Part shown: piece after piece, positions 1 to 64,000 of the stretch | Numbering within the stretch: the stretch's first letter is position 1 | Layout: each line of letters begins with the position of its first letter | Origin: Candidatus Promineifilum breve | Lineage (GTDB): Bacteria > Chloroflexota > Anaerolineae > Promineifilales > Promineifilaceae | NCBI RefSeq assembly: GCF_900066015.1 | Contig: NZ_LN890655.1 | Coordinates: 1,280,726-1,344,725 of the forward strand | Reading direction: 5' to 3' | DNA length: 64,000 nucleotides | Program-made: the position numbers and the translations under genes | The notes under the pieces: generated by a model | The model's database searches: none | Told to the model about the DNA's origin: nothing | What the model saw: the letters and a program-made list of their open reading frames with translations, nothing else

Positions 1-1168
1 GCGCTTCGGCGGCGCGGGCCGCGCCGCCGTCGGCCGTCGGTTGCCCGCCGATGGGGTAGCGCCCGGCGCGGGCCGCGGCGGCGATGGGCAGGTGGGCGAG
101 GGCCAGGACGGCCAGGGCGGCGAAAACGAATTGCCGCGAGCGCCGACCACAGACCACAGACCGCAGACCACAAAACGCAGACCACAAAACGCTCAGGCCC
201 CGGCCGATGAGGATGGCGATGAGCGGCAGGATGGGCAGCAGGTAGCGATCCCAGACCGGCACGGCCCATAGCCAGTGCAGGGCCAGATAGGCGACGACAA
301 ACAGGAGCAACCCGGCCTCGACCGGCATCAGGCGACGCCGGGCCGCGAACCCGGTTAATGCCGCCGCGCTCAAGGCCAACAGCGGCCAACCCCAGGTCAG
401 CCGCCACAACCAGCCCATCTGCGCCAGCCGCGGCCATAGCTCCCATGAACGAACCGGGCGAATACCGCCGATGTTGGCCCATTGCAGGCCGACCAGCCCC
501 CCGGCCGCCGGGCGGAGGGCCTGCCAAAGGAGCAGCAGGCCGACAACCACGACGAACCCGGCCAGCCCACGCCGCCACGCCGCGCCCCGCCAGCCGGCCA
601 GCCAGGCCATCGCCACCAGCAACGGCGCGAAAAGGAGCGCCTGATACTTGGTCGCCAGGGCCAGCCCGAACAACAGCCCGGCGGCCCACGGCCATGGTCC
701 CGCCCTATCCGGCGATGAATGCGGGCGGGCCGCGACGTACAACGCGGCCATCAGCCACAGCGTCAACGGCGCGTCACTGAAAGCCGTGGCGCTGAACTGC
801 ACGGCCAGCGGGGCAACGGCCACGAGGAAAGCGGCGACGACGGCCGCCGCCCGGTCGCCGGTCAGCCGCCGGGCCAGTTGCGCGGTGAGAGGGATGAGCA
901 GCAGCGAGGCGATCCACGACGGCAGCCGCGCCGCGAACTCCACTGGGCCGAAAAGGGGGTAGAAAAGCGCTTGCAGATAGAACAGCAGCGGCGGCTTATC
1001 CACCGCCTGGGTCAGCAGCAGCGGGTCGCGCCAGACGGCGATGAGCCGCGCCCAGGTGGCGAAAAGCGCCTCGTCGGCGTGGAAGGTGTTGGCGAATAAC
1101 CCGCGAAAGCGCAAAACCGCGCCCAGCCAACAGGAGAGAAGCAACCAAAATCGCCAGGATCGGGCCAT
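1..1168 (-). CDS. GT39/PMT-type membrane glycosyltransferase (3' end cut by window)
   Basis: Starts at ATG 1168-1166 and reads without a stop to the window edge, about 389 codons. The protein begins MARSWRFWLLLSCWLGAVL and continues with many hydrophobic helices. An acidic HADEA motif follows the first helix, in the external loop where PMT_2/ArnT-like enzymes carry their catalytic Asp/Glu. This family transfers a sugar from a polyprenyl-phosphate donor at the membrane. The GT2 gene just upstream, on the same strand, would make that donor. Near residue 330 the frame runs through a repeat word array (144-191), giving an odd basic stretch rich in Cys and Arg. Family call is fairly sure; acceptor unknown. 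Confidence 0.8.
   Translation of the reverse strand, partial: MARSWRFWLLLSCWLGAVLRFRGLFANTFHADEALFATWARLIAVWRDPLLLTQAVDKPPLLFYLQALFYPLFGPVEFAARLPSWIASLLLIPLTAQLARRLTGDRAAAVVAAFLVAVAPLAVQFSATAFSDAPLTLWLMAALYVAARPHSSPDRAGPWPWAAGLLFGLALATKYQALLFAPLLVAMAWLAGWRGAAWRRGLAGFVVVVGLLLLWQALRPAAGGLVGLQWANIGGIRPVRSWELWPRLAQMGWLWRLTWGWPLLALSAAALTGFAARRRLMPVEAGLLLFVVAYLALHWLWAVPVWDRYLLPILPLIAILIGRGLSVLWSAFCGLRSVVCGRRSRQFVFAALAVLALAHLPIAAAARAGRYPIGGQPTADGGAARAAEA
144..191. repeat. Short-word repeat inside the GT39 reading frame
   Basis: Near-tandem copies of the word GACCACA (gaccacagaccacagaccgcagaccac...). The same words occur between genes at 1226-1244, 4167-4316 and 15369-15398. Here they lie in frame within the C-terminal part of the GT39 protein. 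Confidence 0.7.
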
Positions 1169-1225
1169 CGGCGTCACGCGCCCCTGTTAACGGCGGTCGG
1201 CGCTCGCAGACGAGCGGGTCGTCAG

Positions 1226-1244
1226 CGGTCTGTGGTCTGCGGTC
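1226..1244. repeat. Single-arm TCTGTGG-word repeat
   Basis: The sequence ggtctgtggtctgcggtc overlaps the stop codon of the GT2 gene. It is the reverse complement of the repeat at 144-191. The 75-base gap between the two glycosyltransferase genes (1169-1242) holds little else. Confidence 0.6.
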
Positions 1245-1935
1245 AATCCACAAACCGATACTTCAACAGATAGTACAGCGCCTTCGGCCCCTCGCGCCAC
1301 GGATTGAGTTTCTTGCCCTCTTCGAATTCGCGGCCGTTGTAGGAGATGGGCACTTCGTAGATACGATGACCGCGCTTCAGCACCTTCGACGTGATCTCCG
1401 GCTCGAACTCGAAACCGCGCGAGCGCAGGGGAATATCGCGCACTACGTCGGCCCGGAAGACCTTGTAGCAGGTCTCCATGTCGGTCAGGATGGTGTTGTA
1501 GACGATGTTGGTGACGAACGTCAGCATCTTGTTGCCGACCATGTGCCAGAAGAACATGGTCTTGGTGGGGCCGCCGCGAAAGCGCGAGCCATAGACCACG
1601 GCCGCCCGCCCCTCCATGATCGGCCGCAACAGGGCCGGGTAGTCGCGCGGGTCGTACTCCAGGTCGGCGTCCTGAATCAGGAAGATGTCGCCGCTGGCCT
1701 CGGCGAAGCCGGTGCGGACGGCCGCGCCCTTGCCCTGGTTCTTCTCGTGCAGGATGATGCGGATGATCGACTCGTCCAACGCCTGGATGGCCGGGTAGAG
1801 GTCGCGCGTGCCGTCGGTCGAGCCGTCATCGACCAGGATGATCTCGTCCGCCTCGTTAACCGCCAACACCGCCCGCACCGCCGGTTCGACGGTGGCGAAT
1901 TCGTTGTACACCGGAATGATGACCGATACTTTCAC
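1243..1935 (-). CDS. GT2 polyprenyl-phosphate sugar synthase (DPM1-like)
   Basis: A 230-residue cytoplasmic GT-A fold enzyme that moves a hexose from a nucleotide sugar to a polyprenyl phosphate. It shows VSVIIPVYNEF at the N-terminus, the nucleotide-binding VDDGSTDGT and the metal-binding DADLEYDP. No C-terminal membrane helices are present, as in the short DPM1 type. I chose GTG 1935 because the family motif starts there and a GAGGGAG ribosome site lies about 10 bases upstream; an ATG at 1986 would add an atypical tail. It likely feeds the GT39 enzyme encoded downstream. Confidence 0.88.
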   Translation of the reverse strand: MKVSVIIPVYNEFATVEPAVRAVLAVNEADEIILVDDGSTDGTRDLYPAIQALDESIIRIILHEKNQGKGAAVRTGFAEASGDIFLIQDADLEYDPRDYPALLRPIMEGRAAVVYGSRFRGGPTKTMFFWHMVGNKMLTFVTNIVYNTILTDMETCYKVFRADVVRDIPLRSRGFEFEPEITSKVLKRGHRIYEVPISYNGREFEEGKKLNPWREGPKALYYLLKYRFVD

Positions 1936-2051
1936 GCTGGTTAGAACTCCCTCAGCGGCGCTAGGCCCTGGGCCACGTAAGGCCAATGGGCGCGCCGATT
2001 ATACGCATTTGCCGCCTCTCGGCCGCCGCATGGCAGGCAGGCAACTCGTGC

Positions 2052-2080
2052 ATTATAGCACCGGCCCCATGCGTCTCCAA
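2052..2080 (-). promoter_or_regulatory. Promoter for the GT2-GT39 pair
   Basis: On the minus strand TTGGAG (2080-2075), 17 bases, then TATAAT (2057-2052). A second TATAAT with a poor -35 lies nearer the gene at 2003-1998. Confidence 0.6.
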
Positions 2081-2111
2081 CCGTTGCCCACCCGCCGAAT
2101 CGTATACGGGC

Positions 2112-2214
2112 GGATTAGAACGCGGATGACGCGGATTGACACGGATGGACGCGGATCTGTGAATGCATCTATCAGCGTAAATCCGCGTCGATCCGCGTCA
2201 TCTGCGTTCCATTT
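2112..2214. repeat. Long hairpin of GCGGAT/ATCCGC words
   Basis: The left arm (2112-2162) repeats words such as acgcggatgacgcggat. The right arm (2173-2214) repeats the complement (atccgcgtcgatccgcgtca). Together they could fold into a hairpin about 100 bases long. It lies between the divergent GT2 and HAD genes. Confidence 0.75.
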
Positions 2215-2306
2215 CTTATCTCCCGCGCCCGCCTATGCCCCACCGGCGCAAATCGGCTATAATGAATAGCGTAATCGGCCTGCGTGGCCGGCCCAAGACA
2301 AAATTA

Positions 2307-3117
2307 ATGGACAAACCAATCAACAACCTCATTCTCGACATGGACGGCGTACTGTGGCGCGGCGACACGCCTCTGCCCGGCCTGGTCGATTTCTTTGCCA
2401 CGCTGCGGGCGGCCGGCATCGGTTTCGTTCTGGCTACCAACAACGCCACCAAGACGGCGGCCATGTACACCGCCCGCCTGGCCGGATTCGGCGTCGACGT
2501 GCCGCCGGCGCAAATCCTGACCTCGGCCGAGGCCACCGCCGGCTATCTGGCCGAGCGCTTCACCACTGACCAGCCGGTCTACGTCGTCGGCGCCCAGGGG
2601 CTGCGCGAGGCCATCGCCGCCCAGGGTTTTCGCTTTCTGACGCCCGCCGAAGTGCGCGCCGGGTCGGCCGCGGCCTGCGTCGTCGTCGGCCTCTCCCCCC
2701 AGCTAACCTATGAGGAGCTGGCGATGGCCGCCATCCTGGTGCACAACGGCACGCCCTTCATCGGCACCAACCCCGACGCCACCTTCCCCAGCGAGATCGG
2801 GCCGCTGCCGGGGGCCGGGGCCATTCAGGCCGTCATCATCACCGCCACCGGCGTCCAGCCCACGCTCATCGGCAAGCCCGGCCCGATCATCTTTCGCGAG
2901 GCGGTCAAGCGGTTGGGCGGCGATCCGGCCGGCGTCGCCATGGTCGGCGACCGGCTCTCGACCGACATCGCCGGGGCGCAGGCTGCCGGGCTGCGCTCCA
3001 TCCTGGTGGAGACCGGCATCTCGACCCGCGCCGAGGCCGAGACCGGCCCCATCCGCCCCGACTACATCTTCGCCGACATCACCGCCCTGGCCGCTTTTCT
3101 GACGGGAGAAACAACTA

Positions 3118-3128
<11 letters not shown>
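2307..3128 (+). CDS. HAD-IIA family sugar-phosphatase (NagD/PGP-like)
   Basis: A 273-residue haloacid dehalogenase hydrolase. The nucleophile motif is LILDMDGVLWRGD near residue 10, motif II LATNNAT near residue 45, and motif III/IV GKPGPIIFREA and MVGDRLSTDIAGAQAAG near residues 195-225. The large middle cap is typical of the NagD/phosphoglycolate/p-nitrophenyl phosphatase group. Start ATG 2307 leaves the nucleophile at the usual distance; an earlier ATG at 2235 lies upstream of a TATAAT box (2258-2263). It overlaps rlmN by 11 bases, so the two are probably co-translated. The natural substrate cannot be read from sequence. Confidence 0.85.
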
Positions 3129-4209
<1,081 letters not shown>

Positions 4210-4320
4210 CACAAAGTGAGTAATGGCAAGGCGGCAGGTCTGTATCGTTCTTGCGTCCTGACGCCTTTGCGTTGAACTCTTATCTTGCCGTGGTCTGTAG
4301 TCTGTCGTCCGTCGTCACTC

Positions 4321-5376
4321 TCAGCACCCACCGACGTACCAGCAAGGATTATCCTGCGCCCCATTGATGCGCACCTCGAAGTGGATGTGGGGGCCGGAGG
4401 AGTTGCCGGTGTTGCCGGTGGAGCCGATAACGTTGCCCTGATAGACAACCTGGCCGGGCACGACGTTGATGCCGTTCAGATGGGCGTAGAACGTCTCGTA
4501 GCCGTTGCCGTGGTTGACCACGATCAGATTGCCGAAGCCATAGATATTCCATCCGGCGAAGGTCACCGTGCCCGTGTCGGAGGCCACGACGCCCGTCCCC
4601 TCCGGTAGGGCGATGTCGATGCCCGGATGGCCGTACCAGAAGTATTGGGTGAAATTGCGCGAGCCGACGGGATAGATGAACGTCCCCGTGCCGACGATGA
4701 GCGGGGTGACGCCGCCCGACGAACTGCCGCGCACCGATTCCAGGCTGGGCGGCGTCCAGACGAACACGTCGCGCACCGCGCCGGGAACCAGGATTTGCGT
4801 CTCCGGGTAGAGGCGGAAGGGGAACTCCAGATTGTTGGGCGCGTAGGCGATGATCGTCTCCGTCGGGATGGCGTATTGGGCGGCAATGCTCTCCAGCGTG
4901 TCGCCCGGCCCCACGTCGTGGAGCACGCCATCGATGGGCAGAATCACCAGGTCTACGCCGGTCTGGAGCAGGCTCGACTCCTGGCTCAGTTGCGGGTTGC
5001 CGCCCAGCAGGGTCGTGGCCTGGATGCCGAACTTGTCGGCGATGCCGTTGGGCGTGTCGCCGCGCTCCACGCGATAGACTTGCAATTCATGCGCGGGCTG
5101 GCGGCCGACAAAGGTATTGGGAATGGCCGCCGGGGCCAGGGCCACATCGACCAGCACCGGCACGACGGCGGCGGCGGCGGGATCGGGGCTGGTGGTATCG
5201 CTGGTGGCGCTCGTTTCGGCCGCCGCCGGCAGCGCGGCCGCCGCGGCAGCAGTCTCAGTCGTGGGGGCAGCCTGACGGGCCAAACCGGCGCGCCAGCCCC
5301 AAACGATTAACCCGGCCACCAGGGCCAGGACAACATACCCGGCCACGGAGCGCCGGGGGCTTCTTTCTTCTTGCAT
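4321..5376 (-). CDS. LysM-LysM-M23 murein endopeptidase
   Basis: A 351-residue exported cell-wall hydrolase. An N-terminal membrane anchor/signal helix (VLALVAGLIVWGW, residues 14-27) is followed by an Ala/Thr-rich linker. Two LysM modules come next (about 100-145 and 150-195; YRVERGDTPNGIADKFGI and HDVGPGDTLESIAAQYAI). The C-terminal peptidase M23 domain has zinc-site motifs HPGIDIA and HIHFEVR with YAHL between. M23 enzymes cut peptide cross-bridges of peptidoglycan. It is minus-strand and downstream of rho with a 98-base gap. Confidence 0.9.
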   Translation of the reverse strand: MQEERSPRRSVAGYVVLALVAGLIVWGWRAGLARQAAPTTETAAAAAALPAAAETSATSDTTSPDPAAAAVVPVLVDVALAPAAIPNTFVGRQPAHELQVYRVERGDTPNGIADKFGIQATTLLGGNPQLSQESSLLQTGVDLVILPIDGVLHDVGPGDTLESIAAQYAIPTETIIAYAPNNLEFPFRLYPETQILVPGAVRDVFVWTPPSLESVRGSSSGGVTPLIVGTGTFIYPVGSRNFTQYFWYGHPGIDIALPEGTGVVASDTGTVTFAGWNIYGFGNLIVVNHGNGYETFYAHLNGINVVPGQVVYQGNVIGSTGNTGNSSGPHIHFEVRINGAQDNPCWYVGGC

Positions 5377-5418
5377 ACAATTGGTGGATGCTACCCGGCG
5401 GGGGAAGGCAAAGCAACG

Positions 5419-5440
5419 GCGCGGCGGCCATCCGCCGCGC
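5419..5440 (-). terminator. GC-rich hairpin after rho
   Basis: A 9-bp perfect stem gcgcggcgg / ccgccgcgc lies between rho and the M23 gene. There is no good U-tract on the minus strand, so it is only a possible terminator. Confidence 0.4.
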
Positions 5441-5474
5441 TTTCTCTAGAAGTGCTCAGTTTGGGGCGGCCCGA

Positions 5475-6752
5475 TCAGGCCATGTCTTTGGTCAGCGTTT
5501 CCAGGAATTCGTAGTTGGTCTTGGTGGCCCGCAGGCGCGACAGGACGGCCGCCGTGGCGCTGCTGATGTCGTAGCCGGGCGTGTCCATCAGATGGCCCAA
5601 CATGCGGCGCATGGTGTAGACCCGCTGCAACTCGTCGGCCGACATGAGCAACTCCTCGCGCCGCGTGCTCGACCGCTCGATGTCGAAGGCCGGGAAGATA
5701 CGGCGTTCCTGTAGGCGGCGGCTGAGCAGGAGTTCCATGTTGCCCGTGCCCTTGAACTCCTCGTAGATGACGTCATCCATGCGGCTGCCGGTGTCCACCA
5801 GCGTCGTGGCGATGATCGTCAGGCTGCCGCCGAACTCCAGGTTGCGCGCCGTGCCGAAGAAGCGCTTCGGCGGGTAGAGCGCGCCGGGATCGAGACCGCC
5901 GGACAGGGTGCGCCCGCTGGGCGGCACGGTCAGGTTATAGGCTCGCGCCAGGCGGGTGATCGAGTCGAGCAGGATCACCACGTCGCGCCCCGATTCCACC
6001 AGCCGCTTGCCGCGCTCCAGGGCCATCTCGGCCACGCGGCAATGGTTCTTCACCGGCTCGTCGAACGTGGAACTGACCACTTCGCCCAACGTCGAGCGCT
6101 CCATGTCGGTCACCTCTTCCGGGCGTTCGCCGATGAGGACGACCATCATGTGAATTTCGGGGTAGTTCTCCGAAATGCCGTTGGCGATCTCCTTGAGCAC
6201 GGTCGTCTTGCCGGCCTTGGGCGGCGAGACGATCAGGCCGCGCTGGCCGCGGCCGATGGGCGTGATCAGGTCGATCAGACGGGTCGACAGGATGTGGGGC
6301 TTGGTCTCCAGCTTGAGTTTCTGATCGGGGAAGATGGGCGTCAGCGACTCGTAGCGCACGCGGTTCTTCAGCATCTCCGGACTCATGCCGTTGACCGCCT
6401 CGACGCGCAGCAGGCTATAGTACTTCTCGTTGTCCTTGGGCACGCGCACCTGGCCGTAGACCATATCGCCGGTCTTCAGGCCGATGCGCCGAATCTGCGA
6501 GTTGGAGACGTAGATGTCGTCCTTGCTCGGCAGATAGGAGCCGGAACGCAGAAAGCCCATCGTCTGCTTGTCGTCCTCGACGATCTCCAGCACGCCGCCG
6601 CGGAAATGGAAGCCGCTGGTTTCGGCGTCGGCTTGCATGATGCGGAAGACGAGGTCGTGCTTCTTCATCGTGGTGTAGCCGGGGATTTTCATATCGCGGC
6701 CGACATCGCGCAGTTCGCTCAGTTTTTTACTTTCCAGATCACCGATATCCAT
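5475..6752 (-). CDS. rho: Transcription termination factor Rho
   Basis: A 425-residue hexameric RNA-dependent ATPase that ends transcription. The N-terminal SAP-like Rho_N region ([19 protein letters not shown]) is followed by the cold-shock-like RNA-binding domain. The Walker A motif is [15 protein letters not shown] near residue 175, and Walker B is [16 protein letters not shown]. The Q-loop/R-loop region includes [20 protein letters not shown]. Length is normal. The start is ATG 6752 with AGAGAAG upstream. It has its own promoter and a leader of about 290 bases, in keeping with the autoregulation known for rho elsewhere. Confidence 0.97.
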
Positions 6753-7041
6753 ACATTACTTCTCTTTGGCATCAGCATCCCCATCCGGGATCCATGCCGC
6801 TAGGTTTATTCAATTGATCGCAAACAATGGTTTGAATGGTTTGGCTTTTTCTATGTAGGCGCCCCCCGCGCCTACGGGCGTGCCCGGCTCTCGTGTGAGG
6901 AACCGCCCGTCGATGCACACGCAATTAAAAAAGGGGGAATCAGTCAGATAAGGCAGAACGATAGGATCAACAATTATTCGTTTTAGGTCAATGGAGGGAG
7001 CTTTGTTTCGCCCCACAGCGCGGTTTCTCAAGATGTGGGAC
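6753..7041 (-). promoter_or_regulatory. Long rho mRNA leader, no convincing gene
   Basis: Transcribed from the promoter at 7048-7076. On the minus strand it holds a CCCACA...TGTGGG hairpin near the 5' end, a CCCCCTTTTTT tract (near 6930), and a GTAGGCGC/GCGCCTAC hairpin (about 6856-6873) resembling a worn intergenic repeat. A 110-codon frame through it has no family resemblance. Confidence 0.5.
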
Positions 7042-7047
7042 GCCAAT

Positions 7048-7076
7048 AGTATACCACGTCCCGCAGCGTGGGTCAA
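7048..7076 (-). promoter_or_regulatory. Promoter for rho
   Basis: Near-consensus on the minus strand: TTGACC (7076-7071), 17 bases, TATACT (7053-7048). Confidence 0.75.
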
Positions 7077-7119
7077 CATCGCTGACCGCCCTCGAATATC
7101 TATTACTCGTTTCACAGCT

Positions 7120-8124
<1,005 letters not shown>

Positions 8125-8179
8125 GGGCCACGCTCCTCGGTGCTTGCTGCTGACAATGGCAAATCATGTTTGGGCTTGG

Positions 8180-9007
8180 CTAGGCCAGGATTGGGCCTAG
8201 AAAAAGAACGAGATAATAGACGATGGCGATGGCCCAGATCAGCGAATCGGAACGATCGAGCGCGCCGCCATGCCCCGGAAAAATCTTGCCCGAATCTTTC
8301 AGTCCGGCCTCGCGCTTGAGCAGCGAAATGCTGAGATCGCCGAACAGGCCAAAAATACTGACGGCCAGCCCGACCACGACCGCCAACAGCACGGGCAGGT
8401 CGAGGATGAGCGCGGCGCTGATGGTGACCGCCGTGCCGATGATGATGCCGCCGACGTACCCCTCGACTGTCTTCTTGGGGCTGAGGCGCGGGGCCAGCGC
8501 GTGGCGGCCCAGAATGCCCCGCCCGGCCAGCCATTTGCCCACGGCAAAAGCGCCCATGTCGGCCGACCAGATGCTCAGGAGGCCCAGCATCGTCCACTGC
8601 GCGCCGACCACCGGCAGGTTGCGCAGGTGAAAGAAATGGCCGCCTACCCAGCCCAACAGCACGATGCCGGCGACCAATGCAAACCAGTCGAGGGCCGCGT
8701 CCAGGGTGACGCCGCGCTCGAACAGGCGCAGGCAGTAGATCAGGCCGGCGAAGATGACCAGGAAAAAGGCCAGGCCGTCGATATTCCAGCCCGGCTGCCA
8801 GGCCCCAAAAAGCAGCAAGGCGATGCCCGGCAAGAGCAGCCACAGCGGCAACTGGTGCTTCAGCACGCGCATGATGTTGGCGTACTCAATCCCGGACATA
8901 ATCATCAGGAAGGCCACCGCCGCGAAAAACAACCAGCCGCCGAAATAAGCGGCTGTCAACAGAACCGGCCCGATGATGAGAGCGATGACGATGCGTTGGG
9001 TGAGCAT
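8180..9007 (-). CDS. cdsA: Phosphatidate cytidylyltransferase
   Basis: Makes CDP-diacylglycerol, the precursor of all phospholipids. This is a 275-residue membrane protein with about eight hydrophobic helices. The family signature stands at the C-terminus: SLLKREAGLKDSGKIFPGHG, then GALDRSDS. A conserved SPKKTVEGYVGG loop precedes it. It follows uppS by 15 bases, the usual order in bacteria. Confidence 0.93.
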   Translation of the reverse strand: MLTQRIVIALIIGPVLLTAAYFGGWLFFAAVAFLMIMSGIEYANIMRVLKHQLPLWLLLPGIALLLFGAWQPGWNIDGLAFFLVIFAGLIYCLRLFERGVTLDAALDWFALVAGIVLLGWVGGHFFHLRNLPVVGAQWTMLGLLSIWSADMGAFAVGKWLAGRGILGRHALAPRLSPKKTVEGYVGGIIIGTAVTISAALILDLPVLLAVVVGLAVSIFGLFGDLSISLLKREAGLKDSGKIFPGHGGALDRSDSLIWAIAIVYYLVLFLGPILA

Positions 9008-9022
9008 GAAATCGGACGGGCG

Positions 9023-9763
9023 TCAGGATGATTCTTCGGTCACAAGACCGTAACGACGTTCGCGCTGGTTGAAGGCCACGATGGCCTCGTAGAGTTCCTC
9101 GCGCCCGAAATCGGGCCAGAGGGCGGGCGTGGGGTAATATTCGGAATAGGCCGCCTGCCAGATGAGAAAATTGCTGATGCGCAGCTCGCCGCTGGTGCGG
9201 ATGACCAGATCGGGATCGGGCAGACCTTTGGTGAAAAGATAGCTGCTGAACAACCCCTCGTTCAGTTCTTCCGGCTGGATGCCGTCGGCCAGCATTTGGC
9301 GCACGGCGTGGATGATCTCGGCCCGGCCGCCATAGTTGAAGGCCACGTTGAGGATGAGGCGGGTGTTGTCGCGGGTCAGCTCCAGCGCGCGGCGCACTTT
9401 CTCTTGCAATTTCGGATCGACGCCGGTCAGGTCGCCCAGATGGTGGACGCAGACGCCCTGCGCGTTCAGTTCGCCCGTCTCCTGATCGAGCACGCGGGCG
9501 AAGATTTTCATCAGCGCCTGCACTTCGCTCTTCGGCCGCCCCCAATTCTCGGTGGAGAAAGCGTAGATAGTCAACACCTTGATGTTGAACTCGACGCAGG
9601 CGCGAATGATGCGCCGCAGATTCTCGGCCCCGGCGCGGTGGCCGGCCTGGCGCGGCAGCCCCCGCTTGCGCGCCCAGCGGCCGTTGCCATCCATGATGAT
9701 CGCCACGTGGACCGGCATTTCCAGCGACGACAGATCGAGCGGTTCTTCGCGACGACGCGCCAT
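9023..9763 (-). CDS. uppS: Isoprenyl (undecaprenyl) diphosphate synthase
   Basis: A 246-residue cis-prenyltransferase that builds the C55 carrier lipid for cell-wall and glycan synthesis. The pyrophosphate site IIMDGNGRWARKRGLPRQAG is near residue 20, the FSTENWGRP segment near 70, and RTSGELRISNFLIWQ with AYSEYYPTPALWPDF near 190-215. Its stop nearly abuts frr upstream (2-base gap). Confidence 0.95.
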   Translation of the reverse strand: MARRREEPLDLSSLEMPVHVAIIMDGNGRWARKRGLPRQAGHRAGAENLRRIIRACVEFNIKVLTIYAFSTENWGRPKSEVQALMKIFARVLDQETGELNAQGVCVHHLGDLTGVDPKLQEKVRRALELTRDNTRLILNVAFNYGGRAEIIHAVRQMLADGIQPEELNEGLFSSYLFTKGLPDPDLVIRTSGELRISNFLIWQAAYSEYYPTPALWPDFGREELYEAIVAFNQRERRYGLVTEESS

Positions 9764-9765
9764 CC

Positions 9766-10323
9766 CTAGACTTCCATGATCTCGGCTTCTTTGGCCCGGC
9801 CGATCTCTTCGATCTGGGTGATGAACGAATTGGTGGTGTCCTGCAACTGCTTCTCCCCCCGGGTGAAGTCGTCTTCGGAAATGAGCTTTTCGTCCTTCAA
9901 CTCTTTCAGGTCGTGGTTCAGGTCGCGGCGCACGTTGCGCACGGCCACCTTGGCCTCTTCGATGCGCCGGCCAACGATGCGGGTCAGATCGCGGCGGCGC
10001 TCCTCGGTCAGCCGGGGGATGTTCAGCCGGATCACCTGCCCGTCGTTGTTGGGCATGATGCCCAAGTCGGACTTCAGGATGGCCTTCTCGATGGCCGACA
10101 TGGAACCGCGGTCATAGGGGCGAATCGCCAATTGTTGCGGTTCGGGCACGGAGATGACGGCCATCTGATTCAGCTGCATCTCCACGCCATACTGCTCGAC
10201 CTTGAGATGTTCGACCAGCTTGGTGGAAGCGCGCCCGGTGCGAAAGGCCGACAGGTCGGAATCCAGCGAGGTGATCGCCCCGTTCATGCGGCTTTTGGCT
10301 TCGCGCAGCACATCTGCAATCAT
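9766..10323 (-). CDS. frr: Ribosome recycling factor
   Basis: A 185-residue protein that splits post-termination ribosomes together with EF-G. FRTGRASTKLVEHLKVEQYG near residue 27, PYDRGSMSAIEKAI near 90 and IPRLTEERRRDLTRIV near 120 are diagnostic. Length matches the family. A strong GGAGG lies seven bases before ATG 10323. Confidence 0.97.
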   Translation of the reverse strand: MIADVLREAKSRMNGAITSLDSDLSAFRTGRASTKLVEHLKVEQYGVEMQLNQMAVISVPEPQQLAIRPYDRGSMSAIEKAILKSDLGIMPNNDGQVIRLNIPRLTEERRRDLTRIVGRRIEEAKVAVRNVRRDLNHDLKELKDEKLISEDDFTRGEKQLQDTTNSFITQIEEIGRAKEAEIMEV

Positions 10324-10392
10324 TGTATCCTCCGCATCGAAAAATGATTGTCTTCGCCCCGGCTGGTGGGCGGCGGACGCCGCTTAGCCGCG

Positions 10393-11109
10393 TCAGGCGG
10401 AAATCGTCGTGCCCACCGTCTCGCCCAGGACAAAGCGCTTGACGCTGTCCTTCTGCCAGAAGTCTAGCACGACAATGGGCATGTTGTTATCCATGCACAG
10501 CGAAACGGCCGTCGTATCGAGCACCCGCAGCCGCATCTCCAGGAACTGCTGATAGGTCAGCCGATCAAAGGGCTTGGCGTTGGGGTTTTTCAGCGGGTCA
10601 TCGTCGTAGATAGCCCCGACCTTGGTGGCCTTGATCATCACCTCGGCGTTGAGTTCCATGGCCCGCAGCGCCCCGGCCGAGTCCGTGGTGAAGTACGGGT
10701 TGCCCGTGCCGCCGGCCAGAATGACGACGCGCCCCTTTTCCATGTGGCGGATGGCCCGCAGGCGGATGTACGGCTCGGCGATGGCCCGAATCTCGAACGC
10801 CGTCTGCACCCGCGTCACCACGCCGGCGCGCTCCAGCACGTCCTTCAGCACCAGCGCGTTCATCACCGTCGCCAACATGCCGATGTGGTCGGCCGTGGTC
10901 TGGTCCATGCCATACTTCGTGCCCACCGAACCGCGCCACAGGTTGCCGCCGCCGATGACCAGGGCCACCTGGACGCCCAGGTCGTGAATATCCTTCACGA
11001 CCTGGGCGACCTCGATGGCGTTCTGGGGGGCGATACCGGATTCGCCCTGCCCGGCCAGCGCCTCGCCACCCATTTTCAGAAGTATTCGCCTATAGCGGAC
11101 ATCGGGCAT
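10393..11109 (-). CDS. pyrH: UMP kinase
   Basis: Converts UMP to UDP and belongs to the amino-acid kinase fold rather than the NMP kinases. 238 residues from ATG 11109; GAGGAA stands at the right distance from this codon, whereas the upstream TTG 11118 would abut it. The phosphate loop is [12 protein letters not shown], then [10 protein letters not shown], and the acceptor-site [17 protein letters not shown] is near residue 140. It lies between tsf and frr, the classical arrangement. Confidence 0.95.
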
Positions 11110-11195
11110 AACGCTCAATTCCTCACGTTAAGTTCAATAATCCTCTGAATACGGCGCAGGGGGGCAACAACGGCTCCCGCCCCCTATCCGCACGT

Positions 11196-11801
11196 TTAGT
11201 CTTCCAGCGACTCGCCCAGCTCATAGCGGGCGAAGCGGCGGACGATGACGTTCTCGCCGGTCATGCGGATGGCGTCGGTGACCATATCCTTGATCTTGAC
11301 CTTCTCATCCTTGACGAACGGCTGCTCCATCAGACAAATCTCTTCGTAGAACTTGTTGAGCCGCCCGGCCACGATCTTTTCGGCCACGGCTTCGGGCTTG
11401 CCCTCGGCCAGCGCCTGAGCCTTCAGCACCGACATCTCGCGCTCCAGTTCGGCGGCCGGCACGTCCTCGATATTCATGTAACGGGGCGCGGCGGCGGCGA
11501 TGTGGAGAGCCAGATTGTGGGCCAGTTCGCGGAACTGGGCGTTCATCGCCACGAAGTCGGTCTCGCAGTTCAGTTCCAGCATCACGCCGACACGATTGCC
11601 GGGGTGGGTATACAGCTCGATGATGCCCTGATTGGCCGAGCGGTCGGCGCGCTTGGCGGCGCGGGCCGCGCCTTTCTCGCGCAGCATGTCCACGGCCTTG
11701 TTGAAATCGCCGTCGTGGGTTTCCAGCGCTTTCTTGGCCTCCAGCACGCCCGCGCCGGTGGCCTCGCGCAATTCTTTAACCATTGCGGTGGTAATTGCCA
11801 T
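11196..11801 (-). CDS. tsf: Elongation factor Ts
   Basis: Nucleotide exchange factor for EF-Tu. The N-terminal UBA-like helix bundle reads MVKELREATGAGVLEAKKAL. The core has GVMLELNCETDFVAMNAQF, the contact region with EF-Tu. At 201 residues it is the short form, with one core subdomain, as in Thermus and many Chloroflexota. The start ATG 11801 has GGGAGA upstream. It follows rpsB. Confidence 0.95.
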   Translation of the reverse strand: MAITTAMVKELREATGAGVLEAKKALETHDGDFNKAVDMLREKGAARAAKRADRSANQGIIELYTHPGNRVGVMLELNCETDFVAMNAQFRELAHNLALHIAAAAPRYMNIEDVPAAELEREMSVLKAQALAEGKPEAVAEKIVAGRLNKFYEEICLMEQPFVKDEKVKIKDMVTDAIRMTGENVIVRRFARYELGESLED

Positions 11802-11826
11802 GTCGAAACATTCTCCCTAACGTCTA

Positions 11827-12744
11827 TTACGCGGCGGCCGCGTCGCTCTCGTCGTCGCCTTCCGCAAAGAAAACCTCGTTCTCGATCGCCGCGATCGGTT
11901 TTTCTTCCTCTACTTCGACCACGCCCGCGGGCTGCGCTTCACGCAGCTTGGCCAGCGTGGACGCGCCCAGCAGCAATTCATCCTCGGCATCTTCCATGCC
12001 GTCGAAGGACTCATAGCGGTAGCGGTCGAAATCGGTGACCTGCTCCTGCATGGTTTCCTTGCGCATGGCGATCCCTTCCAGCGCGGCGTCGGCCATCTTG
12101 CCCACGATGAGCTTGATGGCGCGGATGGCGTCGTCGTTGGAGGGGATGACGTAATCGATGGGGTCGGGGTCGCTGTTGGTATCGACCACGCCGACGATGG
12201 GAATCTTCAGGGTGTTGGCCTCGCGGATGGCCGTCTCTTCGTGGCTCACGTCGACGATGAACAACAGCTTGGGCAGGTCGCGCATTTCGCGGATGCCGCC
12301 CAGGCGCAGGTTGAGCTTTTCGATCTCGCGCTCGATGCGCAGGCGCTCGGTCTTCTTCAGCAGGTCGAACTCACCGGCGTCGCGGCGGGTTTCCAGCTCG
12401 CGCAGATAGTTGATGCGCTGGCGGATGGTGCGCCAGTTGGTCAGCGTGCCGCCCAGCCAACGGTCGTTGACGTAAGGCTGGTTGGCGCGCGCCGCCTCGC
12501 GGGCCACGGTGTCCTGGGCCTGGCGCTTGGTGCCCACGAAGAGCACGTCCCCGCCGGTCGAGACCACGTCGCGAATGGCGTTATAGGCTTCCTCGATCAG
12601 AACGATCGTCTGCTGCAAATCGAGGATGTGAATCCCGTTGCGTTCGGTGAAAATATACGGTTTCATCTTCGGGTTCCAGCGTCGCGTGCGGTGCCCGAAG
12701 TGTACGCCCGTTTCCAGGAGCGCTTTCATTGAAACGATGGCCAT
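11827..12744 (-). CDS. rpsB: Small ribosomal subunit protein uS2
   Basis: A 305-residue S2. The N-terminal [20 protein letters not shown], central [18 protein letters not shown] and [20 protein letters not shown] are diagnostic. I chose ATG 12744 (AGGAG ten bases upstream) over the longer frame from 12789. The last 60 or so residues form an acidic, alanine-ending extension beyond the ribosomal fold, as in several Chloroflexota and Actinobacteria. It is the first gene of the operon that continues through tsf, pyrH, frr, uppS, cdsA and fbp. Confidence 0.96.
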
Positions 12745-12967
12745 GAGGGTATTCTCCTTGCGATTGTTTTGTTCTTCCACGCCTTTCATCCTGACTCGGA
12801 ACTCGCATGGCCGTGGCCGCCCGCCGTTCTTCCGGGGCGGTCTCAGGTTGCCAGAGACCTGGGAAGAAATGCGGGTTGCCTATGCAAGCACAACCAACTC
12901 AGTCCAGGCGTGTGTGATATGGTAAATTGCCCTGCTAACCGGGAAAGGGAAGCGATGGCAGAAAATC
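12745..12967 (-). promoter_or_regulatory. rpsB leader with hairpins
   Basis: About 220 bases of untranslated leader. It includes a perfect GGTCTC...GAGACC hairpin (12839-12859) and a second set of GGTTGCC/GGCAACC words that could pair alternatively. S2 autoregulates through its leader in other bacteria, so this is a candidate control site. No known leader motif was recognised. Confidence 0.4.
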
Positions 12968-12973
12968 GATGTG

Positions 12974-13001
12974 ATTATATAGATTCAGGCGAAATAAGCA
13001 A
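12974..13001 (-). promoter_or_regulatory. Promoter for the rpsB operon
   Basis: Minus strand TTGCTT (13001-12996), 16 bases, perfect TATAAT (12979-12974). Confidence 0.7.
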
Positions 13002-13010
13002 GCGGCCCGC

Positions 13011-13928
13011 TTACAGATCGCGGACGACGTGCCAGCGACGCCGCACCGCGCGCGCGGCGCTGCGGATCGTGCCGCCCAGCGGGCTTTGCGCGGCCAGCAC
13101 CATGCCCTGATAGACCCGCCCCGGCACGACGATCACCTTGTCGCTCCCCAGCGCCGCCAGCGATTCATCGACCACGGCCTCGGCCGACATCCATAACTTG
13201 TCCGGGATCGTCTTGCGGTCGAACGCCTGGTATTCGGCCGTGTCGTGGAATTCGCTATAGGTGAAGCCGGGGCACAGCGCCTGCACCCGCACACCCGATC
13301 CATTGACCTCGGCCGCCAGCGCCTCGGAGAAATTGTTCAGGAAGACCTTAGTGGCCGAGTAGATCGACCCGCCGCCGGATGGGAAGAATGAGGCGACGGA
13401 ACTGACGTTGATGATCGCCCCGCCACCGCGGGCGATCATCCCCGGCAGCGCCGCCCACGACAGGGCCACCGTCGCCTCATTGTGGACGCGCATCATCTCC
13501 AGATGCCGCTCGAGGGCCACCTCGGCAAAATCGCCGTGGGTGCCGAAGCCGGCGTTATTGATGAGCAGCGTCAGATCGGGCAAAGCCCGAATGGCCTCGA
13601 CCAGCCGGGCGATCTCTTCCGGGCGGCCCAGGTCGGCGGCCAGCGCCTCGGCGCGGATGGCGTGGGCGGCGCTCAACTCATCGGCCAGCGCCCGCAGCCG
13701 CTCCTCGCGCCGGGCCACCAGCGTCAGGTCGAACCCTTCGGCGGCCAACCGCCGGGCAAACGCTTCGCCGATGCCGCTCGACGCGCCGGTGATCATGGCC
13801 CGGCCGCGCGGCAGCAGTTCGCGGTCGGCCGTGGCTTGCCGCCAGGCCCGCAGGCCGGCCACGCCGGCCACGGTCGCCGCGCCGGCAATGGCCGTCGCGT
13901 AGAGTAGTCTACCCTGTTTCGATGTCAT
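13011..13928 (-). CDS. SDR-family NAD(P)-dependent oxidoreductase
   Basis: A 305-residue classical short-chain dehydrogenase. It has the cofactor-binding TGASSGIGEAFARRLA near residue 47, LLINNAGFGTHG near 125, a catalytic Ser in INVSSVASF and YSATKVF (YxxxK) near 190. The N-terminal 30 residues form a possible membrane-anchoring helix (LLYATAIAGAATVAGVAG). The substrate is unknown; the C-terminal lysine-independent helix and the length resemble the DltE/ketoreductase-like 'SDR family' proteins. Its start overlaps the end of the aspartate kinase gene by 20 bases. Confidence 0.85.
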   Translation of the reverse strand: MTSKQGRLLYATAIAGAATVAGVAGLRAWRQATADRELLPRGRAMITGASSGIGEAFARRLAAEGFDLTLVARREERLRALADELSAAHAIRAEALAADLGRPEEIARLVEAIRALPDLTLLINNAGFGTHGDFAEVALERHLEMMRVHNEATVALSWAALPGMIARGGGAIINVSSVASFFPSGGGSIYSATKVFLNNFSEALAAEVNGSGVRVQALCPGFTYSEFHDTAEYQAFDRKTIPDKLWMSAEAVVDESLAALGSDKVIVVPGRVYQGMVLAAQSPLGGTIRSAARAVRRRWHVVRDL

Positions 13929-15351
13929 CTCGCTCCCCTTGATTGACGATCAATGCGTGGACGTGCTCCACCGATCGGCCCACGTCCTCGGCGGCCACGA
14001 CGATGCTGATGCCGCATTCGGTCGAACCCTGGGCAATGGCCATGACGTTGACGCGGTTATCGCCCAAGGCGCTGAAAATGCGCCCGGCGATGCCATACGT
14101 CGTTTGGATGCCCGCGCCGACGATGGTGAGGATGGCGATGCGGTCGCGTGACCAGATACGCTCGATGTCGCGCCGCCGCAACTCGTCGGCAAATGTATGT
14201 TGCAGGCTGCCGATCACCGCCGCGGCCGACGACTCGGGCACGATGAAGCAGATCGACTGCTCCGACGACGCCTGGGTGATGAGCAACACGCTGACGTCGA
14301 GGCGGGCTACGGCGGCAAAGGTGCGCGCGGCGATGCCGGGCACACCGATCATCCCCTTGCCGTCGACGTTGATTATACTGACGCCCTTGATGGCCGTCAC
14401 CGCCTTCAGTGCGCCGTTGGTGGGCGCGGCGTCCTCTTCGATGACCGTGCCCGGGTGGGTGGGGTTGAACGTGTTCTTGATGCGCAGCGGGATGCCGCTC
14501 TCCACGCACGGCCGCATCGTCTTGGCGTGGATGACCTTCGCGCCGTAATAGGCCAGTTCCGATACTTCGCGGAAGGAGAGAGTGGGAATGGACACCGCGC
14601 CGGGAACCAGCCGTGGGTCGGCGCTCATCACGCCATCGACGTCGGTCCAGATCCACACTTCGTCGGCCTCCAGCGCCTGGCCCAGGATGGCCGCGCTGAA
14701 ATCGGAGCCGCCGCGGCCGAGCGTCGTCGTCACGCCGTCGGCCGTGGCCCCGATGAAGCCGGTCACGACCGGGATGGCGTCGTTGTCCAGCAGGGGCAGC
14801 AGGCGCGCCTGCGTCCGTTCGCGCGTGCCGGCCGTCTGGGGCGTGGCGTTCTGGAAATTGCTGTCGGTCAGAATGAGTTCCGTGGCGTCGATGGCCTCGG
14901 AGTCGTAGCCCAATTCGCGCAGATAGGCGGCCAGGATGCGCACGCTCATCTGCTCGCCCATGCCGCTGATGGTATCCAGCGCGCGCGGCGTCAATTCGCC
15001 CAGGATGCTCACCGCGCCGCACAGCGAGGTGAAACGCTCGACAAAGCGCTCGATCTCGGCCAGGATGATCTGCCGCTCGCCGTCGGGCGAGAGCAGACCG
15101 TCGATGGCCTCATAGTGGATGTCGCGCAGCAAACCGGCCAGCCGCGGGTAGGTCTCGCGGTCGCCGGCGAAGGCGGTGTCGGCGCCTTGCAGCAGCAGGT
15201 CAGTCACCTTGACCGGCTTGGAACCCATGGCCGAGGCGATGACGACCACGTCGCCCCAGGTATCGCGCGCTTGCAGGATGAGATCGGCCGTCTCGCGCAT
15301 GGCGGCGGCGCTGCCCACCGACGTGCCGCCGAATTTCATTACCAAGGTCAT
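13909..15351 (-). CDS. lysC: Aspartate kinase
   Basis: Catalyses the first step of the lysine, threonine and methionine pathway. 480 residues: the N-terminal amino-acid kinase domain opens with MKFGGTSVGSAAAMRE, has FIGATADGVTTTLGRGGSDF near 205 and VWTDVDG-type VWIWTDVDGVMSADPR near 240. Two C-terminal ACT domains follow (about 325-475; VSIINVDGKGMIGVPGIAAR and ILTIVGAGIQTTYGIAGRIF), implying feedback by a pathway amino acid. The long, uninterrupted monofunctional form resembles the ThrA/LysC(III) class. Start ATG 15351 has AGGAAG eight bases upstream. Confidence 0.93.
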   Translation of the reverse strand: MTLVMKFGGTSVGSAAAMRETADLILQARDTWGDVVVIASAMGSKPVKVTDLLLQGADTAFAGDRETYPRLAGLLRDIHYEAIDGLLSPDGERQIILAEIERFVERFTSLCGAVSILGELTPRALDTISGMGEQMSVRILAAYLRELGYDSEAIDATELILTDSNFQNATPQTAGTRERTQARLLPLLDNDAIPVVTGFIGATADGVTTTLGRGGSDFSAAILGQALEADEVWIWTDVDGVMSADPRLVPGAVSIPTLSFREVSELAYYGAKVIHAKTMRPCVESGIPLRIKNTFNPTHPGTVIEEDAAPTNGALKAVTAIKGVSIINVDGKGMIGVPGIAARTFAAVARLDVSVLLITQASSEQSICFIVPESSAAAVIGSLQHTFADELRRRDIERIWSRDRIAILTIVGAGIQTTYGIAGRIFSALGDNRVNVMAIAQGSTECGISIVVAAEDVGRSVEHVHALIVNQGERDDIETG

Positions 15352-15368
15352 TGTATACTTCCTAGAAC

Positions 15369-15398
15369 GGACTACAGACTTCAGACCACAGACCGCCG
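15369..15398. repeat. Single-arm repeat in the lysC leader
   Basis: Words ggactacagacttcagacca, then cagaccg, of the TCTGTGG family, lying between the lysC promoter and its start codon. Confidence 0.6.
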
Positions 15399-15426
15399 GT
15401 TGGGGCTATGGCGATTGCGACCAGTA

Positions 15427-15454
15427 AGTATAGCGGGGGGCTGATAGCGGGCAA
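15427..15454 (-). promoter_or_regulatory. Promoter for lysC
   Basis: Minus strand TTGCCC (15454-15449), 16 bases, TATACT (15432-15427). Confidence 0.65.
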
Positions 15455-15466
15455 GCAGGGGTGCAG

Positions 15467-15546
15467 GTTCCTCTCCCTGTGGGAGAGGTTAGGAGAGGGT
15501 TCTTCCGGTTCCTCTCCCCTTGGGAGAGGTTAGGAGAGGGTTCTTC
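15467..15546. repeat. Two direct 40-bp units of CTCTCCC/GGGAGAGG hairpin
   Basis: Units 15467-15506 and 15507-15546 differ at a few bases. Each contains CCTCTCCC...GGGAGAGG followed by ttaggagagggttcttc. The same words appear inside alaS (25779-25844). The element sits just upstream of the lysC promoter. Confidence 0.75.
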
Positions 15547-15591
15547 TTCTTGGCGTTTTTCTTCCGGTCGTCGGTGGTCGTGCCCCATAAG

Positions 15592-15627
15592 GAAACGGCC
15601 GATCCCATTACCGGGATCGGCCGTTTC
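15592..15627. other. Perfect 15-bp inverted repeat
   Basis: Stem gaaacggccgatccc / gggatcggccgtttc with a 6-base loop. No U-tract on either side, so it may be a protein-binding palindrome or a terminator of unusual type. Confidence 0.5.
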
Positions 15628-15693
15628 ATGCTAACTCTGGCGGCAGGAGATTGGAAACAGTAAATGGACGCCAGAACAAGCCAAAGAAATGGG

Positions 15694-15750
15694 CCCCGGC
15701 GCGACGGCCGTCCTACCAGTAAGGGATCAAACCGACGGGCCGCGCCGGGG
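15694..15750 (-). terminator. Likely terminator of the PspC gene
   Basis: Stem ccccggcgcg / cgcgccgggg with an inner ggccgtc/gacgggcc pairing. On the minus strand it is followed by a weak T-rich stretch (CCCATTTCTTTGG). It lies 20 bases after the PspC stop. Confidence 0.5.
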
Positions 15751-15769
15751 TTGCCGGTAAGCAGCGCGG

Positions 15770-16015
15770 TTACGAACCTTTAATGACAATCTCTTCCTCG
15801 TTGAAGGCGTTGGCCTTGGGGGTTGCGTCCGCTTCCTGGGGCATGATGATCGCCAGCACGAAGTAGACCAGCAGGCCCACGCCGTTCCACAGGGTCAGCA
15901 ATACCATCAGCAGGCGGACGATGACCGGATCGACGTTCAAATAGTCGGCCAAACCGGCGCAAACGCCGAAGAACATACGGTTGTTACGGGAGCGAATCAG
16001 ACGTTTATCGTTCAT
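15770..16015 (-). CDS. PspC-domain membrane protein
   Basis: An 81-residue protein. The first half is the PspC motif RSRNNRMFFGVCAGLADYLN. One long hydrophobic segment follows (VIVRLLMVLLTLWNGVGLLV and onward) and a charged C-terminus. PspC domains act in envelope-stress responses in Proteobacteria; small stand-alone members like this are common in Chloroflexota and their role is not established. Start ATG 16015 with GAGGT upstream. Confidence 0.88.
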   Translation of the reverse strand: MNDKRLIRSRNNRMFFGVCAGLADYLNVDPVIVRLLMVLLTLWNGVGLLVYFVLAIIMPQEADATPKANAFNEEEIVIKGS

Positions 16016-16091
16016 TGCAATACCTCACAAAGTTGTTGATATTCTGTGAAGCTATACGCCGCCGATTCGACTAAGTTGCACATGGATTTGT

Positions 16092-16194
16092 TGTAGGGCG
16101 GGATGGCATCCCGCCCCATCCCCCGGCGAACTGAAGCCTGGGGAAGGGCCGCGCTCCGCTTAGGCCGGGGGGCGGGATGCCATCCCGCCCTACA
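16092..16194. repeat. Inverted pair of GGGCGGGATGGCATCCCGCCC palindromes
   Basis: Two 25-base units (16092-16117 and 16170-16194) in inverted orientation, beginning and ending with tgtaggg/ccctaca. Each is itself a palindrome. The region 16016-16198 holds no gene. Confidence 0.75.
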
Positions 16195-16198
16195 TCTA

Positions 16199-17362
16199 CT
16201 AAGGAGTCAGTCCGTCCACGTAGGCGCGATACACCTCGCCCAAGGGTGTCAGCGCGTCCCGTTCGGCATCATAGAGGTTGCCCGTCGGGTATTCGCCGTC
16301 ATCGTAGAGACTGAACCAGAAGGCATATTGCACCAATCGCCCGCCGTCGGCGGCCAGACCCGTCGGCCCGCTCGCCGTCCGAAAATATTCGTAGGCTTCG
16401 ACCAGATAGGACTGGACGAATTCCGGCGGAAAGCCGTAATCCTCCGGCAGCAGGATGCCGAACTCGGTCACCGCCAGCGGCTTGTCGCTATAGCCGTTGG
16501 CGGCCAGCCAGTCGCGGAAGGCGACGACGTAGCCCTGCATCAGCGCCAGGTCGCCGTGGTCGGCTATCTCGTGCAGCGCGCCGGACGTGGCGTCCATGCC
16601 CGGCGGGATGTCGATACCCCAACTGCCCGCCTCCTCGCGCAAGACGAACAAGTGAACGGCCCACAGATCGGCCGGCAGCGCCACCCCGTACCGGTCGCGG
16701 TAGGCGGCCAACACGTTATCGAGATAGGCCAGTCGCAGCGGCGTGGGCAAAGAAACGCCGCCCGCGCCGACCTGGGCCGTGGGGTCGCGGCTCTTGATGA
16801 ATTCGTAGATGTCGTGATAGGCCGCGGCATACTCCTCGGCCGTGGCGTTGTCCTGCCAGATCACGTCCGGCTCGTTGCCGATCAGCCAGAACCCGCCGGG
16901 ATGATCGCGCAGCGTGCGCGCCATCTCGTCTTGCACGGCCGGCCATTGCGCCCATTCCTCGATCTGCCCCAGCCGCACCGTCTGCCAGATGGCCGTGCCC
17001 GGCGCGTCGGGCAATTCGGGCGACACGCGCCAGAAGGTGAACTGCCCGGCGCGCAGCCCCAACCGCGCCGCCGGCTCGACGTGATCCAGCGACCCGGCGA
17101 TGCCGATGCGTTCCAGCACGGCGGCCTCGCCGGCGGTCAAAAGGGGGATGGCGTCAGGCGTGGGCGTGGCCGCCGGCGCCGTGGTGGGAGCCGGGGCGGT
17201 GGCCGTGCTGCTCTGCGCGACCGCCTCTCCGGCCGCGGGCGTGCGGGTGGGCACGAGCGGCTCCGGCGTCGGCTCAAACAGCGCCAGGCCGCAACCGCTC
17301 GCCAGCCAGGCGACCAATATGACGCAGCATAAACGGATGGGGACAGCTTTTTTCATCGTCAT
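16199..17362 (-). CDS. Lipoprotein with glycoside-hydrolase-like (TIM-barrel) domain
   Basis: 387 residues. The signal peptide ends in the lipobox LASGC, followed by a Pro/Thr-rich linker. The remainder resembles glycosyl-hydrolase catalytic cores of the GH39/GH5/GH128 kind. FWLIGNEPDVIW near residue 160 places Asn-Glu where the acid/base sits, and LAVTEFGILLPEDYG near 300 places the nucleophile Glu. Start ATG 17362 is chosen because the earlier ATG at 17398 lies inside the terminator of the upstream aldolase gene. The actual sugar is unknown. Confidence 0.65.
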   Translation of the reverse strand: MTMKKAVPIRLCCVILVAWLASGCGLALFEPTPEPLVPTRTPAAGEAVAQSSTATAPAPTTAPAATPTPDAIPLLTAGEAAVLERIGIAGSLDHVEPAARLGLRAGQFTFWRVSPELPDAPGTAIWQTVRLGQIEEWAQWPAVQDEMARTLRDHPGGFWLIGNEPDVIWQDNATAEEYAAAYHDIYEFIKSRDPTAQVGAGGVSLPTPLRLAYLDNVLAAYRDRYGVALPADLWAVHLFVLREEAGSWGIDIPPGMDATSGALHEIADHGDLALMQGYVVAFRDWLAANGYSDKPLAVTEFGILLPEDYGFPPEFVQSYLVEAYEYFRTASGPTGLAADGGRLVQYAFWFSLYDDGEYPTGNLYDAERDALTPLGEVYRAYVDGLTP

Positions 17363-17369
17363 CGGTGGT

Positions 17370-17409
17370 ATAAAAAGAAAGATCGGCCGCGACTGCATCG
17401 CGGCCGATC
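17370..17409 (-). terminator. Intrinsic terminator of the aldolase gene
   Basis: Perfect 11-bp stem gatcggccgcg / cgcggccgatc (17381-17409). On the minus strand it is followed by TTTCTTTTTAT. It lies 30 bases after the aldolase stop and directly before the GH-like gene. Confidence 0.85.
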
Positions 17410-17438
17410 CTGATTTGTGGGAGTTGGAACGAGCCGGG

Positions 17439-18863
17439 TTAGTCGGCCAGGTCCTTCACGTCCTCGGCGGCCACGGCTTCGGCGGCCTCGGCCGGCTTGG
17501 GCTGGTGGATGACAACGCGCGTCGTCACGCTTTCCACCACGTCGCGCGTGCCCTTCACGTTCAACTGGTCGAACAGGAACTCAAACTGCTCCTGCAACAC
17601 GCCGCCGATCTCGGCCAGCTTGCTCTCTTCGAGGTTCCACCACTGGGCCTTGAAGGGGCCGATGGCCCGCTTGCGAGCCGAGTAGAGGCTTTGCTCGTCG
17701 GTCTTGCCCGCCTTCCACTCGTCCTTGTGGTTCTCGCGCAGGTAGGCGTAGGCTTCATCGACGACTTCCCGAGGCAGGTAATCGAAGACGATGTTCTGGA
17801 AGTTGGTCGCCAGATGGATTTCCACCGTGCCGATTTCGGGGAACTTGTTGAAGGCGCTCGGCGGCAGCGTCGACGCGCCGTGCTGCACCGCGCCGCCCAT
17901 CCCGTAATCGTCGCGCGCCACGCGGCTCAGGTCGCGGAGCGTTTCGAAATCGACCTTCACCTGGGCCAGCGTGCCGTCGGGCAGCACCACGCCGCCGTGG
18001 CTGGTGCCCGTCTGCACCGAAATCTTGGAGATGCCGGGCACGCCGCCCTCGGCCGAATCGGGCAACACGCGCCGGTAGCCCTGCATGAAGGCGTGGAGTT
18101 CCTCGACGGTCGAATTCTTGTGGCCCACCTCGCCGATTTCGCCGCCCAGGGAGACGGTGATGCCTTCCGGCTCAATCGAGCGGACGTAGCGGGTCAGTTC
18201 GGCGCACAGGGTGTAGTTGGTCGTCTGCTGCTCATCGAGCGTGGCATAGCTCAGATCGACCAGGGTCGAGGTATCGATGTCGATGTTGAAGAAACCGGCG
18301 GCCACGGCCTCGTCCATCAGGTCCTTCACGGCCTGCACTTCGGCGTCGGGCGTGCTCTTGTAGCGGCTGAGCGAAATCTGGAAATGGTCGCCCTGGATGA
18401 AGACCGGGCCGCGATAGCCTTCCTTGATGGCCGCGGCCAGGATGCTGGCCGTGTACTCCATCGGCCGCTGGCCGGTGTAGCCGATCTCGCTGCGGGCGAT
18501 CTCGAACAGCATGGCGCTGACGTTGTGCTTGTTGGCGGCGCGGAAGACGGCGCGCGACGAATTGTAGTTCATGGCGCGGATGTTCATGGCCGGCACGGTG
18601 AAGGTGGTCGGCACGTCGCCGCGGCCGATCGCCATGTAGAGTTGGTGGATCGACGCCGGATAGATGCCCAACCCCTGGGCGATCTCCCAGATGAGCCAGC
18701 GGGCCGTGTCGCGGACGAGGCCCTCGCTGAAGACAGCGGTCTGGATCAGGCCATCGATCTTGTCGCGCAGCGCCGCTTCGTCGCGCACAGTGACGATTTC
18801 GCGGTCAACGGTGACGACGCCATCGAGATGGCGCAACAGTTCGTCAACAGAATGTGACTTCAT
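17439..18863 (-). CDS. Class II fructose-bisphosphate aldolase family protein
   Basis: A zinc-dependent aldolase of 474 residues, against about 290-360 for most class II enzymes. The extra length is a helical N-terminal region of about 90 residues. The substrate-site motif VFIQGDHFQIS (catalytic Asp plus zinc His) is near residue 155, GGEIGEVGHKNS near 245, TSHGGVVLPDG near 290 and the second zinc histidine QHGASTLPPS near 335. With fbp it would give the two linked steps of gluconeogenesis; tagatose-bisphosphate aldolase activity is an alternative. Start ATG 18863 has a perfect AAGGAG. Confidence 0.85.
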   Translation of the reverse strand: MKSHSVDELLRHLDGVVTVDREIVTVRDEAALRDKIDGLIQTAVFSEGLVRDTARWLIWEIAQGLGIYPASIHQLYMAIGRGDVPTTFTVPAMNIRAMNYNSSRAVFRAANKHNVSAMLFEIARSEIGYTGQRPMEYTASILAAAIKEGYRGPVFIQGDHFQISLSRYKSTPDAEVQAVKDLMDEAVAAGFFNIDIDTSTLVDLSYATLDEQQTTNYTLCAELTRYVRSIEPEGITVSLGGEIGEVGHKNSTVEELHAFMQGYRRVLPDSAEGGVPGISKISVQTGTSHGGVVLPDGTLAQVKVDFETLRDLSRVARDDYGMGGAVQHGASTLPPSAFNKFPEIGTVEIHLATNFQNIVFDYLPREVVDEAYAYLRENHKDEWKAGKTDEQSLYSARKRAIGPFKAQWWNLEESKLAEIGGVLQEQFEFLFDQLNVKGTRDVVESVTTRVVIHQPKPAEAAEAVAAEDVKDLAD

Positions 18864-18968
18864 GCTATCAATCTCCTTATGGATAATGGTGTCAAATTGC
18901 GGTGTGGCCGCGCCGGCGGCCGATGGAACTGCGGTTGAATCGTCTACGGTTCAATCACCTGCAAGCAT

Positions 18969-18998
18969 ATCATACTCCGGCGGAAAGGTTCACGACAA
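18969..18998 (-). promoter_or_regulatory. Promoter for the aldolase gene
   Basis: Minus strand TTGTCG (18998-18993), 18 bases, TATGAT (18974-18969). A small CACCTTT/AAGAGGTG hairpin upstream (about 19001-19019) may end the neighbouring kinase gene. Confidence 0.6.
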
Positions 18999-19024
18999 TC
19001 AGCACCTCTTAAAGGTGATCAATG

Positions 19025-20104
19025 TCACGTCCATAGCGCGCGGCAGTTCAAATCATCACAGGCGGTCAATGCCTTCTGTAACTTTGGTAACCACACGTGC
19101 ATCATTTGCTGGTTGATGCCATCGCGGCACCAGTTGGTCGCCACGTAGACGCCCATCGCCACGGATAAACGGTAATCATCCACTAATTGCCGCCAAGGAT
19201 AATTGCTCACGCCGCGGGCCAACAATTGGGCGTGATAATGGCGCAGAATGTCCATCTCATGGCGGCGGCGCAGATCAACGTCCCAGTCGAGGACAACGGC
19301 GATAGCCAGATCATAGACGGCCAGCCAGACGGTCAGGCTCCAGTCGAACGGCTGGCGGTCGATGAGATAGAGCGGCCGGTCGCCCGTCCGCGGGACGAGG
19401 ATATTGGTGCGGTTGGTGTCGCCATGAATGAGGCTAAAGCCGTTGCCGTCGGCCGTCCGCGCCCGCATGGCCGCCGGATGCCGTTCGAGCAGTTCGGCCA
19501 GGGCCGCCGGCCAATGTGGCTGGAGTTGATCGGGCATGGCGGCGACGATGTGGCCGGCCCCTGGCCGGGTGATGGCTACGAAGCGATCGATCTGGGCGGC
19601 GCTTGGTAGCCGGTCGCCGGACTGAGCGATACGCTCCGCCCCCCACCAGTGGGCATGGAGACAGGCCAGTGCCTCGGCCAATGCCAGACCATACGCCAGG
19701 GTTGGCGTTTTCGTGCCGGCCTCCACGTGGCTGTCCGACAGGTCATCCAGCAGGAGATGGTAGCGGCGCTGCTCGGCCGAAAAGACGCCGTCGTAGCAAC
19801 GGATCAGGGGGGCCCCATCGACGCCGACGTAATCCCGCACGTAATAGGTCACTTCGGACGGGCCGAAGAAATCGTCGTCCTGGTCGGCGTTGACGGTCTT
19901 CAGGAAGAGATAGGTTGGCTTCGCCCCATCCGATTTCTCTGAATAGGCTATGCGAAGCCTATAGATGGACGACAAGCGGCGGTCGTCGGCGTTGATCTCG
20001 ACGGCCGCTACCTCCCCGTTGGTCAACGCCCCGCTGCGAATCAACACCTGGGTCAGCCATTCGCTGCTGATCTGCTCCCGGCTCGATAGGACTTGAGACG
20101 TCAT
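19025..20104 (-). CDS. APH/ecdysteroid-kinase-like small-molecule kinase
   Basis: 359 residues with a protein-kinase-like fold. The catalytic Brenner-type motif SLIHGDTNRTNILV is near residue 220 and the metal-binding YLIDRQPFDW near 245. RYHLLLDDLSDSH and the hinge region precede them. These features fit the phosphotransferase group containing aminoglycoside phosphotransferases and EcKinase-like proteins; the substrate is not predictable and resistance should not be assumed. ATG 20104 is chosen because the 54 codons upstream (to 20266) look random and overlap the next gene's end. Confidence 0.7.
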   Translation of the reverse strand: MTSQVLSSREQISSEWLTQVLIRSGALTNGEVAAVEINADDRRLSSIYRLRIAYSEKSDGAKPTYLFLKTVNADQDDDFFGPSEVTYYVRDYVGVDGAPLIRCYDGVFSAEQRRYHLLLDDLSDSHVEAGTKTPTLAYGLALAEALACLHAHWWGAERIAQSGDRLPSAAQIDRFVAITRPGAGHIVAAMPDQLQPHWPAALAELLERHPAAMRARTADGNGFSLIHGDTNRTNILVPRTGDRPLYLIDRQPFDWSLTVWLAVYDLAIAVVLDWDVDLRRRHEMDILRHYHAQLLARGVSNYPWRQLVDDYRLSVAMGVYVATNWCRDGINQQMMHVWLPKLQKALTACDDLNCRALWT

Positions 20105-20120
20105 GGCAGACAGGATACCG

Positions 20121-20516
20121 CTAGGGTGCGGACAATTCAAGCAGATCCCACCGGTTGCCGTATAAATCCTCGAAGACGACCACCGCGCCATAGGACTCGC
20201 GGCGCGGCTCTTCCATGAAGCGAACGCCGCGCGCGCGCATTGCTTCATAATCGCGCCAGAAGTCATCGGTATGCAGGAACAGAAAGACGCGGCCGCCTGT
20301 TTGGTTGCCGATGCGGCTCGCTTGCTCAGGGCCGACCGCTTTGGCTAACAACAAGCTCGTCCCGCCCTCGCCCGACGGCCGCACCAGCACCCACCGTTTG
20401 CCGCCGCCCAGGTCGCTATCCTCGATTAATTCAAAGCCCAGCCCTGCCGTGTAATAGGCAATGGCCTCATCGTAATCCCGCACAACCAAAGCGACGTAAC
20501 CAATCTTTTGGGCCAT
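20121..20516 (-). CDS. VOC-family (glyoxalase-like) protein
   Basis: A 131-residue protein with paired beta-alpha-beta-beta-beta modules. It opens QKIGYVALVVRDYDEAIAYY, has GLGFELIEDSDLGGGKRWV, and ends VVFEDLYGNRWDLLEL with the metal-ligand Glu position. Typical of uncharacterised dioxygenase/glyoxalase-type proteins. Start ATG 20516 fits the family; an ATG-like start at 20531 is also possible. It precedes the kinase gene by 16 bases and may be co-transcribed with it. Confidence 0.85.
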   Translation of the reverse strand: MAQKIGYVALVVRDYDEAIAYYTAGLGFELIEDSDLGGGKRWVLVRPSGEGGTSLLLAKAVGPEQASRIGNQTGGRVFLFLHTDDFWRDYEAMRARGVRFMEEPRRESYGAVVVFEDLYGNRWDLLELSAP

Positions 20517-20567
20517 GTATTGCGCCACCAATCAATAACAGGCGGGCTCACCTAACCAATTCTCTAA

Positions 20568-20603
20568 AAAATCTGCGTAATCTGCGAAATCTGTGGATTC
20601 TCT
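20568..20603. repeat. Single-arm AATCTGCG-word repeat
   Basis: Words aaatctgcgtaatctgcgaa, then atctgtggattctct, of the same family as the hairpin at 38305-38380 and the array at 26594-26623. Confidence 0.6.
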
Positions 20604-20605
20604 TC

Positions 20606-21166
20606 TTATCCAGCCACAGGCTTGGTCATCGAGTAGACCCAGTAAGGCCCATGTTCATCGACGCACTCCTTCTCGAACGCCATGCCCATGCTTTCGGCGA
20701 CTTTGACCGAGGCCACATTCTCCGGGTAAATCATGCAGATCAGGCGCGACAGGCCCAACTGCTGGAAGGCGTAATCGCGAATGCCGCTCGCCGCCTCCGA
20801 AGCGAGGCCGCGCCGCCAATAAGCTTTGTCGATCATGTAGGCGACTTCGACCTCGTCCTGGCCGTCAATCGTCCACGGCAGCAGGCCACAGCGGCCGATG
20901 AACGCGCCGTTGTCCTTGAGAATGGTCGCCCACAGCCCCAACTCCGGGTGGCGCGGGTGGCCGTTGAGGAACCACTCCAGTTCTTCCCACGTCTCCTCGC
21001 GGGTCAGCGTCCGGTCGGGCGACGCGCCCTCGGGCGGGAAGTAGCGCCGCATCTCCGGGTCGCGGTAGAGGGCGTAGAGAGCATCGAGGTCGTCGGGGAT
21101 GAGGCGGCGGAGGAGAAGGCGGTCGGTTTCCAGAATGTTCGTCGGTGTATTCATCTTAGCGGACAT
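20606..21166 (-). CDS. GNAT-family N-acetyltransferase (RimJ/RimL-like)
   Basis: 186 residues from ATG 21166 (ATG 21154 is equally possible). LETDRLLLRRLIPDDLDALY is the standard opening of the RimJ/RimL group. The acetyl-CoA site region is YMIDKAYWRRGLASEAASGI near residue 105, followed by LSRLICMIYPENVASVKVAE and GMAFEKE. Such proteins acetylate protein N-termini or small amines; the substrate is unknown. The gene is divergent from mntA, with the promoters packed between. Confidence 0.85.
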   Translation of the reverse strand: MSAKMNTPTNILETDRLLLRRLIPDDLDALYALYRDPEMRRYFPPEGASPDRTLTREETWEELEWFLNGHPRHPELGLWATILKDNGAFIGRCGLLPWTIDGQDEVEVAYMIDKAYWRRGLASEAASGIRDYAFQQLGLSRLICMIYPENVASVKVAESMGMAFEKECVDEHGPYWVYSMTKPVAG

Positions 21167-21168
21167 GA

Positions 21169-21174
21169 TACAAT
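21169..21174 (+). promoter_or_regulatory. -10 box for mntA, leaderless layout
   Basis: TACAAT ends eight bases before ATG 21182, so the transcript would begin at or next to the start codon. No good -35 is seen. Confidence 0.45.
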
Positions 21175-21181
21175 AGATGGG

Positions 21182-21499
21182 ATGAGTATGGAAACAATAT
21201 CGGCTGTTGGGTCGCTTGAAGACTTGATCGACACCATCCGGGTCGAGAAGGCCGCGCTGGCCGACCAATACGCCATCCGGTCGCTCGGCGTGTTCGGTTC
21301 GTTCGTGCGCGGCGAAGCCGCGGCCGAGAGCGATCTTGATCTATTGGTCGAGTTCTCGACCCCACCCACCCTCTTTGAATTCGTTCGCCTGCAAAACGAA
21401 CTGTCTGACCGGCTGGGCTTGAAAGTAGATTTGGTTATGAAGTCAGCGCTCAAGCCAACCATCGGCAAGCAAATTCTTGAAGAAGTTATTTTGATATGA
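21182..21499 (+). CDS. mntA: MntA-type minimal nucleotidyltransferase antitoxin
   Basis: A 105-residue MNT-fold protein. The active-site pattern GSFVRGEAAAESDLDLLVEF (GSx10DxD) is at about residues 39-58, followed by VDLVMKSALKP with the third acidic residue region. In type VII toxin-antitoxin systems this enzyme AMPylates a tyrosine of the HEPN partner to silence it. It overlaps the HEPN gene by ATGA (21496-21499), the standard pairing. Start ATG 21182, with a second ATG six bases on. The stretch is visibly more A+T-rich than the flanking core genes. Confidence 0.88.
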   Translation: MSMETISAVGSLEDLIDTIRVEKAALADQYAIRSLGVFGSFVRGEAAAESDLDLLVEFSTPPTLFEFVRLQNELSDRLGLKVDLVMKSALKPTIGKQILEEVILI

Positions 21500-21846
21500 C
21501 GCGTTCTTACGTCGATTTTTTACGGGACATTCTGAACGCAATTCAGGATGCACAATCCTTCGTTAAAGGTATTGATCTCGAGGATTTCCTAGCCAATAAA
21601 GAGAAGCAGTACGCGGTCATTCGCGCGCTAGAGATCATTGGGGAAGCTGCGGCCCAAATCCCGCAAGAGGTGCGCGCGCGCTATCCAAAACCCCCTTGGC
21701 GCGAGATGGTCGGGATGCGCAACATTGTTATTCACAATTACTTTGGAGTTGACGAGACGGTTGTCTGGCGAACCGTCCAGGAAGACTTACCTTCCTTGAA
21801 ACGGGCAATTAATGCCATGTTGAAAGACTTATCGAAGAATGCTTGA
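21496..21846 (+). CDS. hepT: HepT-type HEPN RNase toxin (DUF86)
   Basis: 116 residues, all-helical. The HEPN signature MRNIVIHNYFGVDETVVW near residue 75 contains Arg-x4-His and a Tyr two residues on, which is the RNase site and the AMPylation region of HepT toxins. The opening RSYVDFLRDILNAIQDAQSF and EIIGEAAAQIPQEV are typical. Translationally coupled to mntA. HepT homologues cleave tRNA ends or mRNA; the target here is not known. Confidence 0.88.
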   Translation: MTRSYVDFLRDILNAIQDAQSFVKGIDLEDFLANKEKQYAVIRALEIIGEAAAQIPQEVRARYPKPPWREMVGMRNIVIHNYFGVDETVVWRTVQEDLPSLKRAINAMLKDLSKNA

Positions 21847-21863
21847 TGGTCGGCCGTGTGGCA

Positions 21864-22082
21864 TTAATCACATTGATTAAGCTGTTGCCGTTGATAATTT
21901 TCTACAGTTCGCTCAAGTCGAAGCTGATCATCATTCAGCCCCTTTACCCTAGCCGCATGGATAACGAGTTCCCAAGCCGCCTGAAACCTTGCCGTGGGTG
22001 ACTGCGCTTGCCAAAATTGGATGTCAAAGCTGCGATCTGAATCATAGAGCCGACCCTTGCGTTCCATATTCAGTAGTTCCAT
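21864..22082 (-). CDS. Conserved small protein, function unknown
   Basis: 72 residues, convergent with hepT and 17 bases from it. The sequence RLYDSDRSFDIQFWQAQSP, then ARFQAAWELVIHAARVKG and LRLERTVENYQRQ, resembles a family of about 70-residue proteins seen in cyanobacteria and Chloroflexota. These often lie beside nucleotidyltransferase or toxin-antitoxin genes. This is recalled, not searched. No membrane segment or signal peptide. ATG 22067 is an alternative start. Confidence 0.6.
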   Translation of the reverse strand: MELLNMERKGRLYDSDRSFDIQFWQAQSPTARFQAAWELVIHAARVKGLNDDQLRLERTVENYQRQQLNQCD

Positions 22083-22172
22083 ACCGATCCGATCTTATCA
22101 CAGACGCGGACTTTGACCTTCTCCCTGTCGCTCACAGGTGATAAAATGAATGGCAATTAGTGGAGCATAACC

Positions 22173-22739
22173 ATGCCAGGGGAAGCCACGACGATTATCA
22201 CTTCGCATCTGTCGCCCGGCGAACGGCTGCTTTGGGCCGGGCGGCCGAAGCAAGGGTTGCTTCTACGTGGCGAGGACGCTTTCCTTATCCCGTTCTCGCT
22301 GATTTGGAGCCTGCCAGTTCTCTCCCGGCTGTCCTCTAGAGCCGTTCTGTCTAATCCCATCGATCTTCTCTTCCTGGTCATGGGACTTTACTTACTGGTC
22401 GGTCGTTTCATTGTTGATGCCTGGCTTCGCTCGCGAACTTACTACGGGGTGACGGACAGGCATGGGGTTATTATTAGACTGTCAACCGCTGCGGAGATGC
22501 AATCCGTCAGTTTAACTTCTTTAAGTTATCTGAAGTTGACCTTACGGCGGGGAGGGACAGGAACCATCGAGATTGGAAGACCAAGGAAAAGTAGCATTTT
22601 TGGCCCACGCGCCAGTCGGGCTTTTCCTTTTCCGGGAGCGCATGATTATCTACCTCCGGCCTTCGAGGCGATCCCCAACGCGCGTGAGGTCTATGACCTG
22701 ATCGTTCGGACACAACAGCACACTTTGCAGGCCCTATGA
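22173..22739 (+). CDS. Membrane protein with PH-like domain, tandem paralogue 1
   Basis: 188 residues. It begins with LSPGERLLWAGRPKQGLLL, then two hydrophobic segments (about 38-56 and 64-82), then a beta-rich part YYGVTDRHGVIIRLSTAAEM ending near 150. This layout resembles bacterial PH-domain (YdbS/DUF304-like) membrane proteins. GGAG lies ten bases before ATG 22173. Its stop overlaps the start of a clear paralogue by ATGA. The function is unknown; the paralogue and the A+T-rich context suggest an acquired pair. Confidence 0.7.
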   Translation: MPGEATTIITSHLSPGERLLWAGRPKQGLLLRGEDAFLIPFSLIWSLPVLSRLSSRAVLSNPIDLLFLVMGLYLLVGRFIVDAWLRSRTYYGVTDRHGVIIRLSTAAEMQSVSLTSLSYLKLTLRRGGTGTIEIGRPRKSSIFGPRASRAFPFPGAHDYLPPAFEAIPNAREVYDLIVRTQQHTLQAL

Positions 22740-23353
22740 GCATCCCTTCATCGCGCGATGCAACTGAGATCGTCAATGCCCAACTCGCCCCCGGTGAGCA
22801 GTTACTTTGGGTCGGGCGGCCAAAGCAAGGGTTTGCCATTAGGGCTTCTGACTTGCTGTTTATCCCGTTCACTACCCTCTGGCTCATTGGCGCGATATGG
22901 ATCAGCATTGCGTTATTGAGGCAAGATGGTGTAGCCTCTCTACGGTTTACCTTTCCTTTCATTCTCTTCGGAGCCGCCTTTATCATCTCGCGGTTTTGGT
23001 TCGACGCCAAGCTGCGTGGTCGCACATTCTACGGCGTTAGTGATCGGCGCCTTATCATCATCACTTATTGGCTCGGGCAGGAAAGCGACTTCGTTAACCT
23101 GAAAGAGCTTCTCGAACTACGCTACACTCATCGCTCGGATCGAACCGGGACGCTGGAGTTTTTTACGCATTTTGGCGGGTTCAATCGCTTGCGGGGCTTG
23201 GGCTTGGGCTATAACCGCGGCGGGCTTTGGTGGCCAGGCACTCGGCACTGGCGTTTCATGATTCCTCCCGCATTCGAGATGATTGCCAACCCGCTTGAAG
23301 TTGAACAGCTAATCCGGCAGGCGTGGGACAAGGCCAAGACGGCTGTCAATTGA
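22736..23353 (+). CDS. Membrane protein with PH-like domain, tandem paralogue 2
   Basis: 205 residues. The N-terminus LAPGEQLLWVGRPKQGFAIR matches the preceding protein almost word for word, as does TFYGVSDRRLIIITYWLGQE later. Two hydrophobic segments (about 38-58 and 72-90) separate them. The C-terminal 60 residues are longer and aromatic-rich. The pair probably arose by duplication and may form a hetero-oligomer. No enzyme motif is visible. Confidence 0.7.
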   Translation: MSIPSSRDATEIVNAQLAPGEQLLWVGRPKQGFAIRASDLLFIPFTTLWLIGAIWISIALLRQDGVASLRFTFPFILFGAAFIISRFWFDAKLRGRTFYGVSDRRLIIITYWLGQESDFVNLKELLELRYTHRSDRTGTLEFFTHFGGFNRLRGLGLGYNRGGLWWPGTRHWRFMIPPAFEMIANPLEVEQLIRQAWDKAKTAVN

Positions 23354-23363
23354 CTCCAACCAT

Positions 23364-23428
23364 GCTCGACTGATGTAAGGACGATAGAGCGAGGGACTCA
23401 TAAGCCCTACGTCTATGGTTCAAAACCT
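23364..23428 (+). pseudogene. Decayed tRNA-Met(CAU)-like fragment
   Basis: The stretch gagcgagggactcataag, then ccctacgtctatggttcaaaacc, has the order and spacing of a D-stem end, an anticodon arm with loop CTCATAA, a variable loop and a T-loop TTCAAAA. The acceptor stem and T-stem do not pair, and the D-loop is too long, so it is not a working tRNA. It lies at the junction between the A+T-rich stretch and the alaS promoter. Confidence 0.3.
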
Positions 23429-23429
23429 G

Positions 23430-23458
23430 TTGACGCCCACCTCCGTAACTGCTATAGT
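23430..23458 (+). promoter_or_regulatory. Promoter of the alaS attenuator
   Basis: TTGACG (23430-23435), 17 bases, TATAGT (23453-23458). The predicted start point falls at about 23465, exactly the ATG of the leader peptide. Confidence 0.8.
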
Positions 23459-23464
23459 ATCCCC

Positions 23465-23542
23465 ATGTTGAACGTTCCGTTTAAGCACGTGAATTTCGCC
23501 GCCGCCGCCCAGACAGCCAGTCTGGTCGGAATCGTTGCTTGA
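23465..23542 (+). CDS. alaS leader peptide with four consecutive Ala codons
   Basis: A 25-codon ORF beginning MLNVPFKHVNFAAAAQTASL and ending GIVA then TGA. Codons 12-15 are GCC GCC GCC GCC, with two more alanines at 18 and 25. It starts at the predicted transcription start (leaderless) and ends 28 bases before a strong terminator. It precedes alaS, whose product charges tRNA-Ala. Composition, position and pairing options match leader peptides of the trp, his and pheST type. This is a prediction from sequence. Confidence 0.7.
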   Translation: MLNVPFKHVNFAAAAQTASLVGIVA

Positions 23543-23583
23543 CGCGAACTCAACCCTAAGCGAAACGGCAACCGCCAGACTGA
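23509..23583 (+). promoter_or_regulatory. Mutually exclusive attenuator hairpins 1:2 and 2:3
   Basis: Region 1, ccagac (23509-23514), overlaps the end of the Ala run. It can pair with region 2, gtctgg (23520-23525). Region 2 extended (23518-23529, cagtctggtcgg) can instead pair with ccgccagactg (23572-23582), 11 bp with one bulge, which is the left arm of the terminator. Stalling at the Ala codons would mask region 1, free region 2 and prevent termination. Confidence 0.7.
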
Positions 23584-23607
23584 AACCCTCAGTCTGGCGG
23601 TTTTTTT
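23570..23607 (+). terminator. Attenuator terminator before alaS
   Basis: Perfect 14-bp stem aaccgccagactga / tcagtctggcggtt with loop aaccc, followed by seven T. It lies 150 bases before the alaS start codon on the same strand. Confidence 0.9.
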
Positions 23608-23648
23608 ATTTGTGGGAGGTGGAATGATGACACATCGTGCGTTGGCTA

Positions 23649-23711
23649 GTCGGGGAGAAGGCGAGACAGGGCGAATTCCCCTGCTCCCTTTCTCCCCTGC
23701 CCCCCTGCTCT
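23649..23711. repeat. GGGGAGA/CTCCCCTGC-word hairpin in the alaS leader
   Basis: Left words gtcggggagaaggcgagaca and right words ctccctttctcccctgcccc. Same family as the insert in the miaB-like gene (37284-37361). Confidence 0.6.
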
Positions 23712-23758
23712 TCATCGGCATCCACACACGTTTTTGTTAAAATTCTCCCGGAGATACC

Positions 23759-26512
<2,754 letters not shown>

Positions 26513-26514
26513 GA

Positions 26515-26590
26515 AGTGGTCAGTGGACAGTGGTCAGTGATCAGACTGACCATTGACCACTGACCACTGACCACTGACCACTGACCACTC
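26515..26590. repeat. Long ACCACTG/CAGTGGT-word hairpin
   Basis: The left arm gtggtcagtggacagtggtc, then agtgatca, pairs with the right arm tgaccattgaccactgacca, then four more copies. It starts three bases after the alaS stop and could serve as its terminator. Confidence 0.85.
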
Positions 26591-26593
26591 ATT

Positions 26594-26623
26594 CTTAATC
26601 TGCGAAATCTGCGTAATCTGCGG
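26594..26623. repeat. Single-arm AATCTGCG-word array
   Basis: Words cttaatctgcgaaatctgcg, then taatctgcgg, in the leader of the next gene. Confidence 0.6.
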
Positions 26624-26634
26624 TTTTGTTTTTT

Positions 26635-27768
26635 ATGGCGTTAAGAGTTATCGAGATCGACCCAGCCGAGACGTTCTACTCGCTGCGCGACCGCCTGTTG
26701 GCGGGCCAACGCGAGCGGGTGGTGCTCGTCGCGCCGGGCGGCCGGATGCCGCTGGTCGGTCTCGATCTGGTGTTGCTGCGGCGGTTGGCCGACCGCGAGC
26801 GGCTGAACGTCGGGCTGGTGACGGCCGACTCGCGGCTGGCCCGGCAGGCGCGGGCGCTGGGCTTGCCGGCCTTCGCCACGCTCACGGCGGCCGAGTATTA
26901 CCGCCCCGGCTGGCGGCGCGGCCGGCGGCGGGAGCGGGTTGGCTTGACACCGGGCGAGGCCATTGCCCCGCCAGATGAATTGTCACGCCGCCGTCTTTGG
27001 CCGGTCATCGTCCTGATGTCCCTGGTGGCCCTGGGCTTGTTGGCCGCGGCCGTCTTCGCCCTGCCGCGAGCGGTCATCACCCTGCGCCCGGCGACGCTGC
27101 CGGCCCAGGTCATCCTCGATCTGGCTATCGAACCCCAGTTGGCCGCGCCGAGCGGCGACGCGCTGCCCGGCCATACTGTCACCTTCACCCAGACCTGGGA
27201 CACCAGCGGCCCGGCGACAGATGACCCGGCCGCCGACCGCCAACGCCTGCGCGCTCTGGCCCGGCAAGGTTTGGCCGCCGCCGCGCCCGATATTCTGGCC
27301 GCCCGTCTGGGGCCGAATGAGCTGCTGGCCCCGGATTCGGTTCAGGTCGCCACCATCGAGGAAGAATTCACGCGCGCGGAGGGCGTGGCCCGTCTGCGGT
27401 TGAGCGCCGGCCTGACCGCGCAGGCCGTGGCCGCGGCCGACGTGGCCGCCGCCGCCTACCCCCGGCTGGCCGCCGCCCTGCCCGCCGGCTTCGCGCCGCT
27501 GCCGGAGAGCCTGCGCCTGAGCGTATCGGCGACCAGCGGCCCGGCCGACCACCTACAAGTCACCGCGCGGGCCGACGGCCGGGCGCGGATCGACACGGCG
27601 GCGTTGACCCAACTAGTGCGCGGCCAACCATCGGCCGACGCCTTGCGCTACGTGGCCGGGCTGCCGCTGGCCGAGCCACCAACATTGGCCGTGTGGCCGG
27701 GCTGGTGGAGATGGGTCGGTCGGCTGCCGCTGCGCGCCGAGCGCATCCGTCTGGCCCTCGTTCCCTGA
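26635..27768 (+). CDS. Membrane protein of the Chloroflexota 'baseplate J-like' type
   Basis: 377 residues. The N-terminal 90 residues form an alpha/beta domain (LRVIEIDPAETFYSLRDRLL ... LNVGLVTADSRLARQARALG). A basic RRGRRRER linker and one membrane helix (PVIVLMSLVALGLLAAAVFA, about 122-142) follow. The external C-terminal half recalls gp47/baseplate J-like domains. I recall similar architecture in Anaerolineae proteins labelled 'baseplate J/gp47 family'. No phage or contractile-tail gene lies near, so a tail role is not supported. ATG 26635 is chosen over a TTG nine bases upstream. Confidence 0.55.
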   Translation: MALRVIEIDPAETFYSLRDRLLAGQRERVVLVAPGGRMPLVGLDLVLLRRLADRERLNVGLVTADSRLARQARALGLPAFATLTAAEYYRPGWRRGRRRERVGLTPGEAIAPPDELSRRRLWPVIVLMSLVALGLLAAAVFALPRAVITLRPATLPAQVILDLAIEPQLAAPSGDALPGHTVTFTQTWDTSGPATDDPAADRQRLRALARQGLAAAAPDILAARLGPNELLAPDSVQVATIEEEFTRAEGVARLRLSAGLTAQAVAAADVAAAAYPRLAAALPAGFAPLPESLRLSVSATSGPADHLQVTARADGRARIDTAALTQLVRGQPSADALRYVAGLPLAEPPTLAVWPGWWRWVGRLPLRAERIRLALVP

Positions 27769-27859
27769 GGATCGCCGCCGGGTTGTATGGCGAACGTAGG
27801 GCAACCATTCGGCCGCGGGCAACGTCTGGATAGATAATAGGCAGGGATGGAAGAAAATG

Positions 27860-27958
27860 AATTAAACACGGATGGGACACGGATCACACGGATTTCACGG
27901 ATTGAGGCTATTCAATCCGTTTGATCCGTTCCATCCGTGTCCCATCCGTGTTTAATTT
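27860..27958. repeat. Long hairpin of CACGGATG/CATCCGTG words
   Basis: Left arm 27860-27905 (aattaaacacggatgggaca...) and right arm 27912-27958 (...tgtcccatccgtgtttaatt) are nearly perfect complements over more than 40 bases. The right arm runs to the ruvX start region. Confidence 0.85.
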
Positions 27959-27968
27959 CTTAGCAATC

Positions 27969-28454
27969 ATGACCGACATCAATCCCCAACAAGGCCGGGT
28001 AATGGCCCTCGATCTGGGCGAGAAGCGCATCGGCGTGGCGATCAGCGACACGACGCGCACCATCGCCACGCCCCATAGCGTTCTGAAGCGCACCTCGCGG
28101 GCCGCGGATTTCGCCCACTATGCTCGGCTCATCGCCGACCACGGCATCACCCTACTGGTCATCGGCCTGCCCATCACCTTGGGCGGCCAGGAGGGGCAGC
28201 GCGCCGCCTGGGTGCGCGATTACGCCGCCGGGCTGGCCGAGCACGTCGCCACGCCCATCACCTTCTGGGACGAAAGTCTGACCACGGTGGAGGCCACGGC
28301 CGCGCTGCACGCCCAGGGGCGGCGCGGCAAGCAGGTCAAGGAGCGGGTCGATGCCGTGGCCGCCGCCCTCATCCTGCAATCCTATCTGGACGCACAGCGT
28401 CCCGACGCCCAGCGTCCCGATGCCCAGCGCCCGGAGAACCTGTATGAAGAATGA
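27969..28454 (+). CDS. ruvX: RuvX/YqgF pre-16S rRNA nuclease
   Basis: A 161-residue RNase H-like protein, the family implicated in 16S rRNA 5' end maturation. The metal-site motif is RVMALDLGEKRIGVAISD at the N-terminus, then LLVIGLPITLGGQEG near 60, the Glu in FWDESLTTVEA near 100 and KERVDAVAAALILQSYL near 130. ATG 27969 fits the family; 16 codons upstream are encoded by a repeat. The C-terminus ends with three tandem copies of AQRPD, from a 15-base DNA repeat (about 28394-28438). It overlaps mltG by 11 bases. Confidence 0.93.
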   Translation: MTDINPQQGRVMALDLGEKRIGVAISDTTRTIATPHSVLKRTSRAADFAHYARLIADHGITLLVIGLPITLGGQEGQRAAWVRDYAAGLAEHVATPITFWDESLTTVEATAALHAQGRRGKQVKERVDAVAAALILQSYLDAQRPDAQRPDAQRPENLYEE

Positions 28455-29628
28455 TGCCGCGCCGGATCGTCTGTCCCTGTTTGGCATCCTCATCCGCGTG
28501 GTGGTCGTCGGCGTGGTGCTGCTGGCCGTGGCCGCCGCCGGCATGGTGCTCTATCGCATGTGGCTGGGCGGCGGGGTCGACCGGGCGGCCATCAATCCCA
28601 ACCTGAGCCAGACCCAACGCCTCTATCTGGAGTATTACTTTTCCGACCACGCCGCCGCGTTAGAATTGCCGGCCGGATCGGGCAGCGCGCCGTTGCCGTT
28701 CACCGTCGCCCCCGGCGAAGGCGCGGCCGTCATCGCCGAAAATCTGCGCGCCGCCGGTCTACTCAACGACACCGAGTTGTTCCTCAATTATCTGACCTAC
28801 TACGGTCTCGACGGCGGGCTGGTGGCCGGGGAGTACCAACTCGACCCGCGCTGGACTGTGCCCCAACTGGCCGAAGCGTTGGGCGCGGGCGGGGCGCGGG
28901 CGCTGGAGTTGCGCTTCCTACCCGGCTGGCGCAGCGAGGAGATGGCGAACTATTTGCGCGTCGTCCGCCCGGCGCGGATCGATCCCGACGAATTTCTGAC
29001 CATCGTCCAGACGCAACAGGGGCTGGACACGGGCGCTTTCAGCTTTCTGGGTGCCCTGCCGGCGGGGGCCACGCTGGAGGGCTACCTCTTTCCCGACGCC
29101 TACACCATCACCCCCGATACCGACGCCGCGGCCCTGGTGGGCATGATGCTGGCTAACTTCGACCGGCAGGTAACGCCGGCCATGCGCCAGGGATTCGGCG
29201 CGCAAGGCGTGGCCCTGCGCGAGGCGCTCATCCTGGCCTCGATCATCGAGAAGGAGGCCGCGCTGGCCGAAGAAAAGCCGTTGATGGCCGCCGTCTTCCT
29301 GAATCGGGTGCGGGCCGGGATGCGCCTGCAAGCCGACCCGACGGTGCAGTACGCCCTCGGCTACGACGGCGCGGCCGATACGTGGTGGCCCTCGCCGCTG
29401 AGCGCCGACGATCTGGCCGTTTCCTCCCCCTACAACACCTATCAGGTCGACGGCCTGCCGCCCGGCCCCATCTCTAATCCGGGATTGGCCTCGCTCCAGG
29501 CCATCGCCGCGCCGGCGGGCGTCGATTATCTCTTTTTCGTGCTGGATTGCGCCGCCGACATCGCCGGCCGCCACGCCTTCAGTGTCAGCTATGAAGAGCA
29601 CGTCGCCAATGTGGAACGCTGCCGCTAG
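28444..29628 (+). CDS. mltG: Endolytic murein transglycosylase MltG
   Basis: A 394-residue membrane-anchored enzyme that cuts nascent glycan strands. One transmembrane helix (IRVVVVGVVLLAVAAAGMVL, about 15-36), a LysM-like subdomain, then the YceG catalytic part. LILASIIEKEAALAEEKPLM carries the catalytic Glu, followed by FLNRVRAGMRLQADPTVQYA and SPYNTYQVDGLPPGPISNPG. The end HAFSVSYEEHVANV is family-typical. ruvX-mltG linkage is common in bacteria. Confidence 0.94.
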   Translation: MKNDAAPDRLSLFGILIRVVVVGVVLLAVAAAGMVLYRMWLGGGVDRAAINPNLSQTQRLYLEYYFSDHAAALELPAGSGSAPLPFTVAPGEGAAVIAENLRAAGLLNDTELFLNYLTYYGLDGGLVAGEYQLDPRWTVPQLAEALGAGGARALELRFLPGWRSEEMANYLRVVRPARIDPDEFLTIVQTQQGLDTGAFSFLGALPAGATLEGYLFPDAYTITPDTDAAALVGMMLANFDRQVTPAMRQGFGAQGVALREALILASIIEKEAALAEEKPLMAAVFLNRVRAGMRLQADPTVQYALGYDGAADTWWPSPLSADDLAVSSPYNTYQVDGLPPGPISNPGLASLQAIAAPAGVDYLFFVLDCAADIAGRHAFSVSYEEHVANVERCR

Positions 29629-30232
29629 GGTATTTTTGCTGGCGCTGGCGCTGCTGGCCGCCGGTTGCGCCTCGGTCGATCCGGTGGTCAAGATCGGCCT
29701 GGTCGCGCCGTTCGAGGGGCGGCAGCGGGCCGTGGGCTACGACGCCATTTATAGCGCCCGGCTGGCCGTGCGCGAGATCAACGCCGCCGGCGGCGTGGGC
29801 GGCCATCGCGTGGTCCTGGTGGCGTTGGACGACCGCGGCGATGCGGCGCTGGCCGCCGATGCCGCCGCGTCGCTGGGCATCGATCCGGGCGTGGTCGCCG
29901 TCGTCGGCCATTACCTGCCGGAAACGACCGAGGCCGCTGCGCCGCTCTATGCCGCCGACGGGTTGGCGCTGCTGCCGCTGGGCGCGCCGCCCTTTGCTCC
30001 CACTGATCCGGCACAACTCCCCCCGGCCTTTTTGGAAGCCTACGCCGCCGTCACGCCATTCGACGAAACGGCCGGGCCATTGGCCGGGCCGACCTACGAC
30101 GCCTTCGGTTTGCTGGCTCTGGCCTTAGCGCAGGCTGAGCAAACCACGGGGGGCATCACCCGCGCCTCTGTCCAAGAAGCCCTGGGTGGATTAGAATATG
30201 AGGGGCTGACGGGCGTTGTCTATTGGCCCTGA
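29609..30232 (+). CDS. Truncated periplasmic binding-protein-like lipoprotein
   Basis: 207 residues. Signal peptide with lipobox ALLAAGC. VVKIGLVAPFEGRQRAVGYD, then ARLAVREINAAGGVGGHRVV and VVAVVGHYLPETTEAAAPLY match the first lobe of LivK-type (Peripla_BP_6) binding proteins. GPTYDAFGLLALALAQAEQ and VQEALGGLEYEGLTGVVYWP match the extreme C-terminus. Most of the second lobe, about 170 residues, is absent, yet the frame is intact. It overlaps mltG by 20 bases, and no transporter genes are near. It may be a binding-only relic or a repurposed lipoprotein. Confidence 0.65.
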   Translation: MWNAAARVFLLALALLAAGCASVDPVVKIGLVAPFEGRQRAVGYDAIYSARLAVREINAAGGVGGHRVVLVALDDRGDAALAADAAASLGIDPGVVAVVGHYLPETTEAAAPLYAADGLALLPLGAPPFAPTDPAQLPPAFLEAYAAVTPFDETAGPLAGPTYDAFGLLALALAQAEQTTGGITRASVQEALGGLEYEGLTGVVYWP

Positions 30233-30260
30233 GGCGGTTGTTCCACTATCGGAGAAATAC

Positions 30261-31268
30261 GTGATCATCAAGCGCATCATCGGACTCATCATGTTACTGG
30301 CCGGCCTCGCGTTGCTGGTTCTGGCCCTGGCCGGCGCCTATTTTGCCGGCGACGTTATCGGCTCGCTGGCCAATGGCGTGGCGACCAGTTTGACGCTGGC
30401 CGCGCAAAGCCTCGACTCGGCGCAGGAGACGCTGGTCGTGGCCCGCGCGACGGTCGATGACGTTTACGGTGGGCTGGACACGGCCGTCAACGCCACGGCC
30501 AACTCGGCCCGCATCCTGGGCGACAGCCGGCCGCTGCTGGACAACGTGACTGCCGTCACCACCCAGGAAGTGCCGGAAGCGGTCGAGGGCATTCAGGCGG
30601 CCCTGCCCAATATGATCGAGGTGGCGACGGTCATCGACAACACCCTGACCACCCTCAGCGCCGTGGGCATCGACCGCGACATCCCCTTGCCCTTCGGCGG
30701 CTCGATCCCCCTGAACTTCGACCTGGGCATCGACTATAACCCCGAAACCTCCTTCGATGACTCGCTACGCGGCTTCGAGGGCAGTCTAGCCGGTCTGCCG
30801 GAAAGTCTGCGCGGCCTGGAAACGGATTTGCAGGCGACCAACGATAATCTGGCCCTGCTGGCAACGGACCTGCAAGCCACGTCGGACAACCTGTCCTCCA
30901 TCAATACCCGCGTGGGCGAGATTCTGCCCCTGTTCGATCAATACGCGGCGCTGGTCGATGAGTTGAGCAACACAGTGACCCAGGTCGAGGCCCAGGTCGG
31001 CGACCGGCTGGACATGGCCCGCATGGGCATCATCGCCCTGCTCATCGCCGTGGGGCTGACGCAACTGGCGCCCATCTATCTGGGTTGGGAGCTACTGACC
31101 GGGCGGCGCGACCGCCCCGCGCCGGTTATGGTTGCCGCCGCCGCGCCCGTCCCCGCCCCCATCATCTATCCATCGCCGCAACTGCCCGCCCCGACGGCCG
31201 CCCTGATCGCGGAAACCGAGCCGTCGGGCGAGCCGCCGTGGGCTGACGAAGATCATGCTGAACTCTAG
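30261..31268 (+). CDS. Two-helix membrane protein with long coiled-coil loop
   Basis: 335 residues from GTG 30261, preceded by CGGAG. An N-terminal helix (RIIGLIMLLAGLALLVLALA) and a C-terminal helix (MGIIALLIAVGLTQLAPIYL, about 255-275) bracket an external region rich in Ala, Leu and Asp. That region contains heptad-like repeats such as LETDLQATNDNLALLATDLQ. The tail is a Pro/Ala-rich cytoplasmic segment. No family recognised. It lies between mltG and an Slt-type transglycosylase and overlaps the latter by 14 bases, so a cell-wall role is a reasonable guess. Confidence 0.6.
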   Translation: MIIKRIIGLIMLLAGLALLVLALAGAYFAGDVIGSLANGVATSLTLAAQSLDSAQETLVVARATVDDVYGGLDTAVNATANSARILGDSRPLLDNVTAVTTQEVPEAVEGIQAALPNMIEVATVIDNTLTTLSAVGIDRDIPLPFGGSIPLNFDLGIDYNPETSFDDSLRGFEGSLAGLPESLRGLETDLQATNDNLALLATDLQATSDNLSSINTRVGEILPLFDQYAALVDELSNTVTQVEAQVGDRLDMARMGIIALLIAVGLTQLAPIYLGWELLTGRRDRPAPVMVAAAAPVPAPIIYPSPQLPAPTAALIAETEPSGEPPWADEDHAEL

Positions 31269-33828
31269 CCGCCGCCGGAGCGTGTGGCCCCTCTTGGCCG
31301 CGCTTATGATCGGGCTGGCCGGTTGCCGCTCGGGCGAGCCGCCGGCGACGGCCCCCACAGCCGTTACCGATCGGAACGCCACCGCGCCCGCGCTCCTGCC
31401 CACGCCGACGCTGGCCGCGCCGGGCAGCGTCGATCCCTTGCGTCCGCCGACGCCGCAGGTGATGCCCTCGCCCACTTGGCCGTCCGACATGCCCACGGCC
31501 GAGCCGCCGGCCGGGGCCACCAGCGACGCAACAACCCTCGATCCCACCACGGCCGAAACGGCCGCCATCGAACCGACGGCCACGCCCGCCCTGCCGCCCG
31601 ACGCCACAGCCGAGGAGCTATTTGCCCTGGGGCAGCGCGCCGCAGCCGAAGGCGACCAGGCCACGGCCGCCGCCGCCTTCCAGGCCGTCCTCGACGATCC
31701 CGGCGATCTGGACGAAGCGACGCTGGCCGAGGCCCGGCTGGGGCTGGCCGTGGCCCTGCTGGCCGAGGGGCAACACGACGTGGCGGCGCTGGAACTGGAG
31801 ACCGTGATGCAGACGCCGCTGGATCGCGCCGCGACCGGCCGCGAAACGAACGACACGGCCGACCGGGCCGCCTTCCATCTGGCCCAGGCCCGCGCCGCCG
31901 CCGGCGATTGGCCCGGCGCGGTGGAAGCCTATCGCGCCTATCTGCAAAACAACCCCGACATGGCCGCCTACGTCCAGCCGCTCATCGCCGATGCCCACGA
32001 GGCGCAGGGCGACACCGCCGCCGCCCGCGCCGCCCTGGAAGGGGCGCTCGACGGCTCGGCCCAGCGCTTCCAGGCCGTGGGCAACCACAGCCGGCTGGCG
32101 GCGCTCTATCTGGCCGCCGGGGAGTACGCCGCGGCCATCGCCCAATATGACGCCATCCACGACATCGCCCGCACCGAGGCCACCAAGGGGCAGATGACCT
32201 ATCTGGCCGGGCAGGCCGAACTCCTGGCCGGCAACACCGCCGCCGCCCAGGAGCGCTTCCGCTTCGCCGTGGAGAATTACCCCCGCGCTGCCGAGAGCCA
32301 CGCCGCGCTGGTGGCCCTGGTGGATGCCGGGGCCGCCGTTGACGATTATTGGCGCGGCGTGGTCGATTATTACGCCGCGGCCTACGCGCCGGGCGTCGAG
32401 GCGTTGCGCCGCTACATCGCCGCCGCGCCGGAAGAGTTCCGGCCCGACGCCCACCTCTTCCTGGCCTGGAGCCTGGAGGGGTTGGGTGACGCCGCCGGGG
32501 CGCTGGCCGCGCTGGATGCATTCGCCACCCATGAGCCGGCCCGCGCCCTGTTCGAGCGCGGCGAACTGCTGGTCCGCGCCGGGCGCAATGAAGAGGCACT
32601 GGCCGCCTACGATCAATTCCTGACCGAATTCCCCGAGGCGGAGGGTGGGGCCGGGGTGGCCTGGGCGGCGGCGGCGCTGGCCGACGGGGCCGGGCTGGCC
32701 GACGCCGGCGCGCGCTATCTGGCCCTGGCCGATGCCTTTCCCTTTGACGAGAATGCGCCGGCGGCTTTAGCCCGCGCCGCCGAACTGACCGACGAGGCCG
32801 AGGAAGCAGCGCTGCTGCGGCAACGGCTGACCGAGCAATACCCGGCCAACGTCCTCGGCGCGGAGGCGCTCTTCCGCCGGCTGCTGGCCGGGGAAGAGGG
32901 CGCGGCCGATCAGGTGGCGACGCTGACGCCCAGCAATTATTTCGCCCTGCGGGCGGCCGATTTCGTGGCCGGAGCCGCGCCCTTCACCGCCGAATGGCCG
33001 TTGAGCCTGCCCGACGACCCCGACGACGGCCGGGCCGAGGCCGAGGCGTGGTTGCGCGAACTGCCGGTGCTGGCCGGGGTCACGCTCCCCGCCGATTTAG
33101 GCGCGCTTTCGGCCGAGTTGGCGGGCGATGCGCGGCTGGTCGTCGGCCGGAAGCTGTGGCGGCTGGGCCTGCGTGAAGAGGCCAAGGCCGAACTGGAAGT
33201 GGTGCGCGAGGCGTATGCCGCCGACCCGCTGGCGAATTACCAGTTGGCGCTTTTCTTCCGCGATCTGGGCCTCTATCGCTCATCGATTGTGGCCGCTTCG
33301 ACCCTGCTGGGGCAGGCGGGGGCCACGGTGTTCGACGCGCCCCGTTTCCTGGGCCGGCTGGCCTATCCCGCGTATTTTGCCGACCTTATCCTGCCGCTGG
33401 CCGAGCAGTACGGCTTCGACCCGCGCCTGCAATTCGCTCTGGTGCGCCAGGAGAGCCTGTTCGAGAGCTTTGCCCGATCGGGCGCGGCGGCCCAGGGGTT
33501 GAGTCAGGTCATCCCCGACACCGGGGCCTGGATTGCCCAGCGGCTGGCCTGGCCCGATTTCGTGAACGAAGACCTGTATAAGCCCTACGTCGGTCTCAAC
33601 TTCGGGGCCTACTACCTGAGCGAACAATTGCGCAATTTCGACAGCCTCGTCCACGCCGCGCTGGCCGCCTATAACGGCGGGCCGGGCAACGCCGCGCGCT
33701 GGCTGGAAGCGGCCGGGGCCGACCACGACCGCTTCGTGGACACCATCGACTTCCCGGAGACGCGGCTCTATATCGAGCGCATCTACGAGGGGTTCAACGC
33801 TTACCGCCATCTGTACGGCCAACCGTAA
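31255..33828 (+). CDS. TPR-repeat lytic transglycosylase lipoprotein (Slt-like)
   Basis: 857 residues. The lipobox MIGLAGC is near residue 20, then a Thr/Pro linker. About 550 residues of alpha-helical TPR-like repeats follow (for example AEELFALGQRAAAEGDQATA). The C-terminal Slt domain has GFDPRLQFALVRQESLFESF with the catalytic Glu near 717, AAQGLSQVIPDTGAWIAQRL and ALAAYNGGPGNAARW. The enzyme cleaves peptidoglycan with anhydro-muramic ends. It is the last gene of the ruvX-mltG operon. Confidence 0.9.
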   Translation: MLNSSRRRSVWPLLAALMIGLAGCRSGEPPATAPTAVTDRNATAPALLPTPTLAAPGSVDPLRPPTPQVMPSPTWPSDMPTAEPPAGATSDATTLDPTTAETAAIEPTATPALPPDATAEELFALGQRAAAEGDQATAAAAFQAVLDDPGDLDEATLAEARLGLAVALLAEGQHDVAALELETVMQTPLDRAATGRETNDTADRAAFHLAQARAAAGDWPGAVEAYRAYLQNNPDMAAYVQPLIADAHEAQGDTAAARAALEGALDGSAQRFQAVGNHSRLAALYLAAGEYAAAIAQYDAIHDIARTEATKGQMTYLAGQAELLAGNTAAAQERFRFAVENYPRAAESHAALVALVDAGAAVDDYWRGVVDYYAAAYAPGVEALRRYIAAAPEEFRPDAHLFLAWSLEGLGDAAGALAALDAFATHEPARALFERGELLVRAGRNEEALAAYDQFLTEFPEAEGGAGVAWAAAALADGAGLADAGARYLALADAFPFDENAPAALARAAELTDEAEEAALLRQRLTEQYPANVLGAEALFRRLLAGEEGAADQVATLTPSNYFALRAADFVAGAAPFTAEWPLSLPDDPDDGRAEAEAWLRELPVLAGVTLPADLGALSAELAGDARLVVGRKLWRLGLREEAKAELEVVREAYAADPLANYQLALFFRDLGLYRSSIVAASTLLGQAGATVFDAPRFLGRLAYPAYFADLILPLAEQYGFDPRLQFALVRQESLFESFARSGAAAQGLSQVIPDTGAWIAQRLAWPDFVNEDLYKPYVGLNFGAYYLSEQLRNFDSLVHAALAAYNGGPGNAARWLEAAGADHDRFVDTIDFPETRLYIERIYEGFNAYRHLYGQP

Positions 33829-33831
33829 CGG

Positions 33832-33870
33832 TAGGAACACAGAGGCCATAGAGGGAAGACACAGAGACAG
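33832..33870. repeat. Single-arm CACAGAG-word repeat
   Basis: Words aggaacacagaggccataga, then agacacagagacag, akin to the element at 56834. The gap 33829-34013 also has a TATAAC box near 33957 but no gene. Confidence 0.5.
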
Positions 33871-34013
33871 GGAGTGGGGCGCGGCCGAAAAGTGAGAGTC
33901 CGTTTATAGTTGCCGCCAACCGGCCCCAACTGCATAGGCATCACCCGCCAGTGGTGTATAACATGCAATACGCGCCCCGAATCGCCGCGGGGTTAGCCGT
34001 ATGAGAGTGCCGT

Positions 34014-36662
34014 ATGTCTGGAAATTTCGACTGGCAAACGGAAGAAGACGACCGCCGCGGACAAACGAATTGGGATGAGCCGACCGAGCCACAGCGCCCC
34101 GCCTCAACGCGCCGCCCGCTGCCCTGGCGGCTGATCGCCGTGGTGACCGTGCTGGTGGCCGCCGTCTGCGGCATCATCTGGTGGCGCATCGACCGGCAGA
34201 TCGAGGACACGCTCCAGGCTTTTCGCACCGACGTCATCGCCAGCCACAACCTGATCCAACGCGCCGCGGCCGACGGCGACGAAGAGATCTTCCGCTCGGC
34301 TCTGTCCGGGCGCGTCCCGTCATGGACGGCCAGCGAACTGGACGTATTCAACGCCGGTCTGTTCGCCGACCGCGCGCCGTTCGGCCTGTCGCCGGCCGAG
34401 GGATCGCTGCCGGTCATCCTCGACCCACCCGATGAGGAGGCCGCCGCCGGGGAAAGCGTGGCCGACATCGCGTTCTCGCCCGATCTCAACGAGGCCATCG
34501 TCACCGTCAACCAACCCTTCAGGCAAGAGGGCACGACCGAGACGATCGTGCTGCAACAGACGGCCGTCTTCCGGCGCGGCGATTCGCGCTGGCTGCTGGC
34601 CCCGCCGCTGGAGGAGTTCTGGGGCGAATGGATCACCACCGAGGGCGACTACCTCAGCCTGATCTACCCCACCCGCGACGAGGCCGTGGCGGCGCGGCTG
34701 GCCGCTGATCTCGATGCCGAGATCGGCCGCCTGTGTGATACATTAGCCGATATTCGCTGCTCGGCCGACCTGCATCTGACCGTGCGGCTGGACAGCAATC
34801 CGGCCGCGCTGGCCGCCGTCGCCACGCCGTTGGGGGCGTTGATCCGGGCGCGGATGGACGAGGACATCCTCGAATTGCCCGCCCCGACGCTGGTCGGCCT
34901 ACCGACCGGGGACGCCGCCGAAGCCGGTTATGCCGCCCTGCGCGATGGCTACGCCCGCCTGTTGCTGCCCGCCGTCGTGGCCCAGGCCGTCAACTGGCCC
35001 TGCTGCGAGGAGTCGATGTTGTTCGACATGCTGCTGGAGTACCAGTTGAGCGAACTGGGTTTTCTCGACTGGTCGGTGGATGAGGCCGATTATCGCCACG
35101 TGCTGGAGTCGCGGCTGCGGTTGAGCGATCTGAGCTACACCACAGCGCCCGGCAACTCGGCCGAGGCGTTGGCGGCCCAGTTGCAGGAAACGCGGACGGC
35201 GGTGGATTTCCTGACCCATGGCGTGCCCGGCGTGACAGCCGCCGGGCTGCAACGCGCGGTGGGCAATTCGCGCAATATCGCTCGCTTCCTGAACAACGCG
35301 CTGGCCGCCGCCGAGCAGGAAGCGAGCACCCCGCGGCCCGGCAATCTCGATCTGGCCTACTGGCTCTACGCGTTCCAACAAGGGAGTGACCCGGCCGAGC
35401 CGCTGGCCCTGCCGGCCGACGAAGACCTCTATCTGGCCTGCACGGCCGAGGATGGCAGCCAGACCACCGACACCTCGAACTTCTTGCGCTACGCGGCCGG
35501 CGCTGACCGCTGGGACGAGATGTATAACCTGTCGGGCTTTATCTGGATCAGCGCCCTGCCCGATCCCACAACGCTGCTCATGCAGGAGTTCGCCCTGAGC
35601 AACGAGGGGTGGCAAACCAACGTCTGGCGCAACGGCGGCCGGGAGACAGTCTACACGCCTGAGCCGGATCGTTTCGCCCTCTCCCTGGGCGAGACCGACC
35701 CGCAGGGCCGGCGCATGGTCACCTACACGTTCGACCCCGATTATGACGCCGTGCGCGCCTTTGCCGTCGATCTGAAGAATTGCGACGGCGATTGCGCCAC
35801 GTCCGACCTGGTGGGTCTGCCCTTCTGGTCGCCGAACGGAGAATGGGCCATCTACGTGGAAAACGCGGCCGGCTTCCCGCAATCGACTTACATGGCCGCC
35901 AATGAGCGTTACATCATGCTGGAAGCCGATACACCGTTTGTCGACCGGCCGCTCACGCTCGGCCCGGGCGACGCCGACCCGGACAGCGCCGACCTCGTGG
36001 CCCTGGGCGAAGGCTACTCGCCGTTCTGGCTGGATGCCCAAACGTTCGGCTACATTCGGCGGTCGCCGGACGGCGGCCGTCCGTCGCGCGCCGATCAGGA
36101 GATCGTCCTAGCCTCAATCGATGACACCGCCGGCGAAACATTGATCACCGCCGCCGGCCTGTTCCAATCGTTGCCGGCAACGCTGCCCACCGACCGCCTA
36201 TCGCTGGCCTACGTCGCCACCCACGCCGGCCAACCGGGGCGGCTGTTCGTCGTCGCCGTCGATGACCTGGGCCAGCGCGCCTACGTCATCCTCCACGACC
36301 TGGCGACCGGGCTGTCAGAAGCGCGGCTGGCGCTGGATGCCGAGTTCAACCATTCGCTGGGCTTTTCGCCCGACGGCCGCTATCTGGTGCTGACCGGCCA
36401 GGGTCGCCGCACAACCGCCCCCGGCGACGTGAACGGCCTGCTGCTGCTCCACGACGTGGCCGAAAACCAGACGTACCCCTTTATGACCCTCCTGCCGTTC
36501 TTCCTGCCGTCGGTGGTCTACGATTGGTCGGCCGACGGCAGCCGGCTGGCGATGGCCTTTGAGGACAATCTCATCGGCATCATCGCCCCCGACGAGCGGG
36601 GCGTGGCGATGCTGTCTCATGGCTATGGTAATTGCACGTCGGTGGCCTGGTTGAAACGGTGA
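34014..36662 (+). CDS. Membrane-anchored protein with C-terminal propeller-like repeats
   Basis: 882 residues. The first 40 residues are polar, then one transmembrane helix (WRLIAVVTVLVAAVCGIIWW). Next comes a long external region with an NTF2-like look (residues 60-220) and a peptidase-MA-like helical middle. The last 350 residues have WD40/PD40-like blades such as LVGLPFWSPNGEWAIYVENA and LGFSPDGRYLVLTGQG, ending with YDWSADGSRLAMAFEDN. No catalytic HExxH is visible. The function is unknown, probably an extracellular sensor or scaffold. Confidence 0.6.
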   Translation: MSGNFDWQTEEDDRRGQTNWDEPTEPQRPASTRRPLPWRLIAVVTVLVAAVCGIIWWRIDRQIEDTLQAFRTDVIASHNLIQRAAADGDEEIFRSALSGRVPSWTASELDVFNAGLFADRAPFGLSPAEGSLPVILDPPDEEAAAGESVADIAFSPDLNEAIVTVNQPFRQEGTTETIVLQQTAVFRRGDSRWLLAPPLEEFWGEWITTEGDYLSLIYPTRDEAVAARLAADLDAEIGRLCDTLADIRCSADLHLTVRLDSNPAALAAVATPLGALIRARMDEDILELPAPTLVGLPTGDAAEAGYAALRDGYARLLLPAVVAQAVNWPCCEESMLFDMLLEYQLSELGFLDWSVDEADYRHVLESRLRLSDLSYTTAPGNSAEALAAQLQETRTAVDFLTHGVPGVTAAGLQRAVGNSRNIARFLNNALAAAEQEASTPRPGNLDLAYWLYAFQQGSDPAEPLALPADEDLYLACTAEDGSQTTDTSNFLRYAAGADRWDEMYNLSGFIWISALPDPTTLLMQEFALSNEGWQTNVWRNGGRETVYTPEPDRFALSLGETDPQGRRMVTYTFDPDYDAVRAFAVDLKNCDGDCATSDLVGLPFWSPNGEWAIYVENAAGFPQSTYMAANERYIMLEADTPFVDRPLTLGPGDADPDSADLVALGEGYSPFWLDAQTFGYIRRSPDGGRPSRADQEIVLASIDDTAGETLITAAGLFQSLPATLPTDRLSLAYVATHAGQPGRLFVVAVDDLGQRAYVILHDLATGLSEARLALDAEFNHSLGFSPDGRYLVLTGQGRRTTAPGDVNGLLLLHDVAENQTYPFMTLLPFFLPSVVYDWSADGSRLAMAFEDNLIGIIAPDERGVAMLSHGYGNCTSVAWLKR

Positions 36663-36668
36663 GGTTTG

Positions 36669-36719
36669 GCCATCCCAGGTGCGACGCACTTCGGAAAGTG
36701 CATCGCACCTGGGATGGCC
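36669..36719. repeat. Dispersed palindrome, GTGCGACGCACTT type, copy 1
   Basis: ggccatcccaggtgcgacgc, then acttcggaaagtgcatcgcacctgggatggcc, a 51-base near-perfect palindrome starting just after the stop of the preceding gene. Confidence 0.8.
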
Positions 36720-36759
36720 CCTTGACACGCCCGCCGCCGATCACTAGAATCCCCTATTC

Positions 36760-36854
36760 CAGGTGCGACCCACTTCCGAAGTGGGTTGCACCTAATCGAC
36801 ATTCCCAGGTGCGACCCATCTCTGAGGTGGCCACTTCCGAAGTGGGTTGCACCT
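36760..36854. repeat. Dispersed palindrome, GTGCGACCCACTT type, copies 2 and 3
   Basis: Copy 2 (36760-36792) and copy 3 (36805-36854) both start aggtgcgaccca and end gtgggttgcacct. Copy 3 carries an extra gaggtggcc. They end 12 bases before the next start codon. Confidence 0.8.
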
Positions 36855-36865
36855 AAGACACACCA

Positions 36866-38299
36866 ATGACCAAAACCTACCACTTCTGGATCACCGGCTG
36901 TCAAATGAACTACGCCGACGCGCGGCGGGTGGCGACCGAGTTGGAAAAGCTCGGCTATCAGGCCACGCCCCGCGCCGAAGACGCCGACGTGGTCGTACTG
37001 GAGACCTGCACCGTCCGCCAGCAATCCGAGGATAAGGCCTACCACAAGCTCCACGCCCTGCGGCCGTTGAAGGCCCGCCGCCCGGAGATGACCGTGGCCG
37101 TCATGGGCTGCGTCGTCGGCGTGCGCGGCAATGAGGCCCTGGAGCAGCGCTTCCCGTTCGTCGATGTCTTCATGGAGCCTTCGACCGACGGCCGGCCGCT
37201 CATCAGCCACCTGAGCCAGGACGGCGACCACGACCTGGAACTGGCCGAGACGGCGGCGCGCCATGCGTTGATGGATGATCTCGGCGCAGGGGAGCAGGGG
37301 AGCGGGGGAGCAGGGGAGATGATTTTCTCCCCTGCCCCCCTGCCCCCCCGCTCCCCTGCGCTTCAAGTCTCCGCTCCAGTAGCCATCGTCTACGGCTGCT
37401 CCCACGCCTGCACCTTCTGCATCATCCCCCAGAAGCGGGGCATCGAGCGCAGCCGGTCGGTGGGCGAGATCGCCGCCGAGGTGCGCGGGCTGGTCGCTCA
37501 GGGGGTGAAAGAGGTCGTCCTGCTGGGGCAGATCGTTGACCGCTACGGTTATGACGTGCCAGATGGTCCCGACCTGGCCGACCTGCTGCGGGTCATCAAC
37601 GGCGTGGACGGGCTGGAACGCATCCGCTTTCTGACCAGCCACCCCAGCTACATGACCGACCGCATCCTGCGCGCCGTGGCCGAACTGCCCAAGGTGATGC
37701 CGCAGATCGAAATCCCCATCCAGGCCGGCAACAACGACGTGCTGGCGGCCATGAAACGGGGCTACACCCGCGAGCAGTACCGCGACCTCATCGGCCGCGT
37801 GCGCGACATCATCCCCGACGCGGCCATCCACTGCGACGTGATCGTCGGCTTCCCCGGCGAAACGGCCGAACAGTTCCAGGACACCTACGACAGCCTGGCG
37901 GAGCTACGGCTGGACAAGGTTCATCTGGCCCGCTATAGCCCGCGGCCGGGCACGGTCAGCGCCCGGCGCATGGCCGACGACGTGGCCGACGAGGAGAAGC
38001 GCCGCCGCTTCCAGGCCATTGAAGCGTTGCAAAAGACGGTCTCGACCGAGAAGATGCGCCGCTACCTGGGCCAGACGGTCGAGGTGCTGGTGGAAGGGCA
38101 GGACAAGGGGCGTTGGCGCGGCCGCACGCCGCACAACAAACTGGTCTTCTTCGACGACCCCGGCCAATGGGTCGGCCAACTAGTAGACGTGATCATCACC
38201 CACGCCGGGCCATGGAGCATGTCGGGCAAGCGGGCCGAGGCAACTCCTGTCGCCCGGCCGCAACTCCTGGCCGAGCCAATCCCCCTTATCGTCCTGTAA
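36866..38299 (+). CDS. MiaB-like tRNA methylthiotransferase
   Basis: 477-residue radical-SAM methylthiotransferase acting on tRNA A37 derivatives. The N-terminal cluster-binding UPF0004 domain has ITGCQMNYADARR, VVVLETCTVRQQSEDKAY and VAVMGCVVG (three Cys). The radical-SAM cluster is YGCSHACTFCIIPQKRG near 178, and a C-terminal TRAM domain follows (about 405-460). QMN and the spacing favour MiaB over MtaB or RimO. Between the two domains about 27 residues (GAGEQGSGGAGEM...) are encoded by a repeat element. The start lies 12 bases after a palindrome and has no clear ribosome site. Confidence 0.88.
   Translation: MTKTYHFWITGCQMNYADARRVATELEKLGYQATPRAEDADVVVLETCTVRQQSEDKAYHKLHALRPLKARRPEMTVAVMGCVVGVRGNEALEQRFPFVDVFMEPSTDGRPLISHLSQDGDHDLELAETAARHALMDDLGAGEQGSGGAGEMIFSPAPLPPRSPALQVSAPVAIVYGCSHACTFCIIPQKRGIERSRSVGEIAAEVRGLVAQGVKEVVLLGQIVDRYGYDVPDGPDLADLLRVINGVDGLERIRFLTSHPSYMTDRILRAVAELPKVMPQIEIPIQAGNNDVLAAMKRGYTREQYRDLIGRVRDIIPDAAIHCDVIVGFPGETAEQFQDTYDSLAELRLDKVHLARYSPRPGTVSARRMADDVADEEKRRRFQAIEALQKTVSTEKMRRYLGQTVEVLVEGQDKGRWRGRTPHNKLVFFDDPGQWVGQLVDVIITHAGPWSMSGKRAEATPVARPQLLAEPIPLIVL
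37284..37361. repeat. GCAGGGGAG/CTCCCCTGC hairpin in frame inside the miaB-like gene
   Basis: Left arm gcgcaggggagcaggggagc ... and right arm ...ccccgctcccctgcgc pair over about 30 bases. It is translated as a Gly/Ser/Pro-rich linker between the UPF0004 and radical-SAM domains. Confidence 0.85.
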
Positions 38300-38304
38300 G
38301 AATA

Positions 38305-38380
38305 AGAATCCACAGATTACACAGATTTCACAGATGGAAGAACTCTTCAATCTGTGAAATCTGTGTAATCTGTGGATTCT
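38305..38380. repeat. Perfect ~31-bp hairpin of CACAGATT words
   Basis: agaatccacagattacacag, then atttcacagat (38305-38335), is the exact complement of 38350-38380. It lies between the convergent miaB-like and DUF58 genes and may terminate both. Confidence 0.9.
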
Positions 38381-38384
38381 CTTT

Positions 38385-39689
38385 TTAGACCGTGAAGTAG
38401 CCCGGCTGGGTAGCCCCGCGGCTGAGGGCGGCGGTCATGTCGTCGCCGTTGTTGACCATATAGGCCACCTGCCCACCGGCGCGCAATAGCTGGTAGAGCG
38501 GCTCGGCCGAACGTCCCCCATAGAACGACGCCGGATTGACCAGGATCGTGACCACACGCAGCCCGCGCCGGGACAGTTGCCGCGCCGCCACCGACCACTC
38601 CTCGCGCGTGTTGGGCGTCACGACGATGACCGTCGTGCCGCGCGGGAAGAGGTGGGTCTCGGCATAGAGCATGTCGGAGATGGGCACGTCCCCTTGGGCG
38701 CGCAGCACGGCCAGCGTCTCCAGAATGCGGTTGAATTGCCGCTCGCCCCGGTCGGGCTGCAAGATCTCGTTCGATTGGCCGTAAGCCAACATGCCCACCG
38801 CCCGGTCGCGCCGCAGGAAGAATTGGGCCACCGAGGCGGCAATGGTCACCGTGTACTCCTCGGTCGATTCCGGCAGGCGGAAATCCTGCATCTTGAGCCA
38901 GCCGGGGATGTCGCCCGGCGGCGGGGTCGGCGGGGCGGTCTCGCGGCGCGGCGCGACGTGGCCGTAGACCGACATATCGGGCACGATCCAGATGTCGGCC
39001 AGCGGGTCCAGCTCGAACTCCTTCACCACCAGCCGGTCGCGCCGGGCGGTGGAGCGCCAGTGGATGCGATTGAAGCTGTCGCCCGGCTCGTAGTCACGCA
39101 CGCCGGACGCGTTGGTGGTGATGTAGTGGGTGCGCCGCCGCAGCGCGTCGCCGCCGGGCAGGATGCCCACCGGCAGGGCGAACTGGTGAATCTCGAACGT
39201 CATGGGAAAGACGACGACGTTGCTGGTCGGCGTCAGGTCGCGCTCCATCGGGAACAGGCCGAACGGGTCGCTGGTGCGCAGGCGCACGGGGCCGAGCTGG
39301 TAACGGCCGCGCTGCCGGCAAATCGTGGTCACCCGCCAGCTATAACTCTGGCGCGGCCCCAGGCTGTTGACGACGTGGCTGGAGTAGTGATAGGGCAGGT
39401 CGGAGAAATCGCGCACTTCCAGCCACAGCTTGGGGGCGATGGTGGTGTTGCGCACGGTGAAGCGCTCTTCCAGCGGCCGGCCGACCTGGGTGCGACGCAC
39501 ACGGGTCACCCGCGACAGGTGGACGCCGTTCAGATTGAGCCAGGCCCAGATAAAGGACAGGATGAGCAGCAAGCCCAACAGATAGGCCAGCGTGAAGAGC
39601 AGATCACGGCCGGTGATCAGACCGGCGATGAACGCCACGAGGGCCAGGGCAAAAACAACAACCCGCCGCTGCCCCAGGAAGGCTGCCAT
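38385..39689 (-). CDS. DUF58 membrane protein (MoxR partner)
   Basis: 434 residues. Two N-terminal hydrophobic helices (VVVFALALVAFIAGLITGRD and TLAYLLGLLLILSFIWAWL) are followed by a beta-rich region. The DUF58 signature is DYEPGDSFNRIHWRSTARRD near residue 205, and a von Willebrand A-like C-terminal part with DIWIVPDMS follows. DUF58 proteins are encoded with MoxR ATPases and are thought to help assemble or fold envelope proteins. Its start shares one base with the moxR stop. Confidence 0.9.
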   Translation of the reverse strand: MAAFLGQRRVVVFALALVAFIAGLITGRDLLFTLAYLLGLLLILSFIWAWLNLNGVHLSRVTRVRRTQVGRPLEERFTVRNTTIAPKLWLEVRDFSDLPYHYSSHVVNSLGPRQSYSWRVTTICRQRGRYQLGPVRLRTSDPFGLFPMERDLTPTSNVVVFPMTFEIHQFALPVGILPGGDALRRRTHYITTNASGVRDYEPGDSFNRIHWRSTARRDRLVVKEFELDPLADIWIVPDMSVYGHVAPRRETAPPTPPPGDIPGWLKMQDFRLPESTEEYTVTIAASVAQFFLRRDRAVGMLAYGQSNEILQPDRGERQFNRILETLAVLRAQGDVPISDMLYAETHLFPRGTTVIVVTPNTREEWSVAARQLSRRGLRVVTILVNPASFYGGRSAEPLYQLLRAGGQVAYMVNNGDDMTAALSRGATQPGYFTV

Positions 39690-40654
39690 CAGGCGCGCAC
39701 CCGTTGCCGGCCAACCTGCGCGCCGGGCACAGCCATCTGGTCGACGATGTCCTGCACGATCTGCTCCGGCTCGATGTCCTTAATACGCGCCGCCGGGCCG
39801 ACGATGATGCGATGGCCCAACGCCGGGCCGGCCAGCGCCTTTACGTCATCGGGCAGCACGTAGTCGCGCCCCAGCAGCGCCGCCCGCGCCTGCCCCAGCC
39901 GGTAGATCGCCAGCGCCCCGCGCGAACTGGAACCCAGATAGACGTCGGGATGGTCGCGCGTCTGGCGGACGATGTTGATGATGTACTCCTTCACCAGTTG
40001 ATCGACGTAGATGTCCTTCACCGCTTCCTGCGCGGCGCGCAGTTCCTCGATGCCCACGGCCTGCGTCAGCGTGTTCACCGGGTGCTGGTGTTGCTGGCGG
40101 TTGAGCACCTCAATCTCCTCTTCCTTGCCGGGGTAGCCCAGGCGAATGCGCAACATGAAGCGGTCGAGTTGCGCCTCCGGCAGCGGGAAGGTGCCTTCGT
40201 ACTCAATCGGGTTCTGCGTCGCCAGCACCATGAAGGGTACGTCCAGGGGGTAGGTGTGGCCGTCGACCGTCACCTGGCGCTCTTCCATCGCCTCCAGCAG
40301 CGCCGACTGCGTTTTGGGCGTGGCCCGGTTGATCTCATCGACCAGGACGATCTGGGCGTGGATGGGGCCGGGGCGAAATTCAAACTCGCGCGTCTTCTGA
40401 TTGAAGACGGAGACGCCGGTCACGTCGCTGGGCAGCATGTCGGGCGTGAACTGGATGCGTTGGAATTTGCAGCCCACCGACTTGGCGAGGGACTTCGCCA
40501 GCACGGTCTTGCCCACACCGGGCACGTCCTCGATCAGGATGTGGCCCTGGCACAACAGGCCCAGCACGGTCAGTTGCACGGCCGAGCGCTTGCCGACCAT
40601 GACGTGTTCTACGTTCTCGACAATTCGATTGGCGGTCGCCTGGATATCAGCCAT
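39689..40654 (-). CDS. MoxR-family AAA+ ATPase
   Basis: 321 residues from ATG 40654, with GAGGTG before it. Walker A is [20 protein letters not shown] near residue 40, Walker [21 protein letters not shown] near 105 and sensor 1 [20 protein letters not shown] near 145. The helical lid (AAA_lid_2) is C-terminal. MoxR ATPases act as chaperones with DUF58/VWA partners, here the next gene. Confidence 0.93.
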
Positions 40655-40663
40655 TGATTGCAC

Positions 40664-40904
40664 CTCGAAAAAATAGTGGGCCGGAGTATAACATGCTTTT
40701 TGTCAACGGGTATTTTTTGGTGGCATTTTGGGGTCACATCCCCCCAAATCGCGCGGACAGTATAAGCATATCCCGATTGATTCACAGTCAAAAATTAAGC
40801 TCACTGAGAGTTAATTAAGTTACACCCCTGACGGCCCTGTTCATCTATAGTTGCCACGGTATAAACGCGGTCCGATCTACAAAAAAAATGACAGGAATGA
40901 AGCG
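40664..40904. promoter_or_regulatory. Divergent promoter region
   Basis: A+T-rich gap between moxR and the next lipoprotein gene. On the minus strand, an extended -10 TGTTATACT (about 40685-40693) just past a TTGACA, and further upstream TTGACT with TATGCT/TATACT boxes. On the plus strand, CTATAGT near 40846 and TATAAA near 40860. A GGGGTCACATCCCCCC palindrome (about 40729-40744) could be an operator. Confidence 0.45.
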
Positions 40905-42005
40905 ATGAACAAATTATTCTTTAGCCTCATCTTTTTATTGGCGCTGCTGGTGACTGTGGCCTGTGGCGGCAGCGGCGGCGTAGCCGAACCAACCGTACAA
41001 CCGGCGGCCACCGAGCAGTCGCCCACGGCTGAAGCGGAGGCCACGGCCGCCCCAACCGAGACAGCCATGCCCCAAACGGCCGGCACCGCCTGCCCGGAAG
41101 CCACGGCCGACACCTATCTGCTGCGCAATCCACAGCACGGCTATTGCCTGCTCTACCCGGCCGGCCACAAGGTCGAGCGGCCCAATGCCCAGGAAGTCGC
41201 CCTGGTCGTCGGCAGCCTGCTCAACGTGACCGAGCCGCGGGTCGGTATCACGGTGACGCCGGCCGCCGGCCGCACCGCGGCGGCCTATGCCGACGAGATC
41301 GTGGCCGGCTTCGAGGGCTTTGAGATCGCTCGCTCTGAGACCACCGTGGCCGGCGAACCGGCCATCGTCCTCGACGACGTGCCCGGCCAGGACATCAACC
41401 GCCAGGTCATCTTCACCCATGAAGACCGGCTCTTCCACCTCTACTTCTCGCCCATCGACCCGGCCGATACAGCCGTCATGGATGCCTTCGCCGCCGGTAT
41501 CCTCGATTCGTTGACCTTCATCCCGGTCAGCGAGACGGTGACCGCGGCCGATGAATGCGTCGCGCCCAAGGAAAGCGAGCAGCAGATCCTCAATGAGGCG
41601 CTGGGCTTCTGCTTCCTGGCCCCGGCCGATTTCACCTTTGAGCAGCCGAGCGAGACCAACGCCAATCTCTTCGTCGGCTCGATGATGGACGTTGAGCATC
41701 CCAGGCTGATGATCGAAGTGACCCCGGCCAACGGCCAGACGGCCACGGCGGCGGCCGACGCGCTGGTGGCCGAGTTCGAGGGCTTCGACATCCCCCGCAC
41801 GTTTGGCGACACGTTGGGCTACCAACCGGCCGACCGGCTCGATGGCGTGCCCGGCCAGGACCTGGGCCGTGTCTTGCTGGCCGTCCACGACGACCGTCTC
41901 TACCGCCTGACGTTCGTGCCCGCCGACCCGACTCAGGGTGACGTGTACGCTCAGATGGAAGCGCTCTTCGCCCAGGTCTTGGCTACGTTCCGCTTCCTGC
42001 CCTAA
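40905..42005 (+). CDS. Lipoprotein with duplicated ~120-residue domain
   Basis: 366 residues from ATG 40905. Signal peptide MNKLFFSLIFLLALLVTVAC with lipobox VTVAC, then a Thr/Ala/Glu linker. Two copies of a domain follow (about 60-205 and 220-365). Each begins with GYCLLYPAG / GFCFLAPAD, has VGITVTPAAGRTAAAYADEI / LMIEVTPANGQTATAAADAL, and DDVPGQDINRQVI / DGVPGQDLGRVLL. The domain resembles no enzyme I know; lipid-anchored sensing or binding is a guess. Confidence 0.65.
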   Translation: MNKLFFSLIFLLALLVTVACGGSGGVAEPTVQPAATEQSPTAEAEATAAPTETAMPQTAGTACPEATADTYLLRNPQHGYCLLYPAGHKVERPNAQEVALVVGSLLNVTEPRVGITVTPAAGRTAAAYADEIVAGFEGFEIARSETTVAGEPAIVLDDVPGQDINRQVIFTHEDRLFHLYFSPIDPADTAVMDAFAAGILDSLTFIPVSETVTAADECVAPKESEQQILNEALGFCFLAPADFTFEQPSETNANLFVGSMMDVEHPRLMIEVTPANGQTATAAADALVAEFEGFDIPRTFGDTLGYQPADRLDGVPGQDLGRVLLAVHDDRLYRLTFVPADPTQGDVYAQMEALFAQVLATFRFLP

Positions 42006-42018
42006 GGGGACAAATATA

Positions 42019-42070
42019 ACGCGGCGAGCGCGGAGAGGCAGATAATTCTATTTCTCCGCGCTCGCCGCGT
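42019..42070. terminator. 18-bp perfect hairpin, likely terminator
   Basis: acgcggcgagcgcggaga (42019-42036) pairs with tctccgcgctcgccgcgt (42053-42070), followed by tcctctta. It lies 14 bases after the lipoprotein stop. Confidence 0.6.
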
Positions 42071-42149
42071 TCCTCTTATTCCCGCCTTATAGAGCCTGCC
42101 AAAACGCCGTCTACAGAGACAAAACTTAGCCAGGATAGAACAGATGGGT

Positions 42150-42155
42150 TATAAT
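42150..42155 (+). promoter_or_regulatory. -10 box close to the membrane-protein start
   Basis: TATAAT ends 12 bases before ATG 42168, with a weak TTAGCC 18 bases upstream. The transcript would have almost no leader. Confidence 0.5.
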
Positions 42156-42167
42156 CCACCTGTTATC

Positions 42168-43181
42168 ATGGTGCAGAAAAGCGATAAACCAGCGACGCTT
42201 CCGGGCGTCTTTTCGACCTTAGCCGCCGGCTTCGAACTGACCACGCGCTATTTGTGGCTGATGGTCATCCCGGCCCTGCTCGATTTTTTCCTGTGGATCG
42301 GGCCACGGCTCAGCTTTCGGCCGCTCATCGAAAGCCTCATCGCCCAATTGCCGGCCGAGTCGCTGCAACTCGTCCCGACGGCGATGCTGGAGTCGCTGAC
42401 CGGCATCAACTTCTTCGCCTATCTCAGTGTCGTCTTCCTCGGCGTGCCCGCCCTCATGCGCGGCCCGACCCCGGCGGCGACACCCATCCAGCCGGCGATC
42501 ATCGAGCGGGCCGGTATAGGCGAATGGGCCGGCTATCTGGCGCTGCTGACGCTGGCCGGGTTGCTGCTGGCCGCCATCTATTACGGCCTCATCGCCTATG
42601 CCCTGCGGCGCATGGGCGCGGCGGCCATGAATACGACCGCCCCCTTCAACCCGCTGCGCTTTGTCCGCCGCGTCGGGCGCACCTGGCTGCGGTTGGCGGG
42701 GCTGATGGGCCTCTTCCTGCTGCTGTCGCTGATCATCTTCTTCCCCACGTCGCTACTGGCCGGCTTCCTGTCCCTGATCAATCAGACCATCGGCGCGCTG
42801 GTCATCATGGGCGCGCTGGTGATCATGATCTGGATCATCATGTTTCTCAGCTACACGCCCCAGGGCATGACGCTGAATCCGCGCCCCTTTCTGCCGTCAC
42901 TGGTGGAAAGCGTGCAACTATTTCGGCGAAATTTGCCGGCGTCGCTGGGCCTGTTGTTGGTCGTCACTCTGGCCCGGCAACTACTGGCTACCATCCTGCT
43001 GACGGCCGATTCGGGCACGTGGGTGACGGGCATCAACCTGCTGGCCCACGCCTACATCTCCACCGCCCTCATTGTCGCCCTGTTTATTTTCTATCGCGAT
43101 CGCTACGCGGCGTTTCTGCAAACCGCGCCAGCCACCCAGGTGGGGCCGCAACCGCCCGCCACGCAGCAAGAACAGCCATAA
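42168..43181 (+). CDS. Multi-pass membrane protein, function unknown
   Basis: 337 residues with about six hydrophobic segments. These include the stretch from RYLWLMVIPALLDFFLWIG near residue 30 and GYLALLTLAGLLLAAIYYGL near 125. Also hydrophobic are AGLMGLFLLLSLIIFFPTSL near 182 and ALVIMGALVIMIWIIMFLSY near 215. The C-terminal tail is Gln/Pro-rich. No transporter signature is seen. ATG 42168 is chosen because the upstream ATG 42144 lies within the promoter. The gene ends three bases before gyrB, so the two are co-transcribed. Confidence 0.65.
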   Translation: MVQKSDKPATLPGVFSTLAAGFELTTRYLWLMVIPALLDFFLWIGPRLSFRPLIESLIAQLPAESLQLVPTAMLESLTGINFFAYLSVVFLGVPALMRGPTPAATPIQPAIIERAGIGEWAGYLALLTLAGLLLAAIYYGLIAYALRRMGAAAMNTTAPFNPLRFVRRVGRTWLRLAGLMGLFLLLSLIIFFPTSLLAGFLSLINQTIGALVIMGALVIMIWIIMFLSYTPQGMTLNPRPFLPSLVESVQLFRRNLPASLGLLLVVTLARQLLATILLTADSGTWVTGINLLAHAYISTALIVALFIFYRDRYAAFLQTAPATQVGPQPPATQQEQP

Positions 43182-45125
<1,944 letters not shown>

Positions 45126-45137
45126 TCTTATGTAGGA

Positions 45138-45198
45138 TCTCAGAGTTATTGAGATTATCTCAGCATAAATTGAGATCGCGTCTCAGGAAATAATGAGA
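45138..45198. other. Three tandem TCTCA-N7/8-TGAGA palindromes
   Basis: Palindromes at 45138-45154, 45158-45175 and 45181-45198, spaced 20 and 23 bases apart, in an A+T-rich gap between the convergent gyrB and xylB genes. A gagatcgcg word follows two of them. Either an array of binding sites or a small repeat element. Confidence 0.6.
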
Positions 45199-45225
45199 TC
45201 GCGGGGTGCTTGTCCTTGCAAGTGA

Positions 45226-46749
45226 TTAGATCGCGTTCAGCGCGGTGAAGCTCTCCCGCAACGCGGGATACAGGCCGCGGTAAAGACCGTAGATCGGCTC
45301 GTAGGTTGCTGCGGTCGCGGCGTCCGGTGGCGTATGGCCGGTCAGCCGGATGGTTTCAGCGCAGGCTGTAGCCACGTCGGGCCAGATTCCCGCGCCGACC
45401 CCGGCCAGCAGGGCCGCCCCAAAAGCCGCGCCCTCGGTGGTGTTGACGATCACCAACTCCACGCCAAGCACATCAGCCAGAATCTGCCGCCAGAGTTGGC
45501 TCCGCGCGCCGCCGCCGGAGATGCGCACCTGGTGGATGTCGCCCAGACCGGCTTCGCGAATCAACGTGAAGCTGTCGCGCAGGCCAAAGGCCACACCCTC
45601 CAGGACCGAGCGCGTCATGTGGCCGCGACCATGGCGGACTGTCAGCCCCACCCACGCCCCGCGGGCCAGCGGGTCGGGGTGTGGCGTGCGTTCGCCGGTC
45701 AGATAAGGCAGGAACAGGAGGCCCTCGCTGCCGGGCGGGACGGCCCTGGCCTCGGCATCAAGCGCTTCGAAGGGGGTATTCGGCGCCAGTTTATCCCGAT
45801 ACCACTGCAAGCTGCCGGCCGCGCTGAGCATGACGCCCATGAAATGCCAGCGGCCGGGCACGGCATGGCAAAAGGCGTGGAGGCGGCCTTCGGGTTGCAC
45901 CAGGGCGGCCTCTGTCGCGGCGAAAACTACGCCGGATGTGCCCAGGGTCAGGGCGACGATGCCGGGGGCAACAGCCCCCACGCCGACGGCCTGGGCGGCC
46001 TGGTCGCCGCCACCGCCGACGATGGGCGTGCCGGCCCGCAGCCCCGTCTCGGCCGCCGCGCCGGCGCTGACGACCCCGGTAATGGCTGGGCCTTCGTAGA
46101 TCGGCGGGAACCAAGCGGAGGGCAACTCGAGCGCGTCGAGCAATTCGGCTGACCAGGTGCGTCGGGCCAGGTCAAACAGCATCGTCCCCGACCCATCGGC
46201 GCAGTCCATCGCGAAGTCGCCGCTCAGGCGATAGCGAATGTAATCCTTCGGCAGCAGGACGTGCCGGGCCTTGGCGTATAACTCCGGCTCCTGATCGCGC
46301 ACCCAGAGGATCTTGGGGGCGGTGAAACCCGTCAGCGCGTCGTTGCCGCAAATGCGGATGAGCCGATCGCGACCGACGCGACGCCGAATTTCGTCGCATT
46401 GGGCGGCGGTGCGCTGGTCATTCCACAGAATGGCCGGGCGGAGCACCTCGCCGGCCGCGTCCAGCAATACCAGCCCATGCATCTGCCCGGTCAGGCCGAT
46501 GGCGGCGATGGCCTCGCCGGCGACCCCGGCCTCGCCGGCGACTCCTGCCTCGCCCAACGCCTGGCGGATGGCGACGACCATGCCGGCCCACCAATCTGCC
46601 GGCGCCTGCTCCGACCACAAGGGTCGAGGGTTGGACACCGACAGGAGCGACGAGCCGACGCCGGCGACCCGCCCATCGGAATCCACCAGCAGAGCCTTGG
46701 CCGCCGTCGTCGATAAATCGAGTCCCAGGAGGTAGCGCAACTCGTTCAT
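45226..46749 (-). CDS. xylB: Xylulokinase
   Basis: 507-residue FGGY-family kinase that phosphorylates D-xylulose for entry into the pentose phosphate pathway. It has LLGLDLSTTAAKALLVDSDG, AIGLTGQMHGLVLLDAAGEV, WNDQRTAAQCDEIRRRVG, and the C-terminal VRISGGGARSQLWRQILADV. An in-frame 18-base DNA repeat near residue 72 gives GEAGVAGEAGVAGEAIAA. Start ATG 46749, with GTG 46758 overlapping the xylA stop as an alternative. Co-transcribed with xylA. Confidence 0.95.
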   Translation of the reverse strand: MNELRYLLGLDLSTTAAKALLVDSDGRVAGVGSSLLSVSNPRPLWSEQAPADWWAGMVVAIRQALGEAGVAGEAGVAGEAIAAIGLTGQMHGLVLLDAAGEVLRPAILWNDQRTAAQCDEIRRRVGRDRLIRICGNDALTGFTAPKILWVRDQEPELYAKARHVLLPKDYIRYRLSGDFAMDCADGSGTMLFDLARRTWSAELLDALELPSAWFPPIYEGPAITGVVSAGAAAETGLRAGTPIVGGGGDQAAQAVGVGAVAPGIVALTLGTSGVVFAATEAALVQPEGRLHAFCHAVPGRWHFMGVMLSAAGSLQWYRDKLAPNTPFEALDAEARAVPPGSEGLLFLPYLTGERTPHPDPLARGAWVGLTVRHGRGHMTRSVLEGVAFGLRDSFTLIREAGLGDIHQVRISGGGARSQLWRQILADVLGVELVIVNTTEGAAFGAALLAGVGAGIWPDVATACAETIRLTGHTPPDAATAATYEPIYGLYRGLYPALRESFTALNAI

Positions 46750-46754
46750 GGGAC

Positions 46755-47921
46755 TCACCGCGCGCCGAGGATCACTTCGTTCGTCAACTGATCCAGCCGT
46801 TCGTAGCCCAGGCCACGTGCCCCCAGCCCCGCCCGATCGAATTCCATCGCCTTGAGGCCCTGGGCCTTGGCCGGTTGGTACTTACCGGTGAGATGAGATA
46901 GCGACCCGTCATCAGCATTGATTTCAGCCAACAGCGCACGGATGTCCTCGTCGGCATTCCAGCGCGCCGCTTTATCCTTGAGGATCAGGTAAGTGCGCAT
47001 ACAGCCGCGGGCGAACTCCTTGACACCCTCATAATCCTCGGTGCGATAGGCGTGGGCGTCGAAGTGGCGGCTGCCCGCATAGCCTGTATCTTCCAGGAAT
47101 TTGACCAGGAAGAACGCCGCCTTGAGGTTGACGGCCCCGAAGCGGAAATCCTGATCATAGCGGCCGAAGGATTGGTCGTTCAGGTCGATGTGGAACAGCT
47201 TGCCGGCTTCCCACGCCTGGGCGACGTTATGCAGGAAGTTGAGGCCGGCCATGTGCTCGTGGGCCACTTCGGGGTTGACGCCCACCATGGACGGGTGCTC
47301 CAGCGTCTCGATGAAGGCCAGCATATGCCCGGTGGTGGCGTTATACATGTCGCCGCGCGGCTCATTGGGCTTGGCCTCCAGCGCGAAGCGCAACTCATAG
47401 CCCTGGTCGATGACATAGTTGCACAGAAAATCCATCGCCTCGCGGTTGCGCTTGATCGCGGTGACCGGGTCTTTGGCGGCGTCGGTCTCAACGCCCTCGC
47501 GACCGCCCCAGAACACGTACAACGACGCCCCCAACTCAACACCCAGGTCGATGCCACGTAAGGTTTTCTGTAGGGCGTAGGCTCGAACCCTGGGGTCGTT
47601 TGACGTGAAAGCGCCATCCTTGAAAGCCGGGTCGGTGAACAAATTGGTTGTTGCCATGGGCACGACCAGTCCGGTTTGGCGCAGGGCGTTCTTGAAATCA
47701 GCGACGATGCGGCTGCGCTCGGCCGGGGTTGCGTCGATGGGCACCAGGTCGTTGTCGTGGAAGTTGACGCCATAAGCGCCGACCTCGGCCAGCAAATGGA
47801 CGATCTCGACCGGGCTTAACTTGTGGCGCACGGGTTCGCCGAACGGATCGCGGCCCATATTACCGACGGTCCAAAGTCCAAAGGTGAACCGGTGCTCGGG
47901 GTGGGGTGAATAATCAGCCAT
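46755..47921 (-). CDS. xylA: Xylose isomerase (short, class I)
   Basis: 388-residue metal-dependent TIM-barrel that interconverts D-xylose and D-xylulose. Active-site His is in [13 protein letters not shown] near residue 53; [20 protein letters not shown] near 180 carries the metal Glu and catalytic Lys; [17 protein letters not shown] and [20 protein letters not shown] hold the other ligands. The length matches the Streptomyces-type class. AGGAG lies 12 bases upstream. Its stop is next to xylB. Confidence 0.96.
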
Positions 47922-48137
47922 TGGATTATGGTTCTCCTGTTGTGGAAAGGTAAGATGTGGGGGGCTGCGGCCGCGCGCTTCAAGCTGTTAGGAACAACCG
48001 AAGCTGCCCGTATGATCACCCATTTACGACCGCGCGGCAAATCTCAGAGGTTACTCAAATGGCAACTTATGGCACTATCCTGACCCTCATCGCTTTCTTA
48101 ATTTCCCGCGCTACAATGGACGGTATGGAGCAATGCC
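47922..48137. promoter_or_regulatory. Divergent region between xylA and a two-component system
   Basis: On the plus strand TACAAT (48112-48117) lies 20 bases before the response regulator start. On the minus strand no strong promoter was seen; a TTGCCG...TCATAC pair near 48010-48045 is weak. No xylose repressor gene is adjacent. Confidence 0.35.
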
Positions 48138-48812
48138 ATGCGCGTTCTCGTCGTGGAGGATGAACCAGGCATCGCCGGTTTCATCCGGCAAGGGTTGACG
48201 GAAGCCGGCTATGCCGTCGATAGCGTCGCCGACGGCCGCGATGGCTTGGATTATGCTGCGGTGGCCAACTATGACGTCCTGGTGATCGACGTCATGCTGC
48301 CCCGGCTCAACGGCCTAGACATGCTGCGCGAATTGCGCCGCCGCGGCGACAAGGCGCCCGCCCTGTTGCTGACCGCCCGTGACACGGTCGACCAGCGCGT
48401 GGAAGGGCTGGACGCCGGGGCCGACGACTACCTGGTTAAGCCCTTCGCCTTCCCCGAACTACTGGCGCGGGTGCGGGCGCTGTTACGCCGGCCGCCGCTG
48501 CAAACCGGGGTTATCCTGGCTGTCGGCGATCTGGAGCTGGACACGGCCACGCGGGCTGTCCGCCGTGCCGATCGGCCTATCGACCTCAGCCCGCGCGAGT
48601 TCGCCGTGCTCGAATACCTGATGCGACACCCCAATCAGGTGCTCACGCGCACGCAGATTGGCGAACACGTCTGGAACCTCGACTTCTTCAACGAATCCAA
48701 CGTGATCGACGTCTACGTTGGCTATTTGCGGCGCAAGATCGAAGACGGCCACGGCCAACCCCTCATCCATACCATCCGCGGCGTGGGCTACCGGCTGAGC
48801 GCCGCGCCCTAG
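48138..48812 (+). CDS. OmpR-family response regulator
   Basis: 224 residues. The receiver domain (1-118) has RVLVVEDEPGIAGFIRQGL, phospho-acceptor Asp in DVLVIDVMLPRLNGLDML near 51, Thr in LLLTARD and Lys in DDYLVKPFAFPELLAR. The C-terminal winged helix (about 127-222) has LSPREFAVLEYLMRHPNQVL and VIDVYVGYLRRKIEDGHGQP. It forms a two-component system with the kinase 12 bases downstream; the signal is unknown. Confidence 0.93.
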   Translation: MRVLVVEDEPGIAGFIRQGLTEAGYAVDSVADGRDGLDYAAVANYDVLVIDVMLPRLNGLDMLRELRRRGDKAPALLLTARDTVDQRVEGLDAGADDYLVKPFAFPELLARVRALLRRPPLQTGVILAVGDLELDTATRAVRRADRPIDLSPREFAVLEYLMRHPNQVLTRTQIGEHVWNLDFFNESNVIDVYVGYLRRKIEDGHGQPLIHTIRGVGYRLSAAP

Positions 48813-48824
48813 GAGCGCCAGCCT

Positions 48825-50210
48825 GTGAATGGCCTGTCTCGCCTTCCCCTGCGCGCCCGCCTGACCGTCTGGTATACCCTCGTCCTGGGCCTCATTCTGC
48901 TGGCTTTTTCCGCCTTCGTTTATGCGCGTGTGCGCGCCGGCTTGCTGGCTCAGGTCGATGCGGCCCTGACGCTGGCGGCCAATCAGGCTTTGCTGGGCGT
49001 GGCCGAGGGCGACGGCCGGTTGACCTTTGCCGAGTCAGGTCGCAACCCGCAAGCTCTGCGCCGCCTGAGTGATGATTTCGTGATCTTTTTGCTCAGCCCC
49101 AGCGGAACGGTGCTGGATACACTGAGCAGCGACGACCAGTTACCCCAGTTCCCGCCCCAGCCGTCCGGTTCGGCCACTCTCTTTGCCGAGGGGGACGCGT
49201 GGCGCGTCTACAGCCAGGTCATCACCATCGCCGGGCGCGAGGGTCGGCTGCTGGCGGCGCAGGAACTCGATCCGGTCAACACGACCCTGCTCAGTCTGGA
49301 GGGGCAATTGCTGCTGGGGTTGCCGCTGGCGCTGCTGCTGGCCGGGCTGGGCGGGTACTACCTGGCCGGGCGAGCCTTGCGGCCGATCGTCCACATCACC
49401 CGCACCGCCCAGGCCATCACTGCCGGCAACCTGGACCGGCGCATTGCCCATGACGGCCCGGCCGACGAAGTGGGCCGCCTGGCGCAGACGGTGGACGGCA
49501 TGCTCGACCGGCTGGAGGCGGCCTTCGCCCGCGAGCGCCGCTTCACCGCCGACGCCGCCCACGAACTGCGCACGCCGCTGACCGCTCTGAAGGGCCGCCT
49601 GGGGGTGACGCTCAGCCGGCCGCGCCCTGTCACCGACTATCGCGCGACGCTGATCGAAATGGAGGAACAGGTCGACCGCCTTATCCGCTTGACCAACGAT
49701 CTGTTGTTCATCGCCCGGCTGGAGCAGGCAGAGTTTCGGCCGCGGCTGGAAGATGTCGAGGTGACAAGTTTATTTGGTTCGCTGCTCGATCAACTGCGGC
49801 TGTTGGCCGCGGCCCGGTCGGTCGCCCTGGTCGAAGAGTTGCCGCCTGGCCTGTATCTTCGTGGGGATATCGACTTACTCATCCGCCTTTTCTTGAATCT
49901 ATTGGACAACGCCATCAAGTACACCCCGCCGGAGGGGCAGGTTACCGTGCGGGGCGAGAAGGATGATCGCTACGTGACCATCGCCATTCATAATACCAGG
50001 TCGAGCATCCCGGCCGAACACCTACCGCACCTGTTCGAGCGCTTCTACCGCGTCGCCGATGACCGGACGCGCGGCGAAGGCAGTGGCGGCGCGGGGTTGG
50101 GTCTGGCCATCGCCTGGGAGATAGCCCGCGCGCATGGCGGCGCGCTCACCGTACAATCCGACCCTCAACAGGGCACGACCTTTCGCGCATTGCTGCCGTC
50201 GGGTTCTTAA
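48825..50210 (+). CDS. Sensor histidine kinase
   Basis: 461-residue membrane kinase. Two transmembrane helices (YTLVLGLILLAFSAFVYARV, about 17-36, and LLLGLPLALLLAGLGGYYLA, about 162-182) flank an external sensor of about 125 residues. A HAMP linker follows, then the H-box FTADAAHELRTPLTALKG near 245, N-box NLLDNAIKYTPPEGQ, and G-boxes GSGGAGLGLAIAWEIARAHG. Start GTG 48825 with AGGAG. Partner of the preceding regulator. Confidence 0.93.
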   Translation: MNGLSRLPLRARLTVWYTLVLGLILLAFSAFVYARVRAGLLAQVDAALTLAANQALLGVAEGDGRLTFAESGRNPQALRRLSDDFVIFLLSPSGTVLDTLSSDDQLPQFPPQPSGSATLFAEGDAWRVYSQVITIAGREGRLLAAQELDPVNTTLLSLEGQLLLGLPLALLLAGLGGYYLAGRALRPIVHITRTAQAITAGNLDRRIAHDGPADEVGRLAQTVDGMLDRLEAAFARERRFTADAAHELRTPLTALKGRLGVTLSRPRPVTDYRATLIEMEEQVDRLIRLTNDLLFIARLEQAEFRPRLEDVEVTSLFGSLLDQLRLLAAARSVALVEELPPGLYLRGDIDLLIRLFLNLLDNAIKYTPPEGQVTVRGEKDDRYVTIAIHNTRSSIPAEHLPHLFERFYRVADDRTRGEGSGGAGLGLAIAWEIARAHGGALTVQSDPQQGTTFRALLPSGS

Positions 50211-50343
50211 ACTCGTTTCATCGTTTCCTTACTCCAAGCGCATATTCTATCGAAAGTGTTGGCTGCGGTTTCGCCATCCCTCAGGACAACGAAACCGACT
50301 CCCTATGTTGTTGCGGTGAAACAATCAGTTGGAGGAGTGAACC

Positions 50344-51102
50344 ATGATGAAGCGCCACGATCTGTTTTTCTTGTTCGTCGTTCTTGTACTGCTCAGCGCC
50401 GGCTGCGATGGCGCTGCCTCGCCGCCGGAGGCCGCATCGTCCGACGCCGCCGCGCGGTTGGCGGAGGCCGCTTATATGGTCGATATCGATCCGGCCAAAT
50501 TCGTCGCGACCATCGACAATCCTTACTTCCCGCGCCGCCCCGGAACCCGCTACGTCTATGAAGGCCGGACGGCCGAAGGGCTGGAACGCATCGAGATCGA
50601 AGTGCTGGCCGAAACGCGCGAGATCATGGGCGTGGCGGCGACGACGGTGCGCGATACCGTCTACATCGACGGTCTATTGGTCGAGGACACCTTCGACTGG
50701 TTCGCCCAGGATGAGGCTGGCAACGTCTGGTATTTCGGCGAGGCCGTCGACAACTACGAAAACGGCGCGCTGGCCGATCACGACGGCTCATGGGAGGCGG
50801 GCGTCGATGGCGCATTGCCGGGCATCGTCATGTATGCCGACCCCGCCGCCCACGTCGACCAACCATATCGCCAGGAGTACTACCCAGGCGAAGCCGAGGA
50901 TATGGCAATCGTACTCAGTGCCACCGAACAGGTCACGGTTCCCTTTGGCTCGTTCGAGGACGTGGTGCATACGGAAGATTGGACACCGCTGGAGCCGGGC
51001 CTGCGGGAGCATAAATTCTATGCGCCCGGCGTCGGCGTGGTCAAGGAAGTCAATCTGGAGACGGGCGCTTTGATCGTATTGCTGGAGAATACGGCACCCT
51101 AA
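50344..51102 (+). CDS. Lipoprotein, function unknown, after the two-component system
   Basis: 252 residues. Signal peptide with lipobox LLSAGCDGAA. The mature part is beta-rich, with RPGTRYVYEGRTAEGLERIE and DWFAQDEAGNVWYFGEAVDN and EDVVHTEDWTPLEPGLREHK. I recall similar lipoproteins in many bacteria without an assigned role. A strong GGAGGAG lies before ATG 50344. It follows the kinase gene by 133 bases on the same strand and may be its regulatory target. Confidence 0.65.
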   Translation: MMKRHDLFFLFVVLVLLSAGCDGAASPPEAASSDAAARLAEAAYMVDIDPAKFVATIDNPYFPRRPGTRYVYEGRTAEGLERIEIEVLAETREIMGVAATTVRDTVYIDGLLVEDTFDWFAQDEAGNVWYFGEAVDNYENGALADHDGSWEAGVDGALPGIVMYADPAAHVDQPYRQEYYPGEAEDMAIVLSATEQVTVPFGSFEDVVHTEDWTPLEPGLREHKFYAPGVGVVKEVNLETGALIVLLENTAP

Positions 51103-51233
51103 CCTGATCCAGTGGAGAAGTCACAATAGTTCTTCATACGCCTGTCCGATTATCAATTTGATCGGCAGCAGGACGATGAACGAGAACGCCACCAGGGTAG
51201 CTGAAAGGCTCAAGGCTACATCCCATAAACGTC

Positions 51234-52079
51234 CTAATGGATCGCCGGTTGCCGACGATGACCGAAAATGCGATAAGCGGAGATGATCAAAATAATACCC
51301 AACCCGACTTTGAGCACCGCCGCCGGCACCAGTCCCACCAACAACCCGCCGATTATCGCGCCAATCACCGAACCGACGCCCATTGGGGCGACAGTTTCGG
51401 TGAGGGCCTGCCGGTCGGCGAACGCACCCTGTCGCGCATAACGCCACAGCCCGGTGGCAATCGTCGGCAGGCTGATAAGCAGGCTGGCCGTGCCGGCCGT
51501 TTTCACGTCTACGCCATAAGCGAAGATAAGCGTAGGGATGATAATTTCGCCGCCGGCCACGCCCAGCAAGCTGCTCACCAGGCCAATCGCCATCCCAAAT
51601 AGTACGCCGGCAACCACATGCCAGCTGACTGACGACGGCAGAAGCGCCGGAATAGCTTGCGGCAGAAAGCCCTCAACGATGAGCGCGGCGCCGATGATGA
51701 GCAGGAGCACCAGAACGGCCCGCTCTAGTTGCTCGGCCGAGATGCGGCGCGCCAGCGTAGCCCCGACGTAGGCCATGATCACTGCCCCAGTGATCAATGC
51801 GGCGATGGCCGGAAGATAGGGGGCCAGCGGTTCGTAGGAAAGCGTCCAGCCGCGAATGATGAGTGAGGTAGTAACCGTAATCAGGCTGACGGCGAGGTTG
51901 AGCGGCACGGCCTGGTGGACTTTATAGCCCAATGGCCCGGCCAATACCGGCAGGCGGAACTCGGCCCCACCCAAGCCGATCAACCCACCGAGGGTGCCAA
52001 TGGGTATGGCCGCGCCAAAGGCCAACAGTGAACGGCGAGGTGAACGTGTGTCAGCAACTGGTTTATCTGATTGGCTCAT
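51234..52079 (-). CDS. TauE/SafE-family anion permease
   Basis: 281-residue membrane protein with about eight helices. Duplicated signatures are GTLGGLIGLGGAEFRLPVLA near residue 30 and IGLVSSLLGVAGGEIIIPTL near 165, each with Gly-rich helix starts typical of the family. Members export or import sulfite, sulfoacetate or related anions; here the substrate is open. Convergent with the lipoprotein gene. The 131-base gap to that gene holds nothing recognisable. Confidence 0.88.
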   Translation of the reverse strand: MSQSDKPVADTRSPRRSLLAFGAAIPIGTLGGLIGLGGAEFRLPVLAGPLGYKVHQAVPLNLAVSLITVTTSLIIRGWTLSYEPLAPYLPAIAALITGAVIMAYVGATLARRISAEQLERAVLVLLLIIGAALIVEGFLPQAIPALLPSSVSWHVVAGVLFGMAIGLVSSLLGVAGGEIIIPTLIFAYGVDVKTAGTASLLISLPTIATGLWRYARQGAFADRQALTETVAPMGVGSVIGAIIGGLLVGLVPAAVLKVGLGIILIISAYRIFGHRRQPAIH

Positions 52080-52140
52080 CTTCCGATTTCCTACAGCTAT
52101 CGTTCGTCAAATATTGGCCTTCCCAGGTGTGCTCCTCTTC

Positions 52141-52228
52141 AGGTGCGACCCACTTTCTGAAGTGGGTTGCACCTGTTCCCCTGTCCCCTGAGAACAGGTG
52201 CGACGCACCTCAGAAGGTGCATCGCACC
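52141..52228. repeat. Dispersed palindromes, GTGCGACCCACTT type, copies 4 and 5
   Basis: Copy 4 (52141-52174) starts aggtgcgacccactttctga; copy 5 (52195-52228) starts caggtgcgacgcacctcaga. Both are near-perfect palindromes of the family at 36669-36854. They stand where modC might be expected, between modB and the TauE gene. Confidence 0.85.
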
Positions 52229-52238
52229 GAGGCCCGAT

Positions 52239-53078
52239 TCATACCAAATCCTCGTCCCGCGGCCGAAAAATGAGCTTGATTGCCATCAACGCGGCAAACG
52301 ACAACCCAATCAAAATCACCGACAACGTCACCGCCACATCCAAATCCAACTCAAACCCCAAATAGATCGCCAACGGCATCGTCTGCGTCCGCCCGGGGAA
52401 GTTGCCGGCGAAGATGATCGTCGCCCCAAACTCGCCCAGCGCCCGCGCCCAGGCCAGGGCCACGCCGGTCAGCACCGCCCGCCGCGACAGGGGCAGCGTG
52501 ATGCGCCAGAAGCTTTGCCACCGGTTGGCCCCGTCGATGGCCGCCGCGTCTTCCAGTTCCGGCTCCACGGCGGCAAAGCCGATGGACGCGGCACGGATGA
52601 AGAGCGACACGGCGATGAAGGTCTGGGCCATGATGACGGCCAATTCGGTGAAGGTGATGCGGATGCCCAGCTGATCCAGCGGCGCGCCGACCCAGCCACG
52701 GCGGCCGAAGACGAGCAACAGCGACAGCCCGGCCACGGCCGGCGGCAAGACGATGGGCAGATCGATCAGGTTATCGAGCAGCAGGCGGCCATAAAACTGC
52801 CGCCGCGCCAGCAGATAGGCTACCGGCGTACCCATTGCCACGGCAGCCAGCGTGGCCCACGAACTCGTCCGCAAGCTCAGGCCGATGGCTTGCCGCACCT
52901 GTGGCAAGGCCAGGTTGGCCGCCAACTCGGCCGGGCTGCTATAGAACAGCAGCGCCAGCAGCGGCAACAGCAGAAAGAGCAGCAGCGGCAGCGAGAGCGC
53001 CCACCACGCTTCGGGCTTATGGCGGCGTGGGGGAGGACGCCGGCGCGTCTTCCCCCACGAGCTATCGAATAATCTCAC
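52239..53078 (-). CDS. modB: Molybdate ABC transporter permease ModB
   Basis: 279 residues with about six membrane helices. The ABC permease EAA loop is AAAIDGANRWQSFWRITLPL near residue 180, followed by ALGEFGATIIFAGNFPGRTQ and PLAIYLGFELDLDVAVTLSV, both hallmarks of ModB. The C-terminus falls next to two palindromic repeats. GTG 53078 overlaps the modA stop, so translation is coupled. No ModC ATPase is encoded nearby. Confidence 0.93.
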   Translation of the reverse strand: MRLFDSSWGKTRRRPPPRRHKPEAWWALSLPLLLFLLLPLLALLFYSSPAELAANLALPQVRQAIGLSLRTSSWATLAAVAMGTPVAYLLARRQFYGRLLLDNLIDLPIVLPPAVAGLSLLLVFGRRGWVGAPLDQLGIRITFTELAVIMAQTFIAVSLFIRAASIGFAAVEPELEDAAAIDGANRWQSFWRITLPLSRRAVLTGVALAWARALGEFGATIIFAGNFPGRTQTMPLAIYLGFELDLDVAVTLSVILIGLSFAALMAIKLIFRPRDEDLV

Positions 53079-53983
53079 GGGGTCGGCGCGGGGCCAAAGC
53101 CATATTCGACCAGGGTCGCCTGGCCTTCTTCACTGAGGATGTAGTCCACGAAGGCGGCGGCCATTTCGCCGTAGGCGCTGTCATTTAGGGGAGCGATGGG
53201 ATATTTAGCCAGGATGTTGAGCGCGTCGGGAATCTCAAGTTGGCCGACGTTCTCCACGCCGAACAGGTCGCTGGTATAGACGATGCCCGCGTCGGCCTCG
53301 CCCAATTCGACTTTGTTGAGCACGGCGCGGACGTTTTCCTCGTAGGAGACCACGTTCCCCAACACGTCCTCCTTGAAGGTAGCGCCGAAAGCGGGATCGG
53401 CCACCGCCAGGTCGAGAAACTCCAACGAATAGCGCCCGACGGGCACTTCCTCGGCGGCCAGGACAATGAGCGTGTCGGGGTTCGCCAAATCCTGTAGTTC
53501 GACGATACCGGCCGGGTTGTCGGCCGGGAAGACGACGATGAGGCGGTTCGTGACGAAGAGCTGCGCCGCGTCGGCGTCGACGCGGCCCGACTCCACCGCC
53601 ACGTCCATCTGGGCCGCGTTGGCGCTGGCGAAGACATCGGCCGGCGCGCCCTCGCCGATCTGGGCCGATAACTGATTCGATCCGGCGAAATTATAGGCCA
53701 CGGTCAGGCCAGGATGGGTCGCCTCGAAGGCGCTGCCCATCTCCGTGAAAACGTCGGTCAGCGAGGCGGCGGCGAAGATCGTCAGCGCCACGTCCTTGGC
53801 CGGCGGCATTTCTTCGGCCGCCGGCGCTTCCTCCGTCGCCGGCACGTCGGTGGCCGGCAAGCTGGTGGCTTCGGGCGCGGTCGTCTCCGGCGCGCTGCCG
53901 GCGCAGGCGGCCAAAACAACCGACAAGGCCACGGCGAGAATCAATAAAAATAGTGTCTTCCACGGTAAGCGAGCAAACGTCAT
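53075..53983 (-). CDS. modA: Molybdate-binding lipoprotein ModA
   Basis: 302 residues. Signal peptide with lipobox VVLAACAG, then an Ala/Glu/Thr linker and a type II binding-protein fold. VALTIFAAASLTDVFTEMGS, VAYNFAGSNQLSAQIGEGAP and DVFASANAAQMD bind the oxyanion in this family; VLNKVELGEADAGIVYTSDL is in lobe two. GGAGGA is seven bases before the start. It lies between padR and modB. Confidence 0.93.
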   Translation of the reverse strand: MTFARLPWKTLFLLILAVALSVVLAACAGSAPETTAPEATSLPATDVPATEEAPAAEEMPPAKDVALTIFAAASLTDVFTEMGSAFEATHPGLTVAYNFAGSNQLSAQIGEGAPADVFASANAAQMDVAVESGRVDADAAQLFVTNRLIVVFPADNPAGIVELQDLANPDTLIVLAAEEVPVGRYSLEFLDLAVADPAFGATFKEDVLGNVVSYEENVRAVLNKVELGEADAGIVYTSDLFGVENVGQLEIPDALNILAKYPIAPLNDSAYGEMAAAFVDYILSEEGQATLVEYGFGPAPTP

Positions 53984-53997
53984 TCTTTCCTCCGGGA

Positions 53998-54561
53998 TTA
54001 TTGGGGTTGGGGGATTGAATTCGCCGCGCCGGCCATGACCGGGTCATCGACCAGCGTAGCCAGCCAAGCCCGAATAGCCTCGATATGGCCGCGACGGTAG
54101 CGGCGAACGGCGCGCACGTAGGGGGAAGCGGCCTCGTCGCCGGCCTGCGTCGCCAGCCAGCGGGCGCACACTGCCTGCTGCCCTGCCACCAGCCGGGCGG
54201 CGGCCCCCGCTTCTTGTTGGGCGAAGTAGAGCTTCAGCATGAACTCCAGCCGCATTTCGCGCGGCAGTTGCACCGGCTGGACGAGCCAACGGGAGAAGGC
54301 ACTTTCGCCCGCCGCCGTCAGGCTATACACCTTGCGCGGCGGCCGGCCGTCCTGCGGCTCCAACGTGGCGTGGAGCAGCCCTGCCTCTTCCAGCCGCGCC
54401 AGCAGGGCATAGAGCCGACTCTGCTTTATCCGCCAGATCAGGCGCAACTCCGGCGTCTCGGTCAGGCGGCGATAGATGTCGTAGCCATATGTCGGCTGTT
54501 GATGGACAAAGCCGAGCAAGGCCAACTCAGTCGATAGAGTAGTCAGATCAGAGGTATTCAT
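53998..54561 (-). CDS. PadR-family transcriptional regulator
   Basis: 187 residues. The N-terminal winged helix is typical: TELALLGFVHQQPTYGYDIY, IKQSRLYALLARLEEAGLLH, and GRPPRKVYSLTAAGESAF. The C-terminal Vir-like helices (about 100-170) dimerise. It heads the operon with modA and modB, 14 bases apart, so it probably controls molybdate uptake in place of ModE. It likely represses itself through the palindrome over its own promoter. ATG 54561 is chosen; a TTG at 54576 lies inside that palindrome. Confidence 0.85.
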   Translation of the reverse strand: MNTSDLTTLSTELALLGFVHQQPTYGYDIYRRLTETPELRLIWRIKQSRLYALLARLEEAGLLHATLEPQDGRPPRKVYSLTAAGESAFSRWLVQPVQLPREMRLEFMLKLYFAQQEAGAAARLVAGQQAVCARWLATQAGDEAASPYVRAVRRYRRGHIEAIRAWLATLVDDPVMAGAANSIPQPQ

Positions 54562-54569
54562 AGGGTGAA

Positions 54570-54610
54570 TATTCAAAGGTTGAATATAGTGATAGCGAGC
54601 GATTTGTCAA
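54570..54610 (-). promoter_or_regulatory. padR-modAB promoter with overlapping operator
   Basis: Minus strand TTGACA (54610-54605), 16 bases, TATATT (54588-54583). A perfect 7-3-7 palindrome, TATTCAA-AGG-TTGAATA (54570-54586), covers the last four bases of the -10 and the start site, 8 bases before ATG. PadR proteins bind such palindromes. Confidence 0.75.
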
Positions 54611-54813
54611 CTAATTTTGTAGCCAGTAAAGTTAACAGGGTATTTTGACCTATAGGGGCGTTTACTTGCTCCAATTTGCTCGCGAACAAAGGTGATGAAT
54701 GTCAGGAAAGTAAGTGACAATCGTTACTTGAGGCTTTTGGCTGTTTTAACCCATCCTGTAATTTGTTTAGACCGAACATCACTTTCCCTGCAAAAGGGAA
54801 CAAGGGGATCAAT

Positions 54814-56733
54814 ATGATGATGAATTCAACGACGATGCGGCGCATTACACTGCACGCCTTTTTAGCAGCGGCGGTTATCTTTACGCTGGCAATACAACTA
54901 TTTACGGCCTCCTCCGCCGGCGCGGCGACCACGCTGCCGGTGTTGTGGACGGCCGGCGGTCTCTCCGCGGGCAACGACGGCGCGGGCCAGGCGGCTCGGA
55001 TTGCCGTCGATGCCTCGGGCAATGTTGCCGTGGTATCCGGCCCGGCTTACGCCAGAAGCCTGGCCGTCACCTCCTACACGGCCGCCGGAGCCTTTCGCTG
55101 GCAGGGAACGGTCAGCCCCACGACAGGCACATTCGCCGGCGATTGGGTGGCCGCCGCGCCTAATGGTGATTTCGTGGCGGTTGGTCATAACGTTAACGCG
55201 AATGGCAATCCCATCTCCCTGACCCTGGTTCGCTACGCGGCCAATGGCACGCTGTTGTGGCGCGTCGATCTGACGCGCACGTTGCCTTACGTGGGACGAT
55301 TATTAGTCGATAGCGCCGGGAACACCTATCTCGCCTTCAACTCGCTCGGTGACGGTCAGGATATTCAGTTGCACAAATATAACGCCTCGGGCAACCTCCT
55401 GTGGTCGCAACTGATCGCAACCACCGCCCTTGCCGGCGACATTGCCACGTCGTTGGCCTTAAGCCCGGACGGGAGCGACGTCGTTTTAACCGGCAATATT
55501 CAGACTGGGGCAACCTGGATCACGGCCGCCTATAACACTGCCACCGGTGCGCGCCGCTGGCTGGTCACGGCCAACGAAGGCATAGCTGCCCTGGACGTGG
55601 TGGTCGATGCCACGCGCGTCTACGTGACCGGTCAGGGCAACGTGGGCATCAACGGCTTCCTGACCGTGGTCGCCTATGATCGGGCGACCGGCGCGAAGTT
55701 GTGGCGCACGGATCGGAAGCCGAGCGATAGCACTGGCGCCGCCGGCCTACGGATCAGCAAAGCGCCGGATGGCAGCCTGGTTGTGGCCGGCCAGGCGAGT
55801 CGCGGCTTCCTCGATTGGTACACGGTGGCCCTCGAAACCAACGGGGCGGTGCGCTGGGAGGCCGTTCGTGACGGCGGCTTAAACACCGACGAGATCCCGC
55901 GGGGGGTGCTGGTGTTAGCGGACGGCACCACGGTCGTAACCGGGCGGGGCGGCCCATACCTGCCGGGCGGCTATATCCAAGGGGTCACGGCCGGCTATAG
56001 CCCCAGCGGGACTCTGCTCTGGGAAGCATTCTCAGCCATGGAGACGGTATGGGCCATCGCCCTGCCCAGTGGCAACGTGTGCGCCGCCGGTGGTTATGAT
56101 GCCCTGATCACGTGCTGGAACGTCTCGGGTGGGGTCGTGAGCACGCCCACACCCACACCGACCGGCACATCGATTCCGCCGACAGCGACCCCTACACCCC
56201 CGCCAAGTACAAGCACTGGCTTTCGCGCACCTTCGGCCAACGCCGCGCAGACATCCGGCGCGGGTGATAATAACGGCTACCAGACCGGGCCGGCGAACGC
56301 TTATGCCGATGACGCTTCGGCCGCCACTGATACCAATAGCGGCACGAACAAGAACACGTCCTGTACCAATAATGGCAAGGACAGACACAGCTACACCAAC
56401 TTCAGTTTCAACATTCCCACCACCGCCGTGATCCAGGGGATTCAGGTGCGTCTCGATGCGCGCGCCGACGCAACGGGCGGCGCGCCAAAACTGTGCGTGC
56501 AACTCTCGTGGGATGGCGGCGTAAGCTGGACAACAACCAAATCCACCACGACCCTGGGAACAACGGAAGCCACGTTCACCCTCGGCGGTTTAGCCGAACT
56601 ATGGGGGCGCGCGTGGAACCCCGGCGATTTTAGCAACGCCAACTTCCGCGTCCGGGTCATTGACGTGGCGAGCAACACGAGCCGCGATTTCTTCCTCGAC
56701 TACGTGGCGGTCAACGTCGCCTATCAACCATAG
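54814..56733 (+). CDS. Secreted beta-propeller protein with C-terminal beta-sandwich domain
   Basis: 639 residues from ATG 54814 (AAGGGG upstream). An N-terminal signal helix (ITLHAFLAAAVIFTLAIQLF) ends near SAGA. About 430 residues of SBBP/PQQ-like propeller repeats follow, for example NPISLTLVRYAANGTLLWRV and RLLVDSAGNTYLAFNSLGDG. A Thr/Pro linker leads to a 165-residue domain with DDASAATDTNSGTNKNTSCT and VRLDARADATGGAPKLCVQL. The latter recalls carbohydrate-binding or cell-surface modules. No sorting motif. The 250 bases upstream hold no gene. Confidence 0.7.
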   Translation: MMMNSTTMRRITLHAFLAAAVIFTLAIQLFTASSAGAATTLPVLWTAGGLSAGNDGAGQAARIAVDASGNVAVVSGPAYARSLAVTSYTAAGAFRWQGTVSPTTGTFAGDWVAAAPNGDFVAVGHNVNANGNPISLTLVRYAANGTLLWRVDLTRTLPYVGRLLVDSAGNTYLAFNSLGDGQDIQLHKYNASGNLLWSQLIATTALAGDIATSLALSPDGSDVVLTGNIQTGATWITAAYNTATGARRWLVTANEGIAALDVVVDATRVYVTGQGNVGINGFLTVVAYDRATGAKLWRTDRKPSDSTGAAGLRISKAPDGSLVVAGQASRGFLDWYTVALETNGAVRWEAVRDGGLNTDEIPRGVLVLADGTTVVTGRGGPYLPGGYIQGVTAGYSPSGTLLWEAFSAMETVWAIALPSGNVCAAGGYDALITCWNVSGGVVSTPTPTPTGTSIPPTATPTPPPSTSTGFRAPSANAAQTSGAGDNNGYQTGPANAYADDASAATDTNSGTNKNTSCTNNGKDRHSYTNFSFNIPTTAVIQGIQVRLDARADATGGAPKLCVQLSWDGGVSWTTTKSTTTLGTTEATFTLGGLAELWGRAWNPGDFSNANFRVRVIDVASNTSRDFFLDYVAVNVAYQP

Positions 56734-56811
56734 GCCAACGTAAGGCCTATCGCTTGAAGATAATGCTGGAGGCGAGAAATCGCATCCAGCTTTTTTCGGC
56801 TAACTACAAGT

Positions 56812-56957
56812 CTTTTCCAAAGTCGGGCTAAGGAGCAAAGAACATAGAGTCCACAGAGCGCAGACACTGAGCACACAGAGAACCCAGAGGCTACCGCCCC
56901 CTGCGTGCTCTATGTCTGTTCTCCGTGGGCCTTGTGTTCTTTGACTTTGGCAAAGCC
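56812..56957. mobile_element. MITE-like element, copy 1
   Basis: Begins gcttttccaaagtcgggcta and ends ttctttgactttggcaaagc, giving terminal inverted repeats (GCTTT-CCAAAGTC). The interior is a hairpin of CACAGAG words. It matches 62016-62150 over most of its length. No ORF inside. It lies just upstream of the nuclease gene. Confidence 0.7.
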
Positions 56958-57023
56958 CTACACGCTTATGCCATCGAGGTGACGCGTGGCCGAAACCCGG
57001 CTATCATCCGCGGGATTATTCTC

Positions 57024-57749
57024 ATGGCTCACCTCACCAAACGCCCTTATTTCGCCCCGGCGCTGCTGCTCATCGCCGCCCTGTGGTTAGCCGCCTGTGG
57101 CCGGGCCACGACGCCCCCCACCCTGGCGTCGCTGCCGGCAACCCGGTTGCCCGCGACTGCGTTGCCCGCGCTAGCCTCGCCCACCGCCCCCCTGGCCGGC
57201 GGTGTGCGCGCTGAGGTCACCTACGTCATCGACGGCGATACCATTGAGGTCGAACTGGACGGTCGCGAATACCGTCTGCGCTACATCGGCGTCGATGCGC
57301 CCGAACGCGACGAACCTTTTTACGAAGAGGCACGGGCGTTCAACCGCGAACTGGTCGAAGATCAGACCGTCATCCTCGTGCGCGACGTCAGCGAGACCGA
57401 CCAATACGGCCGCCTGTTGCGCTACGTCTATCTGGAGGACGGGACTTTCGTCAATGGTGACCTGATCGCCAACGGCCTGGCCCGGCTGGTCACCTTTCCG
57501 CCCGACGTGGCCCAAACGGAGTATTTGCGCGGCTTGCAGGACGAAGCCCGCGTCGCCGAAGCGGGCATGTGGGGCAGCCTGGAGCTGGTCGGCCCCTGCG
57601 ATTGCGACCGCAACCTGTACGATTGCCGTGATTTCCGCTCGCGCGACGAGGCGCAGACGTGTTTTGAAACCTGTTGGGACACTATGGGGCGGGATGTCCA
57701 CAATCTGGACGGCGGTGGGGACGGGTTGGTGTGCGAATCCCTGCCCTGA
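57024..57749 (+). CDS. Thermonuclease-like lipoprotein with Excalibur-type tail
   Basis: 241 residues. Lipobox ALWLAACGR. The SNase core has VTYVIDGDTIEVELDGREYR, LRYIGVDAPERDEPFYEEA, then SETDQYGRLLRYVYLEDGTF and NGDLIANGLARLVTFPPD, with metal Asp and catalytic Arg/Glu in place. The C-terminal Cys-rich part ends NLDGGGDGLVCESLP, like the calcium-binding Excalibur motif. It is probably a surface nuclease. ATG 57024 puts the signal peptide first; frames upstream come from a repeat. Confidence 0.88.
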   Translation: MAHLTKRPYFAPALLLIAALWLAACGRATTPPTLASLPATRLPATALPALASPTAPLAGGVRAEVTYVIDGDTIEVELDGREYRLRYIGVDAPERDEPFYEEARAFNRELVEDQTVILVRDVSETDQYGRLLRYVYLEDGTFVNGDLIANGLARLVTFPPDVAQTEYLRGLQDEARVAEAGMWGSLELVGPCDCDRNLYDCRDFRSRDEAQTCFETCWDTMGRDVHNLDGGGDGLVCESLP

Positions 57750-57776
57750 CCTAATCGTGAGGTGAGACGACTGACC

Positions 57777-58274
57777 ATGCTGCTCTATCTCTTTGGCCTG
57801 CCCGCCGCCGGAAAGAACTACGTTGGCCGCGTATTGGCCGAAGCGTTCGGCTACACCTTCTACGACGGCGACCTCGACCTGACGCCGGAGATGCGCGACG
57901 CCGTGCGCGAGGAGCGGCCGTTCACCGACACCATGCGCGACCGCTACTATGCGGTGCTGGTCGAGCGGATCGCCGACCTGCGCGCCGAACATCCGGCGCT
58001 GGCCTTCTGTCAGGCGACGTTCAAGGAGCGCCACCGCCGGCTGATCGCCGCCGCCTTTCCCGACGTGGTCTTTGTGCTGGTGGCGGCCGACGAGGCGACA
58101 CGGCTGGCGCGATTGGCGGGCGGCAACAACCCGGTCACCGTGGCCTATGCCCGGCAAATCGCCGCCTTCTTCGAGCCGCCGACCCATCCTCATCACGTCA
58201 TCGTCAACGAGGGCGGGCGGGCCGAAGTGGTGGCGCAGTTGGCCGACTTATTGGCCTGGTTAGCGGAGGGGTAG
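57777..58274 (+). CDS. P-loop small-molecule kinase (gluconokinase/shikimate-kinase-like)
   Basis: 165 residues. The P-loop LYLFGLPAAGKNYVGRVLAE has Asn after Lys instead of the usual Ser/Thr. YTFYDGDLDLTPEMRDAVRE resembles the acceptor-binding region of gluconate kinases, and FCQATFKERHRRLIA and DVVFVLVAADEATRLARL match the AAA_33/GntK group. The substrate is uncertain. Start ATG 57777 with GGTGAG upstream; GTG 57762 is an alternative. It ends two bases from the convergent YbaK gene. Confidence 0.7.
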   Translation: MLLYLFGLPAAGKNYVGRVLAEAFGYTFYDGDLDLTPEMRDAVREERPFTDTMRDRYYAVLVERIADLRAEHPALAFCQATFKERHRRLIAAAFPDVVFVLVAADEATRLARLAGGNNPVTVAYARQIAAFFEPPTHPHHVIVNEGGRAEVVAQLADLLAWLAEG

Positions 58275-58275
58275 C

Positions 58276-58764
58276 TCAGGTGATGGTGACGCGCTCGGCG
58301 TCACCCAGGGCGCGCAGCAGGTCGGCCGTCGCCAGGATGACCGTCGCGCCGCGCCGCCCGGAGCCAATCGACACCTCGGCCTCGCGCGTCACGCTGGCGT
58401 CGATGACCACTCGAATCGGGCGCGGCAGGGCGAAGGGGGACACCGCGCCGATCTCGAAGCCGGTCACCGCGCGCACCTCGTCGGCCGAGGCGGTCGTCAG
58501 GCGGCTCTGGCCCACGGCGCGGCGCAAGGCCTTCCAGTCGATCTGCTGCGGCCCGGCCACCAGCGCCAGCAAGTAGTCGTCCTGCGCCAGCCGGAAGAGG
58601 ATGCTACGCACCACCTGCTCCGGGCGTTGGCCGCGCTCCTGGGCCGCCTGCTCCAGCGAGGCGATCGGGCCGGGATGGTAGAATTCGCGAAAGGGGATGC
58701 CGCGGGCCTGCAAGTCAGCGCCCACCGGCGTCAGGCCGGTGTCCAACGGCGTCAGGTCGCTCAT
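58276..58764 (-). CDS. YbaK/ProX-type aminoacyl-tRNA deacylase-like protein
   Basis: 162 residues. The YbaK fold is indicated by [40 protein letters not shown] and [20 protein letters not shown]. Where trans-editing YbaK/ProX enzymes usually carry a Lys (VVKS/L), this protein has Arg (VVRSILFR), so deacylation may be altered or lost. It overlaps the upstream amidase gene by ATGA. Confidence 0.8.
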
Positions 58765-59501
58765 ACCCTTACAACGGCGCGGGCCGCTTCGACCAGGCCG
58801 TGGAACAGGGCGAGCATGTCGGGGTTATCGACGTAGAGGTTTTCAGGATGCCACTGCACACCCAGGCCGAAGGGATGATCGTCCACCTCGACGGCTTCGA
58901 TCAAGCCATCGGGGGCGTGGGCCACGACGCTCAGGCCGGGGGCCAGATCGCGGATGCCCTGATGGTGCAGGCTGTTGACGCTGACCACTTCGCGGCCGAG
59001 CGCCGCCGCCAGCCGGCTGCCCGGCTCAATGGTCACTGCGTGGGACAGGTGGTTGCGCGGGAAAAGGGTGAAGAAATCGTGCTTGATGGCCCCCGGCAGC
59101 AACGTCAGCACGTCCTCGTGGAGCGTGCCGCCCAGGGCGACGTTGAGCATCTGGTGGCCGCGACAGATCGCCAGCAGCGGCAGCCGGCGGGCCACGGCCT
59201 CGCGGACCAGGAACGATTCGACGCGGTCGCGGTCGGCATCCACGTCAAAAATTAACTCGGGGTGCTCGCTGCCGTAATAGTCGCCGGCGATGTCGCCGCC
59301 GCCGGGCAGCAGCACGCCGTCGAGGCGAGCCACCACTTCAGCCAGCGCGGCCTCATCCAGCCCCATGGGGATGAGGAGCGGGATACCGCCCGCCTCGATG
59401 ACCGCCTCGATGTAGGACACGGGCAGGGCCATCAGCGGCGCCGGCGGCGTTTGCGCCGACGCCTTGCGGTAGGCGGTCAGACCAATGAGCGGCCGGGGCA
59501 T
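58761..59501 (-). CDS. Class I amidotransferase-fold hydrolase (peptidase C26, PuuD-like)
   Basis: 246 residues. The nucleophile Cys is in RLPLLAICRGHQMLNVALGG near 110, and the catalytic His-x-Glu in GVQWHPENLY near 220. GVLLPGGGDIAGDYYG near 75 forms the oxyanion loop. The family hydrolyses gamma-glutamyl amides such as gamma-glutamyl-GABA. ATG 59501 is preferred over GTG 59516. It lies between rplS and the YbaK gene. Confidence 0.87.
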   Translation of the reverse strand: MPRPLIGLTAYRKASAQTPPAPLMALPVSYIEAVIEAGGIPLLIPMGLDEAALAEVVARLDGVLLPGGGDIAGDYYGSEHPELIFDVDADRDRVESFLVREAVARRLPLLAICRGHQMLNVALGGTLHEDVLTLLPGAIKHDFFTLFPRNHLSHAVTIEPGSRLAAALGREVVSVNSLHHQGIRDLAPGLSVVAHAPDGLIEAVEVDDHPFGLGVQWHPENLYVDNPDMLALFHGLVEAARAVVRV

Positions 59502-59525
59502 GGCGCTGGTTTCCACAGGCTCGAT

Positions 59526-59891
59526 TTACTGCTGCTCGAAGGCGCGCTTGGAACGCAGGCGAGTGGCCTTGCCGGTGCGCTCGCGCAGGAAGTAGAGGCG
59601 CGCCCGGCGCACGTGGCCCTGGCTGTGCACGTCGATCTTCTCGATGCGCGGCGAACTCATCAGGAAGGTGCGCTCGACGCCGATGCCGTTCGAGGCGATG
59701 CGGCGCACGGTGAAATTGGCGTTGTTGCCGGCGTTGCGCACGCGGATGACCGTGCCGCGCACCATCTGGACGCGCTCGTTCTTGTCGCCGACGTTGATGC
59801 GCACGTAGACGGTCACGCTATCGCCCACCTGCACGCTGGGCAGGGCGGCGTTGGCTTCCTTATCGAATGCTTTCAACAGTAAATCAGACAT
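59526..59891 (-). CDS. rplS: Large ribosomal subunit protein bL19
   Basis: 121 residues. PSVQVGDSVTVYVRINVGDK, ERVQMVRGTVIRVRNAGNNA, NFTVRRIASNGIGVERTFLM and VHSQGHVRRARLYFLRERTG are the L19 core. Start ATG 59891 has GGAG nine bases upstream. The stop is followed by the C26 hydrolase gene. An elaborate leader precedes it. Confidence 0.96.
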   Translation of the reverse strand: MSDLLLKAFDKEANAALPSVQVGDSVTVYVRINVGDKNERVQMVRGTVIRVRNAGNNANFTVRRIASNGIGVERTFLMSSPRIEKIDVHSQGHVRRARLYFLRERTGKATRLRSKRAFEQQ

Positions 59892-59901
59892 GATGCTACT
59901 C

Positions 59902-59942
59902 TCCAAAGACCGGAAAAAACAACGTTCCGGCTTGGAACGTCG
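59902..59942 (-). promoter_or_regulatory. rplS leader: terminator-like hairpin with competing structure
   Basis: On the minus strand CGACGTTCC-AAGCC-GGAACGTTG (59942-59920) is followed by TTTTTT, a terminator shape, only 30 bases before the start codon. TCCAAGCCGG from this hairpin can instead pair with CCGGTCTTTGGA (59913-59902), which runs into the ribosome site. Confidence 0.6.
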
Positions 59943-60013
59943 TCTAAAACTCCCAGGGATTCTGGTATTATTGTGTCGCGTAAATAGGAACCCGCCGGGC
60001 GGGCCGAAGAATG

Positions 60014-60042
60014 ACTATAACACGGGGTGGGAAATTTGACAA
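60014..60042 (-). promoter_or_regulatory. Promoter for rplS
   Basis: Minus strand TTGTCA (60042-60037), 17 bases, TATAGT (60019-60014). Confidence 0.75.
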
Positions 60043-60047
60043 TAGTC

Positions 60048-60134
60048 AGGTGGCAAGTGGCGGGTGGCAAGTGGCGGGTGGCAAGTGGCGGGTGGCGAGT
60101 CTCTCTAAACGCGCCACCCGCCACCCGCCACCCC
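60048..60134. repeat. GGTGGCAAGTGGCGG-word hairpin
   Basis: The left side carries four copies of gggtggcaagtggc-like words. The right side reads gcgccacccgccacccgcca. It begins six bases beyond the rplS -35 box and ends at the nnr stop codon. Confidence 0.8.
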
Positions 60135-61802
60135 TCACTCCAGCGCCCGCCGCGCGTGGGAAACCCAGTCGGCCAGCTCCCCGGCCAGCAGCCCGGCGCG
60201 GCCCCAAAAGTCGCCGGCCAGTTGCCCGGCCGCGCCGTGCAGATAGCCGCCCAGCACGGCCGCCTCATACGGGGCCATGCCCTGGGCCAGCAAGCCGGTG
60301 ATGATGCCGGCCAGCACGTCGCCACTGCCGGCCACGGCCAGGATGGGATTGGCGAAGGGCAGCAGCGTGGCCCGGCCGTCGCCCGACACAGAGTCGGGCG
60401 GCGCGGCGATGACCGTGTAGGCCCCCTTCAGCACCACCACGTGCCCCCACTCGGCCGCCCGGCGGCGGGCCGATTCGACCCGATCCCCGTCCCGTTCCTC
60501 ATCCCGATTGCGACCGATCAGCCGCGCCATCTCGCCCGGGTGCGGCGTCAGGATGCTGTTGGGCGGCAGGCGGCCCGGCCAATCAGGCAGCGCCGCCAGC
60601 AGGTTCAACCCGTCGGCGTCGATCACCAGCGGCGGCGACTTCTGACCCTCGGCCGGCTCGCGCAGCCCATCGAGCAGCGCGCCCAGAAACGACGCCGCCT
60701 CGCCCAGCCCCGGCCCCACCAGGAGCGCGTCGTAACTTTTCAGCGAGCCGAGCAATAGATTGGCCGTGGCGACGCCCAGCGTATCGGTGTCGGTCACTAG
60801 CGGGTAGGTGGCCTCGGGGAATTGCCCGGCCAGCGCCGGGCGCAGCCGTTGCGGCACGGCCAGCGTCACCAACCCCGCCCCGGCCCGGAATGCGCCACGG
60901 GCGGCCAACGCCGGCGCGCCCCAATAGCGGATGCTGCCGGCGGCGATGAGCGCCGTGCCGAACGTGCCCTTGTGGCCGTCGGCCGGGCGGGCGGGCAGCA
61001 TGTCGCGGGCCAGTTCGGCCGTCGCCAGCGCCAGCGGCACCGCTTTGACGGCCGGCAGCGCCGGGTCAATAGCGATGTCGGCCACGATCAGCTCGCCGCA
61101 GGCCGCCGCCCCCGGAAAGATGAAATGGCCGCGCTTCGGCCCGGCAAAGGTCACGGTGTGGTCGGCGGGGATAGCCAGCGGATCGAGCGCGCCGCTGTCG
61201 CAGTTCAGGCCGCTGGGGCAATCGACGGCCACGACAACGGGGGCGGCGTCGTGCCGGGTCGGGGCGGCCTCGTCGCGCACCGGCGGCGCGGCCACGGCCG
61301 TCAGCGTCGGGCGCGAGGCGGCTTGCACGCGCCGCTCGGCCAGCCCGGCCGCCACCTGCTCCAGCACCGCCGCCGCCGGGCCACTGATGGGCCGCGACAC
61401 ACCCGTGCCGAACAGGGCATCGACCACAAAATCGGCCGCCCGCAGCCGGTGGCGCAACACGCGGAAGCGCTGGTCGTAATCGGCCGGCAGCACTTCCAGT
61501 TGCATCTCCTCGACAAGGGCCAGATTTTCGTCGGTCGTGGGGTCGCGCGGCTTCAGCAGATAGAAGGCCACGGCCGCGCCGGCCTCGGCCAGATGACGCC
61601 CGGCCACCAGCCCGTCGCCGCCGTTGTTGCCCGGCCCCACCAGGATGAGCGCCTGCCGCCCGGCCACGTCATACCGTTCGAGGATGGCCTCGGCCACGCG
61701 CCGGCCGGCCGTCGCCATCATCTGGGCGTAGGAGTGGCCGGCGGCGTCGGCCGCTTTCTCGGCCGCCATCATTTCGGCTACGGTGAATATCTTTATCGTC
61801 AT
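60135..61802 (-). CDS. nnr: Bifunctional NAD(P)H-hydrate epimerase/dehydratase
   Basis: 555 residues that repair hydrated NAD(P)H. The N-terminal YjeF_N epimerase has IFTVAEMMAAEKAADAAGHS, ILVGPGNNGGDGLVAGRHLA and VVAVDCPSGLNCDSG. The C-terminal carbohydrate-kinase-like dehydratase has GHKGTFGTALIAAGSIRYWG, ALLVGPGLGEA, ILTPHPGEMARLIGRN and NPILAVAGSGDVLAGIITGL. The inter-domain part is Ala/Pro-rich and long. A repeat directly abuts ATG 61802, so no ribosome site is visible. Confidence 0.94.
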   Translation of the reverse strand: MTIKIFTVAEMMAAEKAADAAGHSYAQMMATAGRRVAEAILERYDVAGRQALILVGPGNNGGDGLVAGRHLAEAGAAVAFYLLKPRDPTTDENLALVEEMQLEVLPADYDQRFRVLRHRLRAADFVVDALFGTGVSRPISGPAAAVLEQVAAGLAERRVQAASRPTLTAVAAPPVRDEAAPTRHDAAPVVVAVDCPSGLNCDSGALDPLAIPADHTVTFAGPKRGHFIFPGAAACGELIVADIAIDPALPAVKAVPLALATAELARDMLPARPADGHKGTFGTALIAAGSIRYWGAPALAARGAFRAGAGLVTLAVPQRLRPALAGQFPEATYPLVTDTDTLGVATANLLLGSLKSYDALLVGPGLGEAASFLGALLDGLREPAEGQKSPPLVIDADGLNLLAALPDWPGRLPPNSILTPHPGEMARLIGRNRDEERDGDRVESARRRAAEWGHVVVLKGAYTVIAAPPDSVSGDGRATLLPFANPILAVAGSGDVLAGIITGLLAQGMAPYEAAVLGGYLHGAAGQLAGDFWGRAGLLAGELADWVSHARRALE

Positions 61803-61873
61803 GCGAATTACGAATTACGAATGACGAATTACGAATGAAAAGAGAGTCTTGAATTCGTAATTCGTAATTCAAT
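61803..61873. repeat. CGAATTA/TAATTCG-word hairpin
   Basis: Left arm gcgaattacgaattacgaat, then gacgaattacgaatg; right arm gaattcgtaattcgtaattc. It fills the whole space between the nnr start codon and the tRNA-Arg gene. Confidence 0.85.
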
Positions 61874-61875
61874 AT

Positions 61876-61948
61876 GCCCCCGGCAGGGCTCGAACCTGCA
61901 ACTTTCGGCTTAGAAGGCCGACGCTCTGTCCAATTGAGCTACGGGGGC
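61876..61948 (-). tRNA. tRNA-Arg (anticodon UCU)
   Basis: 73 bases, full cloverleaf. Acceptor GCCCCCG/CGGGGGC, D-arm GCTC...GAGC, anticodon stem TCGGC/GCCGA with loop CTTCTAA (anticodon TCT), T-arm GCAGG TTCGAGC CCTGC. The CCA end is not encoded. It reads AGA codons, rare in this GC-rich window. Confidence 0.97.
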
Positions 61949-62015
61949 CGGGGCGAACAGTCCAATTCTAATGCCCCTGAGCGGCGGCGTCAACGGCCCT
62001 TAACCACCAGCCAGG

Positions 62016-62150
62016 GCTTTTCCAAAGTCGGGCTAAGGAGGAACGAACACAGAGTCCACAGAGCGCAGACACAGAGCACACAGAGAAAACAGAGCCTACC
62101 GTCCTCTGCGCTCTCTGTGTCTGCTCTCCGTGCGCTCTGTGTTCTTTAGC
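62016..62150. mobile_element. MITE-like element, copy 2
   Basis: Starts ggcttttccaaagtcgggct as in copy 1, with the same CACAGAG-word hairpin. It ends ctgtgttctttagccctg, so the terminal inverted repeat is AGGGCTAAAGAACACAGAG. The end overlaps the stop codon of the MoaD-like gene. Confidence 0.75.
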
Positions 62151-62403
62151 CCTGCCCACCAGCCGATGGCGGAAACAAAGCGACGCGATCGCCATCGGCC
62201 AGGGGGGCGGTCACTTCCACCGCCTCGTCATTGATCGCGGCGGCGCTGATCAGGCCATCGGGCAGACTCAGGGCGCGGCCGAGCGTTTCGACCGTGGCCC
62301 CCGGCGGCAGGACGGCGACAAACGGCTGGTGGGGCGCGCCGCCGGCGTCGCTTGGCCGGTAGCGCCGCAATGAGCCGTATAACCGCACGGTGACGCTCAC
62401 CAT
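62146..62403 (-). CDS. MoaD/ThiS-family sulfur carrier-like protein
   Basis: 85 residues, ubiquitin-like. SVTVRLYGSLRRYRP at the start, LPPGATVETLGRALSL, and PLADGDRVALFPPSAGG near the end match MoaD/ThiS proteins. These are adenylated and thiocarboxylated on a terminal Gly-Gly. Here the chain continues Gly-Gln-Gly past AGG because the MITE-like element has replaced the stop. As written it would need trimming to act as a sulfur carrier. Start ATG 62403. Confidence 0.8.
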   Translation of the reverse strand: MVSVTVRLYGSLRRYRPSDAGGAPHQPFVAVLPPGATVETLGRALSLPDGLISAAAINDEAVEVTAPLADGDRVALFPPSAGGQG

Positions 62404-62435
62404 GTCTTGATCAACCCCGTGGCCGCAAACAAAAA

Positions 62436-62485
62436 GGACACGGATGGTGCGGAAAGGGCTAATTCAATCCGTTTCATCCGTGTCC
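62436..62485. repeat. Short ACACGGATG/CATCCGTGT hairpin
   Basis: ggacacggatg (62436-62446) and catccgtgtcc (62475-62485) are arms of the family seen at 27860-27958. The rest of the gap 62404-62535 shows nothing recognisable. Confidence 0.65.
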
Positions 62486-62535
62486 CGACTGTGGTTCGTT
62501 CGTTGGTGAGCAAAATCAGGCCGCCGGGCGGGCGG

Positions 62536-62985
62536 TTAGTCATCATCGAAAAGCGGCCGAATGCCATGATAGACCGTGGAGCCGCCAAAGGTCTTGATCA
62601 GCAGATCGGCCGGCCGGTGGACGCGCTCGGCGATCTCGGCCGCGGTCATCGGCTCGTTGCCGTTGGCCAGCAACACGCTGAACACGGCATCGACCAGCGC
62701 CCCCTGGATCGCCAATTCGTTGTCGTGGCGGTTGAAGTGCTCGCGCACCAGATATTGGAAGGCGTCCACCTGGCGCACCTCGCCGGTCTTGGAATCGATC
62801 AGATCGATCCGATCGGCGGGCAACTCCGCGCCCAGCTCACCGCCCACCGACAGGCGGGTCAGCAGGTAGGTGCGCAGATCGAGATGGCTCTCGTCCCACC
62901 AACTGTAGTCGATATAGAACCTGGTCTCGGCCGTGAGCAGCCGCAAGTGGGCTGATTTAATTGTTGGCCGTGTATTTGTGGGCAA
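62536..62985 (-). CDS. Hypothetical protein with C-terminal winged-helix-like segment
   Basis: 149 residues from TTG 62985, set by AGGAGG nine bases upstream. No earlier in-frame start fits. RLLTAETRFYIDYSWWDESH and DLRTYLLTRLSVGGELGAEL come first. VDAFQYLVREHFNRHDNEL precedes a helix-turn-helix-like tail (EPMTAAEIAERVHRPADLLI, then KTFGGSTVYHGIRP). 26 bases downstream of the next gene and clearly in its operon. No known family recognised; I infer a Chloroflexota-specific pair. Confidence 0.65.
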   Translation of the reverse strand: MPTNTRPTIKSAHLRLLTAETRFYIDYSWWDESHLDLRTYLLTRLSVGGELGAELPADRIDLIDSKTGEVRQVDAFQYLVREHFNRHDNELAIQGALVDAVFSVLLANGNEPMTAAEIAERVHRPADLLIKTFGGSTVYHGIRPLFDDD

Positions 62986-63011
62986 AAGAGGGTGCCTCCT
63001 GTGGCGCGGCG

Positions 63012-64000
63012 CTAGGCGGCGCTCTCATACTGCCAGTAATGATCGCCGACCGCCTTGAAGGCCGGATTACGCATGAGTTCCGCGAATATCGGCCCCGGCG
63101 GCACACGCCGCAGCATATTGACGGCGCTATAGAGCGTCTTGGCATGAACCGTATTCTGCGGCGTCAGGCCGGCCAACGACGGAAACACTTCCATCAAGTG
63201 GGCCGCCAGCGACATCTGCAGCGACGCCGCCCGCCGCGCGTGGGAATCGACGGCCGTCACCACGTCCGTGCCGACGATCAGCAGGTCATCATAGCCGCAA
63301 GGAATATCGCGGCGCGTCAGTTCGAATTGCAGCCGATTGTCCTTGACCACCGCCAGCCGCACCCACTCGCGTTGCCGCCGCCGCCGGTCGTAGCCCAGCA
63401 TCAGCACGCCCGGCTCCGGCCCCGGCGACAGATGGATAAAGCCGCCCACGGGGATCGAATTCTCCTTGTACCAGTCGCCCAGGCCATAGATATAGCGGTC
63501 CTCGGCCACCACCCATCCGACGATCTGCGCGTTGGTCTGATCGTCCACCAGGATGATACGCTGGCGCGGCGACCGGCCGAGCGCGAAAAACGGGCGCGTC
63601 TTGGCGTTGAGCGGCAGCGTGCCCGCCCAGCGATGGGGATAAGCCAGGGTCAGCACGGCCGTCCCGGCGCTGGGCGCGGGCGGCAAGTCCGACCATTCAT
63701 CGTCCAGTTCCTGCTCCAGCAGAAGTTGTTGCGGCGTCAGCAGGGCACGGTCGTAGGGGATGGGCTTGTAGGGCAGCCGCTCCGGCGTCGTCTGCACGCC
63801 TTCCGGTTCCATGCGCCGCAAGTACCACGTCGCCGGGCCGGACGGCGATACCTCGTCGAAGCGCCCGTCGAGCAACATCTGCTGGGTCAGCGAGAACTCC
63901 TGCACCTGCGGATCGATGCCGGGGTCAAGTTCCAGTTGCGGCGCGATCTCGGCCATCGTCAACGGCCCGCCATTGGCGACTTCCAGGATCGCTTCGGTCA
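63012..64000 (-). CDS. Hypothetical protein, N-terminus beyond window, HTH-like start
   Basis: The frame is open to the window edge, 329 codons visible. The first visible part (EAILEVANGGPLTMAEIAPQ) looks like a winged-helix domain. LAYPHRWAGTLPLNAKTRPF and RQRIILVDDQTNAQIVGWVV and YGLGDWYKENSIPVGGFIHL form a long beta-rich middle. HAKTLYSAVNMLRRVPPGPI and NPAFKAVGDHYWQYESAA are at the end. A TTG at 63962 or ATG 63956 could be starts, but the upstream codons look equally coding. Operon with the gene below; unknown function. Confidence 0.6.
   Translation of the reverse strand, partial: TEAILEVANGGPLTMAEIAPQLELDPGIDPQVQEFSLTQQMLLDGRFDEVSPSGPATWYLRRMEPEGVQTTPERLPYKPIPYDRALLTPQQLLLEQELDDEWSDLPPAPSAGTAVLTLAYPHRWAGTLPLNAKTRPFFALGRSPRQRIILVDDQTNAQIVGWVVAEDRYIYGLGDWYKENSIPVGGFIHLSPGPEPGVLMLGYDRRRRQREWVRLAVVKDNRLQFELTRRDIPCGYDDLLIVGTDVVTAVDSHARRAASLQMSLAAHLMEVFPSLAGLTPQNTVHAKTLYSAVNMLRRVPPGPIFAELMRNPAFKAVGDHYWQYESAA

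Follow-up and report, generated by a model that had tools for sequence, protein, structure and literature searches.

What is the function of the short promoter-to-terminator stretch of DNA that precedes alaS, the alanyl-tRNA synthetase gene, in Candidatus Promineifilum breve? Within the window (the whole 64,000-nucleotide stretch that was analysed), we propose that it controls alaS by ribosome-mediated transcription attenuation, a reading to which comparative sequence analysis leads us to give a probability of roughly 0.86. A previous examination of the same DNA, hereafter the sequence-only reading, had already suggested leader-peptide attenuation of alaS, and this suggestion is now supported by conservation in 16 genomes and by codon runs that track the downstream gene in related leaders.

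Leader architecture and competing hairpins

The promoter, ORF, four Ala codons, regions 1 to 4 and 14-bp terminator described by the sequence-only reading are all present where it placed them (Table 1). The leader ATG (23465 to 23467) sits six bases past the -10 element of P1, and the short ORF carries consecutive codons for the amino acid handled by the downstream gene product. Region 1 pairs with GTCTGG (23520 to 23525) in the 1:2 hairpin, while an extended region 2 (23518 to 23529) pairs with 23572 to 23582 in the 2:3 antiterminator, which is lengthened by a further stem between 23535 to 23539 and 23567 to 23571. The terminator stem (3:4; 14 bp, 23570 to 23602) includes two of the seven T of the run at 23601 to 23607. 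The pairings 1:2, 2:3 and 3:4 are mutually exclusive, and 3:4 is an intrinsic terminator. Control codons, region 1, region 2 and stop codon succeed one another in such a geometry that a ribosome stalled on the control codons would hide region 1 only, and one at the stop would hide region 2.

Table 1. Features of the predicted attenuator and of alaS (positions in the window)
Feature	Position	Strand	Remarks
Promoter P1, TTGACG-17-TATAGT	23430-23458	+	10 of 12 consensus positions
Leader peptide ORF MLNVPFKHVNFAAAAQTASLVGIVA, 25 codons	23465-23542	+	predicted leaderless; stop TGA 23540-23542; ORF kept in 16 genomes
Control codons, four GCC (Ala)	23498-23509	+	at least three consecutive Ala in relatives, codons interchangeable
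Region 1, CCAGAC	23509-23514	+	partner: region 2
Region 2, CAGTCTGGTCGG plus inner strand 23535-23539	23518-23539	+	partner: region 1, or region 3 (antiterminator)
Region 3, terminator left arm 23570-23583 plus inner antiterminator strand 23567-23571	23567-23583	+	
Region 4, terminator right arm 23589-23602 plus T run 23601-23607	23589-23607	+	intrinsic terminator
Second -10-like element TAAAAT, candidate basal promoter P2	23738-23743	+	15 nt upstream of alaS ATG
alaS, alanyl-tRNA synthetase, proposed regulated gene	23759-26512	+	NCBIfam TIGR00344 equivalog, 850.6 bits

The full leader folds at -59.8 kcal/mol (z -5.5) into a structure that contains hairpin 1:2 and the terminator, and the isolated 2:3 segment folds at -24.9 kcal/mol (z -4.0). 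In a sequence-only alignment of 15 leaders, 92% of the 1:2 and 3:4 pairs and 89% of the 2:3 pairs were kept; covariation of the 2:3 pairs reached 0.204 versus 0.136 in shuffled alignments, with seven cells altered on both sides. When the ribosome-covered part was removed in imitation of a stall, 2:3 was the fold in all 16 leaders. Without a ribosome, several leaders favoured other folds in a transcript ending at the left terminator arm, so kinetics would matter. For the inner antiterminator stem, the advantage over shuffled inner segments was weak (mean z -1.0), and on this margin the stem was rejected as independent proof.

In the proposed mechanism, polymerase would start at P1 and a ribosome would load on the 5' AUG of the leader and trail behind it. 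With ample Ala-tRNA, the ribosome would reach the stop codon and hide region 2, so that terminator 3:4 would form and most transcripts would end near 23607. With scarce Ala-tRNA, the ribosome would halt on the GCC run, hiding region 1 and leaving region 2 free; 2:3 would then form first, block the terminator and let polymerase continue into alaS. If the leader were not translated, 1:2 and 3:4 would form and transcription would stop. In this scheme we infer the transcript start, leaderless translation, the response to tRNA charging and the role of P2.

Conservation in relatives and codon runs in related leaders

We compared the region upstream of alaS in 29 related genomes. The order promoter, ORF, Ala run, 1:2 hairpin, terminator and alaS was found in 16 genomes of the family, including the window's own, which span several genera and of which six belong to the window's genus. 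The conserved unit comprises a TTGAC-like promoter, an ORF of 15 to 32 codons with at least three consecutive Ala, the 1:2 hairpin and a terminator of the form CCGCCAGAC...GTCTGGCGG followed by T. Hence the comparison that the sequence-only reading had proposed gave a positive result: in related Chloroflexota, the short ORF with its Ala run, the stems and the terminator are conserved upstream of alaS. The P1-like promoter of the relatives has a TTGACA-like -35 and a TAnnnT -10, and the distance from -10 to start codon is 6 to 7 nt in most alaS leaders, a spacing that would suit a leaderless transcript; one exception (L011) has its leader start ~30 nt past the -10 with a Shine-Dalgarno-like site. 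The leader peptide varies freely except for the Ala run and a few residues after it. Within the run, codons swap synonymously (GCC 46, GCT 22, GCA 6, GCG 1) and the residue is kept, a pattern to be expected of a device that reads the amino acid.

A covariance model built from the alaS leaders (R1) recovered alaS-linked copies at 70 to 109 bits in additional genomes of this family; in a Chloroflexi MAG (L032) it matched a truncated terminator only. The attenuator is absent from some relatives, including one of the same genus (G004, L005). In two relatives the leader and alaS have become separated, by ~780 nt including a PIN-domain toxin-like gene in G016 (L161, G016:C21) and by ~850 nt in G020 (L134, G020:C97), and the Ala run has decayed in both (QPSAIATSQT and SSRAARQT, respectively).

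With R1, the window's genome and many of its relatives also yielded another strong match, upstream of argC, where the leader ORFs carry Arg runs (e.g., MRNFVNLTPLFIRRRRQTIGLDFEVA) and likewise start just past a -10. Weaker R1 matches in additional families of the class, and a second covariance model (R2) run over 400 genomes of the phylum Chloroflexota, brought out the same four-box skeleton elsewhere. It carries Arg runs upstream of argC, argG or argD, Lys runs (e.g., MRNVHASTKQSKRAKKPDARSG) upstream of lysW/lysX, of homocitrate synthase and of related genes, and Pro runs (MNTIRLPSPPAPDSQT) upstream of a proS-containing cluster. The identity of the downstream gene was checked in representatives for alaS, argC, argG, argD, lysX and homocitrate synthase, and the names proS, lysW and LysE-type gene were assigned by eye. 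Outside the window's own order, the leader start often follows a Shine-Dalgarno-like site and is not leaderless.

For the codon test, the leader ORF was chosen from start signals alone. Cognate residues made up 44% (Ala), 44% (Arg), 38% (Lys) and 48% (Pro) of the control windows in the four classes. Altogether, 334 cognate residues were counted versus 133 expected, and none of 20,000 label shuffles was as high (maximum, 197), in a test that ignores relatedness, which inflates this contrast. Arg control codons include both CGN and AGG, again pointing to the amino acid as the signal. Such a change of codons with the gene in one skeleton is, as judged from these sequences, hard to explain except by a readout of tRNA charging.

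In a specificity control on 23 genomes of other phyla, one genome matched R1 (best, 40 bits) and two matched R2 (best, 34 bits); every match was a gene end plus an ordinary terminator. As covariance matches below ~40 bits include false ones, a match in this range was counted only where the four boxes occurred together with both a short ORF and a cognate gene. Weak R1 matches such as L170, L177, L179, L185 to L187, L190, L191, L193 to L198 and L201 were judged to be due to chance.

In a tree of attenuator cores, alaS copies group with the argC copies of the family, with too few columns for order or monophyly. It is an evenly balanced possibility that one ancestral modular Chloroflexota attenuator (CCAGAC-GTCTGG-CCAGAC-GTCTGG plus terminator) had its sensor codons swapped to Arg, Lys, Pro or Ala, and that the alaS version derived from the argC attenuator of the family, perhaps when a GC-rich run of triplets shifted by one base (CGC CGC for Arg, GCC GCC for Ala).

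Several individual leaders deserve mention. The argC leader of the window's genome (L142; G000:C1:3208789-3208906, minus strand), which lies outside the window, has an in-frame TAG before the Arg run (ATGTTCGTTGACCAAGCCTAG...); this codon is CAG in close relatives and may reflect a nonsense mutation, a sequencing error or a loss of control. In family f11, a proline-rich leader of the same skeleton lies upstream of a cluster of a metallophosphatase gene, an unknown ORF and proS (L180, L182 and L207). At L212 and L229, a leader ORF containing Lys or Gln/Arg codons lies upstream of a LysE/RhtB-type exporter gene.

The second promoter and alternative readings

Between the terminator and alaS, a TAnAAT element occurs at 15 of 16 loci versus 2.0 expected, at a fixed position: among loci of the window's genus it always precedes the ATG by 15 nt, and in the other genera it always follows the T run by 10 nt. 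It has no clear -35, and G004 retains it. On these sequence grounds, the candidate P2 very likely serves as a basal promoter for alaS; the sequence-only reading, upheld as to the attenuation mechanism, had missed this conserved second -10 element past the terminator. As P2 is conserved, also where the attenuator is absent, the attenuated P1 probably adds to basal expression, and alaS need not depend on read-through from P1. Thus, P2 would probably provide the basal expression of alaS, and the attenuator an increment driven by starvation.

The same element lends itself to another reading, namely, that the unit is a stand-alone gene for a small RNA or small protein beside alaS, with alaS transcribed from P2 alone. 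The set of promoter and terminator is complete, a conserved -10 lies past the terminator, and G004 has P2 without the unit. We nevertheless regard this reading as unlikely, given that linkage to alaS is kept in many genera, that the codon run matches the gene in four amino-acid classes and erodes once apart from alaS, that the peptide beyond the run is poorly conserved and that the competing 2:3 pairing is conserved.

A leader may also act on translation or on Rho-dependent termination instead of intrinsic termination, as exemplified by the polycysteine leaderless upstream ORFs (uORFs) of mycobacteria, and a leaderless Ala-rich uORF by itself would fit such control. This is still less probable here: nearly all copies retain the strong terminator and T run, and alaS starts ~30 to 200 nt farther downstream, beyond pairing.

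A T-box or other known riboswitch at alaS is highly improbable. The window's genome (G000) has eight T-box matches elsewhere (e.g., C1:233003-233221), and a T-box controls alaS in Clostridium (PMC4695836), but none lies at the alaS locus, where a search of Rfam families, including T-box (RF00230) and the amino-acid leaders (Leu, Trp, His, Thr, Phe and others), returned no match at gathering or permissive thresholds, and the ORF with its Ala run explains the specificity. Eight other members of the attenuator family likewise matched no Rfam family. Since T-boxes coexist with the attenuators, the genome appears to split amino-acid sensing between two systems.

Finally, a chance assembly of ORF, hairpins and promoter, to which GC-rich triplet repeats could contribute cheap Ala and Arg runs, is ruled out by conservation across genera and classes, and the fold z-scores of the leader and antiterminator together with the recurrence in 16 genomes likewise argue that the observation is not due to chance.

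Relation to known leader systems

Leader-peptide attenuators are known for his, leu, thr and trp, as well as for ilv and phe, mainly in Proteobacteria and Actinobacteria (PMC3766115). The proposed attenuator shares with these classical systems (his, leu, thr, trp, ilv and pheST) coupled translation, control codons, the exclusive pairings 1:2, 2:3 and 3:4 and an intrinsic terminator. The Chloroflexota family differs from them in having no Rfam sequence match, in serving Ala, Arg, Lys and Pro instead, in a start codon predicted to lie at the 5' end or close to it and in using one skeleton common to several operons. A search of the open-access literature turned up neither leader-peptide attenuators for Arg, Lys or Pro nor a description of such attenuators in Chloroflexota for any amino acid.

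The closest precedent, and the one alanine leader before alaS that we found in the open-access literature, is alaL, an Ala-containing leader ORF before alaS of Streptomyces lividans TK24, which the 2021 report presents as not described before (PMC8079986). To the sequence-only reading, which named no alanine leader for alaS in Chloroflexota, this precedent from another phylum has to be added. Like the Chloroflexota leader, alaL is a short Ala-containing ORF upstream of alaS and a proposed attenuator; unlike it, alaL belongs to another phylum, its peptide (MNVIGRNIFATARATSSPVAAA), compared by eye, has no run save for the last three residues, and its account, in the accessible portion, proceeds without comparative structure analysis (PMC8079986). 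The predicted leaderless start, put forward at first as an unusual trait, is not unusual in itself, as leaderless leader peptides are common in S. lividans (PMC8079986).

Streptomyces attenuators of leuS, trpS and thrS also combine a short, mostly leaderless ORF, cognate codons and a synthetase gene, but differ in amino acid and sequence, and several are without a clear U-tract terminator (PMC8079986 and PMC1262725). The alaS T-box of Clostridium acetobutylicum similarly raises alaS when tRNA-Ala is uncharged, but there the RNA reads the tRNA directly and has no ORF (PMC4695836), and no such element is present at the Chloroflexota locus.

The proposed family would thus be a recurring, sequence-related attenuator for alanine, arginine, lysine and proline across Chloroflexota, in genomes that also use T-boxes. 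Its covariance models offer an annotation handle for unannotated leader genes, and the codon swaps that nature has made on a single scaffold could serve to test how attenuators change specificity. Moreover, alaS would represent the case of a synthetase gene with both a candidate basal promoter and a starvation-controlled promoter.

Two observations concern alaS itself. The window's copy carries an insert of ~21 codons (DPLPSPLPGGEGIRGSLQGGE; 25778 to 25840) of CCCTCTCCC/GGGAGAGGG repeat-like DNA immediately before the CGGLH motif, and one single-pattern search of the genome returned no sister copies. A relative (G008) has two alaS-like genes (G008:C15 and G008:C21), each with a strong match to the alanine attenuator model.
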